From positions 62,001-126,000 of the forward strand of contig NZ_QPMJ01000002.1 of the NCBI RefSeq assembly GCF_003369835.1: a stretch of 64,000 bases of DNA, in the 5' to 3' direction. The notes beneath the pieces were generated by a model. It saw nothing but the letters and a program-made list of their open reading frames with translations, was not told the origin of the DNA and searched no databases. Within the stretch, counting starts at the first letter, position 1, and every line of letters begins with the position of its first letter. Source of the DNA: Halorussus rarus (lineage in GTDB: Archaea > Halobacteriota > Halobacteria > Halobacteriales > Haladaptataceae). Below, piece by piece: positions 1 through 64,000 of the stretch. The position numbers were made by a program, and so were the translations under genes.

Positions 1-107
1 TCGCCCTCGATGAGGACGATGGAACCCCGGGGGATGCCGCCCCCGAGCTCCTGGTTCAGTCGGTCGTGGTCTTCGAGGCCGAGCGAGTAGAGGTTGTCTC
101 GTGTCAT
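1..107 (-). CDS. arlH: Archaellum ATPase-like protein ArlH (FlaH), N-terminal fragment
   Basis: Only the first 35 or so codons are present; the gene runs off the left edge of the window. The readable N-terminus ([11 protein letters not shown], then [14 protein letters not shown]) matches the conserved beginning of ArlH, a RecA/KaiC-like ATP-binding protein of the archaellum motor that works with ArlI and ArlJ. The Walker A loop would follow just beyond the edge. The ATG lies two bases beyond the arlG stop codon, so the gene is the next member of the arlCE-arlF-arlG transcription unit. Confidence 0.85.
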
Positions 108-109
108 GG

Positions 110-565
110 TTATTGGATTCTGAACCGCAACGTCTCCTCGTCGCCGTTGACGATGACCGTCACCCGGTGGTCGCCGGGTTCGAGGGATTTGGTAATGGTC
201 AGTCTGGCAACGTTCCCGACCATCCAGGTGTCGCCGTCCGCAACTTCCACTGTCACGTCCGTCTGTAGCCGTCCGTCGACCAGTACGTCTATCTGTCCGC
301 TGTCCGCGTCGAGGTTCAGCGACCCGGTGTTCTTCACCAGCACCGTCAGGCTCCCTTCACCGCTGTCATCGTAAATCGCGTCGACGCTCCCGGGGTCGCT
401 GATAATCTCGATGTCCGTCCGGACGTCCTTCGCGACGTCGAGGCTCCTATCGCCGAGCGCCGACGAGAGCCGCTGGACGCCCTGGGTGAACGTCCCCGCC
501 ACGCTCGCGGCGATGAGCAGGCTGGCGATGAACAGGATGAGGTGGGAACTGGAGACGCTCGCCAC
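110..565 (-). CDS. arlG: Archaellum stator protein ArlG (FlaG)
   Basis: Archaellum accessory protein of 151 residues. It has a single N-terminal hydrophobic helix (about residues 7-24) followed by a beta-rich extracellular domain typical of the FlaG/FlaF pair, which anchors the rotary motor to the S-layer side of the envelope. The start is a GTG that directly abuts the arlF stop codon; a good Shine-Dalgarno sequence (GGAGGTGA) lies about 6 bases upstream of it and inside the end of arlF, which points to coupled translation. Identification rests on this architecture plus position between arlF and arlH. Confidence 0.9.
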
Positions 566-1033
566 TCAGCTCACCTCCTCAACCTCGGCCGCCGCGGAGA
601 CACCGGAATCGGTCACGACCTTCACGCGGGTAGGAGCATTAGTGAAGTCGGAATCAGACCCGTAGTCGTACACGAAGTAGAGGGTTTCACCGGGCAACCA
701 GAGACCGGTCGTGTCGTTGCCGTCGACTTCCAGCGTCTCCATACTATCATGAGACGTGTAAGTGCCATTAATAAGGATGTCGGTGTCCGTAATCGAAAGC
801 GTCGAGGAGCCCGTGTTCTCCACGGACACGTTCAAAGTGTCCGAGGCGGTGTTGGCAACGGCACTGCCGATAGTGATACCGGTGTTCTGTCGGGAGAGTT
901 CCTTGTCAGTGCTGTCCTGATAGGCGTCGTTGACGGCTTCGACGCCGTTGTTCACCGCGGCGTGGGCGATTCCGAAGCTGATGACGATGCCGAGGAACAG
1001 GACCACCGTCGCGCCGCTAACGCTGAATCCCAT
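566..1033 (-). CDS. arlF: Archaellum stator protein ArlF (FlaF)
   Basis: Protein of 155 residues with an N-terminal membrane helix (MGFSVSGATVVLFLGIV) and a beta-sandwich ectodomain. It is the usual partner of ArlG; FlaF is known to bind the S-layer and act as a stator. I chose the ATG at 1033 because GAGGTG lies 6 bases upstream of it; the in-frame GTG three codons earlier sits inside that Shine-Dalgarno sequence. The gene overlaps the 3' end of arlCE by 17 bases, consistent with one operon. Confidence 0.9.
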   Translation of the reverse strand: MGFSVSGATVVLFLGIVISFGIAHAAVNNGVEAVNDAYQDSTDKELSRQNTGITIGSAVANTASDTLNVSVENTGSSTLSITDTDILINGTYTSHDSMETLEVDGNDTTGLWLPGETLYFVYDYGSDSDFTNAPTRVKVVTDSGVSAAAEVEEVS

Positions 1034-2453
1034 CGCGCCCACCTCGGATCTGCGCGCAGTGTTCGACGATCTTCCGTTGGACGGCGTCGCCGGTCAGCTG
1101 GCTCAGGAAGGTGAGGCTCTGGATGTGGTCGTCGACCTCGAGCGTCGCGGGCCCGGTCTCCTCCGCGTCGACCGCGTCCACGTCGGCGAATCCCCTCACG
1201 AACGCCAGCAGTTCCTCCTCGACCGACTCGCTGATCCACCCGATGTCGCCGTAGTACTCGACGGTCCGGACCGCGTCCTCGGGGCCGAACTCCGTGACGA
1301 GGAACTCGAGCCACTCCATCACGACGAGGTCCGAGACGTAGCCGTTCGGCAGTTCCGCGAGGTAGGGCTTGCCGCCCCGCCCGGCGGTCCTGGCGGTCCC
1401 GGCCGGTTCCGCTGTCTCGGTCGTCGCGGGTTCGGTGTCGTCGGGCTCCTCGAACTCGAAGTCGCCGTCCCCGGGCTCGTCGGTGGCGGTCTCGGGCTCG
1501 ACGGCCGGCTCGGGGTCGACCTCGTCGTCCGGGGGCGACTCGCCGTCCTCCTCGGCCCACTCGGCGTCGCCGGACTCGTACTCCTCCTTGAGCTCCGCGA
1601 ACGTCGACCCGCCGGCCTGCCCGCCTCCGGCGTCCTCCCCGTCGTCCTCCGGGGCGTCCATCGCGGCGTCTTCGTCGTCGAGCGCCTCGTCTGGCGAGTC
1701 GAAGCCGAGGTCGGCGGCGTCGTCGTCGAAGTCGTCGTCTTCCTCGAAGTCGTCGTCCCCTTCGAAGTCGTCCTCGAGGTCCTCCTCCTCGTCGAAGTCG
1801 TCGTCGAAGAAGCTCTCGGCTTCGGCGTCGGCGACGTCGGAGTCGAGGTCCTCCTCCTCTTCCTCTTCCTCCTCGTCGCCGTCGAACAGGCCGAACCCGC
1901 CGCCGCCCTCGCCGAGGGCCTCGCCGCCGCCCATGCCCCCCTGCTGGACGTCGTCGACGAACGGGTTGACGCCGCGCGTCACCATCTCGTAGATCTCGAG
2001 CAGCTTCCGGACGTTCTCCTCGGTCTCGTCGACCTTCGAGCTGATCTGCTCGTTCTCGCTCCTGACCGTGCCGACCGTCGACGAGATCTCGGCGACCTCG
2101 TTCTCCAGTTCGTCGATCCGATTCTCGAGCTCCTGGGTCGCGCCCCCGCCGCCCATCGCGAACTCGTCGTCCCCGCCGCCGCCGTCTGCCCAGTCGTCCA
2201 TCCCGTCGTCCATCCCCATCCCGTCGTCCATTCCGCCGTCCATCCCCCCGAAATCGTCCATTTCGTCGCTCGACTCCTCGCCCATGCCGTCGCCGAAGAG
2301 GTCGTCGTCCATCTCGGCGTCGCCGCCACCGCCGCCGCCATCGGCTTCGACGCTATCACCTTCCTCTTCGTCCATGAAGTCCATGATACCCATGCCGACC
2401 AAGCCCGTTCCGAGGAGGTAAACGAACTGGTCGCCGAGACCGATAAGTTTCAT
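1017..2453 (-). CDS. arlCE: Archaellum motor switch protein ArlCE (FlaC-FlaE fusion)
   Basis: Very acidic protein of about 478 residues. An N-terminal hydrophobic stretch is followed by Gly/Asp/Met-rich low complexity, then a coiled coil (about residues 105-155, ending YEMVTRGVNPF) typical of FlaC. A long poly-Glu/Asp linker follows, and then the FlaD/E domain (LPNGYVSDLVVMEWLEFLV, EYYGDIGWIS). In haloarchaea ArlCE and ArlD form the cytoplasmic switch ring that receives CheY through CheF. An ATG start at 2453 is preferred to the TTG three codons upstream because a TATA-like TTAATC lies about 30 bases before it. No separate arlD or cheF is visible here. The poly-acidic linker (several runs of Glu or Asp) is unusually long. 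Confidence 0.88.
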   Translation of the reverse strand: MKLIGLGDQFVYLLGTGLVGMGIMDFMDEEEGDSVEADGGGGGGDAEMDDDLFGDGMGEESSDEMDDFGGMDGGMDDGMGMDDGMDDWADGGGGDDEFAMGGGGATQELENRIDELENEVAEISSTVGTVRSENEQISSKVDETEENVRKLLEIYEMVTRGVNPFVDDVQQGGMGGGEALGEGGGGFGLFDGDEEEEEEEEDLDSDVADAEAESFFDDDFDEEEDLEDDFEGDDDFEEDDDFDDDAADLGFDSPDEALDDEDAAMDAPEDDGEDAGGGQAGGSTFAELKEEYESGDAEWAEEDGESPPDDEVDPEPAVEPETATDEPGDGDFEFEEPDDTEPATTETAEPAGTARTAGRGGKPYLAELPNGYVSDLVVMEWLEFLVTEFGPEDAVRTVEYYGDIGWISESVEEELLAFVRGFADVDAVDAEETGPATLEVDDHIQSLTFLSQLTGDAVQRKIVEHCAQIRGGRDGIQR

Positions 2454-2478
2454 TGTCGTCAACAGCGAACTTCCGACA

Positions 2479-2513
2479 CATTAATCTTCCCCCTGAGTTA
2501 TCAGCGCTGATAC
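2479..2513 (-). promoter_or_regulatory. arlCE promoter with dyad motif (motility box)
   Basis: Read on the minus strand, a TATA-like element (plus strand TTAATC, 2481-2486) lies about 30 bases before the arlCE ATG. The dyad TTATCA-GCGC-TGATAC (2498-2513) lies upstream of it and contains a perfect 14-bp palindrome at 2499-2512. The same dyad at the same distance from the TATA box precedes cheY, cheW and the HemAT gene. The placement just upstream of the TFB/TBP site suits an activator. Confidence 0.6.
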
Positions 2514-2578
2514 TGTCGGCTCGCCGGCGTTAGAACCGGAGTAAAACGCCTCACCCTGGCGTCTTGTTCCGGTTACTA

Positions 2579-3409
2579 CTAGATAGATACACTGTCTGTT
2601 TTCCGGTATATCCGGAGCCGCCTGGCCACCGGCTCGAAGGCGGGCTTGAGCAGTTCGGGTAGCGTCTCGGTCTTCCCGATGACCAGGTAGCCGCCCTGGG
2701 ACAGCGACTTCGAGACCGTCTCGAGTATCGGGAGCTTGTGCTCGGCGTCGATGTAGATGAACAGGTTCCGACAGACCACGAGGTCGAAGTTCGACTTGGG
2801 GTCGCCGCTGATGAGGTCGTGGCGCTCGAACGAGACCGGCTCCTTGACCGCGTCGGTCACGGCGAATTGGTCGTCTTCGCGCTCGACGTACCGCTCGAAC
2901 TCGTCGAGCGGGGCGAGCTGTTCGCCGATGTCGGTCGTTCGCGTGTTTCGGTAGACGCCCTGCCGAGCCGCCGCGAGTATCTCGCGGTCGATGTCGGTCG
3001 CGGTGATCGCGACCCGCGAGTCGTCGACCTCGGGGTCGTCGAGCGCCAGCATCGACAGCGAATAGGGCTCACGGCCGTCCGAGCACGCCGCGCTCCAGAG
3101 CCGGAGCCGGTCGCGCTCGGCCGAGAGCGTCCGGAGGACCGACCGCACCTCCTCCCAGACCTCCGGGTTCCGGAAGAAGCTCGTGACGTTGACCGAGAAG
3201 GCGTCGAGCAGCGCCTCCTGCTCGGTCTCGTCGGCCGCGAGCAGTTCGTGGTAGTCGGCGTACCCGTCGGCGTCCGATCGCCGCATCCGGGAGGAGACCC
3301 GCCGGTCGAGGTAGGCGTCGTCGTAGTAGCTCGTGACGAAGCCCAGTTCGGCCTCGACGTAGTCGAGCAGGGCCTCGAACGCCTCGGTGTCTGCGTCGTC
3401 GAGGCTCAC
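2579..3409 (-). CDS. cheR: Chemotaxis protein methyltransferase CheR
   Basis: CheR (276 residues) transfers methyl groups from S-adenosylmethionine to glutamates of chemoreceptors, the adaptation branch opposed by CheB. The N-terminal CheR helical domain (residues about 5-75) is followed by the Rossmann methyltransferase domain, with the SAM site around LWSAACSDGREPYSL and the conserved FDLVVCRNLFIYI strand. The start is a GTG overlapping the cheD stop (GTGA), the usual sign of translational coupling. It is the last chemotaxis gene before the arl genes; about 125 bases separate it from arlCE, which has its own promoter. Confidence 0.95.
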   Translation of the reverse strand: MSLDDADTEAFEALLDYVEAELGFVTSYYDDAYLDRRVSSRMRRSDADGYADYHELLAADETEQEALLDAFSVNVTSFFRNPEVWEEVRSVLRTLSAERDRLRLWSAACSDGREPYSLSMLALDDPEVDDSRVAITATDIDREILAAARQGVYRNTRTTDIGEQLAPLDEFERYVEREDDQFAVTDAVKEPVSFERHDLISGDPKSNFDLVVCRNLFIYIDAEHKLPILETVSKSLSQGGYLVIGKTETLPELLKPAFEPVARRLRIYRKTDSVSI

Positions 3410-3921
3410 AGGTCCTCGACCCCCTGGTGGGTACTCGTGACCCTGAGCGTCCCCGTCTTCGGTACAAGTTCGAGCGACCGGCCGTGGTCGCCGCCGACGT
3501 CCTCGGCGACGACCCGGACGTCCCGGTCGGCGAGCGCGGCGCGGGTCCGCTCGACGTTGCGCTCGCCGACGCCCTCGCTGACGCCGGAGAAGTCGAACAT
3601 CTGACTGCCCCCCGCGAGCTTGGCCTCCGCGGCGCCGACGTCGCCGCCCGCGGCCTCGAAGGCGTCGAGCAGTCGCTCGACCCCGAGCGCGGCCGACTTT
3701 GCGGGCTTGCCCCGGTCGTTGCCCGAGTCCTCCGGCAGCATGACGTGGGCCAGCCCGGCGACGCCGGCGGCCGGGTCGACGACCGCGACGCCGACGCAGG
3801 AGCCGAGCCCGCTGGTCGTGAGCCGGGTGTCGCCTTCGGCGACGGCGAGCTCCGCGACGCCGACCCGCACGCGCTCGGGCGAGTCGTCGACGAATGAGTG
3901 TCGTTCTGCCGTCATGCTCAT
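3406..3921 (-). CDS. cheD: Chemoreceptor glutamine deamidase CheD
   Basis: CheD (171 residues) deamidates receptor glutamines and, in archaea and Bacillus, works with CheC in adaptation. The family signature is clear: GLGSC with the catalytic Cys42 and AHVMLP with His59, followed by the KLAGGSQMF strand and the C-terminal VPKTG segment. The ATG overlaps the cheC2 stop as ATGA, and the stop overlaps the cheR start, so cheC2-cheD-cheR are tightly coupled. Confidence 0.95.
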   Translation of the reverse strand: MSMTAERHSFVDDSPERVRVGVAELAVAEGDTRLTTSGLGSCVGVAVVDPAAGVAGLAHVMLPEDSGNDRGKPAKSAALGVERLLDAFEAAGGDVGAAEAKLAGGSQMFDFSGVSEGVGERNVERTRAALADRDVRVVAEDVGGDHGRSLELVPKTGTLRVTSTHQGVEDL

Positions 3922-5090
3922 AGTGACCCCGCTTTCGTGGTCCGCTCGGCCGTGGCGTCCGGGTCGATGTCGTCGAGGGCGGCCCGGAGCTGGGACTCGT
4001 CGGGGAGCGCGTAGATCTCGCAGTCGAACGCGCGGTCGTCGGCCCGGAGCGTGGCGTCGAACAGGAACGCGAACGATTGGCGCCGGCCGAGCCGGGCAAC
4101 GACCGACTCGGCGACCGCCCGCCCCATGTCGTGGACGAACTGGGGCGGCGAGATGTCGATGGTGGCGTCGAGCACGTTCGCCCAGCCGTCGATGAAGCTG
4201 CTGGTCATCACGTTGCCGATCTCCTCGATCGCCGACCGCTGTCGGCCCTCGAACGTCACCGTCGGGTCGGCGCCGGGGACGAGCGCGTCGACGACCTCGC
4301 GGGCCGACGCCACGTCGAACAGGATCAGGACGTAGCCCCCGAGCGCTCCCTCGAACTCGAGGACGACGCCGACGTACTCCTCGTCGCGCAGTTCCGCGGG
4401 CACGTCCTCGACGGGGACGAACCGCAGCTGGCTGATGTCGACGTCGGTGTCGATGCCGGTCATCGCCGAGACGGTCTCGGAGGCGGTCTCCGCGCCGGTC
4501 CCCGCCATCTCGCGGAGGGACGCCAGCTTCTCGACCGGGACCTCCTCGTCGCCGCCCGACAGCATCGCCTGCATCGACTCGGCCTCGGGGAACATGTGGA
4601 ACTCGAACTCCAGGGCCTCCCCGACGGCGCTGACCCGGCTCCGGAAGACGAACGCCCGGTCGCGGTCGAACTCGACCGCGTCGAGCAACCGCTCGCCGTC
4701 GCCCTCGACGTACTCGGGCGGCGAGATGTCGATGGTGGTCTCGAGGTGGTCGGCCCACCCGCCGACGAACCCGCTGGTGACGACGTTGCCGACCTCCGCG
4801 ACCGCGCTCTCCTCGACGCCCGCGCCGGGCATCAGGGTGTCCAGCAGCGTCTCGGCCCCCTCCGACGAGAAGGTCAGCAGGCTGGTGCCGTCGATGCCGC
4901 CGTCGAAGTCGATGACGACGCCGACGCGCTCGTCGGCCCGCCGGAGCTCGTCGGCCGAGGCCAGCGTCACCTCGGTCACGTTGACCGCGGTCTCGATGCC
5001 GGTCATCCCGGTGAGGTTCTCGGCCGCGCGCTCGGCGCCGACCTGCGCTGTCCTGCTGAACGTTCCGAGCGATTCGATGTCGACGTTCAT
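3918..5090 (-). CDS. cheC2: CheC-family phosphatase with two tandem CheC domains
   Basis: The 390-residue protein is a head-to-tail duplication of the CheC domain (roughly residues 1-190 and 195-380). Each half carries the CheY-P phosphatase signature S-x3-E-x2-N (SAVAEVGN in the first, SAIEEIGN in the second) followed by an ISPP segment. Single-domain CheC is about 200 residues, so this is a fused double. CheC dephosphorylates CheY-P and is stimulated by CheD, encoded immediately downstream with a 4-base overlap. The two halves have diverged, so they may differ in activity. Confidence 0.92.
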   Translation of the reverse strand: MNVDIESLGTFSRTAQVGAERAAENLTGMTGIETAVNVTEVTLASADELRRADERVGVVIDFDGGIDGTSLLTFSSEGAETLLDTLMPGAGVEESAVAEVGNVVTSGFVGGWADHLETTIDISPPEYVEGDGERLLDAVEFDRDRAFVFRSRVSAVGEALEFEFHMFPEAESMQAMLSGGDEEVPVEKLASLREMAGTGAETASETVSAMTGIDTDVDISQLRFVPVEDVPAELRDEEYVGVVLEFEGALGGYVLILFDVASAREVVDALVPGADPTVTFEGRQRSAIEEIGNVMTSSFIDGWANVLDATIDISPPQFVHDMGRAVAESVVARLGRRQSFAFLFDATLRADDRAFDCEIYALPDESQLRAALDDIDPDATAERTTKAGSL

Positions 5091-5172
5091 GGTTCGGTGC
5101 TCCCGGCCGCGTTCATTCGGTGTCCCCCGTCATTCGGTCTGTCCGTTCATTCGGTAGTTCGATTCCCCGGCG

Positions 5173-5787
5173 TCATATCTCGATCTGCTGCATCAGCGAG
5201 ACCAGTTCCTCGAGTTCGGGGAAGGTGTACACCTTCACCTCGACGTCGGCCTCGCGAGCGTGCACGCGCGAATCAAAGACCAGAGCCATCTCGTCGGGCC
5301 GGGTGCCGACCAGGTTGTCGACCAGTTTCGACCCCGCGCCGTAGGTGAACTTCGGCGTCGAGATGTCGATGGTGGTGTTGAGCACGTTGGCCCACCCGTC
5401 GATGAACCCGCTGGTCATGATGTTGCCGATCTCCTGGACCGCAGAGCGCTCCATGTCGGAGAAGCCCTGCGAGGAGGGGTCTGCGCTCCCGGGGAGCATC
5501 CCGGTAGCGAGCTTCTTCGCGCTCTTGGCGCTGAAGAGGAACAGGATGTAGCCGTGAGGCGGTTCCACGAGTTCGATGTGCGTGCCGACCTGCTTGTCGT
5601 GACCGACGTGGGTCTTGATGTCGTCGATCTCGAGGAAGTTGATCTTCGTGATCTCCATCTCGGTCTCCATCCCCGTCATCTGGTTGAGGTGGTTGGCGAC
5701 CGTGTTCGCCCCCTCCTTGGCCATCTGGTTGAACAGGTTCAGCTTTCGTATGTCGACTTGCAAGTTTCGTGAGTCACCTCTGCTCAT
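5173..5787 (-). CDS. cheC1: CheC-family CheY-P phosphatase, single domain
   Basis: Single-domain CheC of 204 residues, with the active-site motif SAVQEIGNIMTSGF and the following ISTP segment. It removes phosphate from CheY-P to terminate the motor signal. It lies 124 bases downstream of cheA and 82 bases upstream of the double-domain cheC2. It resembles the second half of CheC2 more than the first (both have the FIDGWANVL run), suggesting an origin by local duplication. Confidence 0.92.
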   Translation of the reverse strand: MSRGDSRNLQVDIRKLNLFNQMAKEGANTVANHLNQMTGMETEMEITKINFLEIDDIKTHVGHDKQVGTHIELVEPPHGYILFLFSAKSAKKLATGMLPGSADPSSQGFSDMERSAVQEIGNIMTSGFIDGWANVLNTTIDISTPKFTYGAGSKLVDNLVGTRPDEMALVFDSRVHAREADVEVKVYTFPELEELVSLMQQIEI

Positions 5788-5911
5788 AGTCTGGGTCCTC
5801 TCGTAGGGTCGGTCGTAGCCTGCCTCGGTACCGGTGCTCCACCGACGGCGTCACGGACGCGACACGGTCCGACGACGGGGTCGGACCCCGACGCGAGTAC
5901 GACCGTCCCGA

Positions 5912-8146
5912 TCATAGCGTCTCCACGTCCAGGATCGTCACCACGTCGCCCTCGCCGAGGACCGCGGCGCCCGACAGTCCGGGGATGCCCGACAGGATGC
6001 CCTCGAACGGCTTGACGACGACCTCCTCCTGGCGGCTGACGGCGTCGCAGTGGATGGCGACCTTGCGCTCGGACTCCTTGACCCGGACCAGCATGCCGTC
6101 GCCGTTCCTGGTCTCGCCGGGGACGTTCAGCGCGTCGCCGAGGCGCACGAGGGGGTAGACCGTGTCGTCGTGGGTGACGACCTCCTCGCCCTCGACGGTC
6201 TGGACGTCCTCCATCCGCCGGATCTCGTCGACGTTCTTGATCGGGACGCCGTACTCCTCGTCGCCCGACTGGACGAACAGCACCTTGACGATGGCGACCG
6301 TCACCGGCAGCGAGAGGCTGAACGTCGTGCCCTCGCCGGGCGCGCTGTCGACGCTGATCTCGCCGTCGAGCCGGGAGACGGTGTCCTGGACGACGTCCAT
6401 CCCGACGCCGCGACCGCTGACGTCGGTCACCTCGTCGTTGGTGGAGAACCCGGCGTGGAACACGAGCTTCTGGGCCTCCTCGGTGTCGAGCTTCTCGGCC
6501 TCCTCTCGGCTCATCACGCCCTTCTCGACCGCCTTGGTCCGGATGGCGTCGGGGTCGATGCCGCTGCCGTCGTCCTCGACCTCGATGGTCACCCGGTCGC
6601 GCTCTCGGAATCCGCGGAGCTGGATGGTCCCCTCGGAGGACTTGCCCGCGGCCTCGCGCTCCTCGGGCGACTCGATGCCGTGGTCGACCGCGTTGCGCAG
6701 CAGGTGCATCAGCGGGTCGCTGATCTCGTCGAGGATGGTGCGGTCGAGCTCGATGTCGGTCCCCTCCATCGCGAAGTCGATCTCCTTCTCCTGCTCGCGC
6801 GCGAGGTCCCGGACCAGCCGCGGGAACTTGTTGACCACCTTCTTGAGCGGGACCAGCCGCATGTCCATCACGGTGTCCTGAAGGCTCGAGGTGATCTTGT
6901 CGAGTTCGTCGAGGTGGTCCTCGGCGCTGTCGAACTGGGCCTGTTCGACCGACCGCCGGAGCTTGATGCGGCTCGTGACCAGCTGTTCGACCTGGCCGTG
7001 GAGGTCGTCGAGCTGGTCGACGTCGACGCGGACCGACTGGATCTCCTCTATCTCCTGGGCCGCCGAATCGTCCCCGGCGTCCGACGAATCGCCGCCGGAG
7101 CCGGAGTCGTCAGACTCGCCGGCGGCTGAATCGGCCGTCTCGACCACGTCGGCGTCGGTGAAGTCGTCGGCCGACTCCTCGCCGTCGCCGGTCGCGTCGG
7201 CGCTCTCGGCGGTCGCGTCTCCCGCTTCGGCCTCGGGTGCGGTTTCCGCCCCGGTCTCAGACGCGCCCGCGTCCGAGGGTGACGCACCTTCGACGTCGAT
7301 TTCGTCGACGTCGAGCGCGGTGACGGTCCCGTCCTCGATCTTGCCGACCGACTCGACGACCGCCTCGACCTCGCCGGCGCCGTCGGCGACGACGAACGCG
7401 TCGAAGCCGTCGTCGTACTCGCCGTCGTTGATGGCGTCGACGCCCGGGACCGTCCCGAGCAGGTCGAGGTCGTCCTGGAGCCCCTCCAAGGCGAACATGC
7501 CGTCGACGCCCTTCATCTGGGGGTCGCCCATGTCCACGTCGACGTGGAACACCGGGCCGTCGGCGGCCGCCAGCGCCGCGGGGTCCTCGAACTCGCCGAC
7601 CGGGACGTCGCCGAGCCCCGACTGGTCGGTGGCGTCGGCAGCCCCGTCGTCCGGTTCGTCGTCGGCCTGCGAGTCGGCGGTCGCGTCAGCGTCGGCGTCG
7701 TCGCCGTCGCCGGGCGCGGCTCCAGCATCACCGTCGTCGCCCGCATCTGCGCCGTCTGCCGGGGCGGCGCCGCCGCGCTCGATGACCTCGCGGATCTGCT
7801 CGATGGTGTCGTCGGGGTCGATGTCGGACTCGCCCTCGTCCTCGATCTGGTCGAGCGCGCGGTCGATCTCGTCGACGCCCGCGAACACGAGGTCCATGAT
7901 CTCGGGCGTGACCTCCATCCGGCCCTGACGGATCTCGTCGAGCAGGTCCTCGATGGCGTGCGCGAGGTTGCTCGCGTCCTGGAACCCCATCGCACCGAAG
8001 TTGCCCTTCAGCGTGTGGGCGGTCCGGAAGATGGAGTCCATCGCTTCCTCGTCGCTCGGGTCGTCCTCCAGTTCGAGCAGGGAGTTGTTCAACTCCGTGA
8101 CGTTCTCTTCGCTCTCGCGTATGAAGTCCTGTATGTAGTCGTCCAT
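5912..8146 (-). CDS. cheA: Chemotaxis sensor histidine kinase CheA
   Basis: CheA (744 residues) autophosphorylates in response to chemoreceptor state and passes phosphate to CheY and CheB. Domains in order: HPt with the phosphorylated His44 (TAHTLKGNFGAMGF); an acidic linker; a P2-like CheY-binding region (about 195-290); a second acidic linker; dimerisation domain (about 375-430); ATPase domain with N box HLLRNAVDHGIE, G1 DDGSGIDP and G2 GRGVGMDVV; and a C-terminal CheW-like domain. The start lies six bases beyond the cheB stop, so the two are cotranscribed. Confidence 0.97.
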   Translation of the reverse strand: MDDYIQDFIRESEENVTELNNSLLELEDDPSDEEAMDSIFRTAHTLKGNFGAMGFQDASNLAHAIEDLLDEIRQGRMEVTPEIMDLVFAGVDEIDRALDQIEDEGESDIDPDDTIEQIREVIERGGAAPADGADAGDDGDAGAAPGDGDDADADATADSQADDEPDDGAADATDQSGLGDVPVGEFEDPAALAAADGPVFHVDVDMGDPQMKGVDGMFALEGLQDDLDLLGTVPGVDAINDGEYDDGFDAFVVADGAGEVEAVVESVGKIEDGTVTALDVDEIDVEGASPSDAGASETGAETAPEAEAGDATAESADATGDGEESADDFTDADVVETADSAAGESDDSGSGGDSSDAGDDSAAQEIEEIQSVRVDVDQLDDLHGQVEQLVTSRIKLRRSVEQAQFDSAEDHLDELDKITSSLQDTVMDMRLVPLKKVVNKFPRLVRDLAREQEKEIDFAMEGTDIELDRTILDEISDPLMHLLRNAVDHGIESPEEREAAGKSSEGTIQLRGFRERDRVTIEVEDDGSGIDPDAIRTKAVEKGVMSREEAEKLDTEEAQKLVFHAGFSTNDEVTDVSGRGVGMDVVQDTVSRLDGEISVDSAPGEGTTFSLSLPVTVAIVKVLFVQSGDEEYGVPIKNVDEIRRMEDVQTVEGEEVVTHDDTVYPLVRLGDALNVPGETRNGDGMLVRVKESERKVAIHCDAVSRQEEVVVKPFEGILSGIPGLSGAAVLGEGDVVTILDVETL

Positions 8147-8152
8147 GTGTTG

Positions 8153-9190
8153 TCACCCGTTCGCGCTGATCGTGTCGAGGATCGCCTGCCCCATCTCGTC
8201 GGCCGACCGGACCTCGTCGACGCAGCCGGTCTCGATGGCCCGGGCCGGGATGCCGAACACCGAGCACGAGGCCTCGTTCTGGGCGAGCGTCGCGCCGCCC
8301 GCCGCCTTGATGGCCTCGATGCCCGCCGCCCCGTCCGACCCCATGCCGGTCAGCACGACGCCGGTCAGGGGGCCGTCGACCTTCGCGGCGGCCGTCTCCA
8401 TCGTCACGTCGATGGCCGGCCGCACGCCGTGGAGCTGTTCGTCCTGCTGGAGGCGGACCCGGATGCGGCCGTTACCGTAGCCGGCGACCTCCATGTGGTA
8501 GTCGCCCTTCGCCACCAGCGCCTCGCCGCCCGAGATGCGCGTCCCGTCGGTGGCCTCGCGGACGTCGTACTCGCTGCGGCGGTCGAGGCGGTCGGCGAAC
8601 CGGCCGGTGAAGCCGTCGGGCATGTGCTGGACCACCAGCACCCGGAGGTCGGCCTCCAGCGGGAGGCTCGACAGCACGCGCTCGACCACACGCGGGCCGC
8701 CGGTCGACGCCCCGACGACGAGGGTCGGGTTCCGGGCGTACCGGTGGTCGGCCTCCAGCGGCCCGCTGGTCGTGTCGACCTCCTCGACCGACGAGGGGTC
8801 GGCCCGGGTCGCCGACTCGACCTTTGCGACGAGCGCGTCGCCGTGGGCCGAGATCTCGGTCGAGACCTCCCCGCCGGGCTTGGCGAGGAAGTCGACCGCG
8901 CCCTTCTCCAGCGCCTCGAACGTCGCCTCGGCGCCGTCCTCGGTGTGGGCCGACAGCATCAGGACCGGCGTCGGGTTCGTCGCCATGATCTCCTCGACGG
9001 CCTCGATGCCGTCCATCCGGGGCATCTCGACGTCCATCGTCACCACGTCGGGGTCGTGGGTCTCGACCGCTTCGACGCCGGCCGCGCCGTCGCTGGCCTG
9101 GGCGACCACGTCGATGCCGCCGTTCTCGAGAATGTCGGAGATGACCGTCCGCATGAAGTGCGAGTCGTCCACGACGACGGCCTGAGTCAT
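8153..9190 (-). CDS. cheB: Chemoreceptor methylesterase CheB
   Basis: CheB (345 residues) removes methyl groups from receptor glutamates. It has an N-terminal receiver domain with the phospho-acceptor Asp53 (VTMDVEMPRMDG), a linker, and the methylesterase domain with the full catalytic triad: Ser162 in GASTGGP, His189 in VVQHMP and Asp286 in GMGSDGAAG. The ATG at 9190 overlaps the cheY stop codon (ATGA). A longer upstream reading frame exists but overlaps cheY, so the ATG next to MTQAVVVDDS is the start. Confidence 0.97.
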   Translation of the reverse strand: MTQAVVVDDSHFMRTVISDILENGGIDVVAQASDGAAGVEAVETHDPDVVTMDVEMPRMDGIEAVEEIMATNPTPVLMLSAHTEDGAEATFEALEKGAVDFLAKPGGEVSTEISAHGDALVAKVESATRADPSSVEEVDTTSGPLEADHRYARNPTLVVGASTGGPRVVERVLSSLPLEADLRVLVVQHMPDGFTGRFADRLDRRSEYDVREATDGTRISGGEALVAKGDYHMEVAGYGNGRIRVRLQQDEQLHGVRPAIDVTMETAAAKVDGPLTGVVLTGMGSDGAAGIEAIKAAGGATLAQNEASCSVFGIPARAIETGCVDEVRSADEMGQAILDTISANG

Positions 9191-9549
9191 GCTGAGATGA
9201 CGTCCTCGATGGCGTCCATCACGCTGGGTTTCTGGAAGGGTTTGGTGATGTAGCCGTCCGCGCCCGCCTTGATGGCGGCCTTCATCTTCTCCTCCTGACC
9301 GATGCTGGTGCACATGATGATGTTCGAGTCCGGGTCCTCCTCCTTGATCTCGGTCGTGGCCTCGATGCCGTCGCGGATGGGCATCACGATGTCCATCATC
9401 ACGAGGTTCGGGGAGTGCTGCTCGTAGAGCTCGACCGCCTCGACGCCGTTCTCGGCCTCGCCGGCGATCTCGAACTCCTCCTCGAGTATCTCCCGGAGTA
9501 GATTCCGCATAAATTCCGAATCGTCCACGATGAGTACGTTTTTCGCCAT
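9187..9549 (-). CDS. cheY: Chemotaxis response regulator CheY
   Basis: Stand-alone receiver domain of 120 residues with the acidic pocket Asp9/Asp10, phospho-acceptor Asp53 (MMDIVMP), switch Thr81 and Lys103 (ITKPF). In archaea CheY-P binds CheF to change archaellum rotation. I start at the ATG before AKNVLIVDD, which has AGGTGA about 7 bases upstream; the frame continues further 5' but across the predicted promoter. It heads the cheY-cheB-cheA-cheC1 unit. Confidence 0.96.
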   Translation of the reverse strand: MAKNVLIVDDSEFMRNLLREILEEEFEIAGEAENGVEAVELYEQHSPNLVMMDIVMPIRDGIEATTEIKEEDPDSNIIMCTSIGQEEKMKAAIKAGADGYITKPFQKPSVMDAIEDVISA

Positions 9550-9584
9550 ACGATGGTCACCTACGCGCTGGTTTGAAACGGGGT

Positions 9585-9619
9585 GAAATAAATTCTCCCC
9601 TCCGATTATCACGAGTGAT
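9585..9619 (-). promoter_or_regulatory. cheY promoter with dyad motif (motility box)
   Basis: A TATA-like run (plus strand AATAAATT, 9587-9594) lies about 40 bases before the cheY ATG. Upstream of it, at 9606-9619, is TTATCA-CGAG-TGAT, matching ten of twelve arm positions of the dyad seen before arlCE and the HemAT gene. The gap from TATA centre to motif edge is about 15 bases, as in the other copies. Confidence 0.55.
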
Positions 9620-9696
9620 GCTCGTCCGAACCCGCCGGCGAGCGGCGGTTCGGTCGGGTCGCGCGGCCCGTTTCCCCGCGGTGTGGAGTCGCCCCG

Positions 9697-10236
9697 TCAT
9701 TTCAACTGCCCGATGATGGCGTCGATGTCGATCCAGACCACGAGGTCGAGCCCGTCGCCGTTGGGCTTGCGGATGACGCCGCGCGAGACCTTCTCCTCGA
9801 TTCCCCGGGTGTCGAGGTCGGTGAGGTCCTCCTCGGTGTCGATGTTGCGCTCGGGGTGGTCGGTGACCTCGAGCACCTCGTCGACCCGGATGCCGATCTT
9901 CTGCTTGTCGTCGGCCCGGTCGAGCACGAGGACGTTCTGCTCGTCGCCCTCGGGCGCCTCGCCGTCGTCCTCCATGCCGAGGAACGTCCGGGGGTTGATG
10001 ATGGCGGTGGTCTCGCCCCGGAGGTCCATCACGCCGTCGATGGAGTCGGCGGTCCGGGGGATGCGCGTCACCTTCTTTATCTCCACGATGCTGTCGACCT
10101 CGTCGATGTCGACCGCGCAGTAGTCGTCGCCGAGGCGGAACTCCACGACCTGACGTGTCGGGACGTTCTCGACCTCGGGCGCGTCGGTCTCGTCCGTGCC
10201 GTCGCCGGCGTCTGCGTCTGTCTCCTGTACCTCCAT
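9697..10236 (-). CDS. cheW: Chemotaxis coupling protein CheW
   Basis: CheW (179 residues) links chemoreceptors to CheA. The CheW fold is recognisable in VVEFRLGDDYCAVDI, the RIPRTADSIDGVMDLRG motif and the C-terminal GLDLVVWIDIDAI strand. An ATG seven codons upstream (10257) is also possible, but it lies only about 16 bases from the TATA box at 10271-10276, too close to be transcribed. I therefore start at the ATG before EVQETD. The gap of 147 bases to cheY contains the cheY promoter, so cheW can be transcribed on its own. Confidence 0.93.
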   Translation of the reverse strand: MEVQETDADAGDGTDETDAPEVENVPTRQVVEFRLGDDYCAVDIDEVDSIVEIKKVTRIPRTADSIDGVMDLRGETTAIINPRTFLGMEDDGEAPEGDEQNVLVLDRADDKQKIGIRVDEVLEVTDHPERNIDTEEDLTDLDTRGIEEKVSRGVIRKPNGDGLDLVVWIDIDAIIGQLK

Positions 10237-10267
10237 GGCGCTCTCTATCTGGACCATCGAAGCGGAC

Positions 10268-10303
10268 CACATAAAACCCGGCCCCGCCTCTCGGAGATGA
10301 TAA
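10268..10303 (-). promoter_or_regulatory. cheW promoter with half of the dyad motif
   Basis: The TATA box (plus strand ATAAAA, 10271-10276) lies about 37 bases before the chosen cheW ATG. The distal arm TGATAA of the motility dyad is intact at 10298-10303, exactly where the other copies have it; the proximal arm (10288-10293) matches at only three of six positions. Confidence 0.45.
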
Positions 10304-10349
10304 TCGGGCGGGGGAAACGTACTTGTCGCCGCGGCGTAACGACGGGCGT

Positions 10350-11729
10350 ATGACTCGTCCCCGGCGCGCCGCCCTCGGTTCCTCCTTCGTCGTCTCTTTC
10401 CTCGCGGCGTCCGTGCTCGTCGCGACGCTCCTCGCCGCAACCGCCCCGGCCGCGTCGGCCCCGCCGCCGAGGCCCCTCTGCGACGCCTGCGGCGACTCGT
10501 TCGAGGACACCGCGGCGTCCCACGGCGTCGACGTCGCCGTCGACCGCAGCACCGCGACGCTGTCGGTCCACCGGAACGGGAGCGCCACCTGGGTCGTCCG
10601 GAACCGCCTCGCCGACACCGACGGGCTCGCCAGACTACGCGCAAACGCCACCCTCAGGACCGAGATCGCCGACCGAGCGATGTGGGACACGGAGTTCCAG
10701 GAGGCGACCGTCTCGCAATCGAACGTCCTGACCCTGCGCTACCGCGAACCCGAGTTCGCCGAGCGGTCGGTCGGCGGCGTCCTCCGGTCGGGCGCGTTCA
10801 CCGAGGCCTACGGCTACCGCAACCTCGACGGCCTCGGCGCGGACAGCCTCGCGGTGGTCGCGCCCGATGGTATGCGGGTCGGCTGGACTGTGCCCGGCGC
10901 GGCGGTCGGCGACGACGGTCGCCGGACGACGCTCACCGAACTCGACCGCTACGGATTCGTCACCCTCGTCCCCGAGGGCGCGACCCTCGGCCCGGTGCTG
11001 AGCCTCCTCGCGGTCGCGGCGCTGCTCGGGCCCGCCCTCGCGACCAACCTCCTGACGCGGGTCGCGATTCCCAGCGCGCTGTTCGGCGTCCTCGTCGCCG
11101 CGGCGTGCGGCGGCCTCGTCCGGTTCGACCGGCGGGTCGAGCCCGTCGCCGAACGCGCCGGCGCGATGCTCGCGGGCCTCGGCGTCCTCGCTGTCGGACT
11201 CGCGCTGCTGTCCGGCGGGGTCTCGCTGCTCGGGGGCGCGGCAGCCCCGGTGTTCGGGGTCGGCGCGGCCGCAATCGCGTTCGGCGCGGCGCTCTCGCGG
11301 CCGGGCGTCCGGGAGCGACTGACCTACCGGCGGCTGGTCGCCGGCGCCGCGCTGGGCGTCCTCGTCGCCGCGGCGTCGACGCTGGCGGCCGCCGTCGCGC
11401 TCGACCAGAGCGGACTGACCCTCGCGTTCCTCACCAGCCTCCCGCCGCTGGTGCCCGTGTTCGCCCTGTTCCCTGCGGGGTACGCGCTCGGCGCCGGGAA
11501 TCGACGCCTCGCCGTCGCGACCGCGACGGTCGGGTTCGGGGCCTCGTTGCTCCCGTTCGTGTCACTCTTCACTCCGAGACCGCAGTTCGGCCCGCTGGTC
11601 GTTCTGTTCGCGGCGGCGTACGCTGCCGCCGTCGCCGCAGTCGGCGCGCCGCTGCTCGTCGTCGGGATGGCGCTCGCCGAATCGACGCCGGACGACCCCA
11701 CGGCGGGCGCTCCGAGTGCAGGTCGATAA
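10350..11729 (+). CDS. Predicted secreted/multi-pass membrane protein, function unknown
   Basis: Protein of 459 residues. It has a signal peptide (about residues 1-35, Ala-rich, ending near AASA), an extracytoplasmic domain of about 170 residues containing a CDACGDSF cysteine pair, and then six to seven hydrophobic segments rich in Ala, Gly and Leu (from about residue 210 to the end). I do not recognise the family. The ATG at 10350 is preferred over the upstream TTG because the signal peptide begins right after it. It is divergent from cheW; the divergence leaves only about 110 bases for both promoters. Confidence 0.7.
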   Translation: MTRPRRAALGSSFVVSFLAASVLVATLLAATAPAASAPPPRPLCDACGDSFEDTAASHGVDVAVDRSTATLSVHRNGSATWVVRNRLADTDGLARLRANATLRTEIADRAMWDTEFQEATVSQSNVLTLRYREPEFAERSVGGVLRSGAFTEAYGYRNLDGLGADSLAVVAPDGMRVGWTVPGAAVGDDGRRTTLTELDRYGFVTLVPEGATLGPVLSLLAVAALLGPALATNLLTRVAIPSALFGVLVAAACGGLVRFDRRVEPVAERAGAMLAGLGVLAVGLALLSGGVSLLGGAAAPVFGVGAAAIAFGAALSRPGVRERLTYRRLVAGAALGVLVAAASTLAAAVALDQSGLTLAFLTSLPPLVPVFALFPAGYALGAGNRRLAVATATVGFGASLLPFVSLFTPRPQFGPLVVLFAAAYAAAVAAVGAPLLVVGMALAESTPDDPTAGAPSAGR

Positions 11730-11765
11730 CGGAATCGAGCCGGGCAGAAACCCGAATTTCTGATT

Positions 11766-12449
11766 TCAGACGTTCTCCGGCGGGAACACCATGCCGCGGT
11801 CGTCCTGCACCGCCTCGAAGAGGTCCGCGATGGTGTCGTCCGGGCCGAGGTCGTAGGCCTCGAGGATGGCCTGGAGGCAGGACGGCGAGTACCGGACCCT
11901 GACGTTCGACTCGGTGAGCAGGATGCCGAGCACGTCCTCGACCGCGGTCTCGGTCGTCAGTTGCTGGGCGTACCACCGCAGGAGGCTGTCGAACACCGTG
12001 GTCACGTCGTCGGAGAACATCTGCTGGTGGGAGACGGCGTCGTCGGACTTCGCGCTGGCGTGGAAGCCGTACCGCGCGCTGGTCCCCCGGAGGTCCTCCT
12101 CGAGCCACCGCTTGACCGCGCCGGAGTCGACGTCTGCCGCGGCGCCCCCGGCGGGCGACCGGTCGGTCGCTTGCCCGGACTGGTCGGTCGCGGAACGGGA
12201 GGGTTCCCCTGCCCCCTCGGCCGCGGACTCCCCGGACGAGGGGTCGTCGCGAACGTTCTCGGGCACCCGGGGCCGGGAGTCGGTGCCGATGACGTACCGG
12301 TCCTCGTCCAGCGGGACGACCTGCTCCTCGTCCTCGAAGTCGAGTTCGTCGGGAGACAGCGCCGACCCGTCGCCGGCGCTCCTGGCCTCGTCCGGCCGCG
12401 TGAGGGACGGTTCCTCGGGGTCCCGGCCGCCGTCCGGCGTCGGACTCAT
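11766..12449 (-). CDS. Conserved haloarchaeal protein of unknown function
   Basis: Acidic protein of 227 residues. The N-terminal half is disordered-looking (Pro/Asp/Ser/Gly-rich, with an EEQVVPLDEDRYVIG patch). The C-terminal half (about 125-227) is a compact, mostly helical domain containing KRWLEEDLRGTSARYGFHA and VRYSPSCLQAILEAYDLG. No catalytic motif is visible. The start ATG at 12449 has a TATA box (GTTTATG on the minus strand, near 12474-12480) at the distance expected for a leaderless mRNA. It lies beside the motility cluster but nothing in its sequence proves a motility role. Confidence 0.7.
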   Translation of the reverse strand: MSPTPDGGRDPEEPSLTRPDEARSAGDGSALSPDELDFEDEEQVVPLDEDRYVIGTDSRPRVPENVRDDPSSGESAAEGAGEPSRSATDQSGQATDRSPAGGAAADVDSGAVKRWLEEDLRGTSARYGFHASAKSDDAVSHQQMFSDDVTTVFDSLLRWYAQQLTTETAVEDVLGILLTESNVRVRYSPSCLQAILEAYDLGPDDTIADLFEAVQDDRGMVFPPENV

Positions 12450-12708
12450 TGCGAGACGGTACCGTTCGGGTTCACATAAACCCACCGCCTGTGCGAGCGA
12501 AACCGGCCGGTACTCCCGGCCTCCGGCGGGGTCTCCGGGGGTTCGTCCCGGCGGTCGACTCCTCCGGTCGGACGACCGCCGGCGAGACGCCCTCGACCTC
12601 GGAAACCGCAATACTTGCCAGGGCGGCCCTGGCCCGTCTCTCCCGTTCTTTCGACGATCGTTGAAATAGGGATTTATTATCGTCGAACTACTCGTGTACG
12701 GTATCGAA

Positions 12709-12933
12709 ATGAGCGTTCAACGTCCGACGACATCGTCGAGAGAACTGCCGACGGAACTGGAGTCCCCGCGGGCGAAGCTCGTGTATCTCTACCTCCTGCC
12801 CGGGGCGGCGTCGATAGACACCCTCCAGCGCGACCTCGATGTCGAGAAGATAACGCTGTACAGCATCCTGCGTACGCTCCGGGAGCGCGGCCTCGTGGAG
12901 AAGCGCGGCGGGTCGTTCGCGGTCGTCGAGTAG
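12709..12933 (+). CDS. Small helix-turn-helix DNA-binding protein
   Basis: A 74-residue protein made almost entirely of a winged-helix domain (residues about 20-74). Its recognition-helix region DVEKITLYSILRTLRERGLVEK and short wing RGGSFAVVE resemble TrmB/MarR-like haloarchaeal regulators. A TATA box (TTTATTAT, 12672-12679) precedes the ATG by about 30 bases, giving a near-leaderless start; a GTG five codons upstream is less likely. It is a plausible local transcription factor, but I see no evidence of its target. Confidence 0.75.
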   Translation: MSVQRPTTSSRELPTELESPRAKLVYLYLLPGAASIDTLQRDLDVEKITLYSILRTLRERGLVEKRGGSFAVVE

Positions 12934-13038
12934 CTACTCCTCGTCCTCTTCGGGACAGAGCTGGTCCGGCGTGCGCTCGTAGCGCGGCGTGGCGACGAAC
13001 TGCGCGATGCGTTCGCGTTCGTCATCTGAGAGGGGCAT
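12934..13038 (-). CDS. 34-residue acidic peptide, leaderless
   Basis: A complete small reading frame, MPLSDDERERIAQFVATP then YERTPDQLCPEEDEE, in typical haloarchaeal acidic style with a single Cys. On the minus strand a T-rich TATA-like element (near 13062-13070) lies about 27 bases before the ATG, as for a leaderless transcript. The stop codon abuts the stop of the convergent HTH gene. I do not recognise a function; a small regulatory or adaptor peptide is possible. The case for coding is composition, promoter spacing and neat fit between neighbours. Confidence 0.6.
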   Translation of the reverse strand: MPLSDDERERIAQFVATPRYERTPDQLCPEEDEE

Positions 13039-13271
13039 ATCCGTTGAGACTCACGGCAGGGGTAAAAAGACAGCGGCTACTGTCAGGCGGCCCGACCTCC
13101 CGGCCGGACGACCGTTCCCCGCCGCGTCGTCGGGGGCTCTGTGGCCCGTCTCCGTCCGACGGCGGCCTGTTCGGGACTGCTATCGCCGACAGTCCTATAC
13201 CCGGGAAGTCCCGAAGTGGAATGGGGATCGCATGCCGGTCAGTAACATCACCGGACGCACGGGGGGACAGC

Positions 13272-14123
13272 ATGGCTGAGGTCGACGACAAGTACCCCGA
13301 GGAGTCGGGGCGGCGCCGGTTCGTGAAGGGCGTCGTCGGGAGCGCCGCGCTCTCGGGCGTGGGGACCGCGGCGGCCGCGAGCATCAACTCGGCGACCGCA
13401 CCGACCGGGGCGGGCGGCGGCATCACCCAGTACTACGGCGTCGAGAACGTCGCGGGGCCCGCGCCGCGCGGGATGCCCCAGATTCCGATCGAGATCGACG
13501 ACGAGGGGTTCCTGAAGGGCGCCTGGCCCGAACCGGAGACTGTCACCCAGCAGGGTCGCGAGGTGACGGTCGCCGAGATGCAGCTCGGCGGCATCACCTA
13601 CTCCAGCGAGTGGTTCCAGTACTGCGGCGTCCAGACGTACCCGGGCGCCGAGCCCGACGCCGACCAGGACAACTTCTTCCGGTACGCGGGGTCCGCACCG
13701 TACGAGTGGCAGAGCGAGGAGGTCGAACCCGGCGCCAAGGTCAACGTCTCGGACTTCGAGGACTACGAGACGTGGGGCAACGGCATCGGCGAGAGCGGTA
13801 TCGGCAAGCCCGCGCTGGCGACCTGGCGCTCCCAGGACGTGCCGCCGTCGGGGACGATGCCGGTCCAGATCATCCGGAGCGAGCGCATCGCGCAGATGGC
13901 CGACCAAGGCGAGCAGTGGCTCCAGGCCAGCACCGAGCAGGGGTTCATGGCCAACCTCAACAAGTGCACCCACTTCTGCTGCGTCCCCGGGTTCAAGTCG
14001 CTGGCCTCCAGCGCTCAGTTCGGGGCCGCCAACGAGATCTACTGCCAGTGTCACCAGTCGGTGTACGACCCGTTCAGCATCGTCCAACTCTCGTTCACCG
14101 CCCTGCCCCGGCCTGACGGGTGA
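13272..14123 (+). CDS. Tat-exported Rieske [2Fe-2S] protein
   Basis: Protein of 283 residues. A Tat signal (RRRFVKGVVG) doubles as the N-terminal membrane anchor. The C-terminal Rieske domain has both cluster motifs: Cys232-Thr-His234 with Cys237 (CTHFCC) and Cys258-x-Cys260-His261 (CQCHQS). The Cys/His pairs bind the [2Fe-2S] cluster, and Cys237/Cys260 would form the stabilising disulfide. It probably acts in electron transfer on the outer face of the membrane in a cytochrome bc-like or halocyanin-linked chain. No cytochrome b gene is adjacent in this window, so it is an orphan here. The ATG follows a G-rich stretch shortly upstream. Confidence 0.88.
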   Translation: MAEVDDKYPEESGRRRFVKGVVGSAALSGVGTAAAASINSATAPTGAGGGITQYYGVENVAGPAPRGMPQIPIEIDDEGFLKGAWPEPETVTQQGREVTVAEMQLGGITYSSEWFQYCGVQTYPGAEPDADQDNFFRYAGSAPYEWQSEEVEPGAKVNVSDFEDYETWGNGIGESGIGKPALATWRSQDVPPSGTMPVQIIRSERIAQMADQGEQWLQASTEQGFMANLNKCTHFCCVPGFKSLASSAQFGAANEIYCQCHQSVYDPFSIVQLSFTALPRPDG

Positions 14124-14292
14124 CGCTCCGTCGGTCGTAGTCGCTCGCTGGCCTCGACCCCGCAGTTCGGCCGTCGGCTCTGCCGGTCGACGTCGCTCTC
14201 GCGTCCCGCGATGACGACGGCTAATTGTCACTTTTCGGATACGGCAACAAACGTTTTATAGCCGCGGTAAGCATCCACCACCGTTGAAGCGC

Positions 14293-14490
14293 ATGCTCTC
14301 CGCAGTCCTCGACCGGCTCAGAGGTATGGTGGGGTCGTCGGCCGCAGACGCCGACGACGAGAACGGCGTTCGGGACGACGGACCGGACCTCTACGAGTGC
14401 GAGGGCTGCGGGGCGGTGTTCATCTCCAGACCCGACGAGTGCTCGAACTGCGAGGACGACGACTTCACGAACGTCGGAAAGTTCCAGTGA
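14293..14490 (+). CDS. Small zinc-ribbon protein
   Basis: A 65-residue protein with a helical N-terminus and a C-terminal treble of CEGCGAVF and CSNCEDD, two CxxC knuckles that would bind one zinc or iron, rubredoxin-like. Family members are common in haloarchaea; function is unknown. A strong TATA (TTTTATAG, 14254-14261) places the transcript start around 14286, just before the ATG. A TTG three codons upstream (14284) is possible but less favoured. Confidence 0.75.
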   Translation: MLSAVLDRLRGMVGSSAADADDENGVRDDGPDLYECEGCGAVFISRPDECSNCEDDDFTNVGKFQ

Positions 14491-15070
14491 CCCGGGCCCG
14501 TCTCGACCGCTCTGCCTCTCCACTGCTCGTTTCTCCGGACCGAACTGCCAAACTCACCTCCGAGCAGCATCAGTACCGGCGTCGAACAAGACCGTGAAAC
14601 CTCGGTGCTGTCGATGGAACGTCGGTGAGCGACACAGCGTGTTAGGAACCCGCGGACAACTGGCGACGGCTGGACGAGCGTTACTTCCCCCTGTTCTGCC
14701 GTCTCGTCCGGCCGCCGGAGGTCCGCAGACCGCCGAGCGGGTAGGGTGCGCTCGGCGGTCCCCATCGCGTCACAGGCGTCGGTGCGCCCGGGAGTCGTTC
14801 GGCGACGCCGCGGCGGGCAGTCGGCGAGTCGCTGGTACGCAAGTCGCAGCGCGGCGAGGCGGTCTATCACCGCCTATCCGTCGAGAGGACCGTACAGTAG
14901 ATAAAACGGCGGCAGACTCCCGATCGTTTCATTTTAAGTCGATCCACGTGTTACGAAGTCGACCGTTCCGCAGTGCCGAATCCGCTGCAACCGCCGGGTG
15001 GATTCATACCGACCGAGTCGGATGAGGCAACTGCCGGCGCGCCCACTCGCCGCGCACCGGTCTACCAGCC
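14491..15070 (+). other. 580-base stretch without a convincing gene; contains an 11-bp hairpin
   Basis: No reading frame here has the acidic composition of the neighbouring proteins. The clearest structure is a perfect 11-bp inverted repeat, GACCGCCGAGC (14728-14738) and GCTCGGCGGTC (14750-14760), with an 11-base loop. TATA-like runs occur at about 14899-14905 and 14931-14938, more than 100 bases before the next gene, so either that gene has a long leader or an untranslated RNA starts here. Confidence 0.4.
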
Positions 15071-15415
15071 ATGGACTTCGAAACCGCGTTCGACGTACTG
15101 AGCAACGAACACGGACGCGCCGTCGTGGAGACCCTCGCGGAGACCGGCCGGCTCTCCCGCCGGGAGCTGACGGCGCGACTCCTCGCCCGCGGCGTCGGCC
15201 CAGACGATTCGGACCGGTCGTCCCGGCGCCGGCTCCGCATCGCGCTCCACCACAACCACCTGCCCCACCTGGCCGATGCCGGCGTCGTGACGTACGACGA
15301 CGAGACCGTGGCGCCGACCCGGGAGCTCGACGCCGTCGCCGAGTGGCTCGACCGCTCCGGGGCGACCGGGCCGCCCGACACACTCGACGACCGGCTGGCC
15401 GAGTTCTACGCGTGA
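15071..15415 (+). CDS. Winged-helix protein with a DUF7344-type domain
   Basis: A 114-residue protein whose pattern (DVLSNEHGRAVVETL, then IALHHNHLPHLADAGVV, then a short C-terminal helix) matches the haloarchaeal winged HTH domain I recall as DUF7344, usually annotated as a transcriptional regulator. The LHHNHLPHL recognition region is the most conserved part of that family. The gene is alone, upstream of the convergent tRNA-Thr. Its regulatory target is not evident. Confidence 0.8.
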   Translation: MDFETAFDVLSNEHGRAVVETLAETGRLSRRELTARLLARGVGPDDSDRSSRRRLRIALHHNHLPHLADAGVVTYDDETVAPTRELDAVAEWLDRSGATGPPDTLDDRLAEFYA

Positions 15416-15481
15416 GCGGCCCCCGGCCGGCTCACGTTTCTCGACAGTCAGGAACTCAGAATCGGGACGCCGACGAGAGGA

Positions 15482-15555
15482 AGCCAGGGGTGGGATTTGA
15501 ACCCACGAACTCCCGATTACAAGTCGGGTGCTTGAACCGCCCAAGCTCCCCTGGC
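15482..15555 (-). tRNA. tRNA-Thr (anticodon UGU)
   Basis: The 74-base cloverleaf folds fully: acceptor GCCAGGG/CCCTGGC, anticodon arm CCCGA-CUUGUAA-UCGGG with anticodon UGU, T arm GTGGG-TTCAAAT-CCCAC, and discriminator U. No intron is visible and CCA is not encoded. Confidence 0.95.
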
Positions 15556-15574
15556 GCGTACCGCCACGTTCAGG

Positions 15575-16057
15575 CTACTCCTTTGTGAGCGTATCGCTTT
15601 CGACCGATTTTTCCAGTTCGACCCGGTGGGGAGCGTAGCCGTGGCGGCGGTAGAACCGCCGGGCGTCGTCGTTGCCGGCCATCACCTCCAGCGCGACGGC
15701 GTCGGCGCCGGCCTCGGCGAGTCGGCGCTCGGCGGTCCGGAGCAGGTCCGACCCGATGCCCTCGCCCCGCCGGGCCGGGACGACCGCGATGTTCCGGACG
15801 ACGCCCCGAGTCGCGTCCTGCACGTAGTCGCCGGTCTCGACGCCGAAGGTGACGAACCCGACGATCTCGCCGTCGTCAGTCCGGGCCACCAGCAGCTCGT
15901 CGGCGACCGCGCTCCTGGCGACCGCCGCCCGGACGGTCGCGCGGTTCTCCTCGGCCAGCAGGTGGGAGTCGAACGCGCGCTGCTCGGCCGCCAGCTCGAC
16001 CCACTGGTCGGCCACCTCGTCGGCGTCGGCCGGCGTTCCCGGTTCGACGGAGACCAT
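15575..16057 (-). CDS. GNAT-family N-acetyltransferase
   Basis: A 160-residue single-domain GNAT enzyme. The acetyl-CoA pyrophosphate-binding motif A is clear (VVRNIAVVPARRGEGIGSDLL, with RRGEGIG as the R/Q-x-x-G-x-G/A loop), and motif B ends in NDDARRFYRRHGY. The substrate cannot be told from sequence; protein N-termini, amino acids or drugs are all possible. The ATG directly abuts the pgk stop codon, so it is probably cotranscribed with pgk. Confidence 0.88.
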   Translation of the reverse strand: MVSVEPGTPADADEVADQWVELAAEQRAFDSHLLAEENRATVRAAVARSAVADELLVARTDDGEIVGFVTFGVETGDYVQDATRGVVRNIAVVPARRGEGIGSDLLRTAERRLAEAGADAVALEVMAGNDDARRFYRRHGYAPHRVELEKSVESDTLTKE

Positions 16058-17257
16058 TCAGTCCCGGAGCGCCTCCACCGCGGGCAGGCTCTCGCCCGTG
16101 AGCATGTTGAGCGCCGCGCCCCCGCCCGTGCTCACGTGGTCGAACCCCTCGATGCCGAACCGCCGGATGGCCGCCGCCGTGTCGCCCCCGCCGACGACGC
16201 TGTACTGGGCCTCGGTCGCGGTCGCGAAGAGGTCGCGCGTCCCCCGGGCGAACGTCTCGTCCTCGAAGACCCCCGCCGGCCCGTTGAGGACGACCGTGCC
16301 CGAGTTCCGGATGGTCTCGGCGTAGCTCTCGACGGTCGCCCCGCCGACGTCCATCGCGGACTCGCCCTCCCGGGGCGGCAGGTCGTCGACCGCGATCTCG
16401 TGGCGCTCGCCGTCGCGCTCGACCGCCACGTCGATCGGGAGCCGGATGCGGTCGCCGTGCTCGTCGAGCAGGTCGGCCGCGCGGTCGATCTCGTCCCAGT
16501 AGCCCTGCTCGTAGACGAAGTCTGCGCTGGCGTCGCCGAGGTCCCGCTCGTCGGCCAGCAGGAACACGTTCGCGACCACGCCGGTCGTCAGCACCCGGTC
16601 GGCGAGCCCCCTGTCGAGGACGCTCTCGACGACCGTCATCGAGTCGGGGACCTTCGCACCGCCGATGACGTAGGTCCGGGGCTCGGGCGTGCTCGCCATG
16701 TCGCCCAGTACGTCGAGCTCCCGCTCCATCACCCGGCCGGCGTAGCCCGGAACTCGGGTCGGGAATCCGACGATGGAGGGCTGAGAGCGGTGTGCCGCGG
16801 CGAAGGCGTCGTTGACGTAGGCGTCGAGCACCGGGACGAGCTTGTCGACGAGTTCGGTCTCGCCCGCGCGGGCGGCCGGGAACTCCATGTACTCCTCGCT
16901 GTAGAAACGGGTGTTCTCGAGCACCACCGCCTCCCCGTCGCTCAGGTTCTCGACCGCCCGGCGGGCGTCCGTCGAGAACGTCGCGTCGGAGTACTCGACC
17001 GGCGCCTCGAGCAGTTCGTCGAGGCGGTCGGCGTGCGGGCGGAGGTCCCTGAACTGGTCGCCGCCGGGCCGGCCCTGGTGGGCGAGGACGGCCACCCGGC
17101 CGCCCCGCTCCAGCAGTTCCGAGAGGGTGTCGACGTGGGCGCGGAGGCGGGCGTCGTCCGCGAGGTCGCCGTCGTCCGTCAGCGGACTGTTGATGTCGAT
17201 ACGCACTCCGAGCGTGGTCCCTTGGACGGCGAGGTCGTCCAGGGTCTCTATCGGCAT
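16058..17257 (-). CDS. pgk: Phosphoglycerate kinase
   Basis: Glycolytic/gluconeogenic enzyme of 399 residues interconverting 1,3-bisphosphoglycerate + ADP and 3-phosphoglycerate + ATP. Diagnostic segments include VRIDINSPL (substrate-binding), LAHQGRPGG, VIGGAKVPDS, VLNGPAGVFED and the nucleotide loop VGGGDTAAAIRRFG with STGGGAALNML. The ATG before PIETLDDL is chosen because a palindromic TATA (CATATATG, 17282-17289) lies about 28 bases upstream, so the mRNA is nearly leaderless. In haloarchaea the enzyme mostly serves gluconeogenesis and the lower semi-phosphorylative Entner-Doudoroff route. Confidence 0.96.
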   Translation of the reverse strand: MPIETLDDLAVQGTTLGVRIDINSPLTDDGDLADDARLRAHVDTLSELLERGGRVAVLAHQGRPGGDQFRDLRPHADRLDELLEAPVEYSDATFSTDARRAVENLSDGEAVVLENTRFYSEEYMEFPAARAGETELVDKLVPVLDAYVNDAFAAAHRSQPSIVGFPTRVPGYAGRVMERELDVLGDMASTPEPRTYVIGGAKVPDSMTVVESVLDRGLADRVLTTGVVANVFLLADERDLGDASADFVYEQGYWDEIDRAADLLDEHGDRIRLPIDVAVERDGERHEIAVDDLPPREGESAMDVGGATVESYAETIRNSGTVVLNGPAGVFEDETFARGTRDLFATATEAQYSVVGGGDTAAAIRRFGIEGFDHVSTGGGAALNMLTGESLPAVEALRD

Positions 17258-17325
17258 GTACCACACTCCGACAGCCCGAGGCATATATGTGTCGGGCTAC
17301 CTGACAAATAGAAATTCGATTCCGA

Positions 17326-17376
17326 GTGAACTTTCGGTCGGGATGTGTTAAGTTCACCTATTACAAACTTTTTTAT
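17326..17376 (+). promoter_or_regulatory. Promoter and inverted-repeat operator of the first livJ-like gene
   Basis: A perfect 8-bp inverted repeat, GTGAACTT (17326-17333) and AAGTTCAC (17350-17357), with a 16-base spacer lies directly upstream of a TATA box (TTTTATA, about 17371-17376). The TATA box is about 28 bases before the ATG at 17404. The dyad sits where an activator or an upstream-acting repressor would bind. Confidence 0.5.
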
Positions 17377-17403
17377 ACCCGGTGTGAGACCTACTGGTAG
17401 ACT

Positions 17404-18756
17404 ATGACAGGCAAAGAGAAGTCGCGGCGCGCGTACATCAAAGCTACCGGGGCGGCCGGCGTGGCCGGCCTGACCGGACTCTCCGGTTGTATCGGCAGCC
17501 TTACAGGTGAGGGTTCGCAGGAGACGACCACCGAGGAGGAACAGGAGACCTCCGGAGGCGACGACACTACGACTTCGGGCGACGACGAGCAGGACCAGGG
17601 CGGCCAGCCCATCCAGATGGGCTCCATCCTCCCCATCACCGGGTCGCTCAGCGCGTACGGCGCCGGCATGCAGAAGGCGGTCAACCTCGCGGCCCAGCAC
17701 ATCAACGACGCCGGCGGGCCGCTCGGCCGGCAGGTGCAGGTCACCAACAAGGACAGCGAGACCAAGCCCGCGAAGGCGACCCAGAAGTACCGGACGCTGG
17801 TCAACGAACAGGGCATCATCGGCTTCGTCGGCGCCGCCTCCAGCGGCGTGTCGGTCCCGCTCGCCCAGCAGATCGCCGCCGACAAGGTGATGCAGGTCAG
17901 CAACGCCAGTACGACGCCCGCACTCGCCGAGATCGGCTACAACGACGACGAGTCGGTCAAGTACTTCGGCCGGACCGCGCCCAACGACGGCCAGCAGGGT
18001 ATCGTGATGGGTCGCATCATGAACGAGTCCGACTACATCGGCGCCGACAAGGCCGCGTTCCTCTACGTCAACAACGCCTACGGCGAGGGCCTGGCCGAGA
18101 AGGCGAGCGCCGCCTTCGACGGCGAGGAGGTCGGGATGGTCCCCTACGACAAGAAGTCCAGCGACTACACGTCGACGCTGGACAAACTGTTCGAGAACGA
18201 CCCGGACGCCATCGGGTTCGTCGGCTACCCCGGCAACGGGAAGACCATCCTCCAGCAGTGGTCGAACGGCGGCTACGGCGGCGAGTGGGTGCTCAGCGAG
18301 GGCCTGAACAGCTCGCAGTTCTTCCAGGACCTCAGCGACATCACCGACGGGATGTATGTCGCCTCGCCGAGCCCCGAGTCGACGCAGAGTTCCGACACCT
18401 TCGACGAGGCGATGGGCGACCAGGCGGGGACCCTGTTCGCGCCCCACGCCTACGACGGGCTGTTCCTCCAGGCGCTCGCCATGCACAAGGCCGGCGAGGC
18501 CTCGGGGACCGCCATCGCCGAGAACATCCGGTCGGTCTCCCGGCCGGGCGGCGAGAAGGTGTACGCCGGCGAGTTCGAGAAGGCAAAGCGACTGCTCGAC
18601 GAGGGGACGGAGATCGACTACCAGGGCGCGTCCAGTCCGGTCGACATGAACAAGAGCCTCGAACCCCTCAACCGGTTCGCGGTCATGCAGGTCAGCGGCG
18701 GCGAGACCGAGGAACTCGAGGCGATCGAGCGGTCGTGGTTCGAGGGCAAACTGTAG
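17404..18756 (+). CDS. ABC transporter substrate-binding lipoprotein, branched-chain amino acid type (copy 1)
   Basis: Periplasmic-binding-protein-like protein of 450 residues in the LivJ/Leu-binding (type 1) family. The N-terminus has a Tat signal (KSRRAYIKATG) ending in a lipobox with LSGC, so the mature protein is anchored by Cys about 33. A Thr/Glu/Ser-rich linker precedes the binding domain, which begins IQMGSILPITGSLSAYG and carries the family run GFVGAASSGVSVPLA. It would deliver branched-chain or related amino acids, or another small solute, to the LivHMGF transporter encoded convergently. The next gene is a close paralogue. Confidence 0.92.
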   Translation: MTGKEKSRRAYIKATGAAGVAGLTGLSGCIGSLTGEGSQETTTEEEQETSGGDDTTTSGDDEQDQGGQPIQMGSILPITGSLSAYGAGMQKAVNLAAQHINDAGGPLGRQVQVTNKDSETKPAKATQKYRTLVNEQGIIGFVGAASSGVSVPLAQQIAADKVMQVSNASTTPALAEIGYNDDESVKYFGRTAPNDGQQGIVMGRIMNESDYIGADKAAFLYVNNAYGEGLAEKASAAFDGEEVGMVPYDKKSSDYTSTLDKLFENDPDAIGFVGYPGNGKTILQQWSNGGYGGEWVLSEGLNSSQFFQDLSDITDGMYVASPSPESTQSSDTFDEAMGDQAGTLFAPHAYDGLFLQALAMHKAGEASGTAIAENIRSVSRPGGEKVYAGEFEKAKRLLDEGTEIDYQGASSPVDMNKSLEPLNRFAVMQVSGGETEELEAIERSWFEGKL

Positions 18757-18912
18757 CTCGCTGATAGGTTCGAGACGCCGCCTCACACTTTCTCGGCGCA
18801 CGGGAACCCGGTTTCTTTCGGCGGATTTCCGAAAACGGCTTGAACTATCCGCCCGTGTCGTGGTAACCATACACAATTGTTTATTACTACGGCGTCGTGT
18901 ATCACGTCGGAG

Positions 18913-20277
18913 ATGTCAGAGAAACATCGGACGACACGGCGAACTGTACTGAAGGGCGCGACGGCCGCGGGGGTGGCCGGGTTGACCGGACTGTCGACGT
19001 CGGCGGGCGCACGGCAGGGCGGCCCCATCCCGATGGGGTCGATCCTCCCCATCACCGGGAACCTCAGCGCGTACGGAAGCGGGATGCAGAAGGCGGTCAA
19101 CGTCGCGGTGCAGGACGTCAACGACGCGGGCGGGCCGCTGGACCGCCAGATAAACATGTCGAACACAGACAGCCAGACCCAGCCCTCGCGGGCCATCCAG
19201 CAGTACAACTCGCTGGTCAACGAGCAGAACATCATCGGCTTCGTCGGCGCCGCCTCCAGCGGCGTCTCGGTCCCGCTCGCCCAGAACGTCGCCGCCGACC
19301 AGGTCATGCAGATGAGCAACGCCAGCACGTCGCCGGCGCTGGCGGAGATCGGCTACGCAGAGGGGAGCAACCTGAAGTACTTCGGGCGGACCGCGCCCAA
19401 CGACGCCCAGCAGGGCATCGTGATGGGCCGGATCCTCAGCGACGACCAGTACATCGGCGCGGACAGGGCCGCGTTCCTCTTCGTAGACAACCCCTACGGC
19501 CAGGGGTTGGCCGAGCGGGCCCGCGAGCAGTTCCAGGGCGAGACGGTCGGGATGGTCGGCTACAGCCAGCGGGCCAGCGACTACACCTCGACGCTCGACT
19601 CGCTGTTCGAGAACGACCCGGACGCCATCGGGTTCATCGGCTACCCCGGCAACGGCCGGACCATCCTCAACCAGTGGAACAACGGCGGTTACGGCGGCGA
19701 GTGGGTGCTCAGCGAGGGCCTCAACTCCTCGGAGTTCCTCAGCAGTCTGAGCGACATCACGGCGGGGATGTACGTGGCCTCGCCGAACCCCGAGCAGACC
19801 AGAGGAGCCACGCGGTTCGAGGAGAAGATGGGCGACCAGGCCGGGACGCTGTTCGCGCCCCACGCCTACGACTGCCTGTTCCTCCAGGCGCTCGCCATCC
19901 AGGCCGGCGGCGAGGCGTCCGGGACCGCCATCGCCGAGAACATCCGGTCGGTCTCCCGGCCCGAGGAGGGCGCCAGCCAGCAGACCGCGACCACCACCGG
20001 GGGCGGCGGTGGCGGCGGCCAGCAGGCCAACCTCGTCACGGTCGGCGAGTTCCAGAAGGCCAAGGACCTGCTCGCCAACGGCGAGGACATCAACTACCAG
20101 GGCGCGTCCAGCCCCGTCAACCTCAACGAGTCCCTCGAACCGCTCAACCAGTTCGCCATCCTGCAGGTGCAGGACGACGGGTCGACGGAGGCCCTGGAGA
20201 CGATCCCGCGGAGCTTCTTCCAGGGCCGGCTCAACGGCGGCGGTGGCGGCGGCACGACGACCACGACGCAGGGGTAG
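18913..20277 (+). CDS. ABC transporter substrate-binding protein, branched-chain amino acid type (copy 2, no lipobox)
   Basis: A 454-residue paralogue of the preceding gene with long identical runs (for example MGSILPITG, GFVGAASSGVSVPLA, NASTSPALAEIGY). A Tat motif (TTRRTVLKGAT) is present, but the lipobox Cys is missing: the signal region reads GLTGLSTSAGARQGG. Copy 2 also has Gly/Thr-rich insertions near residue 365 and at the C-terminus. A TATA box (TTTATTA, 18880-18886) about 28 bases before the ATG fits a leaderless mRNA and rules out the longer frame start at 18877. Confidence 0.92.
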   Translation: MSEKHRTTRRTVLKGATAAGVAGLTGLSTSAGARQGGPIPMGSILPITGNLSAYGSGMQKAVNVAVQDVNDAGGPLDRQINMSNTDSQTQPSRAIQQYNSLVNEQNIIGFVGAASSGVSVPLAQNVAADQVMQMSNASTSPALAEIGYAEGSNLKYFGRTAPNDAQQGIVMGRILSDDQYIGADRAAFLFVDNPYGQGLAERAREQFQGETVGMVGYSQRASDYTSTLDSLFENDPDAIGFIGYPGNGRTILNQWNNGGYGGEWVLSEGLNSSEFLSSLSDITAGMYVASPNPEQTRGATRFEEKMGDQAGTLFAPHAYDCLFLQALAIQAGGEASGTAIAENIRSVSRPEEGASQQTATTTGGGGGGGQQANLVTVGEFQKAKDLLANGEDINYQGASSPVNLNESLEPLNQFAILQVQDDGSTEALETIPRSFFQGRLNGGGGGGTTTTTQG

Positions 20278-20298
20278 CGACTCCGACGACCGAGCTGC

Positions 20299-20304
20299 TT
20301 TTTT
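20299..20304 (+). terminator. Oligo-T terminator after the second substrate-binding gene
   Basis: A run of six T residues follows the stop codon by about 20 bases, in the short gap between this gene and the convergent livF. Oligo-T stretches are the usual archaeal termination signal. Confidence 0.5.
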
Positions 20305-20418
20305 AGCGCGGACTCCAGACTCCGGCAGCGGACGCGATACGCCGCGAGTTCGGCGCCGGGAGAGCCGCGAGCTACGGAAGTCGAAAACGGACCGCAGCGG
20401 AAATCGAGATCGGCGGGG

Positions 20419-21171
20419 TCAGTCGTCTGTCGCGGCCTCGCCGGCCTCGCCGCCGGAGTCGCCGCCACCGCCGCCGAGGTAGAGTTCGGTCACCTCGTCG
20501 TTGTCGAGCAGCGCCTCGCCGGTGTCCTCGAAGCGGTTCTCGCCCATCTCCAGCACGTAGCCCCGGTCGGAGTTCCGCAGGGCCTTCCGGGCGTTCTGCT
20601 CGACCATCAGGATGGCGGTGCCCGACGCGTTGATCTCGATGATCTTCTCGAACACCTCGTCGACGAGGTCGGGCGCCAGCCCGGCCGAGGGCTCGTCGAC
20701 CAGCATCAGGTCCGGGTCGACCATCAGCCCGCGGCCCATCGCGAGCATCTGCTGCTGGCCGCCCGACATGGTGCCGGCCTTCTGGTTCTGGCGCTCCTCG
20801 AGGATGGGGAAGCGCTCGAACACCTCCTGGAGGGCGTCCTCGGGCATCGAGTCGAGGATGTACGCGCCCATCTCCAGGTTCTCCCGGACGGTGAGGTTCG
20901 GAAACACGTTGTCGACCTGCGGGACGTAGCACATCCCCTCGCGGGTGATCTCGTCGGGCCGGAGGTCGGTGATCTCCGAGTCGTCGAACGTCACCGACCC
21001 CTCCCAGCAGTCGATGAGCCCGAACACGGCCTTCATGAACGTGGACTTGCCGGCGCCGTTCGGCCCGATGATGCAGACGATCTCGTCGTCTTCCACGTCC
21101 ATCGAGACGCCGTGGAGGATCTGGGCGTCGCCGTAGCCCGAGACGATGTCGCGGGCTTCGAGTAGCGCCAT
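20419..21171 (-). CDS. livF: ABC transporter ATP-binding protein LivF
   Basis: ATPase subunit of 250 residues with Walker A GPNGAGKST, Q loop PQVDN, signature MSGGQQQ, Walker B LMLVDEPSAGL and H-loop region LMVEQNARKAL. The NARKAL region is characteristic of the LivF branch. A Gly/Asp-rich tail follows the domain. It would pair with LivG to power import through LivH/LivM. The start codon lies three bases beyond the livG stop, in the order livH-livM-livG-livF. Confidence 0.93.
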   Translation of the reverse strand: MALLEARDIVSGYGDAQILHGVSMDVEDDEIVCIIGPNGAGKSTFMKAVFGLIDCWEGSVTFDDSEITDLRPDEITREGMCYVPQVDNVFPNLTVRENLEMGAYILDSMPEDALQEVFERFPILEERQNQKAGTMSGGQQQMLAMGRGLMVDPDLMLVDEPSAGLAPDLVDEVFEKIIEINASGTAILMVEQNARKALRNSDRGYVLEMGENRFEDTGEALLDNDEVTELYLGGGGGDSGGEAGEAATDD

Positions 21172-21174
21172 CGG

Positions 21175-22179
21175 TTATCCCCCCAGGTACGCGTCGACGA
21201 CGCGCTGGTCGTTCTGTACTTCCTCGGGCGTGCCTTGCATCAGCTTCTTGCCTTGGTCCATGACGATGATGGTGTCCGAGAGGTTCATGATGACCTCCAT
21301 GTCGTGTTCGACGATGCAGAACGTGTAGCCCTGCTCGCGCAGGCTCTCGATGCGCTCGAGCAGCTTGTCGGTCAGCGCGGGGTTGACCCCGGCAACCGGT
21401 TCGTCCAGCAGGATGAGGTCGGGGTCGGTCATGAGCACCCGACCGAGCTCCAGCAGCTTGCGCTGGCCGCCCGAGAGGTTGCCGGCGTACTCGTTGGTCA
21501 GGTGATCGATCTCGAGGAACTCCAGCATCTCGACGGCGCGCTCGCGCACGTCCTCCTCCTCCTCGGCGACCGCGCCGCGGCGGAACCACGCGTTCGGGAG
21601 GCTCTCTCCCCGCTGGTCCTGGGGCGCGAGCATCAGGTTCTCCAGCACGGTCATCCCCTGGAGCTCGCGGGTCAGCTGGAACGTCCGGGAGAGCCCGGCC
21701 TCCGAGACCCGGAACGGCCGCTTGTTCTTGACCTCGAAGACGTCGTTCTTGATCTTCTCCTCGGCCTGGTAGACGCCCGCGCCGAGCCCCGCGCCGACGA
21801 CCGCCGCGCCGGCCAGGCCGAGCGTGGAGACCCCGGACGACGCCGCGGCGGCCAGACCGGCGCCGCCGAAGGTCATCCCGGACGCGCTCATCCAGATGCC
21901 CTGCTCGGTCTCGCTCGGCCGCATGATGTCCTGGAGGTCGGTGTCCCGGTAGCGGATGTCGCCGCTGTCGGGCTCGTAGAACCCGCTGATGAGGTTGAAC
22001 GTCGTGGTCTTGCCCGCGCCGTTCGGGCCGATGAGACCGGTGACGGTCCCCTCCTCGACCTCGAACGTCGCGCCGTCGACGGCGGTGATGCCGCCGAACG
22101 TCTTGCGCAGGCCCTCGACCTCGAGTATCGATTCGCCGGTGCCGTGCGTCTGGGTTTCGGATTCGACTGTCTCGCTCAT
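21175..22179 (-). CDS. livG: ABC transporter ATP-binding protein LivG with a hydrophobic insertion
   Basis: ATPase subunit of 334 residues; the family is usually about 255. Walker A GPNGAGKTT (about residues 51-59), Q loop around Gln168, signature LSGGQ, Walker B LILLDEPVAGV and the H-loop His of VEHDMEVIM are all intact. Between the strand after Walker A and the Q loop lies an extra segment of about 70 residues (about 85-155), with a Gly/Ala-rich hydrophobic core (about 100-137) that looks like a membrane hairpin or glycine zipper. The ATG overlaps the livM stop (ATGA). Confidence 0.92.
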   Translation of the reverse strand: MSETVESETQTHGTGESILEVEGLRKTFGGITAVDGATFEVEEGTVTGLIGPNGAGKTTTFNLISGFYEPDSGDIRYRDTDLQDIMRPSETEQGIWMSASGMTFGGAGLAAAASSGVSTLGLAGAAVVGAGLGAGVYQAEEKIKNDVFEVKNKRPFRVSEAGLSRTFQLTRELQGMTVLENLMLAPQDQRGESLPNAWFRRGAVAEEEEDVRERAVEMLEFLEIDHLTNEYAGNLSGGQRKLLELGRVLMTDPDLILLDEPVAGVNPALTDKLLERIESLREQGYTFCIVEHDMEVIMNLSDTIIVMDQGKKLMQGTPEEVQNDQRVVDAYLGG

Positions 22180-24116
22180 TCTTCGGCCACCTCCGCGACC
22201 GTTCGTTTCTCGCCCCACAGCCCCTCGGGGCGGTAGTAGAGGATGACGATGAGCAGCGCGCCGATGAACGCCAGCCGGAGCGCCTGCACCGACGACCGGG
22301 CCGACGTCGGGAAGAACGCCGCGATGTCGGCGGTCGCCTTCTGGAACGCCCAGTAGATGGTCGCTCCCAGGATCATCCCCTTGTTGTTGGCGGTGCCGCC
22401 GATGATGAGCGCCAGGAACGCGATGAACGTCACCCGGGGCGCGAACATCGTGTGGACCAGGCTCTGGAAGTAGATGGCGGTCAGGCCGCCGGCGAACCCG
22501 GCCAGCGCCGACCCGAGCATCATGCTCTGGACCTTGTACGCGAAGGTGTTCTTCCCGAGCGAGGTCGCCACGTCCTCGTCCTCGCGGATGGCCTTGAGCA
22601 CCCGGCCGAACGGCGACTCGACCGTGATCTCCGAGAGGTAGTACAGCATCGCCAGCGACGCCAGCGTCAGCACCAGCAGGAACCGCGAGTAGTCGAACGC
22701 GGCCGAACCGCCCTGGAACTTCAGCAGCCAGACCAGGTTCTGGAACGTGTTGTTCACCACCGCGTCGAACCCGCCGCGCTTGAACGGGACGATGTTGGCC
22801 ATCCCGAAGTACCGGATGGCGAACAGCCAGATGGCGCCCACGCCGACGATGCGGACGAACTCGACGCCCGAGCCGAACCGCTCCCAGTTCGATCCGAGGT
22901 AGTAGACCCCGTAGAGGAACGCCACCAGCAGGCCCATCGTGGCGAACAGGCCCACGCTGCTCGTCGCGTCGCCGGTGCTCTCGCCGCCGAGGACGATGAG
23001 CGGCGCGAAACACGCGACGAACACGACCGCGAGCGCGAGCGCCACGCCGAAGTCCCGGAGCGAGAGGTCGCTGTACCGCCGGGAGACCGCCACGGCGCCG
23101 AACACCCACGTGAACAGCGAGATCGCGGCCAGGAACACCGAGACGACGACCACCGGGCCGCCCAGCGCGACCGCGGCCGCGAATGCGGCGGTTCCGACGA
23201 CGGCGCCGGCCAGCGGCGCGTACCGGCGGTTCGCCCCGAAGAAGCCGGCGGTGACGGCGGCGAAGACGACGAGACCGAACACCCAGTCGAGGCTCACGCC
23301 GGCGACCGTCCACCAGTCGAACGCCTGCCACGTCACGACGCCGGCCGCGAGGCCGAAGACGCCGCCGGCGGCCAGCAGCGCGCGCTGCTCGGTCTCGCCG
23401 ACCCGCGTCCGCGACCGGCGGGCCGCGACGTAGCCGACGCCCAGCGTCGTGAGCGCGAGCAGGCCGTCGACGACCCAGCCGCCGACGCCCCGCGTTCCCG
23501 AGATGGTGCGGCCGGCCGTAACACCTCCATCTGCCTTCCTGTCAGCCTCGCTGGCCTTCCCGCCGTCGGTGGCGAGTTCCGACCCGCTCTCGGTGCCGGT
23601 CTCCGCGAGCACGTGGGTTGCCACCGTCCAGAGGACGAAGACGACGAACCCGAGGAGCGCGGCCGCGCCGAGCGTGTCGCCGGGCAGCGGGAAGAAGTCG
23701 CGGAACGGCTGGCTGAACCCCCGGAGCGACCCGGGACCGTTGGCGAGCCACCCTTCCGACTGGACGATCCGCTTCAGGATGACCGAGATGCCGAGGACGG
23801 CGATCGCGAGGTAGTCCTCGCGCAGTCGTATCGCGGGCAGCGCGACCAGCATGCCGAGCAGCCCGGCGACGAGCGTCCCGACCGCGATGGCCGGCAGCCA
23901 CGGCCAGTTCCACCCGAGGATGTACGTGGTGAACTGCTGCTCGCTGGCGGGTGGGAGCACCAGCAAGGCGGTCACGTAGGCGCCCACCAGGTAGAACGCC
24001 ACGTGACCGATGTCGAGCAAGCCCGTGTACCCGAACTTGATGTTCAGTCCGAGCGCGAGTATCGCGTAGATTCCCACGATGATGCCGAGCGACACCAGAC
24101 TGGATGACAGTGCCAT
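22176..24116 (-). CDS. livM: ABC transporter permease LivM, enlarged
   Basis: Permease of 646 residues; LivM is normally 300-420. The conserved N-terminal half (LGLNIKFGYTGLLDIGHVAFY, residues about 20-45) and the C-terminal half with the cytoplasmic ATPase-contact loop (VLKAIREDEDVATSLGKN) flank an extra region, roughly residues 175-470. That region contains several additional predicted membrane helices and a polar DGGKASEADRK linker. The gene lies one base from the livH stop codon. Transport function is inferred from family and operon. Confidence 0.9.
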   Translation of the reverse strand: MALSSSLVSLGIIVGIYAILALGLNIKFGYTGLLDIGHVAFYLVGAYVTALLVLPPASEQQFTTYILGWNWPWLPAIAVGTLVAGLLGMLVALPAIRLREDYLAIAVLGISVILKRIVQSEGWLANGPGSLRGFSQPFRDFFPLPGDTLGAAALLGFVVFVLWTVATHVLAETGTESGSELATDGGKASEADRKADGGVTAGRTISGTRGVGGWVVDGLLALTTLGVGYVAARRSRTRVGETEQRALLAAGGVFGLAAGVVTWQAFDWWTVAGVSLDWVFGLVVFAAVTAGFFGANRRYAPLAGAVVGTAAFAAAVALGGPVVVVSVFLAAISLFTWVFGAVAVSRRYSDLSLRDFGVALALAVVFVACFAPLIVLGGESTGDATSSVGLFATMGLLVAFLYGVYYLGSNWERFGSGVEFVRIVGVGAIWLFAIRYFGMANIVPFKRGGFDAVVNNTFQNLVWLLKFQGGSAAFDYSRFLLVLTLASLAMLYYLSEITVESPFGRVLKAIREDEDVATSLGKNTFAYKVQSMMLGSALAGFAGGLTAIYFQSLVHTMFAPRVTFIAFLALIIGGTANNKGMILGATIYWAFQKATADIAAFFPTSARSSVQALRLAFIGALLIVILYYRPEGLWGEKRTVAEVAEE

Positions 24117-24117
24117 G

Positions 24118-25566
24118 TTATGAGCCTCCCGTGATGCCTTCCGGCTTGACCAGCAGCACGACGAACAGGATGGCGAACGCGATGGGGATGCGGTAGGTCG
24201 ACCCGATGCCGGGGATGACGTGGATGCCGACGTCCATCGACAGCCCGACGATGTAGCTCCCGAGGATCGCGCCGTACACCGACTGGAGCCCGCCGAGGAT
24301 GACCCCGGCGAACATCGGGAGCAGCAGGAAGAAGCCCATGTTGACCGTGAGCTGGCTGAACAGCACGCCGAGCATCACGCCGCCGACCGCCGCGAACGCG
24401 CCCGCGATGATCCACGTCGCCATCATCACGCGGTCGGTGTTGATGCCGGTGATCTTCGCGAGGTCGATGTTGTCGCTGGACGCCCGCATCGCCTTGCCGA
24501 GCTTGGTCTCCTGGAGCAGGAAGTGCAGCAGCGCCATCATCCCGACCGCGATGAAGATGACCGACGCTCGCATCAGCGAGAGCCGGATGCGGGTCTGGAA
24601 CGACGGCGACTGGGGGACGGAGCCGCCGCCGGCCAGCGCGAATATCAGCGCGACGAACGTCACGATACCGGCGACGGCCGCGGCGAGCCGAGGACCGACC
24701 GTGTGGCTCGTGCCGTACCCCTCGTCTCCGCCGCTGCGCCAGCGGTAGGCGGCGTACGCGACGCCGACCGTGAGCGCGACCAGCGCGAGCGCGGCGAGCC
24801 ACGAGTAGGTCGCGGTGAACATCGCCACGTCGGGATTCGGTCCGGTGTCGATGACGTGGAGCGTGAACCCGCCGCCGCCGACGTAGAAGTCGAAGAACTT
24901 CGCGGCCGACAGCCCGACGTCGTAGCCGAACACGCTCCCGACCTGCGGGACGACGTAGGTCCGGACCTCGCCGCCGTAGAACGCCTGGGTGCCGAACCGG
25001 AGCACGAACGACAGCCCCAGCGTGACGATGAGCATCGTGGCCAGCGAGGCGTCCTTGGCCCGGAACTTCTGGAAGATGACCTTCTCGAGGAACGGAGCGA
25101 CCCACGCGAGAATCAGCGCCGACAGCAGCAGTCCGGCCCATATCGAGGGGAATCCGAGGCTCACGACCACGCCGAGGACCGCGGCCGCCGCGACGTGGAC
25201 GCCGAGCGCGAGCGCCGGGCTGGGGTCGCCCGGCCACCACGACCCGCGCAACGCCGACATCCCGCCGAGCAAGTACACCGCGGCCAGCGCCGACCCGGCC
25301 GCGAGCACGAACAGCACGCCGAACCCGATTCCGGTGAGCTCGCGAGCGGCGTCGACCTGCGTCAGCAGTTCGAAGACGGGGACGGTCGCCGGTTTGTTGA
25401 CGAACAGCGCCATGTACGCCCCGAGCATGAGCAGTTCGCCGTGCGCGAAGTTCGGCACCTCCGCGATGTTGTACACCAGCGCGAGTCCGATAGCCCCGAG
25501 CGCGACGATACTACCCGTGACCAGGCCGGTCACGATGGCGTTTGCCAACCCGGTGCTAGGTGCCAC
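24118..25566 (-). CDS. livH: ABC transporter permease LivH, enlarged
   Basis: Permease of about 482 residues; LivH is usually about 290-300. The conserved opening (LVYNIAEVPNFAHGELLMLGAY) and the ATPase-contact loop (LGKAMRASSDNIDLAKITGIN) are present, separated by extra hydrophobic segments. I start at the GTG at 25566, which has GAGGTG about 8 bases upstream. A GTG ten codons earlier is possible but has no such site. This is the first gene of the livHMGF operon. Confidence 0.9.
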   Translation of the reverse strand: MAPSTGLANAIVTGLVTGSIVALGAIGLALVYNIAEVPNFAHGELLMLGAYMALFVNKPATVPVFELLTQVDAARELTGIGFGVLFVLAAGSALAAVYLLGGMSALRGSWWPGDPSPALALGVHVAAAAVLGVVVSLGFPSIWAGLLLSALILAWVAPFLEKVIFQKFRAKDASLATMLIVTLGLSFVLRFGTQAFYGGEVRTYVVPQVGSVFGYDVGLSAAKFFDFYVGGGGFTLHVIDTGPNPDVAMFTATYSWLAALALVALTVGVAYAAYRWRSGGDEGYGTSHTVGPRLAAAVAGIVTFVALIFALAGGGSVPQSPSFQTRIRLSLMRASVIFIAVGMMALLHFLLQETKLGKAMRASSDNIDLAKITGINTDRVMMATWIIAGAFAAVGGVMLGVLFSQLTVNMGFFLLLPMFAGVILGGLQSVYGAILGSYIVGLSMDVGIHVIPGIGSTYRIPIAFAILFVVLLVKPEGITGGS

Positions 25567-25703
25567 GTGCGAACACCTCGTATACCCACTTGTCACAGCC
25601 TACCATATGACGTATCTCGCAAGCCCGACCTATTTGGGTCTTGCGCTTTTTCGCACCTTTCGTTCGCTGAAAATCGCCGAGAAACGAGGGGTGAGCCGAC
25701 GGT

Positions 25704-26318
25704 TCACACGTCCCGACAGTCTGCGCAGATGAGCTGGCCGTTGACGTTGGCGAGCTGCCTGCTCAGCGTGCCGCAGGTCTCGCAGATGCTGCGGTCGGAG
25801 TACTCGTGGCGGTCGGGCCCCTCGTCGGCCGCGACGTCGGCGTGGTTGTTGGCCATCGGGTCCGCCCCCATCCGGTCGGTCCCGACCGGTTCGCCGACCT
25901 CGCGGGCCGACTCCGCGCGGAGCGACTGGACGCCCGACAGCGACGCCGACGCCGAGATGACGTCCCGCTCCGAGAGGAGGCCGACGAGTTCGTCGCCGTT
26001 GGTGACGAGTAGCCGACGGATGTCCTCGCGGGACATCGTGGCCGCGGCGTCCGACAGCTCCCGGTCGGCGTCGATCGAGACGACCGGTTCGGACATCACC
26101 GCCGACACCTCGGTTTCGGCCGGGTCGCCCTCCTCGGCGACCAGCGCGATGACGTCGGTCTCGGTGACGATGCCGACGGGGTCGCTCCCCCGGAGGACGA
26201 CGACACACCCCACTTCCTCCTCGTGCATGAGCCCGACCGCTCCCAGCACCGTGTCGGATTCGCTGACGCCGACGTACTCCCGGGACATCACGTCCCGGAC
26301 GGTCACTTCGCCTTCCAT
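25704..26318 (-). CDS. Tandem CBS-domain protein with C-terminal zinc ribbon
   Basis: A 204-residue protein: two CBS motifs (about residues 5-65 and 72-125; VRDVMSREYVGVSESDTV and VSAVMSEPVVSIDADREL) forming one Bateman module that would bind an adenine nucleotide, a variable linker, and a C-terminal zinc ribbon with CETCG and CADC. Such proteins are abundant in haloarchaea and probably sense energy charge or act as regulators; no partner is evident. A TATA-like element (minus strand ACTTTTTAG, about 26341-26350) lies about 28 bases before the ATG, so the mRNA is probably leaderless. Confidence 0.87.
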   Translation of the reverse strand: MEGEVTVRDVMSREYVGVSESDTVLGAVGLMHEEEVGCVVVLRGSDPVGIVTETDVIALVAEEGDPAETEVSAVMSEPVVSIDADRELSDAAATMSREDIRRLLVTNGDELVGLLSERDVISASASLSGVQSLRAESAREVGEPVGTDRMGADPMANNHADVAADEGPDRHEYSDRSICETCGTLSRQLANVNGQLICADCRDV

Positions 26319-26488
26319 GTGTGAACGATTGGCACTGGTTCTCTAAAAAGTATCCCCGGCAGGCTTAAGCGGACGACGGCCGTATGCTAACAATTATCAG
26401 AATAAGTGAGAACGGTCGAAGGCCGTTCCACGACGCTCGAGTCGGTTTCCCTCGATTCTCGGGAGCGTCGGTCGACTTCCCGCGACCG

Positions 26489-27247
26489 TCAGTCGACGAC
26501 GACGCGGTGGCCGTCGTCGCGACACTCCTCGAGCGCGTGCTTGGCCGCCATCCCGGCCGACTGGGGTGTCGCGGCCTGCCCGACGCCGACCTTGAGTTCG
26601 ACCTCGACCGTCTCCTCGACGTGCCGGATGGTGTCCTCGTAGGCGGCGGCGTCGAGGTCTGGGCAAACTGCGATGACGTTGTCGCCGCCGACGAAGAAGG
26701 AGAGCCCCTCGTGGGCCCGGCGGAAGTACCGCATCAGCTCGGCGTACCCCTGCTCGATGTGGATGAACGAGTCGAAGGCGTTCAGCTGGTCGGTGTACTT
26801 GCCCGTGGCGTCGTTGACGTCGAAGTGTGCGATCTGGACGTCGTCGTCGGTGCGCTCGTCGGGGTCGAGGGTCGTCCCGCGGAGGATCTCGGTCCGGTCG
26901 GCCTCCTGGGCGCTGCCGGCGTCCTGGATGTGCTCGGTCGCCGACGAGAGCGCCTCGACGGGGCTCGGGTCGGCGCCGACGCCGAAGCTGACGGTCACCG
27001 GGTAGCGGTTGGCGACCGACTCCTGTATCATGGCGTGGTCGGCCTCGTCCATCCCGTTCGTGACCGCGATCATGTTGTCGAACCGCGTGAAGAAGGCGTA
27101 CCCCTCGCGGTTGCCGATCAGCTGGGAGAGGTCGGCGTACAGCCGCGACTGCAGGGTCTGGAGGTCGACCTCCCGGCGGGGCTCTGGCGTCACGGTCCAC
27201 GGTCCGTAGTTGTCGATCTGGATCAGGGTGACCTGCGCGTTCGTCAC
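26489..27247 (-). CDS. gch3: GTP cyclohydrolase III
   Basis: A 252-residue archaeal enzyme converting GTP to 2-amino-5-formylamino-6-ribosylaminopyrimidinone phosphate, the first step of archaeal riboflavin/F420 biosynthesis. The opening LIQIDNYGPWTVTPEPRREVDLQ and FFTRFDNMIAVTNG are hallmarks of the family. A second half-repeat has SFFVGGDNVIAVCPD, which resembles a GGDEF fold because the families are related. The GTG start has a TATA (TTAATAA, 27274-27280) about 30 bases upstream, as for a leaderless transcript. Confidence 0.93.
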   Translation of the reverse strand: MTNAQVTLIQIDNYGPWTVTPEPRREVDLQTLQSRLYADLSQLIGNREGYAFFTRFDNMIAVTNGMDEADHAMIQESVANRYPVTVSFGVGADPSPVEALSSATEHIQDAGSAQEADRTEILRGTTLDPDERTDDDVQIAHFDVNDATGKYTDQLNAFDSFIHIEQGYAELMRYFRRAHEGLSFFVGGDNVIAVCPDLDAAAYEDTIRHVEETVEVELKVGVGQAATPQSAGMAAKHALEECRDDGHRVVVD

Positions 27248-27350
27248 AGTTGGCCGGGGTTTCGGTTCGATGGTTAATAAGTCGTCCTAATCTCGATAGG
27301 TATTCCATATTTGGGGAAGGATGGGGAGCGGCGGGTTCGTGCCGGGAATT

Positions 27351-27400
27351 GCCGATTCCGATGGAATCGGCCCCGGAATCCCAGAATAGCGCGGGATTTT
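27351..27400 (+). ncRNA. Candidate hairpin plus T-run upstream of the cold-shock gene
   Basis: A perfect 9-bp stem GCCGATTCC (27351-27359) / GGAATCGGC (27363-27371) with a 3-base loop is followed 25 bases later by a TTTTT run (27396-27400). The arrangement resembles the end of a small transcript or a leader structure between two divergent genes. No coding frame is credible here. Expression is unknown. Confidence 0.3.
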
Positions 27401-27511
27401 TGGCAGAGTCGACCGGTTAGCCATCTCTGTCTATCGAGTCCCGAAATCCGGAAAAATTCGTCCAAATATTCCACCGGTTTAGAAACGAATTGCAGAAGAC
27501 TTATCCCGCTA

Positions 27512-27523
27512 ACGAACGTTCGT
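27512..27523. promoter_or_regulatory. Perfect 12-bp palindrome in the cold-shock gene leader
   Basis: ACGAACGTTCGT lies 9 bases before the ATG of the cold-shock protein. It could be an operator overlapping the transcription start or a stem in the 5' leader. A TATA-like GGTTTAGAAA lies at about 27477-27486. Confidence 0.35.
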
Positions 27524-27532
27524 CTACTCGCA

Positions 27533-27727
27533 ATGGCAGAAGGAAACGTTGACTTCTTCAACGACACTGGCGGCTACGGTTTCATCGAGACTGACGACGC
27601 GGACGAGGACGTCTTCTTCCACATGGAAGACATCGGCGGCCCGGATCTCGAAGAGGGAACTGAGGTAGAGTTCAGCATCGAACAGGCGGACAAGGGTCCG
27701 CGCGCGACGAACCTGACGCGCCTTTAA
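27533..27727 (+). CDS. cspA: Cold-shock domain protein
   Basis: A 64-residue OB-fold nucleic-acid-binding protein. RNP1-like GYGFIET and RNP2-like DVFFHMED are both present, and the protein ends PRATNLTRL like other haloarchaeal CspA proteins. It would act as an RNA chaperone or translation modulator. The frame extends upstream without a credible start; the ATG before AEGNVDFF is the standard start of this family. It is followed by a hairpin and T-run terminator. Confidence 0.95.
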   Translation: MAEGNVDFFNDTGGYGFIETDDADEDVFFHMEDIGGPDLEEGTEVEFSIEQADKGPRATNLTRL

Positions 27728-27740
27728 ATACGCATTCGGG

Positions 27741-27769
27741 CCGCCGAGAGGCGGGCGAACGCGCTTTTT
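27741..27769 (+). terminator. Hairpin and oligo-T terminator of cspA
   Basis: A stem CCGCC/GGCGG with a GAGA tetraloop (27741-27754) is followed by five T residues at 27765-27769, starting 14 bases after the cspA stop codon. Confidence 0.5.
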
Positions 27770-27928
27770 CCGGACCATCACTTTGGACGAGCGACTGCTG
27801 TTCCGGCCCCCGGCCGGTCGGCGTCGCCGCGACGGAGTCACCACTCCCAAGGACGAAACAGTTCTAGCGATTGGCGGAGAAATCCGATTCCGGGGGATTC
27901 AAACCCCCTTCTACCCTGAAACCCACCA

Positions 27929-28726
27929 ATGACAATCCCCTCCTTCGTCATCGGAATCGCGGGCGGGACCGGGGCCGGGAAGACGACGGTCGCCCGCGAG
28001 ATCACCGAGGAGGTCGAGGACGACGTCACGCGGATCCCGATGGACAACTACTACAAGGACCTGAGCCACCTCGACTTCGAGGAGCGCGAGGAGGTCAACT
28101 ACGACCACCCCTCGGCGTTCGAGTGGGACCTCCTGCGCGAGCACATGGACGCGCTGCTGTCGGGCCAGGCCATCGAGATGCCCCAGTACGACTTCTCGAT
28201 TCACAACCGGAAGGACGAGACCGTGGCGGTCGACCCGACCGACGTCATCGTGCTGGAGGGCATCTTCGCGCTGTACGACGAGGACGTCAACGAGATGCTC
28301 GACATCCGGGTCTACGTCGAGACCGACGCCGACGTGCGCATCCTCCGGCGCATCGAGCGCGACGTGGTCGACCGGGGGCGCGACCTGGAGGGGGTCATCG
28401 ACCAGTACCTCTCGACGGTCAAGCCGATGCACGAGCAGTTCGTCGCGCCCACAAAGAAGCGCGCCGACCTCATCATCCCGGAGGGCGCCAACGCGGTCGC
28501 GGTCAACCTCCTGGAGGAGAAGGTCCGGGCCGAGACGCTCACCGACTCCGGGTCGGGGTGGACGCTCGGTGAGGAGGGCGTCGAGCGCGAGGACGCCGAC
28601 CGGCTCGCCGTTACGGGTCCGAGCGCCGCCGACGGGGGGCGGAACGACCCGGCGTTCGGCGACGCCGAACGGGACGACGCGAGGGGAGCAGACGCTGACG
28701 ACCGGTGGCGAGACGACGCAGAATAG
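27929..28726 (+). CDS. udk: Uridine kinase
   Basis: A 265-residue P-loop kinase phosphorylating uridine/cytidine to UMP/CMP for pyrimidine salvage. Walker A is GGTGAGKTT at the N-terminus; the family motifs MDNYYKDL, YDHPSAFEWDLL and VIVLEGIFALYDE follow, then the lid region RRIERDVVDRGRD. The last roughly 60 residues are an acidic, disordered extension beyond the usual 200-residue enzyme, as is common for haloarchaeal proteins. It is a single gene, convergent with the next one. Confidence 0.93.
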   Translation: MTIPSFVIGIAGGTGAGKTTVAREITEEVEDDVTRIPMDNYYKDLSHLDFEEREEVNYDHPSAFEWDLLREHMDALLSGQAIEMPQYDFSIHNRKDETVAVDPTDVIVLEGIFALYDEDVNEMLDIRVYVETDADVRILRRIERDVVDRGRDLEGVIDQYLSTVKPMHEQFVAPTKKRADLIIPEGANAVAVNLLEEKVRAETLTDSGSGWTLGEEGVEREDADRLAVTGPSAADGGRNDPAFGDAERDDARGADADDRWRDDAE

Positions 28727-28753
28727 CCGGGCGACCGGACGGTCGGTCCGCGC

Positions 28754-29074
28754 TCAGGCGCTCTTCTTCTCGGGGTTCTCGCCCTGCGGGTGGTAGTCCC
28801 AGAAGCCGCCGCGGCGCATCCCCGCGCCGACCGCCTTGTGGAAGTCCACGATGGTCTCGAACTCCTCGCCCTCGACGTGCTCGAAGATGTCGCCGACGCT
28901 GACGACCCGCTGGTAGTTGATGCGGATCGGCTCGTCGGCGTGCTCCTCGACGAACTCCGCCTTCGAGAGCGGGAAGTCCTCGTCGTCGTCGAGCTTCTTG
29001 GCGAGAATCGCCATGCCGTACTTGCGTCCGCCCTCGCTGCCCTCCTCGCCGTCGGGGTCGTGCGGCCAGTCCAT
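28754..29074 (-). CDS. Conserved haloarchaeal protein (DUF5785-type)
   Basis: A 106-residue acidic protein beginning MDWPHDPDGEEGSEG and containing KYGMAILAKKLDDDEDFPL and GGFWDYHPQGENPEKK. I recall this as a haloarchaea-restricted family (DUF5785) of unknown function. It is soluble, without obvious metal ligands or membrane segments. It stands alone between udk and the HemAT gene. Confidence 0.8.
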   Translation of the reverse strand: MDWPHDPDGEEGSEGGRKYGMAILAKKLDDDEDFPLSKAEFVEEHADEPIRINYQRVVSVGDIFEHVEGEEFETIVDFHKAVGAGMRRGGFWDYHPQGENPEKKSA

Positions 29075-29180
29075 ACCCGAAACGTGGGACGGGGTGCAAA
29101 AAGAGTTTACCGTTCGGCCATCCGAGACGAGTCGAGCGGACCCGGCCGCGTACGGACGGACCCCATCTGGTCCGGACCCG

Positions 29181-30818
29181 TCACCGGGCCGATCGGTCGC
29201 CGCCGTCCTCCAGTCGCTCGACCGTCTGGTTTATCTCCCGGACCGTCGCGGCCTGCTCCTCGTTGGCCGCCGCGACGTCCTCGATCTCGTTGGAGATGCG
29301 CGAGGCCTGGTCGACGAGTTCGTCGACCAGCGCGGCGACCTCCTCGGTGGACGCCGCCTGGTCGTCCGTGGCGTTCGACACCTCGCGTATCCCCTGCGAG
29401 GCCGTCTCGACCGCGTCGGCGATCTCCTGGAGCTTCTCGACCGTGGCCTCGACCTCGTCGACGCCGCGGTCGATCTCCTCGGTGGTCGCTTCGAGGCTCT
29501 CGGCGGTCTCGGCGGTGTCCTCCTTGATGTCGTCGACCATCGACTCGATCTCCCCGACGTGCTCCTGGGACTCGTTCGCGAGGCTCTTGACCTCGTCGGC
29601 GACCACCGCGAAGCCGTCGCCGGCTTCGCCGGCTCGCGCCGCCTCGATGGAGGCGTTCAAGGCGAGGATGTTGGTCTGTTCGGCGATGTCGTCGATGACC
29701 TCGACCACGCCGTCGATCTCGTCGATGCGGTCCGCCAGCCGGTGGACGTCGGCGGCCGCCTCGCCGGAGGAGTCGTCGACCCGCTTCATCGCGTCGATAG
29801 CGGCGTCGGCGGCCTCGCGGCCCTCGTCGGCGAGCTGCTCGGTCTGCTCGCTGGTCGCGGCCACCTCGTCGGCCGACGCCGCGATCTCCTCGACCGTCGC
29901 CGACATGTCCGACACCTCGGTCGAGACCTGCTCCATCGACTCGGCCTGCGACGCCGCGAGGTCGCTGATGGCCTCCGTGCTCTCGGCGACGTCGCTGGCG
30001 GTCCGCTCGGCCTCGTCGACCGCGGTCCGGACCTCGCTAGCCACCTCGCGCTGGCGGTCGAGCTCGTCCTCGACGTCGCTGTAGGAGTGGATGTAGGTGT
30101 CGGTCACGACCTGCATGTCGAGGTTGACGACGCGGAGGATCGAGAGGATGTCCTGGATGGCGTCGTCGACCTCCTCGCGGACGACCGCCGCGACCGACTC
30201 GTCGCCTGCGCCGCCGGGCGCGCCCGGCCGCTCGTCGGCGCCGCCGGACCCCGTCGACGCCTCGTCGCCGGCGTCGGACCCGCGGGGCGCGTCCTCCTGG
30301 GCGACCGCGGTTCCGCCGTCCGCGACGGCGTCGGTGAGACGCGCAGTCAGCGACTCGGTGAGTCGGTCGCCCACCAGCGGGAGGATGAGGTCGTAGTAGA
30401 CGCCGTACTGGCCGAGGTAGTGCTTCATCGGCATGTCGAGCATGTCGTGGAGCTTGCCGATGCGGGCCCGCTGTCGGAAGTACTCCTCGCCGTAGTCTCC
30501 CCCGGCGAGGGTCACCAGGTACGCCGCCTGGGTGCGCTTGAGCTGTTCGACGCCCTTGGGCGACCGCCCGATGACGTCGACCGTCTGGTCGCGACCGACC
30601 AGATTGTCGTAGAAGTCCTCCGCCACCTGTTCGGCGTTGGCTTCGAACAGGTCCGCGTACGATTCGAGCCGCTCCGCGTCTTCGCGGTCGAAGTCGACGA
30701 AGTCCTTGCGCCACTCGATCTCCGCCGCGTCGAGCCCGATGCCGTCGACGAGGTCGTCGACGTCGAGTCGGTCGTTCATTTCGCCGTGTCCGAAGTCCGC
30801 GCTGCTGTAATCGCTCAC
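29181..30818 (-). CDS. hemAT: HemAT-type globin-coupled aerotaxis transducer
   Basis: A 545-residue soluble chemoreceptor. Residues about 25-180 form a protoglobin domain with the proximal haem ligand His124 ([13 protein letters not shown]). A long acidic linker follows, then a methyl-accepting coiled-coil domain whose conserved tip contains [21 protein letters not shown]. No membrane helix is present, as in known HemAT proteins, which sense oxygen through haem and signal to CheA/CheW. The GTG start fits a leaderless mRNA from the TATA-like CTTAGG at 30843-30848; an ATG follows 13 codons later. Its promoter carries the same dyad as the distant che and arl genes. Confidence 0.93.
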
Positions 30819-30840
30819 GTCGCAACTTTCCGAAGGCCCG

Positions 30841-30876
30841 GTCTTAGGTCCTTCTCCCAGTTATCACAGCGGATAA
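30841..30876 (-). promoter_or_regulatory. hemAT promoter with dyad motif (motility box)
   Basis: TTATCA-CAGC-GGATAA (30861-30876) matches eleven of twelve arm positions of the dyad before arlCE; with its flanks it forms the inverted repeat GTTATC/GATAAC. It sits about 15 bases upstream of the TATA-like CTTAGG (30843-30848), which in turn is about 27 bases from the GTG start. Confidence 0.6.
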
Positions 30877-31032
30877 CGAGAAACCCTCGACCGGTTCCAT
30901 TCCGTTGAAACGTTTCGCGCCTGCGCTACCGGTGTCGGAGATGGAGGACAGCCACCACTCAGCCGGCGAGGAGCGACTTCGAGAGGCCCGACGGGACCGA
31001 CGGCTCGGGACGGCTCCGGTCCGGCAGCCGCG

Positions 31033-32202
31033 TCAGTCGTCGGCGTCCACCGTTTCCCGCTCGTCGCCGAGCAGTTCCTCGCGGTGCTCGTCGAGCAGCG
31101 GCGCGCGCTCGCCCGGTTCGGGCGGCGTCTCGCTCAGTTTGATGGGCGACCCCGCGATGGTGACCCGCTCGTCGGCGCCCGGCTGGTCGGCCTCGACGAG
31201 CATGTCGCGTGCGCGGACGTGGGGGTCCGCGAAGACGTCGCTCACGTCCTGGACGGGCGCGCACGGCACCGAGCCTTCGAGGGCGTCGCAGACCTGCTCG
31301 GCGGGAAGCGTCGCGGTCCACTCGGCGATCTCCTCGCGGAGCGACTCCCGGTGCTCCAGGCGGTCGGCCGTCGTCGGGTACTCGGCCGCGAGGTCCGGTC
31401 GGTCCATCGCCTCGCAGAGCGCCCGCCAGTGGTTGTCGCCGAACGCCGCGATGACGACGTGGCCGTCGGCCGCCTCGAAGGCGTTGTACGGGAACAGCGT
31501 CGGGTGGGCGTTCCCCCGGCGGGTCGGCACCTCGCCCGTATAGGAGTACTGGTAGACCGCCCGCTCGCACATCGAGATCATGGCGTCGTACATCGCGGTG
31601 TCGACGTACTGGCCCTCCCCGGTCCGGTCCCGGTGGTGGAGCGCCGCCAGAATGCCCACCGCGTTCAGCGTCGCGGTGAACAGGTCGCCGATGCCCGGTC
31701 CGACCTTGGTCGGCGGCCCGTCGGGCTGGCCGGTGATCTCCATCACGCCGCCGAGCGCCTGGGCGATGAGGTCGAACGAAGGCTGGCCCTGGCGGTCGGT
31801 CTCGCCCGTGCGCGGGTCGCCGAACCCCCGGATGGAGGCGTAGACCAGTTCGGGGTTGCGCTCGCACAGGGTCTCGTACTCCAGATCGAACCGCTCCATC
31901 GTTCCCGCCCGGAAGTTCTCGACCACGACGTCGGCGTCCTCGACCAGCTCGAGGAAGTCCGCCCGGTCGCCCTCGTCGGTCAGGTCGAGTTCGAGGCTGC
32001 GCTTGCCCCGGTTGACGCTCTGGAAGTAGCCGCCGTAGGCGTCGTCCTCGCTCGCGAACGGCGGGTTGGGCCGGATGAGGTCGCCGCCGGGGCGTTCGAT
32101 CTTCACCACGTCGGCCCCCAGATCCGCGAGCAGCATCGTGCAGTACGGACCGGCCAGCACCTGCGTCAGGTCGAGAACGCGCACGTCGTCGAGCGCTTGC
32201 AT
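31033..32202 (-). CDS. mct: Family III CoA-transferase, probable succinyl-CoA:mesaconate CoA-transferase
   Basis: CaiB/BaiF-type (class III) CoA-transferase of 389 residues. It has the opening VRVLDLTQVLAGPYCTMLLADLGADV, the catalytic-Asp region TAMYDAMISM and the C-terminal GSPIKLSETPP. In the methylaspartate cycle this enzyme moves CoA from succinyl-CoA to mesaconate. The assignment rests on divergent adjacency to glutamate mutase; family III members have many substrates. I start at the ATG before QALDDVRVL. A TATA-like AATAAATAA (about 32241-32249, minus strand) lies about 43 bases upstream, and a second candidate (32290-32296) is shared with the mutase control region. Confidence 0.85.
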   Translation of the reverse strand: MQALDDVRVLDLTQVLAGPYCTMLLADLGADVVKIERPGGDLIRPNPPFASEDDAYGGYFQSVNRGKRSLELDLTDEGDRADFLELVEDADVVVENFRAGTMERFDLEYETLCERNPELVYASIRGFGDPRTGETDRQGQPSFDLIAQALGGVMEITGQPDGPPTKVGPGIGDLFTATLNAVGILAALHHRDRTGEGQYVDTAMYDAMISMCERAVYQYSYTGEVPTRRGNAHPTLFPYNAFEAADGHVVIAAFGDNHWRALCEAMDRPDLAAEYPTTADRLEHRESLREEIAEWTATLPAEQVCDALEGSVPCAPVQDVSDVFADPHVRARDMLVEADQPGADERVTIAGSPIKLSETPPEPGERAPLLDEHREELLGDERETVDADD

Positions 32203-32301
32203 CGTTTCGCCGGTCGGCGACCCGGGACAAAAACCTTCCCAATAAATAATGCGGTTTGTCTGGAAGGGACACATACACCCTCAAATGACCTTAAAGGGAT
32301 T

Positions 32302-32339
32302 TAATCATGAACAATGATTATCTTTAAGTATTGTTCATG
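32302..32339 (+). promoter_or_regulatory. Operator and promoter of the methylaspartate-cycle operon
   Basis: A perfect 10-bp inverted repeat, CATGAACAAT (32306-32315) and ATTGTTCATG (32330-32339), encloses the TATA box CTTTAAG (32322-32328) in its 14-base spacer. A second dyad, TAATCAT-N5-ATGATTA (32302-32320), overlaps the left arm. The TATA box is about 28 bases from the ATG at 32353, so the mRNA should be leaderless. A protein bound to both arms would block TBP/TFB access. Confidence 0.65.
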
Positions 32340-32352
32340 GAAGTTGTAGATG

Positions 32353-32793
32353 ATGTCTGCTACAGTCATCCTCGGCGTCATCGGGTCCGACGCGCACGCC
32401 GTCGGCATCACCATCCTCGAACAGGCGCTGTCGGCGGCCGGCTTCGAGGTCGTCAACCTCGGCGTCCAGTCCAGCCAGCAGGAGTTCATCGCGGCTGCCG
32501 AAGCGCACGAGGGTGACGCGGTACTCGTCTCCTCTCTCTACGGTCACGCCGAGCAGGACTGCCGGGGGTTCCACGAGGCCATCGCGGACTCGGACCTCGA
32601 CCCGGTCACCTACATCGGCGGCAACCTCGCGGTCGGCCAGGACGACTTCGCGGAGACCCGCGATCGGTTCCGCGAGATGGGCTTCGACCGGGTCTTCGAC
32701 TCCGAGACCAGGCCCGAGGAGGCCATCGCCGCGCTCAAGACCGACATGAACATCGCCGAGTCCGAGGCCGAACGCGCCCAGATAACGTCCTGA
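32353..32793 (+). CDS. mamA: Glutamate mutase, cobalamin-binding subunit S
   Basis: A 146-residue B12-binding domain with the cobalt-ligand motif D-x-H-x-x-G (Asp13, His15, Gly18 in GSDAHAVG) and the later SSLYGH and GGNL loops. With subunit E it converts L-glutamate to L-threo-3-methylaspartate, the first committed step of the methylaspartate cycle and also of mesaconate-type glutamate fermentation. The second of two adjacent ATGs (32353) matches the transcript start predicted from the TATA box. It is followed after 16 bases by the large subunit gene. Confidence 0.94.
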   Translation: MSATVILGVIGSDAHAVGITILEQALSAAGFEVVNLGVQSSQQEFIAAAEAHEGDAVLVSSLYGHAEQDCRGFHEAIADSDLDPVTYIGGNLAVGQDDFAETRDRFREMGFDRVFDSETRPEEAIAALKTDMNIAESEAERAQITS

Positions 32794-32809
32794 AATCCCC
32801 GTTTCCAGC

Positions 32810-34243
32810 ATGCTACGCGACACACGCCTTTCCGGTAGAGAGCTCTCGCGCATCGACGAGGAGATACGAGCCGACTGGTCGGTCGACGACCTCGACTTCG
32901 AGGAGGCGGTCGAGTACCACGACTCGCTCCCCGGGAGCAAGCAGTTCGCCCAGGTGCTCGAAACCGCCGACCGGCCACTGCTCCAGCCCCGGGCCGGGGT
33001 TCCTCGGCTCGACGACCAGATCGCGCTCCTGCGCCACCTCGAGGAGGCGGGCCGCGCGGACCTGCTCCCGACGACCATCGACTCGTACACCCGCGACAAC
33101 GAGTACGGGAAGGCCCAGCAGGGCCTCGAGGAGGCCCGCGAGAGCGGCGAGGACACCCTCAACGGCTTCCCGGCTGTCAACCACGGCGTCGAGGGCTGCC
33201 GCGAACTCGTCGAGGCGGTCGACGCGCCCGTCGAGGTGCGTCACGGCACGCCCGACGCCCGCCTGCTCGCGGCGGTCACGTTCGCCGGCGGGTTCCAGAG
33301 CTTCGAGGGCGGTCCCGTCTCGTACAACATCCCGTACACCAAGGAACGGGACCTCGCCCAGACCATCGAGCACTGGCAGTACGTCGACCGGCTCGCCGGC
33401 GCCTACACCGAGCGGGGCGTCACCGTCAACCGCGAGCCGTTCGGCCCGCTCACCGGGACGCTGGTCCCGCCGAGCATCGCCATCGCGGTGATGCTGGTCG
33501 AGGGGATGCTCGCGGCCACGCAGGGCGTCCGGAGCGTCACCCTCGGCTACGGCCAGGTCGGCAACCTGGTCCAGGACATCGCCGCGCTCCGGGCGCTCCG
33601 GGCGCTCGGCGAGGAGTACCTCCCCGACGAGGTGACCGTCACCACCGTCTTCCACGAGTGGATGGGCGGGTTCCCGCCGGACGAGGCCCGCGCCAACGGC
33701 GTCATCGCGCTCGGGGCGGCCACGGCGGCCATCGCCAAGCCGGACAAGGTCATCACCAAGTCCCCGCAGGAGTTCGGCGGCGTCCCCACCAAGGAGGCCA
33801 ACGCCGCGGGGCTGCGGACCACCAGGCAGCTCATCGACATGATGCGAGAACAGGAGATCAACCTCGACGGCGTCGACAGGGAACAGGAGTTCATCGAGAA
33901 GTCCACGCGGTCGCTAATGGACACGGTGCTGGAACTCGGCGACGAGGACGTCGCCCAGGGCGTCGTGAAGGCGTTCGAGACCGGCAAGCTCGACGTCCCG
34001 TTCGCGCCGAGCGAGAGCGCGGCGAGCGCGGTGCTGCCGGCCCGGGACGACGACGGCCGGGTCCGCATCCTCGAGTTCGGCGACCTGGCGCTCGACCCGG
34101 ACCTCAGGGACGTCCACACCGACCGTCTCGACCGCCGGGCGCGGGCGGAGAACCGCGACCGGTCGTTCCAGATGGTCGCCGACGACGTCGACGCCATCAG
34201 CGAGGGGCGGCTCATCGGCCGACCGGGAGGTGAGCAGGCGTGA
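32810..34243 (+). CDS. mamB: Glutamate mutase, catalytic subunit E
   Basis: TIM-barrel subunit of 477 residues that binds glutamate and the adenosyl part of B12. Recognisable runs are LLQPRAGVP, LPTTIDSYTRDNEYGKA, LNGFPAVNHGV and FEGGPVSYNIPYTKE, all typical of methylaspartate mutase epsilon chains. It overlaps the downstream lyase gene by 4 bases (GTGA). The product pathway is supported by the four downstream genes. Confidence 0.95.
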   Translation: MLRDTRLSGRELSRIDEEIRADWSVDDLDFEEAVEYHDSLPGSKQFAQVLETADRPLLQPRAGVPRLDDQIALLRHLEEAGRADLLPTTIDSYTRDNEYGKAQQGLEEARESGEDTLNGFPAVNHGVEGCRELVEAVDAPVEVRHGTPDARLLAAVTFAGGFQSFEGGPVSYNIPYTKERDLAQTIEHWQYVDRLAGAYTERGVTVNREPFGPLTGTLVPPSIAIAVMLVEGMLAATQGVRSVTLGYGQVGNLVQDIAALRALRALGEEYLPDEVTVTTVFHEWMGGFPPDEARANGVIALGAATAAIAKPDKVITKSPQEFGGVPTKEANAAGLRTTRQLIDMMREQEINLDGVDREQEFIEKSTRSLMDTVLELGDEDVAQGVVKAFETGKLDVPFAPSESAASAVLPARDDDGRVRILEFGDLALDPDLRDVHTDRLDRRARAENRDRSFQMVADDVDAISEGRLIGRPGGEQA

Positions 34244-35598
34244 CGACGATTGCGGAACTCCGGGCGGTTCCCGGCGCGTCGGGGTTCTTCTTCGACGACC
34301 AGCGCGCCATCAAGGACGGCGCCGAGCGCGACGGCTTCGCCTACCGGGGCGACCCGGTCACCCCCGGATTCGACCGGGTCCGGCAGGCCGGCGAGGCGAT
34401 AAGCGTCCTGGTCGAACTCGACGACGGCACGGTCGCGACCGGCGACTGCGCCGCGGTCCAGTACTCCGGCGCGGGCGGTCGCGACCCGCTGTTCCGGGCC
34501 GAGGAGTTCGTCCCGGTCGTGGAGGGTCCGGTCGCCGACGCGCTGGTCGGCAGAGACGCCGACCGGTTCGCCGAGAGCGCGGCCCTGCTGGAGGAACTCG
34601 ACGGTCCCGACGGCGAGACCGGCGGAGGCGCCGCGTCGACGAACGACGGGCGCTTCCACACCGCCATCCGGTACGGCGTCTCGCAGGCGCTGCTCGACGC
34701 CGCGGCGAAGGCGCGCCGGGCGACGAAGACCGACGTGCTGGCCGACGCGCTCGGCACCGACCCGGCCGACCGGCCGGTCCCGGTGTTCGGCCAGTCGGGC
34801 GACGCCCGCCGGGACAACGCCGAGAAGATGCTGCTGAAGGGCGTTCCGGTGCTCCCGCACGGCCTGTTCAACAGCGTCGAGAAGGTCGGCGAGCAGGGCG
34901 AGCGACTGGTCGAGTACATCGACTGGCTCTCGACGCGAGCGAGGGAGATCGCCCCGGAGGAGTACGCGCCCCGGTTCCACGTGGACGTGTACGGCGTCCT
35001 CGGGCAGGTCTTCGGCGCGCCCTACGACCGTGCCGAGGTCGCCGACTACTTCGCCGACCTCCGCGAGGCGGCGGCACCGTTCCCCCTGCAGGTCGAGGGA
35101 CCGATGGACGCGGGCGGGCGCGGCGAGCAGATCCACGCCATGACCGAACTCCGCGAGGGCCTGGCGGACGCCGGCGTCGAGGTCGACATCGTCGCCGACG
35201 AGTGGTGCAACACCTTCGAGGACGTCCGGGCGTTCGTCGACGCGGGCGCGGCCGACGTGGTCCAGGTCAAGACGCCCGACCTCGGCGGCGTCCAGCGGAG
35301 CGGCGAGGCGGTCCGGTACTGCGAGGGGACCGACACCCGGGCGTACCTCGGCGGGACCTGCAACGAGACCGCCGAGTCGGCCCGGACCTGCGCCCACGTC
35401 GCGCTCGCCACCGACGCGGCCCAGGTGCTCGCCAAGCCCGGCATGGGCTTCGACGAGGGGTACATGATCGTGACCAACGAGATGCGGCGGACGCTCGCCC
35501 GACGGGGCGACTGGCCGGCGACGGGCGGGGCGGGCGGCGCCTCCTCGCGGTCTCGACCGGACGCGGCCTCTGACGCGGGAGGTGCCGGCGATGACTGA
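34240..35598 (+). CDS. mal: Methylaspartate ammonia-lyase
   Basis: An enolase-superfamily enzyme of 452 residues that removes ammonia from 3-methylaspartate to give mesaconate. The N-terminal capping domain (FFFDDQRAIKDGA, AVQYSGAGGRDPLF) is followed by the barrel with VPVFGQSGDARRDNAEKM, LPHGLFNSVEK, the metal-binding HVDVYG and VADEWCNT, and the catalytic-base region VVQVKTPDLGG. The GTG start has a strong GGAGGTGA about 8 bases upstream, inside mamB. It overlaps the next gene by 8 bases. Confidence 0.96.
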   Translation: MTTIAELRAVPGASGFFFDDQRAIKDGAERDGFAYRGDPVTPGFDRVRQAGEAISVLVELDDGTVATGDCAAVQYSGAGGRDPLFRAEEFVPVVEGPVADALVGRDADRFAESAALLEELDGPDGETGGGAASTNDGRFHTAIRYGVSQALLDAAAKARRATKTDVLADALGTDPADRPVPVFGQSGDARRDNAEKMLLKGVPVLPHGLFNSVEKVGEQGERLVEYIDWLSTRAREIAPEEYAPRFHVDVYGVLGQVFGAPYDRAEVADYFADLREAAAPFPLQVEGPMDAGGRGEQIHAMTELREGLADAGVEVDIVADEWCNTFEDVRAFVDAGAADVVQVKTPDLGGVQRSGEAVRYCEGTDTRAYLGGTCNETAESARTCAHVALATDAAQVLAKPGMGFDEGYMIVTNEMRRTLARRGDWPATGGAGGASSRSRPDAASDAGGAGDD

Positions 35599-36700
35599 CT
35601 GGACCGACCCGTCGACGTTCGCGGCCGCGCTCGATCGGGCCGAGACGAAGGAGAAGGGCACCTACTTCGAGGAGTTCGCCGAGGGCGAGACCATCGAGCA
35701 CGCCCCCGGCCTCCGGCTCTCGCGGCACGGCTCGGAGCTGTGGGCCAGCCAGACGCTCAACCACGACCCGGCCTACTGGCGCTCGGACGCGGCCCGCGAC
35801 CTGGGCTTCGACGACCCGCCGGTCCACCCCGACTACCTGCTGGCCGCCGTGATGGGCCCGAGCGTCGAGGACCTGAGCGAGAAGGGCGGCTACTTCCTCG
35901 GTCGGGACGGCGTCCGGTTCCACGACCCCGCGGTGGCGTCCGGGACGGAGGTCCGGGTCGAGTCGACGGTCGAGGCAAAGCGCGAGTCGAGTTCGCGGCC
36001 CGCCTACGGCATCGTGACCTGGGAGACGACCGGGTACGACGCCGCGACCGGCGACCCCCTGCTGTCGTACACCCGGACGAACATGATCCCCCGGCGCGAG
36101 CCGGTTGCGACCGACGGCGAGGGGGCGACTGGGGCGGAATCCGCCGAGGGGACGACTGGTGAGGATTCGACCGCCGAATCGACGCCGGACCTCCCCGACG
36201 AACTCCTCGCGCCCGAGGGCCCGTACTTCGAGGACTTCCGGGACGCCGTCGAGCGCGCCCGGGACCGCGACGCCGCGGTGGCCTACCGCCACGAGCGGGG
36301 CCGGACGATGGACGACGTGCTGGTCTCGACCCTGCCGCTGCTCACGCTCAACACCGCGAAGCAGCACCACGACGACCACCACATGGCCGACTCGCCGTCG
36401 GGCGAGATCGTCGCCTACGGCGACGTCACCCGGTCGGTCGCGCTCGGCCACGCCCGGTCCGACGAGGCGACCGTCCGGGAGCTGTCCTGCGGCGACGAGC
36501 GGTTCCACGACTTCGTGACCGCCGGCGACACCGTCTACGGGTTCACCCGCGTCCTCGACGTGCGGGAGACCGACGGTGACGCGATTCCGGCGGGCGCTCC
36601 CGACGCGGGCGAAGTCACCTTCGAGCACTACGCGTTCAACCAGCGCGGCGAGCCGGTCTACTCCGGCACGCGGACCGCACTGGTCCGGAAGCGAAACTGA
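35591..36700 (+). CDS. mch: Mesaconyl-CoA hydratase
   Basis: A 369-residue double hot-dog (MaoC-like) hydratase, with one hot-dog around residues 20-175 (WASQTLNHDPAYW, DDPPVHPDYLL) and another from about 215 to the end (KQHHDDHHMADSP, YGDVTRSVALGHA). A charged linker of about 45 residues lies between them. It would hydrate mesaconyl-CoA to beta-methylmalyl-CoA. It is translationally coupled to mal by an 8-base overlap. Confidence 0.92.
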   Translation: MTDWTDPSTFAAALDRAETKEKGTYFEEFAEGETIEHAPGLRLSRHGSELWASQTLNHDPAYWRSDAARDLGFDDPPVHPDYLLAAVMGPSVEDLSEKGGYFLGRDGVRFHDPAVASGTEVRVESTVEAKRESSSRPAYGIVTWETTGYDAATGDPLLSYTRTNMIPRREPVATDGEGATGAESAEGTTGEDSTAESTPDLPDELLAPEGPYFEDFRDAVERARDRDAAVAYRHERGRTMDDVLVSTLPLLTLNTAKQHHDDHHMADSPSGEIVAYGDVTRSVALGHARSDEATVRELSCGDERFHDFVTAGDTVYGFTRVLDVRETDGDAIPAGAPDAGEVTFEHYAFNQRGEPVYSGTRTALVRKRN

Positions 36701-36729
36701 AACACGAGACTCCGAAACCCCACCAATCC

Positions 36730-37752
36730 ATGACCCGAACACGACTCTGCCGAACGTTCCAGACCGCACCCGCCGGCGTCCCCCGCGACGACAGCGCGAA
36801 GTACCTCCGCTCCGGCCTCGCGGCCGAGGGGTGGCAGGCCCCCGACTGGCTGGTGCCCGACCTCGAAGACGGCACCGCCCCTGACCAGAAGGAGGAGGCG
36901 CTGGCGAACGTCCGGGACCTCCTCCCGGAGTACGCCCCCGAGTTCGCCGGCGAGATCTGGCCCCGCGTCGAGTGGGGCTACGACGACGAGGCGACCCGCG
37001 AGCGCGGCCGCGACCAGATATCCGAGCTCGTCGAGTCGGTCGGCGAGCACCTCGACGGCGTGGTCGTCCCGAAGGTCGGGCGACGCGACGACGTGGAGGA
37101 CGCCGAGGCCGCAGTCGAAGCCGCCGCGCGCGAGTCGGGCCACGACGTCGACCTCGCGGTCATCGTCGAGACCGCCCGCGCGCGCTCGGACCTCCGGGAG
37201 ATAGCGCAGTTCGGCGCCGACTCCCGGCTCGCCGCGCTGGTCTTCGGCCCGGTGGACTACGCCGCAGAGCTCGGCGGGCGCGACGTCGGCGGAAGCCCGG
37301 AGTGGCCGGGCCTCTACGAGGCCCTCTCGAACGAGGCCAGCGCCAACGACCTGCTGGCCATCGGCGGCCCCTTCGACAGACTGTTCCGCGAGCGCGCCGG
37401 CGTCACGTTCTACAACGGCGAGGCGTACGCCGAGTACGTCGAGCGCGAGGCCCGGGTCGGCCTCGACGGCTCGTGGTCGCTCCACCCCAATCAGACCGAG
37501 CAGGCCAACCGCATCCACCTGCCGAGCGAGGGCGAACTCCGCGAGGCGGTCCGGAAGATAGAGGGCTTCGTCGAGGCGAAGGAATCGGGCACCGGCGCGG
37601 TGTCCATCGACGGCCAGATGGTCGACGAGGCCACGTTCAAGAACTTCGAGAACACGGTCGAGACGGTCCGGGCAGTCCACGACGCCCGCGAGTCCCAGAC
37701 CCGCGAGTACTACGACGCCGACCTGCTCGATCGAGCGCTCTCGGTGGAGTGA
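36730..37752 (+). CDS. CitE-like beta-methylmalyl-CoA lyase
   Basis: A 340-residue HpcH/HpaI/CitE-family lyase. It has the substrate-binding Arg region LCRTFQTAPAGVPRD, the early Asp in VPDLEDGTAPDQK, the metal-binding Glu in LAVIVETARARSDL and Asp in LVFGPVDYAAELGG, and the C-terminal SLHPNQTEQANRI. In this operon it would split beta-methylmalyl-CoA into glyoxylate and propionyl-CoA; glyoxylate then condenses with acetyl-CoA by malate synthase, which is not in this window. Citramalyl- or malyl-CoA lyase activity is the alternative reading of the family. Confidence 0.92.
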   Translation: MTRTRLCRTFQTAPAGVPRDDSAKYLRSGLAAEGWQAPDWLVPDLEDGTAPDQKEEALANVRDLLPEYAPEFAGEIWPRVEWGYDDEATRERGRDQISELVESVGEHLDGVVVPKVGRRDDVEDAEAAVEAAARESGHDVDLAVIVETARARSDLREIAQFGADSRLAALVFGPVDYAAELGGRDVGGSPEWPGLYEALSNEASANDLLAIGGPFDRLFRERAGVTFYNGEAYAEYVEREARVGLDGSWSLHPNQTEQANRIHLPSEGELREAVRKIEGFVEAKESGTGAVSIDGQMVDEATFKNFENTVETVRAVHDARESQTREYYDADLLDRALSVE

Positions 37753-37795
37753 GGCCGTAGAACGCGAATCTCGACCATCCGCTCCGGCGCGCGCT

Positions 37796-37857
37796 GGCGC
37801 GGCCCCTGTGGCCGCGCCGATGTGCGCGAGGGAGGCGGCCGCGTCTATGCGGCCGCC
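37796..37857 (+). repeat. Twin 9-bp GC hairpins downstream of the methylaspartate operon
   Basis: Two perfect stems stand in tandem: GGCGCGGCC (37796-37804) / GGCCGCGCC (37810-37818) with loop CCTGT, and GGCGGCCGC (37834-37842) / GCGGCCGCC (37849-37857) with loop GTCTAT. A G-rich tail with GGGGAGGGGTGAGG follows. It looks like a haloarchaeal intergenic repeat or a transcript-end structure. No coding frame is credible here. Confidence 0.55.
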
Positions 37858-37913
37858 GAGGCTGGGGAGGGGTGAGGCTCGCGGTCGCGGTTGCGGAGTT
37901 CACAGGTAACGGC

Positions 37914-37956
37914 AGTAGCTAGCTTCGACTTAACCGTCCAGTAGGAGCTAGCTACT
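37914..37956. repeat. 10-bp inverted repeat between the operon and tRNA-Ser
   Basis: AGTAGCTAGC (37914-37923) and GCTAGCTACT (37947-37956) are perfect inverted copies 23 bases apart. AACCGTCCA occurs twice nearby (37932-37940 and 37961-37969). The role is unknown; it could be a processing signal, an operator or an element border. Confidence 0.45.
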
Positions 37957-38046
37957 CTGAAACCGTCCACAGAAATCGGACGAATTGGCGGTTATCTGAC
38001 GTTAGAAACGACAGTAATCGCTCGCAGTGATGTTCGTCGGAAAAGA

Positions 38047-38129
38047 CGGTGGGATTGGGATTTGAACCCAAGAGGCATGACGCCACCTGCTTTCAAGGCA
38101 GGCGCAATAGGCCGCTCTGCCATCCCACC
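38047..38129 (-). tRNA. tRNA-Ser (anticodon UGA), attachment site of an integrated element
   Basis: An 83-base class II tRNA: acceptor GGTGGGA/TCCCACC, discriminator G, anticodon arm CCTGC-CUUGAAA-GCAGG with anticodon UGA, a long variable arm, and T arm TTGGG-TTCAAAT-CCCAA. The 5' half (38077-38129) is repeated in degenerate form at 40153-40205, so the gene appears to have served as the integration target of the element to its right. Confidence 0.94.
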
Positions 38130-38269
38130 CTCGGGATTCAGTTTACCCCTGTCAAGTCATGCGATTTCGGGCCTTCTACACCCGGAACCAATGAGACGAC
38201 GTAATTCCACTACGCCTCGATTGAATCGGGCTGGAACCACCGAAATCGCACTTCGTGGGGTGTATTTCG

Positions 38270-38973
38270 ATGATTGAGCGGGAGAAAGTTGAAGGTATCG
38301 TTCTCATCTACAGCCCTGCCGAGGATTACCTGAACGAACGCCAGCGAGTAGCCTACAAAGGACACCGGGAGAACTCGTCAAATGGCTTGCCAAGCAGGGC
38401 AGAAACGCGGAAAATTGGAAGGAGACGCATACGACACCGACAGCACATATGCGAACATACTCTCCTAGCTTCATCGTTACGTGTGGGAGGAAGAAGGTAT
38501 CATCCATACGTCTCTTGATGCAGGGCTTCGGCCAATTGAGGTTGGCAGAGCGAAAGCGTATTGGATGGATATTGAGAACGCCGCACTCCGAATCCCCGAG
38601 AAATATCACCAAAAACGAAGCCAACTGGATAATAAGTCTCCGGGAGGAAACAGCCGAATATCTTGCCCGATGGCTCGAAGAACGGGAGATGTACGAAAAA
38701 TATTATGATACGGACTAGTTGTGATTGGCTCGTCACCGCAATCCCTACACCGGCGGGTCACTCCGTGTTCTGCTGGACAATCTAAGAGACATAGCAGGCT
38801 TTGAGCGGCTTTTCTCTCTCCGCAATCAGACACCCACCGGGACGTACATGGCCCGAGAGGAAAGGCCGGCCACCGCTCGATCGCAACTACGACATCGAAG
38901 TGAGAAAACTACGATGGAATGCGACCAAGCCTCTGTCAAAGACAGACGAGACGCGCTCAACAGGACGGGGTGA
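38270..38973 (+). pseudogene. Tyrosine recombinase (phage-type integrase), degenerate
   Basis: Pieces of a haloarchaeal integrase can be read in order across shifting frames. The N-terminal SAM-like part (NERQRVAYKGHRE, then ELVKWLAKQGRNAE, then YDTDSTYANILS) is followed by a TAG stop at 38466-38468 and by LHRYVWEEEG. The catalytic domain resumes at TSLDAGLRPIEVGRAKAYW (first active-site Arg), then SLREETAEYLARWLEERE, then GTYMAREE and QLRHRSEKTTMECDQ. At least four frameshifts, one nonsense codon and an internal deletion (normally about 100 residues between EEEG and the GLRP motif) are needed to explain it. The nucleophile Tyr of the TTM-x-YDQ motif is Cys (TGC, 38920-38922). The enzyme is certainly dead. 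Confidence 0.8.
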
Positions 38974-39114
38974 AGAAACCCGAAAAGAAGCAATCAAGAC
39001 AGTCGGGAAGCATCACAGACTGCGCGATTGAGAGCGTACATCGAGCAATCCTGGTTCGCAGTCAAGCGATGAACCAATTTTCGTCCGTCTCGTCTGCGCG
39101 ATGGCAAACAGTAA

Positions 39115-39882
39115 TTACAGCAAGAAGGTTCCGAGGAACCCCACTGCTGTCGCCAAGGTGATGTACGGCCCGGCCTCGTCGTAGGCGTCGGGGTAGATTT
39201 CCCCCGCGAGCGACGCGAGGATGGCACCCCCGGCGAATGCCCGGATAGCACCGCGCCAGTAGTTTGGCAGAGAGGGGAGGAACCAGTAGCCCAACAGCAC
39301 TGCTCCGCCGACCACAATAGCGGTCACAGTCCACGCCCCCATGGTCAGCCACTCACCCCTATTCTCTTTCATATTGGTGCCGGACATCATCGACTGCGAC
39401 CCGTTCGTGACGACGAGCGCAAACAAGAACGCGAGCGCCCCTTGGACGTTGCCAACCAGCAGTGACCCCATCGCCGCATTCTCCGGAACACCGTCGGTGG
39501 TCACGCTCGCCCACAATCCCAAGCCGTTTTCCTCCGACTCGTCGCTCACCAGTCTGTCGATGAGGATATCCAATCCGCCGAACGTCGCTACACCGCATAG
39601 GAAGTACCCCGATGCGCTCCACTTGCCGATATTCTTGACCGCGGGGTCAAACAGTTCGAACGCGAGCGAGACGACCAGTGACCCGCCGCCGACCGCGAGC
39701 AGGACCGCCTGCCACTTCTGTTTCGGGCGAACCCAGACCCCGACTGCTGCTCCGGCAATCAACGCGACAGCCGAAAACACGGCATAGAACCACGGGTTCG
39801 AGAGCAATCCCCCGAGGAAAGGACTCGATCTGGACACTTGGGCGACGGTGGAACTGAGAGAAAGTCCGACGTGGGTCACCAT
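39115..39882 (-). CDS. ZIP-family metal transporter-like protein
   Basis: A 255-residue membrane protein with about eight hydrophobic segments. Two segments match the ZIP signature region: TTDGVPENAAMGSLL (where canonical proteins have H-N/D-x-P-E-G) and GAILASLAGEIYPDAYDEAG (canonical E-x-x-P-E/D). Divalent cation transport (zinc, iron or manganese) is the family role, but the usual His and Gly of the first motif are Thr and Asn. I start at the ATG at 39882; a GTG four codons upstream (39894) is possible. It is the only intact gene in the tRNA-Ser element and is less GC-rich than its surroundings. Confidence 0.75.
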   Translation of the reverse strand: MVTHVGLSLSSTVAQVSRSSPFLGGLLSNPWFYAVFSAVALIAGAAVGVWVRPKQKWQAVLLAVGGGSLVVSLAFELFDPAVKNIGKWSASGYFLCGVATFGGLDILIDRLVSDESEENGLGLWASVTTDGVPENAAMGSLLVGNVQGALAFLFALVVTNGSQSMMSGTNMKENRGEWLTMGAWTVTAIVVGGAVLLGYWFLPSLPNYWRGAIRAFAGGAILASLAGEIYPDAYDEAGPYITLATAVGFLGTFLL

Positions 39883-39894
39883 ACGCTTCACCAC

Positions 39895-40152
39895 GGTAAT
39901 AAACGGCTGGAGTCTAAATCGTTAATGGCGGACGCGACATCCCGTACGAACACGTTGCGCCGCGTTCGCGTCGCTCCAGCAACAAGAAGAGGAGCGTTTC
40001 TTCGCCACTACCAGTAGATATCGATGGGTTCGCACCACGCGTTGAACATGGACTACCCCCATCGAGTCGGACTTCTCGAAAGTTGACAGAATAGTCAATT
40101 AGGATACAAGTAGAAGCCGTAAATCGCACTATTTCGGGTATCCGTGGAAGGT
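39895..40152. other. Non-coding remnant at the right end of the integrated element
   Basis: No credible gene. An 8-bp inverted repeat, TCGATGGG (40021-40028) and CCCATCGA (40058-40065), is present. The stretch is AT-richer than the flanking chromosome and probably holds element debris plus the promoter of the ZIP-like gene (TATA-like GATTTAGAC on the minus strand near 39914-39921). Confidence 0.4.
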
Positions 40153-40205
40153 ATGACGCCACCTGCTTTCAAGGCAGGCACAAGAGGTCGCTCTGCTATC
40201 CCATC
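40153..40205 (-). repeat. Displaced tRNA-Ser 5' half (att remnant)
   Basis: 48 of 53 bases match tRNA-Ser positions 38077-38129, including 27 identical bases across the anticodon arm and D-arm side (40153-40179). The match ends exactly at the tRNA 5' end. The 3' half (T arm, variable arm) is missing, so this is not a functional tRNA. Confidence 0.85.
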
Positions 40206-40248
40206 GCGCGGGCCCAAATCCCGCCTTGGTCGTCTAAGACCTGTCAGT

Positions 40249-41013
40249 CTACTCGCGGACGAGTTCGGGGTCGCCGTCGTCGCCCGGCACCACGCGCAGG
40301 CCCAGGTCGCGGACCAGCGCCGCGGTGTGCTCCGGGACGAAGCGCCCGGCGGTCGCCCGCGCGGTCAGCGTCGGGACCAGCGACAGCACGTCCGCGCCGG
40401 TCTCGACCCGGGTCGCCGGCGGGAGGAAGTCGACGTCGTGGCCCGCGTCGGCGGCGCGGTTCGTCAGGGTCTCGATCTCGGGCGCGGCGTAGGCGTCCTC
40501 GAAGTCGACAGTGTCGGTGAAGCCCGCGAAGTGGACTCGGCCGCGGTCGCTCGGGCCGAGCACGACCGCGTTGCGCCGGAGCTTCATCGCGGCGCTGTCG
40601 ATCTCGGTGCGGGTGAGCAGCGGCGCGGTGCCGGGCACGACCGCGACCGACGCGACCTCCTCCTCGTCGAGCAGGTGGGTGACCGCGTTGCCGGCGCGAG
40701 CCGCGACCGTCGAGCCGACCTGGACCTCGTAGCGGGCCTCGTCGGGGTCGGCCAGCGCGTCGGCCGCGAGCGCCCGGACCTCCGCCTCGGCGGACCGGTC
40801 GCCCGCGTCGGCGTGCCCTTCGGGCAGCGACTCCTCGTCGCGGTAGTTGACCAGCAGGTCCCCGCCGCTGCGCTCGGCGGCCCTGAAGGTGTCTTTCAGC
40901 ATAGCCGCGTAGAGGTCCGCGGCCTCCGCCTCGGAGAGCGGCGACGACGCGGCGAGTTCCGGCAGCACCAGCCCCGGCCGCGGCGGAGCCGCGAGCACGA
41001 CGATGACGGTCAT
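40249..41013 (-). CDS. DUF2064-type protein (glycosyltransferase-like fold)
   Basis: A 254-residue protein beginning MTVIVVLAAPPRPGLVLPEL, with SAVVPGTAPLLTRTEID in mid-sequence and a C-terminal domain with FLPPATRVETGADVL. The pattern fits haloarchaeal members of the DUF2064/TIGR04282 group, which are related to nucleotidyl/glycosyl transferases of the GT-A fold. The substrate is not evident, and some members have lost the metal-binding acidic motif, which I do not see clearly here. It is divergent from a small membrane protein gene. Confidence 0.65.
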   Translation of the reverse strand: MTVIVVLAAPPRPGLVLPELAASSPLSEAEAADLYAAMLKDTFRAAERSGGDLLVNYRDEESLPEGHADAGDRSAEAEVRALAADALADPDEARYEVQVGSTVAARAGNAVTHLLDEEEVASVAVVPGTAPLLTRTEIDSAAMKLRRNAVVLGPSDRGRVHFAGFTDTVDFEDAYAAPEIETLTNRAADAGHDVDFLPPATRVETGADVLSLVPTLTARATAGRFVPEHTAALVRDLGLRVVPGDDGDPELVRE

Positions 41014-41074
41014 GCGCTACACTCGGGGCGGGCGACCCTTGAAGCTTTTAATTCGGGGCGTCCACCGTTCGGCC

Positions 41075-41281
41075 GTGAACTGGTGGAAACTCCTCGCCGC
41101 GCTCGCGGTCGCGGTGGTCGCGTTCGTCGCCGTCGGTGCGGTGGTCGCGCTCGTCGACGCGGTACTCGCGAGCATCGCCGCGCTGGTCGTCGCTGCGCTC
41201 GTGATCGCGGCGATTGCGGCCGGCAGCTGGACCGGCGCCGGGCCGAACCGCGGGCTGTCGAACCCCTACTGGGAGCGCTGA
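41075..41281 (+). CDS. Small two-helix membrane protein
   Basis: A 68-residue protein: MNWWKLLAALAVAVVAFVAV starts the first hydrophobic helix, a second Ala/Val-rich helix follows, and the polar tail ends in NRGLSNPYWER. The GTG start is chosen because a TATA box (CTTTTAATT, 41045-41053) lies about 26 bases upstream, giving a leaderless mRNA; an upstream in-frame ATG would overlap the divergent gene. The function is unknown. Confidence 0.65.
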   Translation: MNWWKLLAALAVAVVAFVAVGAVVALVDAVLASIAALVVAALVIAAIAAGSWTGAGPNRGLSNPYWER

Positions 41282-41312
41282 GACCCGACCGAACCGACGC
41301 CGCAGATGGCGC

Positions 41313-41945
41313 TCAGCGGCCGCGCCGGCCCTTCGTCTGCCGGTAGTCCCGGTCCATCAGCGACGAGAAGTGGTCGACGAACGCCTCGCGGTCGGCCTCC
41401 GACTGGTCGAGCGGGTCGGCCATCGGGACGATCTCGAACCCCCGGCCCCGGACGGTGGTCGCGTGGTCAGCGACCGCGTCGAACTCCGCTGCGGGCGCCG
41501 TGGTGTATTCGGCCGCGATTTCGGTCAGGGCGCGCTGGCCCACCGGGACGAGTATCTCCGGGTTAATCATCCGAATCTCGGCGTTGAGGTAGGGTTCGCA
41601 CGTCCCGACCTCCTCGTCGGTCGGCGGGCGCTCGGGGTCGCGACACCGTGTCAGGTAGGTCACGAAGGCGTTGTCGAGTTCGGGCTCGTCGTCGGTCGGC
41701 AGCGAGTTGTTGAGCCCGAGCAGCCCCAACACGTGCTGGAGGGCCTCTCCGCGCTCGTCGACGGTGAACGGGACACCGGTTCGGTCGGCCCCCGCGCCGG
41801 GCGCCTCGCCGACGAACAGGAAGTCGGCGCCGACGTCGCCGTAGCCGTGGACGACCCGCTCGCGGGTCGCGCAGAGTTCCGGACAGTTCCGGCAGTCGGC
41901 GTCCATGCCGAAGGGGTTCGACCGGGTCTGCTGGTTCGCGTCCAT
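41313..41945 (-). CDS. Uracil-DNA glycosylase superfamily protein (family 4-like, divergent)
   Basis: A 210-residue protein with cysteines suited to a [4Fe-4S] cluster (CRNCPELC, then CRDPERPPTDEEVGTC) and UDG motif A GEAPGAGADRTGVPF. The fold and cysteines match family 4 uracil-DNA glycosylases, which remove uracil from deaminated DNA. The second active-site motif, usually His-Pro-Ser/Gly, reads VPMADPLDQ, so the catalytic His is absent at the expected place. A TATA (TAAAAA, 41971-41976) 28 bases upstream supports the ATG before DANQQTRSN. Confidence 0.82.
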   Translation of the reverse strand: MDANQQTRSNPFGMDADCRNCPELCATRERVVHGYGDVGADFLFVGEAPGAGADRTGVPFTVDERGEALQHVLGLLGLNNSLPTDDEPELDNAFVTYLTRCRDPERPPTDEEVGTCEPYLNAEIRMINPEILVPVGQRALTEIAAEYTTAPAAEFDAVADHATTVRGRGFEIVPMADPLDQSEADREAFVDHFSSLMDRDYRQTKGRRGR

Positions 41946-41992
41946 CGTCGGTACCGTGGGGTCCGCGCGGTAAAAACCGGTCGGAGCGGCGG

Positions 41993-42685
41993 CTACCCCG
42001 ACCCGGCCGTCGCGTCGTCGCCCGCGTGCTCCGCGTCGTCGCCTGCACCCGTCGGGTCGTCGACGGTCTCGCCTCGGCGGTGGGCGCGCTCGGTCAGGTC
42101 CTCCAGGCACTCGACGACCGTGTCGAACAGCGCCGCGACCTCCCGGACGGTCGCGCAGTCGTGGACAGCGGGCGTCAAGCGGACGTAGCCCGTCGCGTCG
42201 CGGGCGTCGAACGCGCGGAGCAGTTCCCGGAGGAAGCCGACCGCGCGGTCGGTCTCCCACCGGTCGAGGAACGAGGTCGCCGAGTCGACGTACGCGACGG
42301 TCCGGCCGTCGGCGGGCCACGCGTCGAGGTAGCCCGCGACCACGTCGCGGATCGCCGCGGCGTCGGCGGGGTCGGCGACGCCCCTGACGACGCTCCGGTC
42401 GACGGGCGACGACGCGCTGGCCGACCGCATCCGGTCGCCGACGCTGACGACCCCGACGTTCCGCGGCGCCCGCTCGATTCGGTCGCGCATCGTCGCGAGG
42501 AACGTTTCGGGGTCGTCGTGGGTGATCGCCAGCGCGTCCATCGGTCCCTCGGCCGAGAGCGGGTCGGCGAGCACCGACAGCGCCGCCGTGTCGCCGCGAG
42601 TCCGCCCCAGCACGAGCGTGTGGGGGTCGGCGTCGACGCGAGTCCGGACGAGTCTGGTCTCTCGGTCGGCACTCGGCCCGGTCAT
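41993..42685 (-). CDS. DUF7504-type signalling protein
   Basis: A 230-residue protein with a RecA/HTR-like pattern: TLVLGRTRGDTAAL, ALAITHDDPETFLATM, NVGVVSVGD, VAYVDSATSFLDRW, and a C-terminal helical region. The Walker A is degenerate. I recall this haloarchaeal family as DUF7504, often next to HalOD1 proteins. Here its ATG overlaps the stop of a HalOD1 gene by 4 bases, implying that the two act together, but the signal is unknown. Confidence 0.72.
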   Translation of the reverse strand: MTGPSADRETRLVRTRVDADPHTLVLGRTRGDTAALSVLADPLSAEGPMDALAITHDDPETFLATMRDRIERAPRNVGVVSVGDRMRSASASSPVDRSVVRGVADPADAAAIRDVVAGYLDAWPADGRTVAYVDSATSFLDRWETDRAVGFLRELLRAFDARDATGYVRLTPAVHDCATVREVAALFDTVVECLEDLTERAHRRGETVDDPTGAGDDAEHAGDDATAGSG

Positions 42686-43017
42686 CCGTCCTCGAAGGCC
42701 GCGTCGTCTACGATTCGGACTCGGCCGCCGCTCCGGACGAGAACCCGGAGACCGCAGACGCGGAACGCGACCTGAGCGTCTCCCTCGCTTCCGGTGAACA
42801 GCGCGTCGAGCGCGTCAGGGTCGACGCGGTCGGAGAGCGGGATGACGGTCGAAGTCGGGTCGACGCCCGCGACGTCGGCGATGGCCTGGATGACGGCGTC
42901 GCTGACCGTCGCCGGCCCGTCGGGGTCGAACGAGGCGCGGTAGACGCCGGACCGGTCGGTCTCCTCCGTCGGCCCCGAGCTGTCGGTGGTATCGTTCCCA
43001 GTGCCACTTTTAGACAT
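42682..43017 (-). CDS. HalOD1 output-domain protein
   Basis: A 111-residue protein. After an acidic Ser/Thr-rich start, residues about 30-105 match the HalOD1 domain (SDAVIQAIADVAGVDPTSTVIPLSDRVDPDALDALF, then VAFRVCGLRVLV). HalOD1 is a haloarchaeal output domain of unknown mechanism. The ATG has GGAGAA 3 bases upstream and a TATA (TAATAAATTT, 43053-43062) about 40 bases upstream. It is cotranscribed with the DUF7504-type gene. Confidence 0.85.
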   Translation of the reverse strand: MSKSGTGNDTTDSSGPTEETDRSGVYRASFDPDGPATVSDAVIQAIADVAGVDPTSTVIPLSDRVDPDALDALFTGSEGDAQVAFRVCGLRVLVRSGGRVRIVDDAAFEDG

Positions 43018-43276
43018 TGTTCGTTCTCCTGTAATTATTCCTCTCTTAGTGGTAATAAATTTGCGGTGGTCAGTGGAGGATAGAATCCCACTGATCACAA
43101 TCGGGTTCGTCGAACTCGGCCCCGGCGCGAGCGCGCCGCGACCGGTGTCAGCGCTGGGTCCCCGTAACGGTTCACGACGGTTCGTAACCTCCCATTACGT
43201 CGCTCCCAGTGGCCGAGAGCGTTCAACGATTCCCCCTCTTTAATCCCCTCGGGGCGAAGTAACCGATGGGGGTTTC

Positions 43277-43915
43277 ATGACACAGAAGTCATCTCGTCGT
43301 CGCTTCCTGAAAGCGGCGGCAGCGACCGGTGCATTGGCGGGACTGAACGCGACGGTGCTGGCCCAGGGCCAGAACGAGGAGGTAATCCTGCTCGGCGGAT
43401 ACACCCGGGCGTGGGAGGGCTACCGCCTGCCCGGCGGGGAGTCGGCGTCCGGGTCCTCGAACCCGACGCTGACCCTGCAGGAGGGGACGACCTACACGCT
43501 GATGTGGCAGAACGGCGACGGCGTGGGTCACAACTTCGCCATCCAGGACTCGCAGGGCAACAACCTGGAGGTGCTCGAGCCGCTGTCGGTCCAGCCCGAC
43601 ACGTTCCAGCAGATCAACGAGACGAGCGCGAACCAGAGCGTCTCGCTCCAGGTATCCGGCGGGAACGTCACCGGCGTCTCGACGGGCAACCAGACGGGCG
43701 GCGGCGGGAACGCGACCGGCGGTCAGCAGTCCACCGAGTCGCTCATCGCCTCGACCGAGATCATCTCCGAGCAGGGCGCCGTGCAGGCGGTGCGGTTCAC
43801 CGCGACCCCGGAGATGGCCCAGTACATCTGTCTCGTCCACCCCAACACCATGGTCGGCGACGTCCAGGTCCAGGGTGGCGGCGGCGGTGGCGGCGGCAAC
43901 AACAGCTCGATGTGA
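43277..43915 (+). CDS. Tat-exported cupredoxin (halocyanin-like)
   Basis: A 212-residue blue-copper protein. The Tat signal (SSRRRFLKAAAATG) is followed by a cupredoxin domain with type 1 copper ligands: His in VGHNFAI, and Cys, His and Met in YICLVHPNTM. A Gly/Asn/Thr-rich insertion of about 45 residues separates the two ligand regions, and the C-terminus is poly-Gly. It probably carries electrons on the outer membrane face. No lipobox is visible. It has no operon partner. Confidence 0.88.
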   Translation: MTQKSSRRRFLKAAAATGALAGLNATVLAQGQNEEVILLGGYTRAWEGYRLPGGESASGSSNPTLTLQEGTTYTLMWQNGDGVGHNFAIQDSQGNNLEVLEPLSVQPDTFQQINETSANQSVSLQVSGGNVTGVSTGNQTGGGGNATGGQQSTESLIASTEIISEQGAVQAVRFTATPEMAQYICLVHPNTMVGDVQVQGGGGGGGGNNSSM

Positions 43916-44024
43916 TCCGAGCCGGTAGAACCGCGACGTAATCGACTCTCGTTTCTTCGACGGCCCGGAGACCCGAACGCTCGATAGCCGATAGCGGCGT
44001 CTGCGAATGTGGAGCCGCCCGGTG

Positions 44025-45191
44025 CTACTCGTTCCGCGGGCTGCTCGGGTGGTAGTCGGTGTCGTACTCGCCGGGCCGGTCGTCGACTCTGTCGGGGTTG
44101 ATGCGCCCGCCCAGCAGCATGAAGTCGACGAGCGTGAGCGCCAGCATCGCCTCGACCACCGGGACGCCCCGGGGCGGGAGAACGGGGTCGTGGCGGCCGA
44201 TGACCTGCTCCTCGCGCTCCTCGCCGGCCTCCCAGTCGACCGTGGTCTGGGTCTTGGGGATCGACGTGGGCGCGTGGAGGGTCACCTCGCCGTAGATGGG
44301 TTCGCCCGTGGTGATGCCGCCCTGGAGGCCGCCGTGATCGTTCTCGACCGGCACGGGGTCGCTCCCCTCGGGGTCGTCGGGGTCCTCGAGTTCCCACTCG
44401 TCGTTGCGCTCGCTCCCGGTGTACTCGCGGGCCTCGCGTCCGAGGCCGAACTCGAAGGCGGTCGAGGCGGGGACGCTCATCATGGCCTGGCCGAGCCGGG
44501 CCTCCACCGAGTCGAACCGGGGCGCGCCGAGTCCGCGGGGGACGCCGCGGGCCTCGAAGTAGATGGAGCCGCCGATGGAGTCGCCCTCCTGCTGGTACTC
44601 GTCGATGCGCTCGCGCATCCGCTCGGCGGTCTCGGGGTGGGCGCACCGGACCTCGTTCTCCTCGCTGTGTTCGAGTATCTCCTCGAATGAGACTTCGGGC
44701 GCCTCGATGTCGCCGATCTGGTTGACGTGGGCCTTGAGTTCGACGCCCTCGCGTGCGAGCAGCTTCTTCGCGACGGCGCCGGCCGCGACCCAGTTGACCG
44801 TCTCGCGGGCCGACGACCGGCCGCCGCCGCCCCAGTTGCGCGTGCCGAACTTCGCCGAGTAGGTGAAGTCGCCGTGGCTGGGCCGCGGCGCGGTGATGAA
44901 CGGTTCGTACTTCTCCGACCGGGCGTCCTTGTTGTCGATGACCATCCCGATGGGCGTGCCCGTGGTGTAGCCGTCCTGGAGCCCCGACTTGATGGAGACG
45001 TGGTCGGGTTCGCCCCGACTCGTGGTTATCATCGACTGACCGGGCTTGCGGCGGTCGAGGTCGGCCTGCACGTCGTCCTCGTCGAGTTCGAGCCCCGCGG
45101 GACAGCCCGAGACGGTGACGCCCATCGCCTCGCCGTGGCTCTCGCCGAACGTCGTGACCTGGAAGAGGCGTCCGAAGCTGTTGCCGTTCAT
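44025..45191 (-). CDS. aroC: Chorismate synthase
   Basis: A 388-residue enzyme making chorismate from 5-enolpyruvylshikimate 3-phosphate with reduced flavin. Diagnostic runs: NSFGRLFQVTTFGESHG at the N-terminus, the FMN-binding GGGRSSARET, and near the C-terminus RHDPVLPPRGVPVVEAM. The length is normal for archaea apart from an acidic insertion (DPDDPEGSD). The gene lies 77 bases from aroA, same strand, in the order aroA then aroC. Confidence 0.97.
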   Translation of the reverse strand: MNGNSFGRLFQVTTFGESHGEAMGVTVSGCPAGLELDEDDVQADLDRRKPGQSMITTSRGEPDHVSIKSGLQDGYTTGTPIGMVIDNKDARSEKYEPFITAPRPSHGDFTYSAKFGTRNWGGGGRSSARETVNWVAAGAVAKKLLAREGVELKAHVNQIGDIEAPEVSFEEILEHSEENEVRCAHPETAERMRERIDEYQQEGDSIGGSIYFEARGVPRGLGAPRFDSVEARLGQAMMSVPASTAFEFGLGREAREYTGSERNDEWELEDPDDPEGSDPVPVENDHGGLQGGITTGEPIYGEVTLHAPTSIPKTQTTVDWEAGEEREEQVIGRHDPVLPPRGVPVVEAMLALTLVDFMLLGGRINPDRVDDRPGEYDTDYHPSSPRNE

Positions 45192-45268
45192 TGCCGGGTG
45201 TTGGACGGGGCGGCTATTTAGGGTTTGCAGAAGGCGCAAGTTGCTCCCCGGGAAGGCCAGTCCCGCGA

Positions 45269-46636
45269 CTACCGATTCACCGTCGCGCCGAGGTCGTAGA
45301 GCACGTCGAAGAAGTCGGGGAACGACACGTCGACGTGCTCGCCGCCCGCGATGGTGGTCGGGCCGTCGGCCGCCAGCGCGGCCACCGCCAGCGCCATCAC
45401 GACGCGGTGGTCGCCCCGGCCGTCGACCGCGCCGCCGGTCAGGTCGCTCTCGGCGCCGACCACGGTCAGGCGATCGGCGCTCTCGCGGGTCGTCGCGCCG
45501 AGTTTCTCCAGTTCCTCGGCCATCGCACTCACGCGGTCGGTCTCCTTGTACCGGACGTGCTCGCAGTTGACGATGCGGGTCTCGCCGTCGGCGACCGCGC
45601 CCAGCGACGCGATCGTCGGCAGGAGGTCGGGCGTGTCGCCGACGTCGACCTCGACGCCCGAGAGGTCCGAGCGTCGGACCGTGATGACGCCGTCGTCCCG
45701 GTTCCAGTCGACGTCCGCGCCCATCCGCCCGAGGACGCCGACGATTTTGGAGTCGCCTTGCGCGCTCGGATAGGCGCCCTTCACGCGGACCGGGTCGTCG
45801 GGACCGGCCGCTACCGCGCCCGCGCCGAGCAGGTACGAGATCGACGAGAAGTCGCCGGGGACGTGGTACTCGCCGTCCTCGGGTTCGTAGAACTGGCCGC
45901 CCTCGACGTAGTAGGTGCCGCCACCCGCGCCTCGTTCTCCGCTCGCTCCGTCACCGTCTCCATCGCCACCGTCCGCGCCGTCACCGCCGGCGCCGAGGTC
46001 GCGCTTCCCGGCCTCGACGCCGAACTCGTCGAGGAGTTCGAGCGTGATGTCGACGTAGGGCGCGGACTTGAGTTCGGTTTCGAGGTTCACCTCGATGCCG
46101 TCGTCGGTGACCGCGCCGGCCATCAGCAGCGCCGAGACGAACTGCGAGGAGACGTCGCCGGGCATCGAGACCGACCCGCCGGAGACGGGACCGCCGACCA
46201 CCAGCGGCGCCTGGCCGTTCCCCCGGGTGCTCTCGGCCCGGCCGCCCAGGTCCTCGATGGCCTCCAGCAGCGGACCGTGCGGTCGCGACCGGAGCGACTC
46301 GTCGCCGGTCAGCACGGTCGCGCCGTCGGCCAGCGCCGCGGCGGCCGTGACGAGTCGCATCGTCGTCCCGCTGTTCGCGCAGTCGAGGACGTCGCCGGGC
46401 ACCTCGGGCCGGCCGTCGAAGCCGTCGACGTCGAGGTGGTCGAACTCGCGGGTGACGTCTCCACCGAAGGCGTCGACCGCCCGCATCGTCGCCTTCGTGT
46501 CTGCGCTCACCAGCGGGTCGTACACCAGCGCGCCGCCGGCGTAGCCTGCGGCCAGAATCGCCCGATGGGTGTAGCTCTTCGAGGAGGGCGCGCGCGCCGA
46601 CCCCGAGACCGTCGATGGTTCTATCTCCACGTCCAT
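45269..46636 (-). CDS. aroA: 3-phosphoshikimate 1-carboxyvinyltransferase (EPSP synthase)
   Basis: A 455-residue shikimate-pathway enzyme transferring enolpyruvate from PEP to shikimate 3-phosphate. Motifs: [45 protein letters not shown], and the C-terminal [15 protein letters not shown] and [16 protein letters not shown] Gly/Asp repeat insertion (about residues 215-245, G-x-D-G tandem) lies in a surface loop and is not seen in most homologues. Together with aroC it feeds aromatic amino-acid synthesis; tyrA lies about 4 kb away. Confidence 0.97.
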
Positions 46637-46718
46637 GTCCGGGCCGACGAGTCGGGGGCGTATCAGGATACCGGAGGGAGCGAAATCTCCGGGCGACCGC
46701 TTCGAGGTGGGATTCGGA

Positions 46719-47168
46719 CTACCGCACGACCGTCACGGGCACCGTCGCGCGCCCCACGACGTCCTTGGCGGTGCTGCCCACCAGCCCCTCGTACTCCTCG
46801 GAGAGGCCGCGGTGGCCCAGGTAGATGGCGTCGACGTCCTGGTCGTCGGCGTACTCGGTGATGGCCTCGACCGGTTCGCCGTACAGCATCCCGGTCTCGA
46901 CCTCGACGCCGGTCTGCTCGCCGATCTCGGCCGCGTCGTCGAGCGCGGCCTGGGCATCGTTCTCGGCGTCCTCGATGTCCTCGGTGACCAGTTCGTCGGC
47001 GGTCTCGGTGTAGCTCATCGGCGGGTCGTCGCCGCCGGTGAAGAACTGTTCGGGCACGACGACGCTGACCGCGAGCACCGCAGCGCCGGTGGCGGCGGCC
47101 TGCTCGACCGCGTACCGGAGCGCGTCCATGCTGGGTTCCGAGCCGTCGACCGCGACGAGGTACTCCAT
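46719..47168 (-). CDS. Universal stress protein (UspA family)
   Basis: A 149-residue single Usp domain beginning [20 protein letters not shown] and ending with the nucleotide-binding loop [20 protein letters not shown], followed by VPVTVVR. The G-x2-G-x9-G-S/T pattern is largely kept (the first Gly followed by HRG), so ATP binding is possible. The role is stress adaptation, target unknown. It is a single gene downstream of a small membrane protein. Confidence 0.9.
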
Positions 47169-47239
47169 GCCCGGTGGTTCGACGCGACCGGTGATTTGGA
47201 TTGTGGCTGGGCCGGGCACCGAGCCCATGACGTCGCCGG

Positions 47240-47545
47240 TCAGAACTCGCGCTCCCGGTCCCGGCCGTCGCGCTCCCGACGGTTCTCCCTCCCCGCGCGG
47301 TTTCGTCCCTCCGTCCCGTCCGCGATGCGCTCGATCGCCCGGACGAGTCGCTCCGCGAGGTGGAGGAACCGCCAGAGGAGGTAGAACCCCGCGATCCACA
47401 CCACGAACAGCACGCCGAGCAGCGGCTGGGTGGCGATGAGGAGACTGTACGCCAAGCCCAGGAGCGCGAGGAGCGCGAGTGCGACCTTCAGGGAGGTCGA
47501 GGGCTCGCGGGTGCGGTCGGCGGGCGAGGACCTGGAACCGGACAT
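47240..47545 (-). CDS. Small membrane protein with basic tail
   Basis: A 101-residue protein with two adjacent hydrophobic helices (about residues 19-60, VALALLALLGLAYSLLIA and LLGVLFVVWIAGFYLLW). A highly charged Arg/Glu tail (ENRRERDGRDREREF) ends the protein and is unusual in this otherwise acidic proteome. No family is recognised. The ATG is the only start before the helices. Confidence 0.65.
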   Translation of the reverse strand: MSGSRSSPADRTREPSTSLKVALALLALLGLAYSLLIATQPLLGVLFVVWIAGFYLLWRFLHLAERLVRAIERIADGTEGRNRAGRENRRERDGRDREREF

Positions 47546-47698
47546 GTTGGTGGCGTTTCATTCGAGCGACGAATAGCTTCTGGTGCGTCCCCCTGGGTCG
47601 AAATCGGACCCCGGCGGTCGGCCGGCACCAGTGCCCGCCGCCGGGTGCGACGTTCCGGAACCCGCACCGTTTTCCCATTCGCGGGGCATCCCGTGGGT

Positions 47699-48874
47699 AT
47701 GAACCCGGACCTGTCACCGCTCTCCGATGCGCTCGCCGACGCCGGCGTCGACGGCTACCTGCTCGACGCCGATTCGGGCGAGTCCGATCAGTTGTACCTC
47801 TCGGGCTTCGACGCGCCCGACGAGTTCGTCACGCTCTACACGCCCGAGGGGACGTTCCTGCTCGTCTCGGGGCTGGAGTACTGCCGGGCGACCGAGGAGA
47901 GTCGAGCCGACGAGGTGGCCCGGCTGTCGGACTACGGCTTTCAGGAACTGGTCGGCGAGCACGGCCGCGCCGGGGCCCGGGTCCGGGCCTGCGCCGCGTT
48001 TCTCGACGACCGCGGCGTGGAGTTGGTCGCCGCGCCCGAGCGGTTCCCCCTCGGCACCGCCGACGGCCTGCGCGAGCAGGGGCTCTCGGTCGAGGTACTG
48101 GACGACGACGTCGTGACCCGGATTCGCGCGACGAAGACCGACGAGGAGGTCGAGCACATCTACGAGGCCCAGCGGGCCAACCAGGCCGCGATGCGGGCGG
48201 CCGAGGACCTGCTGGCCGCGGCCGACGTCGAGGACGGGACGCTGTACTACGACGGCGAGGTGCTGACCAGCGAGCGCGTCAAGGAGGAGATAGAGGTCAC
48301 ACTGCTCCGCCACGGGTGCGCGCTCGACGAGACCATCGTGGCCTGCGGCGCCGACGCCGCCGGACCGCACAACCGCGGGAGCGGGCCCCTCGAAGCCGGC
48401 GAGACGATCGTCATCGACATCTTCCCGCGGAGCAAGGCGACCAAGTACCACGGCGACATGACCCGGACGTTCGTGAAGGGCGAGCCGAGCGATGAGGTCC
48501 GGCGGCGCTACGACGACACCCGCGAGGCGTTCGAGGCCGCGCTCGACGCGCTCGAACCCGGCGTCACCGGCAGGGAGGTTCACGACGCCGTCTGCGACGT
48601 CTACGAGGAGAAGGGGTACGCCACCCTCCGGAGCGACCCCTCGACCGAGACGGGGTTCATCCACAGCACCGGCCACGGCATCGGCCTCGACGTCCACGAA
48701 CTCCCGCGGGTCAGCCCCGACGGCGGCGAGCTCCGGCCGGGCCACGTCGTCACCATCGAGCCCGGCCTCTACGACCCCGAGGTGGGCGGCATCCGCATCG
48801 AGGACCTCGTCGTCGTGACCGAGGACGGCTACGAGAACCTGACCGACTACCCCATCGAGCTGCAGGTGGAGTAG
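47699..48874 (+). CDS. M24-family metallopeptidase (Xaa-Pro dipeptidase/aminopeptidase type)
   Basis: A 391-residue pita-bread peptidase. The N-terminal creatinase-like domain (residues about 1-135) is followed by the catalytic domain with the metal ligands: Asp in VIDIFPRSK, Asp in YHGDMTRTF, His in STGHGIGLDVHE, Glu in TIEPGLYDPEVGG and Glu in IRIEDLVVVTE. It would remove N-terminal residues preceding proline or cleave Xaa-Pro dipeptides in peptide recycling. The ATG is the first in frame after the upstream gap. Confidence 0.92.
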   Translation: MNPDLSPLSDALADAGVDGYLLDADSGESDQLYLSGFDAPDEFVTLYTPEGTFLLVSGLEYCRATEESRADEVARLSDYGFQELVGEHGRAGARVRACAAFLDDRGVELVAAPERFPLGTADGLREQGLSVEVLDDDVVTRIRATKTDEEVEHIYEAQRANQAAMRAAEDLLAAADVEDGTLYYDGEVLTSERVKEEIEVTLLRHGCALDETIVACGADAAGPHNRGSGPLEAGETIVIDIFPRSKATKYHGDMTRTFVKGEPSDEVRRRYDDTREAFEAALDALEPGVTGREVHDAVCDVYEEKGYATLRSDPSTETGFIHSTGHGIGLDVHELPRVSPDGGELRPGHVVTIEPGLYDPEVGGIRIEDLVVVTEDGYENLTDYPIELQVE

Positions 48875-48976
48875 CGCGAACGACCTCCGCTGAATCGTCT
48901 TCGCTCCGGGCGAGAACGGCCCGCAGCCCTCCGACCGCCACAACCGGGAAGTGTCCGCCCGGCGAACTCGGAGTCA

Positions 48977-50209
48977 ATGCTCCGACAGGAGACCGAGAGC
49001 GACGAGCCACGGGCGAAGTCGCAGGAGAGCGGTGGGGGACTGCTGCGGAAGATAGCGCCGTTCGCGATGGCCTTCGCGGCCGGGTTCGTCCTCGGCAGCC
49101 GAGGCGAGGACGGCGCGACCGCCGGAGGGGAATCCGGGGAGGGCCACCTGAGCGAGAAGGCGGTCGAGATCCGCGAGCGGGCCACGGCCGAGGGGTCGGG
49201 CGCGGCCGACGCCGGGGGCGCCACCGACCAACCCAGTTCCATGGGCAGCGTCTCGGGCGAGGAGGTCCGTGAGGCAGAGCGCGAGGGCGAAGGCGAGGAG
49301 ACCGGCGACGAGCAGGCCCGGTCCGAGAGCGGAGAAACGACCGAAGACGAGTCCGAAGCCGAGTCCGACGAGGTCGACGAGGAGGTCGCGACCCTCTCGC
49401 CGCCGACGACCCACGGGATGCCGATGCTCGGTCTCGGCACCTACCAGATGGACGACGAGGAGTGCCGCGAGAGCGTCGGGCGGGCCATCGAGATGGGGTA
49501 CCGCCACCTCGACACCGCCGAGATGTACGAGAACGAGGACGCGGTCGGCGACGCCATCGGCGAGTCCGGCGTGGACCGCGACGACCTGTTCGTGGCGACG
49601 AAGATCGCGCCGGAGAACCTCGACTACGACCAGGTGCTCCAGAACGCCGCCGACAGCTTCGAGCGGCTCGGCGTCGACTTCGTGGACCTGCTGTACGTCC
49701 ACTGGCCGACCGGCGACTACGAGGCCACCGACACCCTCGACGCCTTCGCGGAACTGCGCGAGGAGGACATCATCGGCGAGATCGGCGTGAGCAACTTCAC
49801 GGTCGAGCTGCTGGAGGAGGCCATCGAGGTGGCCGAGGAGCCCATTTTCGCCAACCAGGTCGAGATGCACCCGCTGCTCCCCCAGACCGAGCTCCGCCAG
49901 TTCTGCGCCCAGGACGACGTCGACGTCGAACTGGTCGCCTACTCCCCCATCGCCCGCGGCGACGTGTCGGACGTCGACGCGCTGCAGGAGGTCGCCGACA
50001 AGCACGACGCGACGCCCCAGCAGGTCAGCCTGGCGTGGCTCCGCGAGAAGGAGGTCACCGCCATCCCGAAGGCCACCAGCGAGGAGCACCTCCGGGAGAA
50101 CTGGCTCAGCCTCGACGTGGAACTCGACGACGAGGACGTCGAGAAGATCGACGACATCGAGGAACGACAGCGCATCGTCGACCCCGACGACGCGCCCTGG
50201 AACCAGTAA
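48977..50209 (+). CDS. Membrane-anchored aldo-keto reductase fusion
   Basis: A 410-residue protein in two parts. Residues 1-135 hold a hydrophobic helix (about 22-41, LLRKIAPFAMAFAAGFVLGS) followed by a Glu/Ser/Gly-rich linker. From about 137 a complete aldo-keto reductase barrel begins (HGMPMLGLGTYQM) with the full catalytic tetrad Asp179, Tyr184, Lys209 and His242, and the NADP-binding end (IPKATSEEHLRENW). Typical AKRs are soluble and about 270 residues. The junction contains no start codon for a separate AKR, so the fusion appears real. Substrate unknown. Confidence 0.85.
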   Translation: MLRQETESDEPRAKSQESGGGLLRKIAPFAMAFAAGFVLGSRGEDGATAGGESGEGHLSEKAVEIRERATAEGSGAADAGGATDQPSSMGSVSGEEVREAEREGEGEETGDEQARSESGETTEDESEAESDEVDEEVATLSPPTTHGMPMLGLGTYQMDDEECRESVGRAIEMGYRHLDTAEMYENEDAVGDAIGESGVDRDDLFVATKIAPENLDYDQVLQNAADSFERLGVDFVDLLYVHWPTGDYEATDTLDAFAELREEDIIGEIGVSNFTVELLEEAIEVAEEPIFANQVEMHPLLPQTELRQFCAQDDVDVELVAYSPIARGDVSDVDALQEVADKHDATPQQVSLAWLREKEVTAIPKATSEEHLRENWLSLDVELDDEDVEKIDDIEERQRIVDPDDAPWNQ

Positions 50210-50276
50210 CGGAGAGGTCCCCGACTGGTAGTGCGTCAGTCGTCGATGCACCGCTCGCGGGCGACGTCGGACGGCG

Positions 50277-50780
50277 TCAGGCCGCTCGGAGGCCGCGGAA
50301 GGCCGACACCCCGCCGATGAGGGCCAGCAGCCCGCCGATGGCCGCGAGTTTCAGCGGTCCGTCCGACTTCTTCTGCTCGAGGAACGCGCTGCCCGGCGAG
50401 TTCGGGTCCACGTACGCCGTGACCGTCTCGCCCGCTTCGTATCCCTGTAGCACGGATTCGGCTTCCGATTTCGTGTCGTAGTTGGCGGTGAACGTCGCTG
50501 GATAGAGGTTGTTCGACGTGTAGTCGCTCCCGTCGTAGCGGTAGTCGAACGTGACCTCGGGCCGGTACGCCGGACCGCCGCGACGCTGGGAGACGGACTC
50601 GACGTTCGTTCCGGTTATCGTGGCCTCGACGGTGACCGCGTCGGAGATGGCGTCGGACTGCTGGAGGTAGTCGTAGCCGCCGAAGCCGGCGACGGCGACG
50701 CCGATCACCAGCAACAGTACGCCGCCGCGAACCGGGTCGAGCTCCTTCCCGCCGATGGAGATGTTCGTATCCGGGGACAC
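50277..50780 (-). CDS. DUF3592-type membrane protein
   Basis: A 167-residue protein: a helix near the N-terminus (GGVLLLVIGVAVAGFGGY), an exposed beta-rich domain (VEATITGTNVES, then PEVTFDYRYDG) and a second helix near the C-terminus (KLAAIGGLLALIGGV). This matches the DUF3592 architecture. The GTG start has a TATA-like element about 27 bases upstream (near 50805-50811). Function unknown. Confidence 0.75.
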   Translation of the reverse strand: MSPDTNISIGGKELDPVRGGVLLLVIGVAVAGFGGYDYLQQSDAISDAVTVEATITGTNVESVSQRRGGPAYRPEVTFDYRYDGSDYTSNNLYPATFTANYDTKSEAESVLQGYEAGETVTAYVDPNSPGSAFLEQKKSDGPLKLAAIGGLLALIGGVSAFRGLRAA

Positions 50781-50954
50781 GCCAGTTCATGACAACCCAC
50801 CGTAGTTAATGATACCGGATGTTGTCCGCCGTGGACCCGGCTTCGACCGAGACTGGAGCGACGGAGACCGGTTCGTTCGTCGCCGCCGGTCGGTTGCGCT
50901 CGGCGAGAGTGCGGAGCGAACCCCTTTTGAGACCCGACCGGCTATCTCCGCCCG

Positions 50955-51824
50955 ATGAAGCTACTCGTCGTCGGCGCGGGCGAGATGGGCCGGTGGTTCG
51001 GCGAGGTCGCGGCGACCGAACTCGGCGCCGACTCCGACAGCGAGGCCGACGTCGACTCCGACAGCGACCTCGGCCCCGACAGCGACGGGGTCGACCTCGC
51101 GTTCGCCGACCGCGACCCCGCCGTCGCCGAGGCGGCCGCCCGGGAGGTCGGCGGTCGCGCGGTCCCGACCGCGACCGACGAGCGGTTCGACGCCGTCTGC
51201 ATCGCGGTGCCTATCTCGGCCGCGAACGAGGCCATCGAGCGTCACGCCCCGCGGGCCGAGCGAGCGCTGCTCGACGTGACCGGGCAGATGGCCGACCCCG
51301 TCGAGGCGATGGCGGCGGCCGCGCCCGACCGCGAGCGCGCGAGCCTCCACCCGCTGTTCGCGGCCGCCAACGCGCCGGGCAACGTCGCGGTCGTGACCGA
51401 CGAGTCCGGTCCCGTCACCGACCGCCTGTTCGACGCGCTCGAGGCCGCGGGCAACCGACTGGTCGAGACCACGCCCGCCGAACACGACGAGGCGATGGAG
51501 ACGGTGCAGGCGGGGACCCACGCCGCGGTGCTGGCGTTCGCGCTGGCGGCCGACGACGTCCCCGAGGGGCTGACGACGCCGGTCTTCGAAGCCCTGCGGG
51601 ACGTCGCCGAACAGGTCACTGGCAACGCGCCGTCGGTGTACGCCGAGATCCAGGCGACGTTCGGCGGTGCCGAAGCGGTCGCCGAGGCCGCGGCGCGACT
51701 CGCCGAGGCCGACGACGAGGCCTTCGAGGACCTGTACCGGGAGGCGAGCGAGAGCGCCCGCGGAGAGCTGCGGGAGAACGCCGGCCGAGAGACGAACGAC
51801 GACGCGGAGGGGGACGACCGATGA
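50955..51824 (+). CDS. tyrA: Prephenate dehydrogenase (TyrA family)
   Basis: A 289-residue dehydrogenase with an N-terminal Rossmann fold (LLVVGAGEMGRWFGEVA) containing an Asp/Ser repeat insertion (about residues 26-45). The TyrA helical C-terminal domain includes DVTGQMADP and ASLHPLFA, the latter with the expected prephenate-site His. The enzyme converts prephenate to 4-hydroxyphenylpyruvate with NAD(P)+ for tyrosine synthesis. The stop codon overlaps the next start (ATGA). Confidence 0.9.
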   Translation: MKLLVVGAGEMGRWFGEVAATELGADSDSEADVDSDSDLGPDSDGVDLAFADRDPAVAEAAAREVGGRAVPTATDERFDAVCIAVPISAANEAIERHAPRAERALLDVTGQMADPVEAMAAAAPDRERASLHPLFAAANAPGNVAVVTDESGPVTDRLFDALEAAGNRLVETTPAEHDEAMETVQAGTHAAVLAFALAADDVPEGLTTPVFEALRDVAEQVTGNAPSVYAEIQATFGGAEAVAEAAARLAEADDEAFEDLYREASESARGELRENAGRETNDDAEGDDR

Positions 51825-53227
51825 GCGACGACCAGCGACGGAAGATACGCGAGAACGCGAAGTACCTCCGGGAGGTCCGGCCCGTCGACCCCGACGAGAT
51901 TTCGGAGTACGTGGACGGCCAGCCGCACCCCGGGGTCGTCCGCAAGACGCTCCGGGAGGAGGCGCCGTCGCTCGGCCTGGTCGAGCGCGAGGACGGCACC
52001 TTCGAACCGGTCGCCGAGGGACCGCTCGCGCCGGCGTTCCGCGGCGTCGAGGCGTTCCCGACCGAGTACAGCCGACTACTGGAGGACCTGCTGGTCGAGC
52101 GGTGGGGGCCGGACTGGCACGAGGGCGAGTCGGGCGACCGACTTCGGGAGACCATCCGGCGACTCAAGGAGGACTACTTCCGGAACAACGACGTCGAGTA
52201 TGACGAGACGGCCGCGCTCGGCTACGCCGTCTACCACCTGGCCGACAACTACGCGGTGGCCCAGTACGCGCTCCACGAACTCGCCGAATCCGGGCTGGTG
52301 GACCACCGCCTCCGCATTCTCGACGTGGGCGCGGGCGTCGGCGGTCCGGCGCTCGGCGTCGCCGACTACCTTCCGGACGAGGCCCTCGTCGAATACGACG
52401 CGGTCGAACCCAGCGCGGCCGCCGACGTGTTCGAACAGACGGTCTCTGCGGTCGGTCGGAACGTCCACGTCGACCTGCATCGGGAGACCGCCGAGGCGTT
52501 CGAGCCCGAGGGCGAGTACGACCTCGTCCTGTTCGCCAACGTCCTGAACGAACTCGACGACCCCGCCGCGGTGGTCCGGCGCTACCTCGACTCGCTCGCC
52601 GACGACGGCGCGGTGCTCGCGGTCGAGCCCGCAGACCGCGAGACCAGCATCGGGCTCCGCGAGGTCGAGCGCGCCATCGCCGACGAGGCGGCCGAGGCCG
52701 CGGTCTTCGCGCCGACGCTCCGGCTCTGGCCGGGCGAGCGCCCGACCGACCGCGGGTGGTCGTTCGACGTGAAGCCCGACCTCGAAGTCCCCCCGTTCCA
52801 GCGCAAGCTCGACGAGGCCGCGGGCGCGACCGGCGAGTTCGTCAACGTCGACGTCCAGTTCTCCTACTCCATCCTGCGGCCCGACGGCCGGCGGAAGGCC
52901 GACCTGACGCTCGACGCCGGGAACGTGGCCAAGATGGCCGAGATGGAGCGCCACGTCACCGAGCGCATCGACCTCGTGGCGGTGAAGCTCAGCCACTCGC
53001 TGGCCGAGGGCGACCGCAACCCGCTGTTCAAGGTCGGCGACGGCAGCGAGTCTGTCGACCACTTCGCGGTCCTGACCAACGAGACGTCGCTCAACGCCGA
53101 CCTCCGGGACGCCGACTACGGCGACCTGCTCTCGTTCGAGCGGGTGCTGGTGCTGTGGAACGACGACGAAGAGGCGTACAATCTGGTCGTCGACGAGGAC
53201 ACCATCGTGGACGCGGTTCGGATATGA
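51821..53227 (+). CDS. Rsm22-like SAM-dependent methyltransferase
   Basis: A 468-residue protein with a long N-terminal region resembling the small-subunit ribosomal methyltransferase family Rsm22. The SAM-binding motif I is ILDVGAGVGGPALGVADY (about residue 165), with FANVLNELDDP as motif IV and VEPADRETS after it. The C-terminal domain lacks the metal-binding cysteine motif found in mitochondrial Rsm22, so the assignment is to the superfamily, not to a tested rRNA site. It is translationally coupled to tyrA. Confidence 0.78.
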   Translation: MSDDQRRKIRENAKYLREVRPVDPDEISEYVDGQPHPGVVRKTLREEAPSLGLVEREDGTFEPVAEGPLAPAFRGVEAFPTEYSRLLEDLLVERWGPDWHEGESGDRLRETIRRLKEDYFRNNDVEYDETAALGYAVYHLADNYAVAQYALHELAESGLVDHRLRILDVGAGVGGPALGVADYLPDEALVEYDAVEPSAAADVFEQTVSAVGRNVHVDLHRETAEAFEPEGEYDLVLFANVLNELDDPAAVVRRYLDSLADDGAVLAVEPADRETSIGLREVERAIADEAAEAAVFAPTLRLWPGERPTDRGWSFDVKPDLEVPPFQRKLDEAAGATGEFVNVDVQFSYSILRPDGRRKADLTLDAGNVAKMAEMERHVTERIDLVAVKLSHSLAEGDRNPLFKVGDGSESVDHFAVLTNETSLNADLRDADYGDLLSFERVLVLWNDDEEAYNLVVDEDTIVDAVRI

Positions 53228-53243
53228 TGAGGTCTCACACTCC

Positions 53244-53459
53244 ATGACCGCCTCGCCCCGCCGAGTCGCCCTCCTCGTTGCAGTCGTCGGTGTCGTCGGC
53301 GGCCTGCTCGCCTACGCGGCGGATGGATCCGTCTGTCTCGCTCACCGGACGGCGTGTGTTCCGGCCGACGAGTCAGCCCTGCGTACGTTCTTCCTCCCCC
53401 TCGTCGTAGTCGGCGGGTACGCCCTCTTTCGCGCCTCTGAGACATTTCGGTTCGAATAG
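53244..53459 (+). CDS. Small two-helix membrane protein
   Basis: A 71-residue protein with helices VALLVAVVGVVGGLLAYAA and FFLPLVVVGGYALF separated by a short loop with two cysteines (CLAHRTAC) that could form a disulfide outside the cell. It follows the methyltransferase gene by 16 bases and may be cotranscribed. No family recognised. Confidence 0.6.
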   Translation: MTASPRRVALLVAVVGVVGGLLAYAADGSVCLAHRTACVPADESALRTFFLPLVVVGGYALFRASETFRFE

Positions 53460-53615
53460 TCGCGCAACAGAGAACCGGCGAATCGACCGACGCGTGCCCC
53501 GTCCCGGCCAGGGACTTCCGACCGCGTGGTCCTGCGGTGCCGGAGCGTCGTCGCAGTCCCCGGTGTGCTTTGCCGACTCGGTGGGGTTTTAGCGCGCCGG
53601 GGAACAACCGCCTGT

Positions 53616-54908
53616 ATGGCAACCTTTCGCTCGTTCGAGGGCCTCCGCGACGCGCTCGCGGACGCCGACTTCGACCGCCCGCCGGCGATCGTCTGCAACG
53701 CTCACGTCACCGGCCTGAGCGTGGCTCGCGCGCTCAAGGCCCGAGACGTGCCCGTCATCGCCGTCGACCGCAACGAGAAGGGCGTCGCGCCCTACTCCGA
53801 GGCGGTGGACTTCGCCGGCCGGGTCACCTACCCGCTGGACGACGAGGACGGCTTCCGCGAGGACGTCGAGGAGCTGGCGGCCCAGCTCGACCGCGACGCG
53901 GTGGCGTTCGGCTGCATGGACGAGTGGGTCCACGCCTTCTCCCGGACCGAACCCGATGGCGTCCGGCTGCCGTTCGCCGACCGCGAGGTCGTCGACCGGG
54001 TGCTCGACAAGGAGTCGCTGTACGCGGTCGCCGAGGACCTCGACGTCCCGTACCCCGAGACCTACCGCATCGCCGAGACCGACCCGGCCGAGACCGGCGG
54101 CGACCCCGGACCGGTCGAGGCGAGCGGCGGGAGCCGCGACAGCGTTCCCGCCGCCGAAGCCGCCGAGCGCCTGGGCTTCCCGCTCGTCGTCAAGCCCGCC
54201 CTGAAGCGCAAGTTCTCCGAGGCGGTCGGCACGAACGTCATCGAGGTCGCCGACGAGGCCGAGTTCGAGGACGTGGTGGCCAACGCCGCCGAGGAGGACA
54301 TCCGCGTGATGGCCCAGGAGAAGGTCCCCGCCGTGCAGGGCGAGGACTGCTCGCTGGCCTCCTACGTCCCGGAGTCGGGCGAGGCCGTCTCGTTCGTCGG
54401 GAACGCCCGGGTCCGGTACCCGCTGGGGTACGGCACCTCCTGCGTCGTCCAACGGGCGGATGCGCCCCAGGTCGAGGAGAACGCCCTCGCCGTGCTCGAG
54501 GAGACGGGCTACTACGGCATCAGCGAGGCCGAGTTCCTCTACGACGGCGACCGCGAGGAGTACGTCCTCATCGACGTGAACACCCGGCCGTGGAAGTGGA
54601 TCTCGCTGCCCGTGCGGGCCGGCGCGAACCTCCCGCTGGCGGCCTACAGCGACGCGGTGGAGGAGGACTACGAGGCCGACGAGATCCGGGACGGTCGGTG
54701 GGTCTACCTGGCGGACTACGTCAAGGCGATGGGCACCGACGGGTTCGCGGACGTGCTGGGCAAGCAGGACTGGCTCTCGCTCATGTCCGGCGAGTTCGAG
54801 GCCCGCGAGGACTTCACGACCGGCGTGTACCGACCCTCCGACCCCGGGCCGGCGTATCAGTTGCTGACCACGGAGTTCGGCACCCAGGAGTACTACTGCT
54901 CCTGTTGA
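53616..54908 (+). CDS. ATP-grasp carboxylate-amine ligase
   Basis: A 430-residue ATP-grasp enzyme. The N-terminal part (VCNAHVTGLSVARALKARDV) is a Rossmann-like domain; the ATP-grasp core has the ATP-binding Lys in FPLVVKPALKRKFSE, and the metal-binding end YVLIDVNTRPWKW contains the Asp-x-Asn pair. Such enzymes join a carboxylate to an amine or thiol via an acyl phosphate; the substrate is unknown. A TATA-like GGTTTTAG lies about 27 bases before the ATG, so the mRNA is probably leaderless. The next gene starts 8 bases after its stop. Confidence 0.85.
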   Translation: MATFRSFEGLRDALADADFDRPPAIVCNAHVTGLSVARALKARDVPVIAVDRNEKGVAPYSEAVDFAGRVTYPLDDEDGFREDVEELAAQLDRDAVAFGCMDEWVHAFSRTEPDGVRLPFADREVVDRVLDKESLYAVAEDLDVPYPETYRIAETDPAETGGDPGPVEASGGSRDSVPAAEAAERLGFPLVVKPALKRKFSEAVGTNVIEVADEAEFEDVVANAAEEDIRVMAQEKVPAVQGEDCSLASYVPESGEAVSFVGNARVRYPLGYGTSCVVQRADAPQVEENALAVLEETGYYGISEAEFLYDGDREEYVLIDVNTRPWKWISLPVRAGANLPLAAYSDAVEEDYEADEIRDGRWVYLADYVKAMGTDGFADVLGKQDWLSLMSGEFEAREDFTTGVYRPSDPGPAYQLLTTEFGTQEYYCSC

Positions 54909-54916
54909 CGCCGCAC

Positions 54917-55843
54917 GTGAACGACCGCACCGCCACCGTCGGACTGTTCGCGGCGCTCGCCACGCTGTGGGGGTTCTCGTTCCTGGCGATCTCGGTCGGC
55001 CTCGAATCGCTGGAGCCCGTGCTGTTCGCGGCCTTCCGGTACGACGTCGCGGCGGTCCTGCTGCTGGGCTACGCGCTGGTCGGCGACGCCGAATTCTGGC
55101 CGACCGACCGGGCCAGCGCGAGCGCCGTCCTCGCGGGCGGACTGTTCCTGGTCGCCGCGAACGCCTTCCTCTTCGTCGGCCAGCGGACCGTTCCCAGCGG
55201 GGTAGCGGCCATCATGCAGAGCCTGGTCCCCATCGCGACATCACTGTGGGCGCTCGCGCTGCTGCCCGAGGAGCGGGTCTCGGCCCGCGGCGGGGTAGGG
55301 ATCGCGCTGGGACTCGTCGGCGTCGGGCTCATCGTCCGGCCGGACCCCGCGAACCTGCTCGGCGACGACGTCGTCGGCCGACTGCTCATCCTGCTCCAGG
55401 TCGCGGGGGTTGCGCTCGGCGGCGTCCTGATACAGCGCGCCCGTCCGACCCTCGACAGGACCGCCCTCACGGGGTGGTCGATGTTCGTCGGCGCGGTCGT
55501 CCTCCACGCCGTCAGCGCGGGACTGGGCGAACCGTTCGCGCTCCCGCGGACCCCGACGGCGATCGGGGCGGTCGCGTACCTCGGCGTCTTCGCCACCGCT
55601 ATCGCCTTCGTCATCTACTTCACGCTCCTCGAAGTCCGCGGCGCGCTCGAGACGTCGCTGGTCGCCTACCTCGTGCCGGTCGTCGCGACCGTCGTCGGCG
55701 TCGCGTTCCTCGAGGAGTCGATCACACCGCTCACCCTCGTCGGGTTCCTCGTCGTGTTCGCCGGGTTCGTCGTCCTCAAGCGGCGCGCCATCGCCGACCT
55801 CGCGGACGACACGAGGCGGGTCGTCACGCAGGCCGACGACTGA
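54917..55843 (+). CDS. EamA/DMT-superfamily transporter
   Basis: A 308-residue protein with ten predicted membrane helices in two EamA repeats (first beginning ATLWGFSFLAIS, second around LLILLQVAGVALGGVLI). Members export or import small metabolites. The GTG at 54917 is the most plausible start; a TTG four codons upstream overlaps the previous stop. The close spacing suggests the ATP-grasp product may be its cargo, which is only an inference. Confidence 0.82.
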   Translation: MNDRTATVGLFAALATLWGFSFLAISVGLESLEPVLFAAFRYDVAAVLLLGYALVGDAEFWPTDRASASAVLAGGLFLVAANAFLFVGQRTVPSGVAAIMQSLVPIATSLWALALLPEERVSARGGVGIALGLVGVGLIVRPDPANLLGDDVVGRLLILLQVAGVALGGVLIQRARPTLDRTALTGWSMFVGAVVLHAVSAGLGEPFALPRTPTAIGAVAYLGVFATAIAFVIYFTLLEVRGALETSLVAYLVPVVATVVGVAFLEESITPLTLVGFLVVFAGFVVLKRRAIADLADDTRRVVTQADD

Positions 55844-55920
55844 GCGGTCGCCTCAGAGGTCGGCCGCACGTCTCGCCGGTATCCCCGCCTTTTCGGTCGC
55901 CGACAGCCACTACGGGAACA

Positions 55921-57285
55921 ATGAGCAGCGACTACATCCACCTCAACCTCTTCACGATGAACTCGGTGGAGCACGTCACCACCGGGAACTGGCGGACGCC
56001 GGGCGACCAGTCGTACCGGTACAAGGACACCGAGTACTGGCTCGACGTGGCCCGGACCGCCGAGCGCGGCGGCTTCGACGGGGTGTTCTTCGCGGACGTG
56101 CGGGGCGTCTACGACGTGTACGGCGGCGACCGGGAGACCGCCATCGAGAACGCGATTCAGACCCCGTCGAACGACCCGGCGTACCTCATGCCCGCGATGG
56201 CGTCGGTGACCGACCACCTCGGGTTCGCGGTCACCAAGTCGACCTCCTACAACCATCCATACCAGCTCGCACGGGAGCTCTCGACGCTCGACCACGTCAC
56301 CGACGGCCGGGTGGCGTTCAACATCGTCACCTCCTACCTCGAGAGCGCGGCGCGCAACCTCGGCGTCGACGAGCGGATGGACCACGACGAGCGCTACGAC
56401 CGCGCCGACGAGTTCATGGACGTCTGCTACGCGCTCTGGGAGGAGAGCTGGGACGACGACGCGGTGGTCCGAGACCGCGACAGCGGGGTGTTCACCGACC
56501 CCGAGGGCGTCGACACCATCGATTTCGAGGGCGAGTTCTTCGACGTGCCGGGGCCCCACGGCTGCGAGCCCTCGCCCCAGCGAACGCCGGTGCTCTACCA
56601 GGCGGGGTCGTCGGACCGAGGCCGAGCGTTCGCCGCCGACAACGCCGAGGCCGTCTTCGTCAGCCAGCCGACCGAGCAGGGAGTTCGAGATTACATCGAG
56701 GACATGCGCGAGCGCGCCGCCGACCGGGGCCGGGACCCCGACGACCTCCGCTTCTTCCCGGGCATCGTGCCCGTCGTCGGCGAGACCGAGGAGATCGCCC
56801 GCGAGAAGTACGAGGCGTACGCCGCGAACGTCGACACCGAGGCGACCCTCGCGCTGCTGTCGGGGTTCATCGACCTCGACTTCTCGGAGCTCGACCCCGA
56901 CCAGAACGTCGAGCACATCGAGACCGACGCCATCCAGGGCGCCATCAACGCCTTCACCAAGAACGACCCCGACCGCGACTGGACCGTCGCGGAGGTCGCC
57001 GAGTTCGCGGGCCTCGGCACCACCTCGCCCGTCGTCGCGGGCTCCCCCGAGCAGGTCGCCGACGAACTCCAGCACTGGTACGAGGACGTTGGCGTCGACG
57101 GCTTCAACGTGAAGGAGGTCGTCCGCCCCGGCACACTCCGGGACTTCGTCGACATGGTGGTGCCCGAACTCCGCGAGCGCGGCCTCGTCCGCGAGCGCTA
57201 CGAGGGCGAGACGCTCCGGGAGAACCTGTTCGAGGAGGCGGGCCGGACGAAGCTGGCCGACGACCATCCGGCGCGGAAGCACTGA
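55921..57285 (+). CDS. LLM-class flavin-dependent monooxygenase (NtaA/SnaA/DszA type)
   Basis: A 454-residue bacterial-luciferase-like enzyme. It has HLNLFTMNSVEHVTTGNWR at the N-terminus, ADEFMDVCYALWEESWDDDAV, the flavin-site run VLYQAGSSDRGRAFAADNA, and a C-terminal half with VAGSPEQVADELQHWYEDVG. The NtaA/SnaA/DszA subfamily oxidises nitrilotriacetate, pristinamycin or dibenzothiophene derivatives with FMNH2 from a separate reductase. No reductase is adjacent here and the true substrate is unknown. Confidence 0.87.
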   Translation: MSSDYIHLNLFTMNSVEHVTTGNWRTPGDQSYRYKDTEYWLDVARTAERGGFDGVFFADVRGVYDVYGGDRETAIENAIQTPSNDPAYLMPAMASVTDHLGFAVTKSTSYNHPYQLARELSTLDHVTDGRVAFNIVTSYLESAARNLGVDERMDHDERYDRADEFMDVCYALWEESWDDDAVVRDRDSGVFTDPEGVDTIDFEGEFFDVPGPHGCEPSPQRTPVLYQAGSSDRGRAFAADNAEAVFVSQPTEQGVRDYIEDMRERAADRGRDPDDLRFFPGIVPVVGETEEIAREKYEAYAANVDTEATLALLSGFIDLDFSELDPDQNVEHIETDAIQGAINAFTKNDPDRDWTVAEVAEFAGLGTTSPVVAGSPEQVADELQHWYEDVGVDGFNVKEVVRPGTLRDFVDMVVPELRERGLVRERYEGETLRENLFEEAGRTKLADDHPARKH

Positions 57286-57327
57286 CTCGACCGCCAGAAC
57301 TCGCGTTCGGAGTCGGACGCGGTCGCG

Positions 57328-57732
57328 TCAGTACCGGTAGAGCGAGGTGACGTACGGGAGCTTGTTGTACATCACGATCGCCAGCGGGAGTCCGACGACG
57401 GTGAGCGAGACGAGGTACGCCGCGCCCATCCAGACTCCGCTGGCCCACCAGCCGACGAAGACGAAGTAGGCCGCCCGGACGACGAGACTCGGCTGGTCGG
57501 AGCCCGCTCGGCGGTCGACGAGGCCCGAGTTCGCCTCGGCCTTGAGCGTCAGCACCTTCGGGACCTTGTTTATCATCTTGATGCCGAGCGGCAGGCCGAC
57601 GACGCTCAGGTTCAGGAGCCACGCGACCGAGAGCCAGAGGCCGGTCGCCCACCAGCCGACGAAGACGTACCACGCGGCCCGGACGACCAGCGAGCGTTCC
57701 CGGGTTCCGTGTTGTTGGTTCTGTGTTGCCAT
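57328..57732 (-). CDS. YccF-domain membrane protein with internal duplication
   Basis: A 134-residue protein with two copies of the YccF/DUF307 motif: SLVVRAAWYVFVGWWATGLW with LNLSVVGLPLG, and SLVVRAAYFVFVGWWASGVW with VSLTVVGLPLA. Each copy gives two helices. The function of YccF proteins is not established. Confidence 0.82.
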   Translation of the reverse strand: MATQNQQHGTRERSLVVRAAWYVFVGWWATGLWLSVAWLLNLSVVGLPLGIKMINKVPKVLTLKAEANSGLVDRRAGSDQPSLVVRAAYFVFVGWWASGVWMGAAYLVSLTVVGLPLAIVMYNKLPYVTSLYRY

Positions 57733-57912
57733 CTACCATTTGGCGTGGTCCGCCGCAGCGACATAACCTTTCGCGTGTGGTTCTTCCGCGATGTACTCGG
57801 GGGAGACGGTCAATGAAATCAGTTCGGAATCCGAGTCGTCCAGGAACCGTACCGGTAATATCGATCGGTGATAGCAATCTTTAATTATCGCTAATCACGC
57901 ATTTGCCACGAC

Positions 57913-58653
57913 ATGGCAACCACGTCACGAGGCTTCGTCAGCGGCATGGCGAACAGGGCGAACCCCGCGTTCGCGGCGGGGGTCGTCGCTGTCCCGGTGG
58001 TCGCGCTGCTCTACGCGGTCACGGTCGGCCCGCTCCGGCAACTCACGTACGTCCACGTCATGGCCGGCGTGCTCTGGACCGGCATCGACCTCTTCATGGG
58101 GCTGGTGCTCGGCCCGGTGCTCGGCGGCCTCGACGACGACCAGAAGGCGGCGGTGTTCCGCCGGCTCACCCCGAAGACGACGTTCCTGATGCCGTCGCTC
58201 GCGCTGGTCACCGTCTTCGGCGGCGTCTCGCTCGCACGGCGGCTCGGGAAGTTTCCCCACGCCGACCCGTGGATCGCGCTGATGAGCACCGCCATCGCGC
58301 TCCCGGTGATTCTGCTCGTCGCCTGGCAGTTCGGCGCGCTGACCGACCGGCGGACCCTCGCCGTCTTCGGCGTCGTCGGCGTCGGCCACGCGGCGTGGCT
58401 CGCCCAGACGCTGCCCGAGTTCGCGATGACGTCACACGAGATAGCGGCCGCGCTCGGCATCGTCACGATGCTCTCGATCCTGGGCTTCGGCGTGCTGCTG
58501 CCGGGCGAGCTCCGGATGTACCGCGAGATGACCTCGGCCGACCCCGACGAGGCGCTCATCGGCGCCATCGGGATGCGCAACGCGAAGCTGTCGGCCGTGC
58601 AGGGCGCGCTCCAGCTGGCCATCATCTTCGTGATGGTGTACGTCCGGTTCTGA
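57913..58653 (+). CDS. Seven-helix membrane protein, function unknown
   Basis: A 246-residue protein with seven hydrophobic segments. The second contains HVMAGVLWTGIDLFMGLVLGP, with a conserved His and a HxxxGxxW pattern similar to CopD-like and DUF2269-like membrane proteins. The TATA (CTTTAATTAT, centre about 57885) is about 28 bases before the ATG, so the mRNA is leaderless. No neighbour suggests a role. Confidence 0.72.
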   Translation: MATTSRGFVSGMANRANPAFAAGVVAVPVVALLYAVTVGPLRQLTYVHVMAGVLWTGIDLFMGLVLGPVLGGLDDDQKAAVFRRLTPKTTFLMPSLALVTVFGGVSLARRLGKFPHADPWIALMSTAIALPVILLVAWQFGALTDRRTLAVFGVVGVGHAAWLAQTLPEFAMTSHEIAAALGIVTMLSILGFGVLLPGELRMYREMTSADPDEALIGAIGMRNAKLSAVQGALQLAIIFVMVYVRF

Positions 58654-58761
58654 GCGGCGCCCGGCCGATTCTGAGCGACGTACCTCCGGTCGGGCGGGAA
58701 GGCTGAAACGCCCCTTTCACTCTCGGGAAGATACTCAACCCCGGCAGTCCACTCCTCGCGC

Positions 58762-60147
58762 ATGGACCGCCGCTCCCTCCAACCGAACGCGAATCGCCGC
58801 CGCCTCCTCTCGACGCTCGCCGGCGCCGGCGCCGCGGGGCTCGCCGGGTGCCTCTCGGCCGACTCCGCGCCCTCCGCCGCGACTGGGCCGGACCCCGCGA
58901 ACAGCCCCGAACTGAGCGGACCCGACGACGGAGCACTGCCCGACGTGGACGCGCCGACCGACGAGTACGTCGCCGGCAACACCGACTTCGGCTTCGCGCT
59001 GCTCGACCGCCTCGCCGACGACGCCCCGAACGAGAACCGGTTCGTCTCCCCGTACAGCATCGGCGTCGCGCTCGCCATGACCTACGCCGGCGCCCGGGGC
59101 GGGACCCGGAGGGAGATGGCCGAGACGATGCGGTTCCGGCCGACGGGCGAGGTGCTCCACGAGTCCGTCGCCGCGCTCCGCGCGGACCTCCCGCTCGGCG
59201 ACGAGGAGTCGTCCGAATCGGAGCAGACCACCGCAGGGTCGCAGAGCGACGACGGCGCGCCCTTCCGCCTCCGGGGCGCGAACGCGCTCTGGGGGCAGGC
59301 TGACTACCCGTTCCGCGAGGAGTTCCTGACGACCCTGGAGCGGTACTACGGCGCGGGCCTCGGTCGGGTCGACTTCCGGAAGAATCCCGGGGAGGCCCGG
59401 AAGGCAATCAACGGCTGGGTCGCCGACCGGACGGAAGAGCGGATACCCGACCTGTTCCCGAAAGGGACCATTGACCGCCGAACGCGCCTCGTGCTCGCCA
59501 ACGCGGTGTACTTCGAGGCGAACTGGGCCGATACCTTCGACGAGGCCGACACCGAACCGGGGGCGTTCACCGCGCTCGACGGGGCGACCGACGAGGTTCC
59601 GATGATGCGCCAGAAGACCGCCTTCCCGTTCGCCGAGGTCGACGGGGTGAAGGTGCTCGGACTGCCCTACGCCGGCGGGAACGCCGAGATGGCGCTGCTC
59701 CTGCCGCCCCGAGAGCGCTTCCGGGAGTTCGAGCGGAGTCTGGACGCCGACCGCCTGGCCGACCTCCTCGACGCCACCGAGGAGGCGAAAGTGGAGATGA
59801 GCGTTCCCCGGTTCGAGTTCCGGTCGAAGCTGAAGCTCGCGAAGCGGCTGGCGGCGATGGGGATGCCGACCGCGTTCACCCGGAACGCCGACTTCGACGG
59901 GATGGCGGAGGGCGACGCCGACGAGAATCTCCAGCTCGGTTCGGTGCTCCACGAGGCGTACGTCCGCGTCGACGAGCAGGGCACCGAGGCCGCCGCGGCC
60001 ACCGGGGTCGAGGTCGTCAACACGAGCGCGGTCCTGAACCCGCCGACGTTCCGCGCCGACCGGCCGTTCCTGTTCGTCGTCCGCCACCGGCCCACCGGCG
60101 CGGTGCTGTTCCTGGGTCGGGTCGCTGACGCCGCGGCCGCCGCCTGA
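58762..60147 (+). CDS. Serpin lipoprotein
   Basis: A 461-residue serine-protease-inhibitor-like protein. The N-terminus has a double-Arg start (NRRRLLSTLAG) and a lipobox with LAGC, so the protein is probably exported and lipid-anchored. The serpin core has RFVSPYSIGVALAMTYAGARGGT, NALWGQ, LVLANAVYFEANW, and the hinge of the reactive-centre loop QGTEAAAATGV, followed by PPTFRADRPFLFVV. The hinge matches the inhibitory consensus with small residues, implying a working inhibitor. Archaeal serpins are known but uncommon. Target proteases are unknown; secreted halolysins are candidates. Confidence 0.93.
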   Translation: MDRRSLQPNANRRRLLSTLAGAGAAGLAGCLSADSAPSAATGPDPANSPELSGPDDGALPDVDAPTDEYVAGNTDFGFALLDRLADDAPNENRFVSPYSIGVALAMTYAGARGGTRREMAETMRFRPTGEVLHESVAALRADLPLGDEESSESEQTTAGSQSDDGAPFRLRGANALWGQADYPFREEFLTTLERYYGAGLGRVDFRKNPGEARKAINGWVADRTEERIPDLFPKGTIDRRTRLVLANAVYFEANWADTFDEADTEPGAFTALDGATDEVPMMRQKTAFPFAEVDGVKVLGLPYAGGNAEMALLLPPRERFREFERSLDADRLADLLDATEEAKVEMSVPRFEFRSKLKLAKRLAAMGMPTAFTRNADFDGMAEGDADENLQLGSVLHEAYVRVDEQGTEAAAATGVEVVNTSAVLNPPTFRADRPFLFVVRHRPTGAVLFLGRVADAAAAA

Positions 60148-60255
60148 CGTCGACCAGACACTCCCGCGGGGGACGCCGCCCGGAGCCGCCGAGACTGGGA
60201 GCCGGGCCGCCTGCGAGCAGTAGGACTTTTGACCGGCGGCCGTAACCGTTCTCTC

Positions 60256-61026
60256 ATGAGCGACGCCCGCGAGATCCTGCTGACGAACGACGACGGGATA
60301 GAGAGTCCCGGAATCCGCGCCCTCTACGACGCCCTCTCGGAGGTCGGCAACGTCACGACGGTGGCGCCCGCCGACGACCAGAGCGCCGTGGGTCGGGCGA
60401 TGACCTACGAGGTGCCGGTCGCCGAGCACGAACTCGGCTACGCCCTGGAGGGGACGCCCTCCGACTGCGTGGTCGCCGGCCTCGCCGAACTCGGCCCCTA
60501 CCCCGACGTCGTGGTCTCGGGGTGCAACGAGGGCGCGAACATCGGCGCGTACGTCCTGGGCCGGTCCGGCACCGTCAGCGCCGCGGTCGAGGCCGCCTTC
60601 TTCGGGGTGCCCGCGATCGCGGCGTCGCTCCACGTCCCCCAGAGCGAGTGGCCCCGCGACACCGAGCCGGCCGAGTACGAGGAGGTCGCCGAGGCCGTGA
60701 AGTACCTGGTCGAGCGCGCGCCCGACGCCGGCGTCTTCGAGGACGCCGAGTACCTCAACGTCAACGCGCCGCTCCCCTCGGCGGGCCACACCCCGATGGT
60801 CGTCACCCGGCCCTCCCACGTCTACGACATGGACGCGACCGAGGAGGACGGCGTGGTCACGCTCCACGACCGCACCTGGCAGCAGATGGACAGCGACAGC
60901 CTGCCCGACCCCGAGGGCACCGACCGCCGGGCGGTCTACGAGGGCAAGATCAGCGTCTCGCCGCTGACCGCGCCCCACACGACCGAGCACCACGAGGCGC
61001 TCGACGACCTCGCCGACCGGTACTGA
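60256..61026 (+). CDS. surE: 5'-nucleotidase SurE
   Basis: A 256-residue survival protein SurE. It has the metal-binding N-terminus ILLTNDDGIESPGI, then VAPADDQSAVGRAMT, DCVVAGLAELG with VVSGCNEGANIG, and YSGTVSAA-like GRSGTVSAAVEAA. It hydrolyses nucleoside monophosphates and possibly polyphosphate. The ATG before SDAREILLTN is the start; the frame extends further upstream without a suitable site. Confidence 0.95.
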   Translation: MSDAREILLTNDDGIESPGIRALYDALSEVGNVTTVAPADDQSAVGRAMTYEVPVAEHELGYALEGTPSDCVVAGLAELGPYPDVVVSGCNEGANIGAYVLGRSGTVSAAVEAAFFGVPAIAASLHVPQSEWPRDTEPAEYEEVAEAVKYLVERAPDAGVFEDAEYLNVNAPLPSAGHTPMVVTRPSHVYDMDATEEDGVVTLHDRTWQQMDSDSLPDPEGTDRRAVYEGKISVSPLTAPHTTEHHEALDDLADRY

Positions 61027-61103
61027 GGCGGCCGTCGGACCGCCGAAACCGGGCTTCAGGACCGACCGACGTCGGGACGTCGGATCCGGTCGGGAGGCTA
61101 TCG

Positions 61104-61571
61104 CTACGCCATTTTCCGATGCTGCTCTATCTCGTCGAACAGCTCCGTCACGCGTTCTTCGATCTCGTCGCGGATCTCCCTGACGCGCTCGACGTCCCCT
61201 CCGTCGGGGTCGTCGAGCGCCCAGTCGCGAACGTCGACGTCGCCGCCGACCCCCCCGACGTCGAGCGTCGAACAGCCCATCGTCGCCACGTAGTCGCACG
61301 AGCGGAGTTCCTCGACGGATATCTCGCGGGGCGTGCGGTCCGAGAGGTCGAAGTCCTCCTCGGCCATCACGTCGACGACGACGTCGTGGACGCGGTCCGC
61401 GGGACGAGTCCCGCCGGTCAGGAGTTCGATCTCGTCTTCGAGGCCGCGGCGCTCGACCTCCCGCTCTGCGAACGCGAGCGACATCTGGCTCCGGCCGGCG
61501 TTCTGGACGCAGACGAACGCGACGCGGACGGGGCTGTTCTCGGGGTCGGAGTCGGTGGTGGATTCGCTCAT
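61104..61571 (-). CDS. arsC: Arsenate reductase of the low-molecular-weight phosphatase fold
   Basis: A 155-residue protein with the P-loop CVQNAGRSQ (Cys-x5-Arg-Ser), which binds the oxyanion in LMW phosphatases and ArsC. VATMGCSTLDV contains a second cysteine as in thioredoxin-coupled arsenate reductases. It would reduce arsenate to arsenite for export by Acr3, encoded 24 bases upstream. It is the third gene of the arsR-acr3-arsC operon. Confidence 0.88.
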   Translation of the reverse strand: MSESTTDSDPENSPVRVAFVCVQNAGRSQMSLAFAEREVERRGLEDEIELLTGGTRPADRVHDVVVDVMAEEDFDLSDRTPREISVEELRSCDYVATMGCSTLDVGGVGGDVDVRDWALDDPDGGDVERVREIRDEIEERVTELFDEIEQHRKMA

Positions 61572-61595
61572 GGGTGATATGAATCGGTTCGAGAA

Positions 61596-62648
61596 TCAGT
61601 CGGAGTACGAGAGGCCGGGGGCGTCCGCGGGCTCGGCGAACAGGCGGTCCTTCGTCGCGAGCGCGACCCGGACCAGCGCGAGCATCACCGGCACCTCGAT
61701 GAGCGGGCCGACGACCGTCGCGAGCGCGACGTTGCTCCCGATGCCGAAGACGGCGACCGCCACCGCGATGGCGAGCTCGAAGTTGTTCGACGCGGCGGTG
61801 AACGCGATGCTCACGCTCTCGGTGTAGTCGAAGCCGACGAGCGCGCTGACGCCGTACGCCAGGGCCCACAGGCCGACGAAGAAGATGAACAGGGGAATCG
61901 CGATGAGGACGATCTGGCCGGGGTTCGAGACGATGTAGTCGCCCTTGAGCGCGAACATCACGACGACCGTGAACAGGAGGCCGAGCAGCCCGAACGGGCT
62001 GATGCGCGGGACGAACCGCCGGTAGTAGGCCTCGCGACCGACGGTGCGGAACGCGACCTTCTGCGTGAGGTAGCCGAGCGCGAGCGGGAGGCCGAGGAAC
62101 ACCAGCACCATCTGGGCGATGAGTCCCATCGAGACGTCGACCGTCGTGCCGCGCAGGACGGTCAGGAACAGGAACGCGTACGGGACGAACAGCGCGATCT
62201 GGAGCAGGCTGTTCACGCCGACGCAGACCGCGCACATCTCCTGGTTGCCGGCGGCCAGCTCGTTCCAGACCAGCACCATGGCGATGCACGGCGCGATGCC
62301 GACGATGATGAGCCCGGTCACGAACTCGGGGTGTCCGCCGAGGAACGTCACGGCGAGCCCGTACATCAGGAAGGGCGCGACGAGCCAGTTGAACGCGAGC
62401 GTCAACCCGATCTCCTTGCGGGCCGTGCGCGTCACCTTTGGAATCCGACCGTACTCGATCTCGGCCATGATGGGGAAGATCATCACGAACAGCCCGAGCG
62501 CGATGGGGAGGCTCGTCCCGTGCCACGTCACCGCGTTGAGGACGTCCGCGACCCCGGGGACGAACCGGCCGAGCGCGACCCCGAGGACCATCGCGAGGCC
62601 GATCCAGACGGTGAGATACCGGTCGAGGACGCCGAGGTCGTCGCTCAC
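61596..62648 (-). CDS. acr3: Arsenite efflux transporter Acr3 (ArsB/BASS family)
   Basis: A 350-residue transporter with ten hydrophobic segments. The conserved GIAPCIAMVLVWNELA carries the essential Cys of Acr3 proteins, and NSLLQIALFVPYAF and FTAASNNFELAIAVA are typical. The GTG start overlaps the arsR stop (GTGA) and MSDDLGVLDRYLTVWIGLAMV is the natural N-terminus. It expels arsenite produced by ArsC. Confidence 0.93.
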   Translation of the reverse strand: MSDDLGVLDRYLTVWIGLAMVLGVALGRFVPGVADVLNAVTWHGTSLPIALGLFVMIFPIMAEIEYGRIPKVTRTARKEIGLTLAFNWLVAPFLMYGLAVTFLGGHPEFVTGLIIVGIAPCIAMVLVWNELAAGNQEMCAVCVGVNSLLQIALFVPYAFLFLTVLRGTTVDVSMGLIAQMVLVFLGLPLALGYLTQKVAFRTVGREAYYRRFVPRISPFGLLGLLFTVVVMFALKGDYIVSNPGQIVLIAIPLFIFFVGLWALAYGVSALVGFDYTESVSIAFTAASNNFELAIAVAVAVFGIGSNVALATVVGPLIEVPVMLALVRVALATKDRLFAEPADAPGLSYSD

Positions 62649-63037
62649 GCCTCGTTCACCTCGCGGTCGGCGGTCGCGAAGAGTTCGTCGGCGAGCGCGG
62701 TCGCCGTGTAGTACCGCCAGTTCCCGTCCTTGCGCCGGGTGATGAGCCCGGCGTCCACGAGGTCCGAGAGGGCGTGGCTGACGGCGCTCTCGCTCACGTC
62801 CACGAGCGGTTCGAGCTCGCAGACGCAGAGCTCCTCCTCGGCGACGGCGAGCGCTCGCGCGAGACGGTACCGGGTCTCGTCGCCGAGCACCGCGAAGACG
62901 GGACGGATGCGGTCGTCGGCGAACGCCGAGTCCGCGAGCGACTGTAATTCGTCCAGCCGGCGGTCCACGTCGGCGTCGCAGCACTCGCCGAGTTCGTCGG
63001 CGAGGAGACGTCGAATCCGCGTCGTTGGCTCTGTCAT
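62645..63037 (-). CDS. arsR: ArsR-family arsenic-responsive repressor
   Basis: A 130-residue winged-helix repressor. The metalloid-binding motif ELCVCELE has the Cys-x-Cys of ArsR, and DVSESAVSHALSDLVDAGLI is the DNA-recognition region. The N-terminal extension contains GECCDADVDRRLD with two more cysteines. It should repress its own operon until arsenite or antimonite binds; an inverted repeat around the TATA box directly upstream is the likely operator. Confidence 0.92.
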   Translation of the reverse strand: MTEPTTRIRRLLADELGECCDADVDRRLDELQSLADSAFADDRIRPVFAVLGDETRYRLARALAVAEEELCVCELEPLVDVSESAVSHALSDLVDAGLITRRKDGNWRYYTATALADELFATADREVNEA

Positions 63038-63056
63038 CGGGCGCTGATTGAATCTT

Positions 63057-63096
63057 GGTTCAGATAATCGTTGCGGTCTGAACCGTTATTCAGATA
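63057..63096 (-). promoter_or_regulatory. arsR operator and promoter
   Basis: An 8-bp inverted repeat, GGTTCAGA (63057-63064) and TCTGAACC (63077-63084), and a second TTCAGATA copy at 63089-63096 surround the minus-strand TATA-like element (CGATTATCTG, about 63061-63070). The TATA is about 28 bases from the arsR ATG. The repeat geometry fits ArsR dimers blocking the promoter. Confidence 0.6.
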
Positions 63097-63397
63097 GCCG
63101 CCGCTCGTTCTCGGCCGTCTGGGCTCACTGTCCGCACCGACGGGATCGAGCAGTAGCGCAGAGACGTCGGTTCGGCGTCCGATAACGGCACATCGGCGCG
63201 CATTTGACGGGACTCTCGCTGTTCGGACTCGTTCGAGTGGCCGAAACCCGCAACCCGAATCGGCGGGATGACTCCATTTTGGAGGACTGGTTCTATAGAG
63301 AACAAACGAGAGGGGCACCATTGCGCGGCTATCAGAGCTACTCGAATCCACTCGGAGAGAGCCACGCGAACACCACGGGCGATGCAGTCGCCCGTCT
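63097..63397. other. 300-base stretch without a gene
   Basis: No acidic reading frame is present on either strand and the base composition is less GC-rich than the surroundings. The only structure I note is a short imperfect dyad, GTTCT-N4-AGAAC, near 63290. Nothing else can be assigned. Confidence 0.4.
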
Positions 63398-63826
63398 TCA
63401 CCGGACGATAGTCACCGGCATCGGTGCTCGTCGCGTCACACGTTCAGCCACACTCCCGAGGACGAGTCGCGAAACCCCCTCGCGTCCGTGGCTGCCCATG
63501 ATTACGTGATCAATCCCGTGTTCCTCCGCGTACTCCAGGATGGTGCGAGCAGGACGACCGTTTTCAGTGGCCGTCGTGAGTTCACAGTCGTATTCACCAG
63601 CCCGTTCTTCCGCGTCGGCACGGATCTGGTCGGCCCGTTCCGTCATTCGCTCGTACCACGTACTCGCCGCGGGCAGTCCCTCTGCCTCCGCCTCGTACAC
63701 GGCGAGCATCGGATCTATCACGTAGAGAGCGGTTATCTGGTCGCCCGGGTGTTTCGTGATGGCCCGCTCGAGCGCTCGCTGAGAGAGGGGCGATCCGTCG
63801 TACGGAACGAGAATGTGCTCCCCCAT
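63398..63826 (-). CDS. Universal stress protein (UspA family)
   Basis: A 142-residue Usp domain beginning ILVPYDGSPLSQRALERAI and ending GSHGREGVSRLVLGSVAERV, followed by PMPVTIVR. The G-x2-G-x9-G-S loop is present, so it should bind ATP. The ATG at 63826 is the natural start. It is a second Usp in the window, only distantly similar to the one near 47 kb, and is convergent with the ars control region. Confidence 0.92.
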   Translation of the reverse strand: MGEHILVPYDGSPLSQRALERAITKHPGDQITALYVIDPMLAVYEAEAEGLPAASTWYERMTERADQIRADAEERAGEYDCELTTATENGRPARTILEYAEEHGIDHVIMGSHGREGVSRLVLGSVAERVTRRAPMPVTIVR

Positions 63827-63927
63827 AGTGGGAGATCGTCGTTGGGGGTGAAAAACCCACTCCACGTCTCGGAGGCGCCAGAAACCCAGAAGCAATTAGC
63901 CGAGAGCCGGTACACGTCCGGTGCAAG

Positions 63928-64000
63928 ATGATCGAACAACTCCTCGGCGACGACGTCGAGTCCTCCGGGAGGTATCTCGCCGAAGTGATCTACGGGGCTA
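63928..64000 (+). CDS. Probable VIT/CCC1-family transporter, N-terminal fragment
   Basis: Only the first 24 codons are present before the window ends. The readable part, MIEQLLGDDVESSGRYLAEV then IYGA, resembles the start of VIT1/CCC1-type iron or manganese transporters, which continue YGANDGIVTTF. The match is short, so the family call is tentative. Confidence 0.5.
   Translation, partial: MIEQLLGDDVESSGRYLAEVIYGA

Follow-up and report, generated by a model that had tools for sequence, protein, structure and literature searches.

What controls the promoter of the methylaspartate-cycle operon in Halorussus rarus, and is the palindrome that surrounds its TATA box the element through which control is exerted? 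About 40% of haloarchaea use the methylaspartate cycle in place of the glyoxylate cycle (PMC5592240). In the window, the whole 64-kb stretch of DNA (64,000 nucleotides) analysed here, the genes of the cycle form two divergent units. On the minus strand lies mct, encoding succinyl-CoA:mesaconate CoA-transferase (31033-32202; CoA_transf_3, Pfam 1.1e-130). On the plus strand follow mamA and mamB, encoding the small, B12-binding subunit (32353-32793; Pfam 1.6e-16) and the large subunit (32810-34243; Met_asp_mut_E, Pfam 8.9e-208) of glutamate mutase, then mal, for methylaspartate ammonia-lyase (34240-35598; Pfam 1.6e-112), mch, for mesaconyl-CoA hydratase (35591-36700; Pfam 1.3e-191), and a gene for a putative beta-methylmalyl-CoA lyase (36730-37752; HpcH_HpaI, Pfam 3.4e-17). 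These matches agree with the assignment of the promoter to the methylaspartate-cycle operon in the first-pass annotation of this DNA. The start of mamA at 32353 was set by comparison, being the start common to relatives, with MSATVILG as the conserved N-terminus. Among named loci, those of Halorussus have the mamA nearest to this one. To our knowledge the cycle has no known regulator, and none is named in the open-licence literature that was searched, which bears out the annotation on this point.

Between mct and mamA lies a perfect 10-bp inverted repeat with the mamA TATA box in its loop, as originally described. Its left arm, CATGAACAAT, occupies 32306-32315 and its right arm, ATTGTTCATG, 32330-32339, both read on the plus strand and both exact. 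The arms had been said to flank CTTTAAG exactly; instead they enclose a 14-bp loop, GATTATCTTTAAGT, and CTTTAAG lies inside it without touching either arm. A second, 7-bp dyad at the left arm, TAATCAT/ATGATTA (32302-32308 and 32314-32320, strandless), was also found, 100% paired across a 5-bp spacer, and it is the start of this inner dyad, not that of the 10-bp one, that the earlier-quoted position 32302 marks. The letters CTTAAAG are present at 32290-32296, as had been noted. The region as a whole gives nothing near the gathering score in Rfam, and so no match to a structured RNA or riboswitch.

By count, the 10-bp dyad is unremarkable in 64 kb. Of inverted repeats perfect over 10 bp and with a loop of 3-20, the window has nine and first-order Markov copies have a mean of 5.75. 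The dyad is the only AT-rich one among the nine, the simulations having produced none with at least 7 A/T, and within the 150-bp intergenic region such a dyad arises in 0.24% of Markov copies (0.0024). Alone it is no strong signal, and it is comparison with relatives that decides. That the repeat is a chance match over an ordinary AT-rich promoter, as its near-expected number in the window would allow, is nevertheless very unlikely: the block containing its left arm is conserved over 26 genera, and its right arm is conserved within Halorussus.

The comparison proposed in the first-pass annotation, of mamA promoters among relatives, gave a divided answer. Each of the nine mamA-bearing Halorussus species retains 8-10 of the 10 pairs. 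Between these species the right arm shows 93% identity, compared with 65% for the nine bases that follow it; within this genus, then, the right arm may do something. Outside Halorussus the dyad is lost, the outcome that the first-pass annotation had named as refuting its reading. In 124 mamA promoters from elsewhere, the two arms, taken at an unchanged distance, match at 2.0 of 10 positions, where shuffled pairings give 2.3, and with the spacing left free no covariation between the arms was found (5.56 for true pairs, 5.99 for shuffled ones). Neither Natrialbaceae such as Natrinema nor Haloarculaceae keep it, and conservation of the right arm across genera, 0.37 bits per base, is at the level of neutral flanks (0.3).

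These data bear directly on the model first put forward, in which a repressor dimer would occupy both 10-bp arms and exclude TBP/TFB, one protein silencing mct and mamA together. The perfection of the arms, the position of the TATA box between them and their retention within Halorussus while the adjacent downstream bases drift all speak for such a dimer, as does the recurrence of CATGAA...TTCAT in Halomicrococcus and Haloarchaeobius. Against it stand the loss of the arms in Natrialbaceae and Haloarculaceae, the missing covariation and the flank-level conservation of the right arm. In addition ATTGTTCAT, which is related to the right arm and recurs in Haloarchaeobius and Halorubellus, has only a poor left-arm counterpart in Halorubellus, and the promoter of mct itself is at least 55 bp away. 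A repressor dimer of this kind is thus distinctly improbable, and as a conserved operator the 10-bp dyad can be rejected outside Halorussus. To judge from the aligned promoters it is a Halorussus-specific addition between the TATA box and the transcription start, which at most contributes one more contact locally. However conspicuous, a perfect palindrome can distract from the element that evolution actually keeps.

That element emerges when mamA upstream regions from 59 related genomes, 80 named loci and selected further genomes are aligned. The alignment comprises 66 distinct promoters of operon type, with mamB downstream, and contains a gap-free block of 43 bp, corresponding to 32285-32327 on the plus strand of the window. 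Each of the 26 genera represented was counted once in weighting, the genus labels being partly hand-assigned from record titles. The block reads A..TTAAGGnnTWTTATCATGnAnrAYCATTAnnTTTAW: an A at column -15, TTAAGG at -8 to -3, a core TWTTATCATGnAnrAYCATTA at 0-20, two free bases, and TTTAW. Per base, genus-weighted conservation is 1.63 bits across the core (21 columns), 1.77 across the TATA box and 1.29 across TTAAGG; the flanks have 0.24-0.30. In 58 of the 66 promoters, the distance from the start of the block to the ATG is 55-56 nt.

In the window, the TTAAGG-like element reads TAAAGG (32292-32297) and overlaps CTTAAAG. The first core repeat, ATCATG (32304-32309), is invariant or nearly so (columns 4-9, 1.75-2.0 bits). 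The second (32316-32320; columns 16-20, 1.61-2.0 bits) lies 10 bp after it, with which it faces one side of the helix, occupies the position of the BRE and ends 2 bp before the TATA box TTTAA (32323-32327; columns 23-26, 1.76-2.0 bits). Across the conservation profile as a whole, periodicity at the 10-bp helical repeat is weak and suggestive only (p about 0.05). The second repeat is CATTA in most genera and GATTA in Halorussus, and it is from this substitution that the inner dyad arises; the dyad at 32302-32320 is therefore, on alignment, the Halorussus form of the two core repeats. The left arm of the 10-bp dyad likewise lies entirely within the block. As the TATA box is 26-30 nt ahead of the ATG at 32353, a leaderless mamA mRNA is predicted. 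Leaderless transcripts are usual in Haloferax volcanii, where they make up 72% of protein-coding transcripts (PMC4983044).

The block is kept in almost every haloarchaeon that owns the operon. A strict core pattern, ATCATGN6SATTANNTTTA, was searched for in 293 Halobacteriales genomes, 107 of which have mamA. It occurs at 111 places in 99 genomes, whereas the reversed pattern, used as a control, occurs once. Comparison of the two lists places 102 of the 111 occurrences at mamA promoters, in 91 mamA genomes. Sixteen mamA genomes have no strict core: 12 of them carry variants of 1-3 bases at this position, in one (G045) the sequence there is degenerate, and the other three fell outside the comparison. 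The H. rarus genome holds the block once, with one additional match at 2 mismatches. As far as sequence can show, the block is thus selected, nearly operon-specific and in contact with the TATA box.

Of the nine remaining places, seven are promoters of GNAT genes in Halorussus, six of which come from genomes that lack mamA; one is a uspA promoter (G270) and one lies inside a coding sequence (G036). Further Halorussus genomes carry a near-match of the block before the GNAT gene. As these GNAT and uspA occurrences show, acetate assimilation is not the exclusive setting of the block. Where a Halorussus genome lacks mamA, the block-bearing GNAT acetyltransferase gene sits between an aldo/keto reductase gene and a tyrA-like gene, and at most of these loci a short ORF (MGRR..APY) begins at the predicted leaderless start, before the start of the GNAT gene. 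The window has no GNAT gene at the corresponding place (about 50.2-50.9 kb). At the uspA-like gene of G270, which also has no mamA, the block stands at about the same distance from the start codon as at mamA.

Many Natrialbaceae have a second, stand-alone mamA behind a gene for an HTH-phosphoribosyltransferase. These copies have a promoter of their own, ACATTATTAATCATTAGGTTTAT, which is conserved, as is a stretch reaching to the ATG. In Haladaptatus pallidirubidus, for its part, mamA is found at two loci whose promoters are the same, each with 82% identity to the query; the region may have been duplicated recently.

The first-pass annotation had taken CTTAAAG, the mirror image of the mamA TATA box, as a TATA box facing mct, so that one protein could control both units. 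On two observations, this TATA assignment can be rejected. The GNAT promoters keep the TTAAGG-like part of the block, to which CTTAAAG belongs, though the upstream aldo/keto reductase gene is co-directional; since this part is kept where no gene diverges, it belongs to the block and is not the TATA box of a divergent gene. Moreover, mct has its own conserved promoter, AAGGTTTTTG, at 32228-32237 on the minus strand, with a TATA-like sequence at 32228-32233, 26-31 nt ahead of the mct ATG. Across 59 mct promoters AAGG-TTTT is conserved, mostly 34-35 nt before the ATG. The symmetrical arrangement therefore fails, but one protein may control both mct and mamA, because the block sits between the two operons. 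Also conserved is a TGTG...CA element that separates the block from the mct promoter (32257-32271 in the window; columns -43 to -29).

Which protein might read the block? Among the conserved neighbours of the operon there is no regulator gene. The HTH-phosphoribosyltransferase found upstream of the second mamA copies was considered as a dedicated regulator and rejected: it is present in most relatives regardless of mamA, has no match in one mamA-bearing genome (G046), and is a general haloarchaeal gene, independent of mamA. In Haloarcula hispanica the methylaspartate operon responds to carbon source and to deletion of trmB; in the deletion strain without glucose its expression rises, and the authors suggest that this effect is indirect (PMC10817205). 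If so, a second regulator is to be expected.

The reading that we favour, at a probability of roughly 0.6, is that the block is a promoter-proximal binding site for a methylaspartate-cycle regulator whose gene is not linked to the operon, more likely an activator than a repressor. One protein, probably an oligomer, would bind along one face of the DNA, as the spacing of the repeats suggests, and contact TFB/TBP. It may activate the operon by recruiting these factors when acetyl-CoA must be assimilated. Activation is somewhat the likelier of the two modes, because the site abuts the TATA box on its upstream side and the BRE position departs from the haloarchaeal consensus, reading CATTAnn or GATTATC instead of CGAAA (PMC4983044). 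Archaeal activators typically bind upstream of the BRE, often at promoters in which the BRE or TATA box is off-consensus (PMC5512572). Of the earlier proposal that the operon is controlled through this promoter, the part that stands is that a strongly selected element, apparently of protein-binding type, surrounds the TATA box; that this element is the 10-bp dyad does not.

The same block could instead be an operator, at which a repressor overlapping the BRE would block TFB and be released on rising levels of acetyl-CoA or of a cycle intermediate. The second core repeat does cover the BRE, with 2 bp left to the TATA box, and a protein bound over the BRE is equally able to keep TFB off; in H. 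hispanica BRE-overlapping TrmB sites accompany repression (PMC10817205). Measured from the TATA box, however, the block extends upstream for over 35 bp, beyond what steric exclusion needs, and an off-consensus BRE suggests a promoter dependent on help. Repression at the block is a tentative alternative, to be taken seriously without being expected.

A different possibility is that no classical regulator is involved, and that a specialised TFB/TBP pair reads the block as an extended core promoter, in the manner of a sigma-like switch. It would account for the fixed 2-bp spacing between CATTA and TTTA and the placement of CATTA-nn exactly at the BRE. It would also suit the second mamA copies, whose promoters retain just CATTAGGTTTAT, the CATTA-nn-TTTAT half of the block, and the uspA gene of the one mamA-less genome, with its shared architecture and start-codon distance. 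Yet there is usually one site per genome, which is few for a general factor, and conservation runs on to TTAAGG and the A at -15, outside the reach of TFB. We regard this explanation as improbable, on a par with the repressor dimer. A broader proposal is that the block defines a regulon of this one operon, or a very small one, and that throughout Halobacteriales its reader, either a regulator family not yet described or a TFB/TBP pair reserved for it, moves acetyl-CoA assimilation over to the methylaspartate cycle; this is unlikely.

The original observation of the sequence was right and its interpretation partly so; the conserved cis-element is a more useful finding than the one first stated. 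A precise and nearly genome-unique DNA target turns the search for the regulator into a short experiment, using either bait DNA or a comparison of gene presence in Halorussus and Haladaptatus, of whose genomes here three carry mamA and six lack it, and the distribution of the block provides a sharp filter for any genome comparison that seeks the regulator.

Of the known systems, TrmB of H. hispanica resembles the one proposed here in having carbon-responsive, promoter-proximal sites, and the methylaspartate operon is altered in its deletion strain (PMC10817205). It differs in that its motif is a 19-bp partial palindrome present 235 times per genome, and in that its effect on the operon is possibly indirect (PMC10817205). 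The features of EarA/Ptr2-type activation can be recognised at mamA on sequence grounds: a conserved site lies immediately upstream of the BRE/TATA across 26 genera, and the core promoter appears weak or off-consensus. Ptr2 of Methanocaldococcus jannaschii belongs to the Lrp/AsnC family, no protein of which is known to be linked to the mamA promoter; the source consulted on Lrp states no published Lrp binding site of Haloferax mediterranei for comparison. Multiple upstream sites allow Ptr2 to recruit TBP to a weak core promoter (PMC5512572), and the likeness to the mamA block is one of site architecture. At the fla promoter of Methanococcus maripaludis, several copies of a short motif, bound by the activator EarA, adjoin the BRE on its upstream side and serve one operon (PMC5512572), much as the repeats of the block do at mamA. 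Besides being found in another organism, the EarA site differs in consisting of four 6-bp copies, whereas the last repeat of the mamA block covers the BRE itself.
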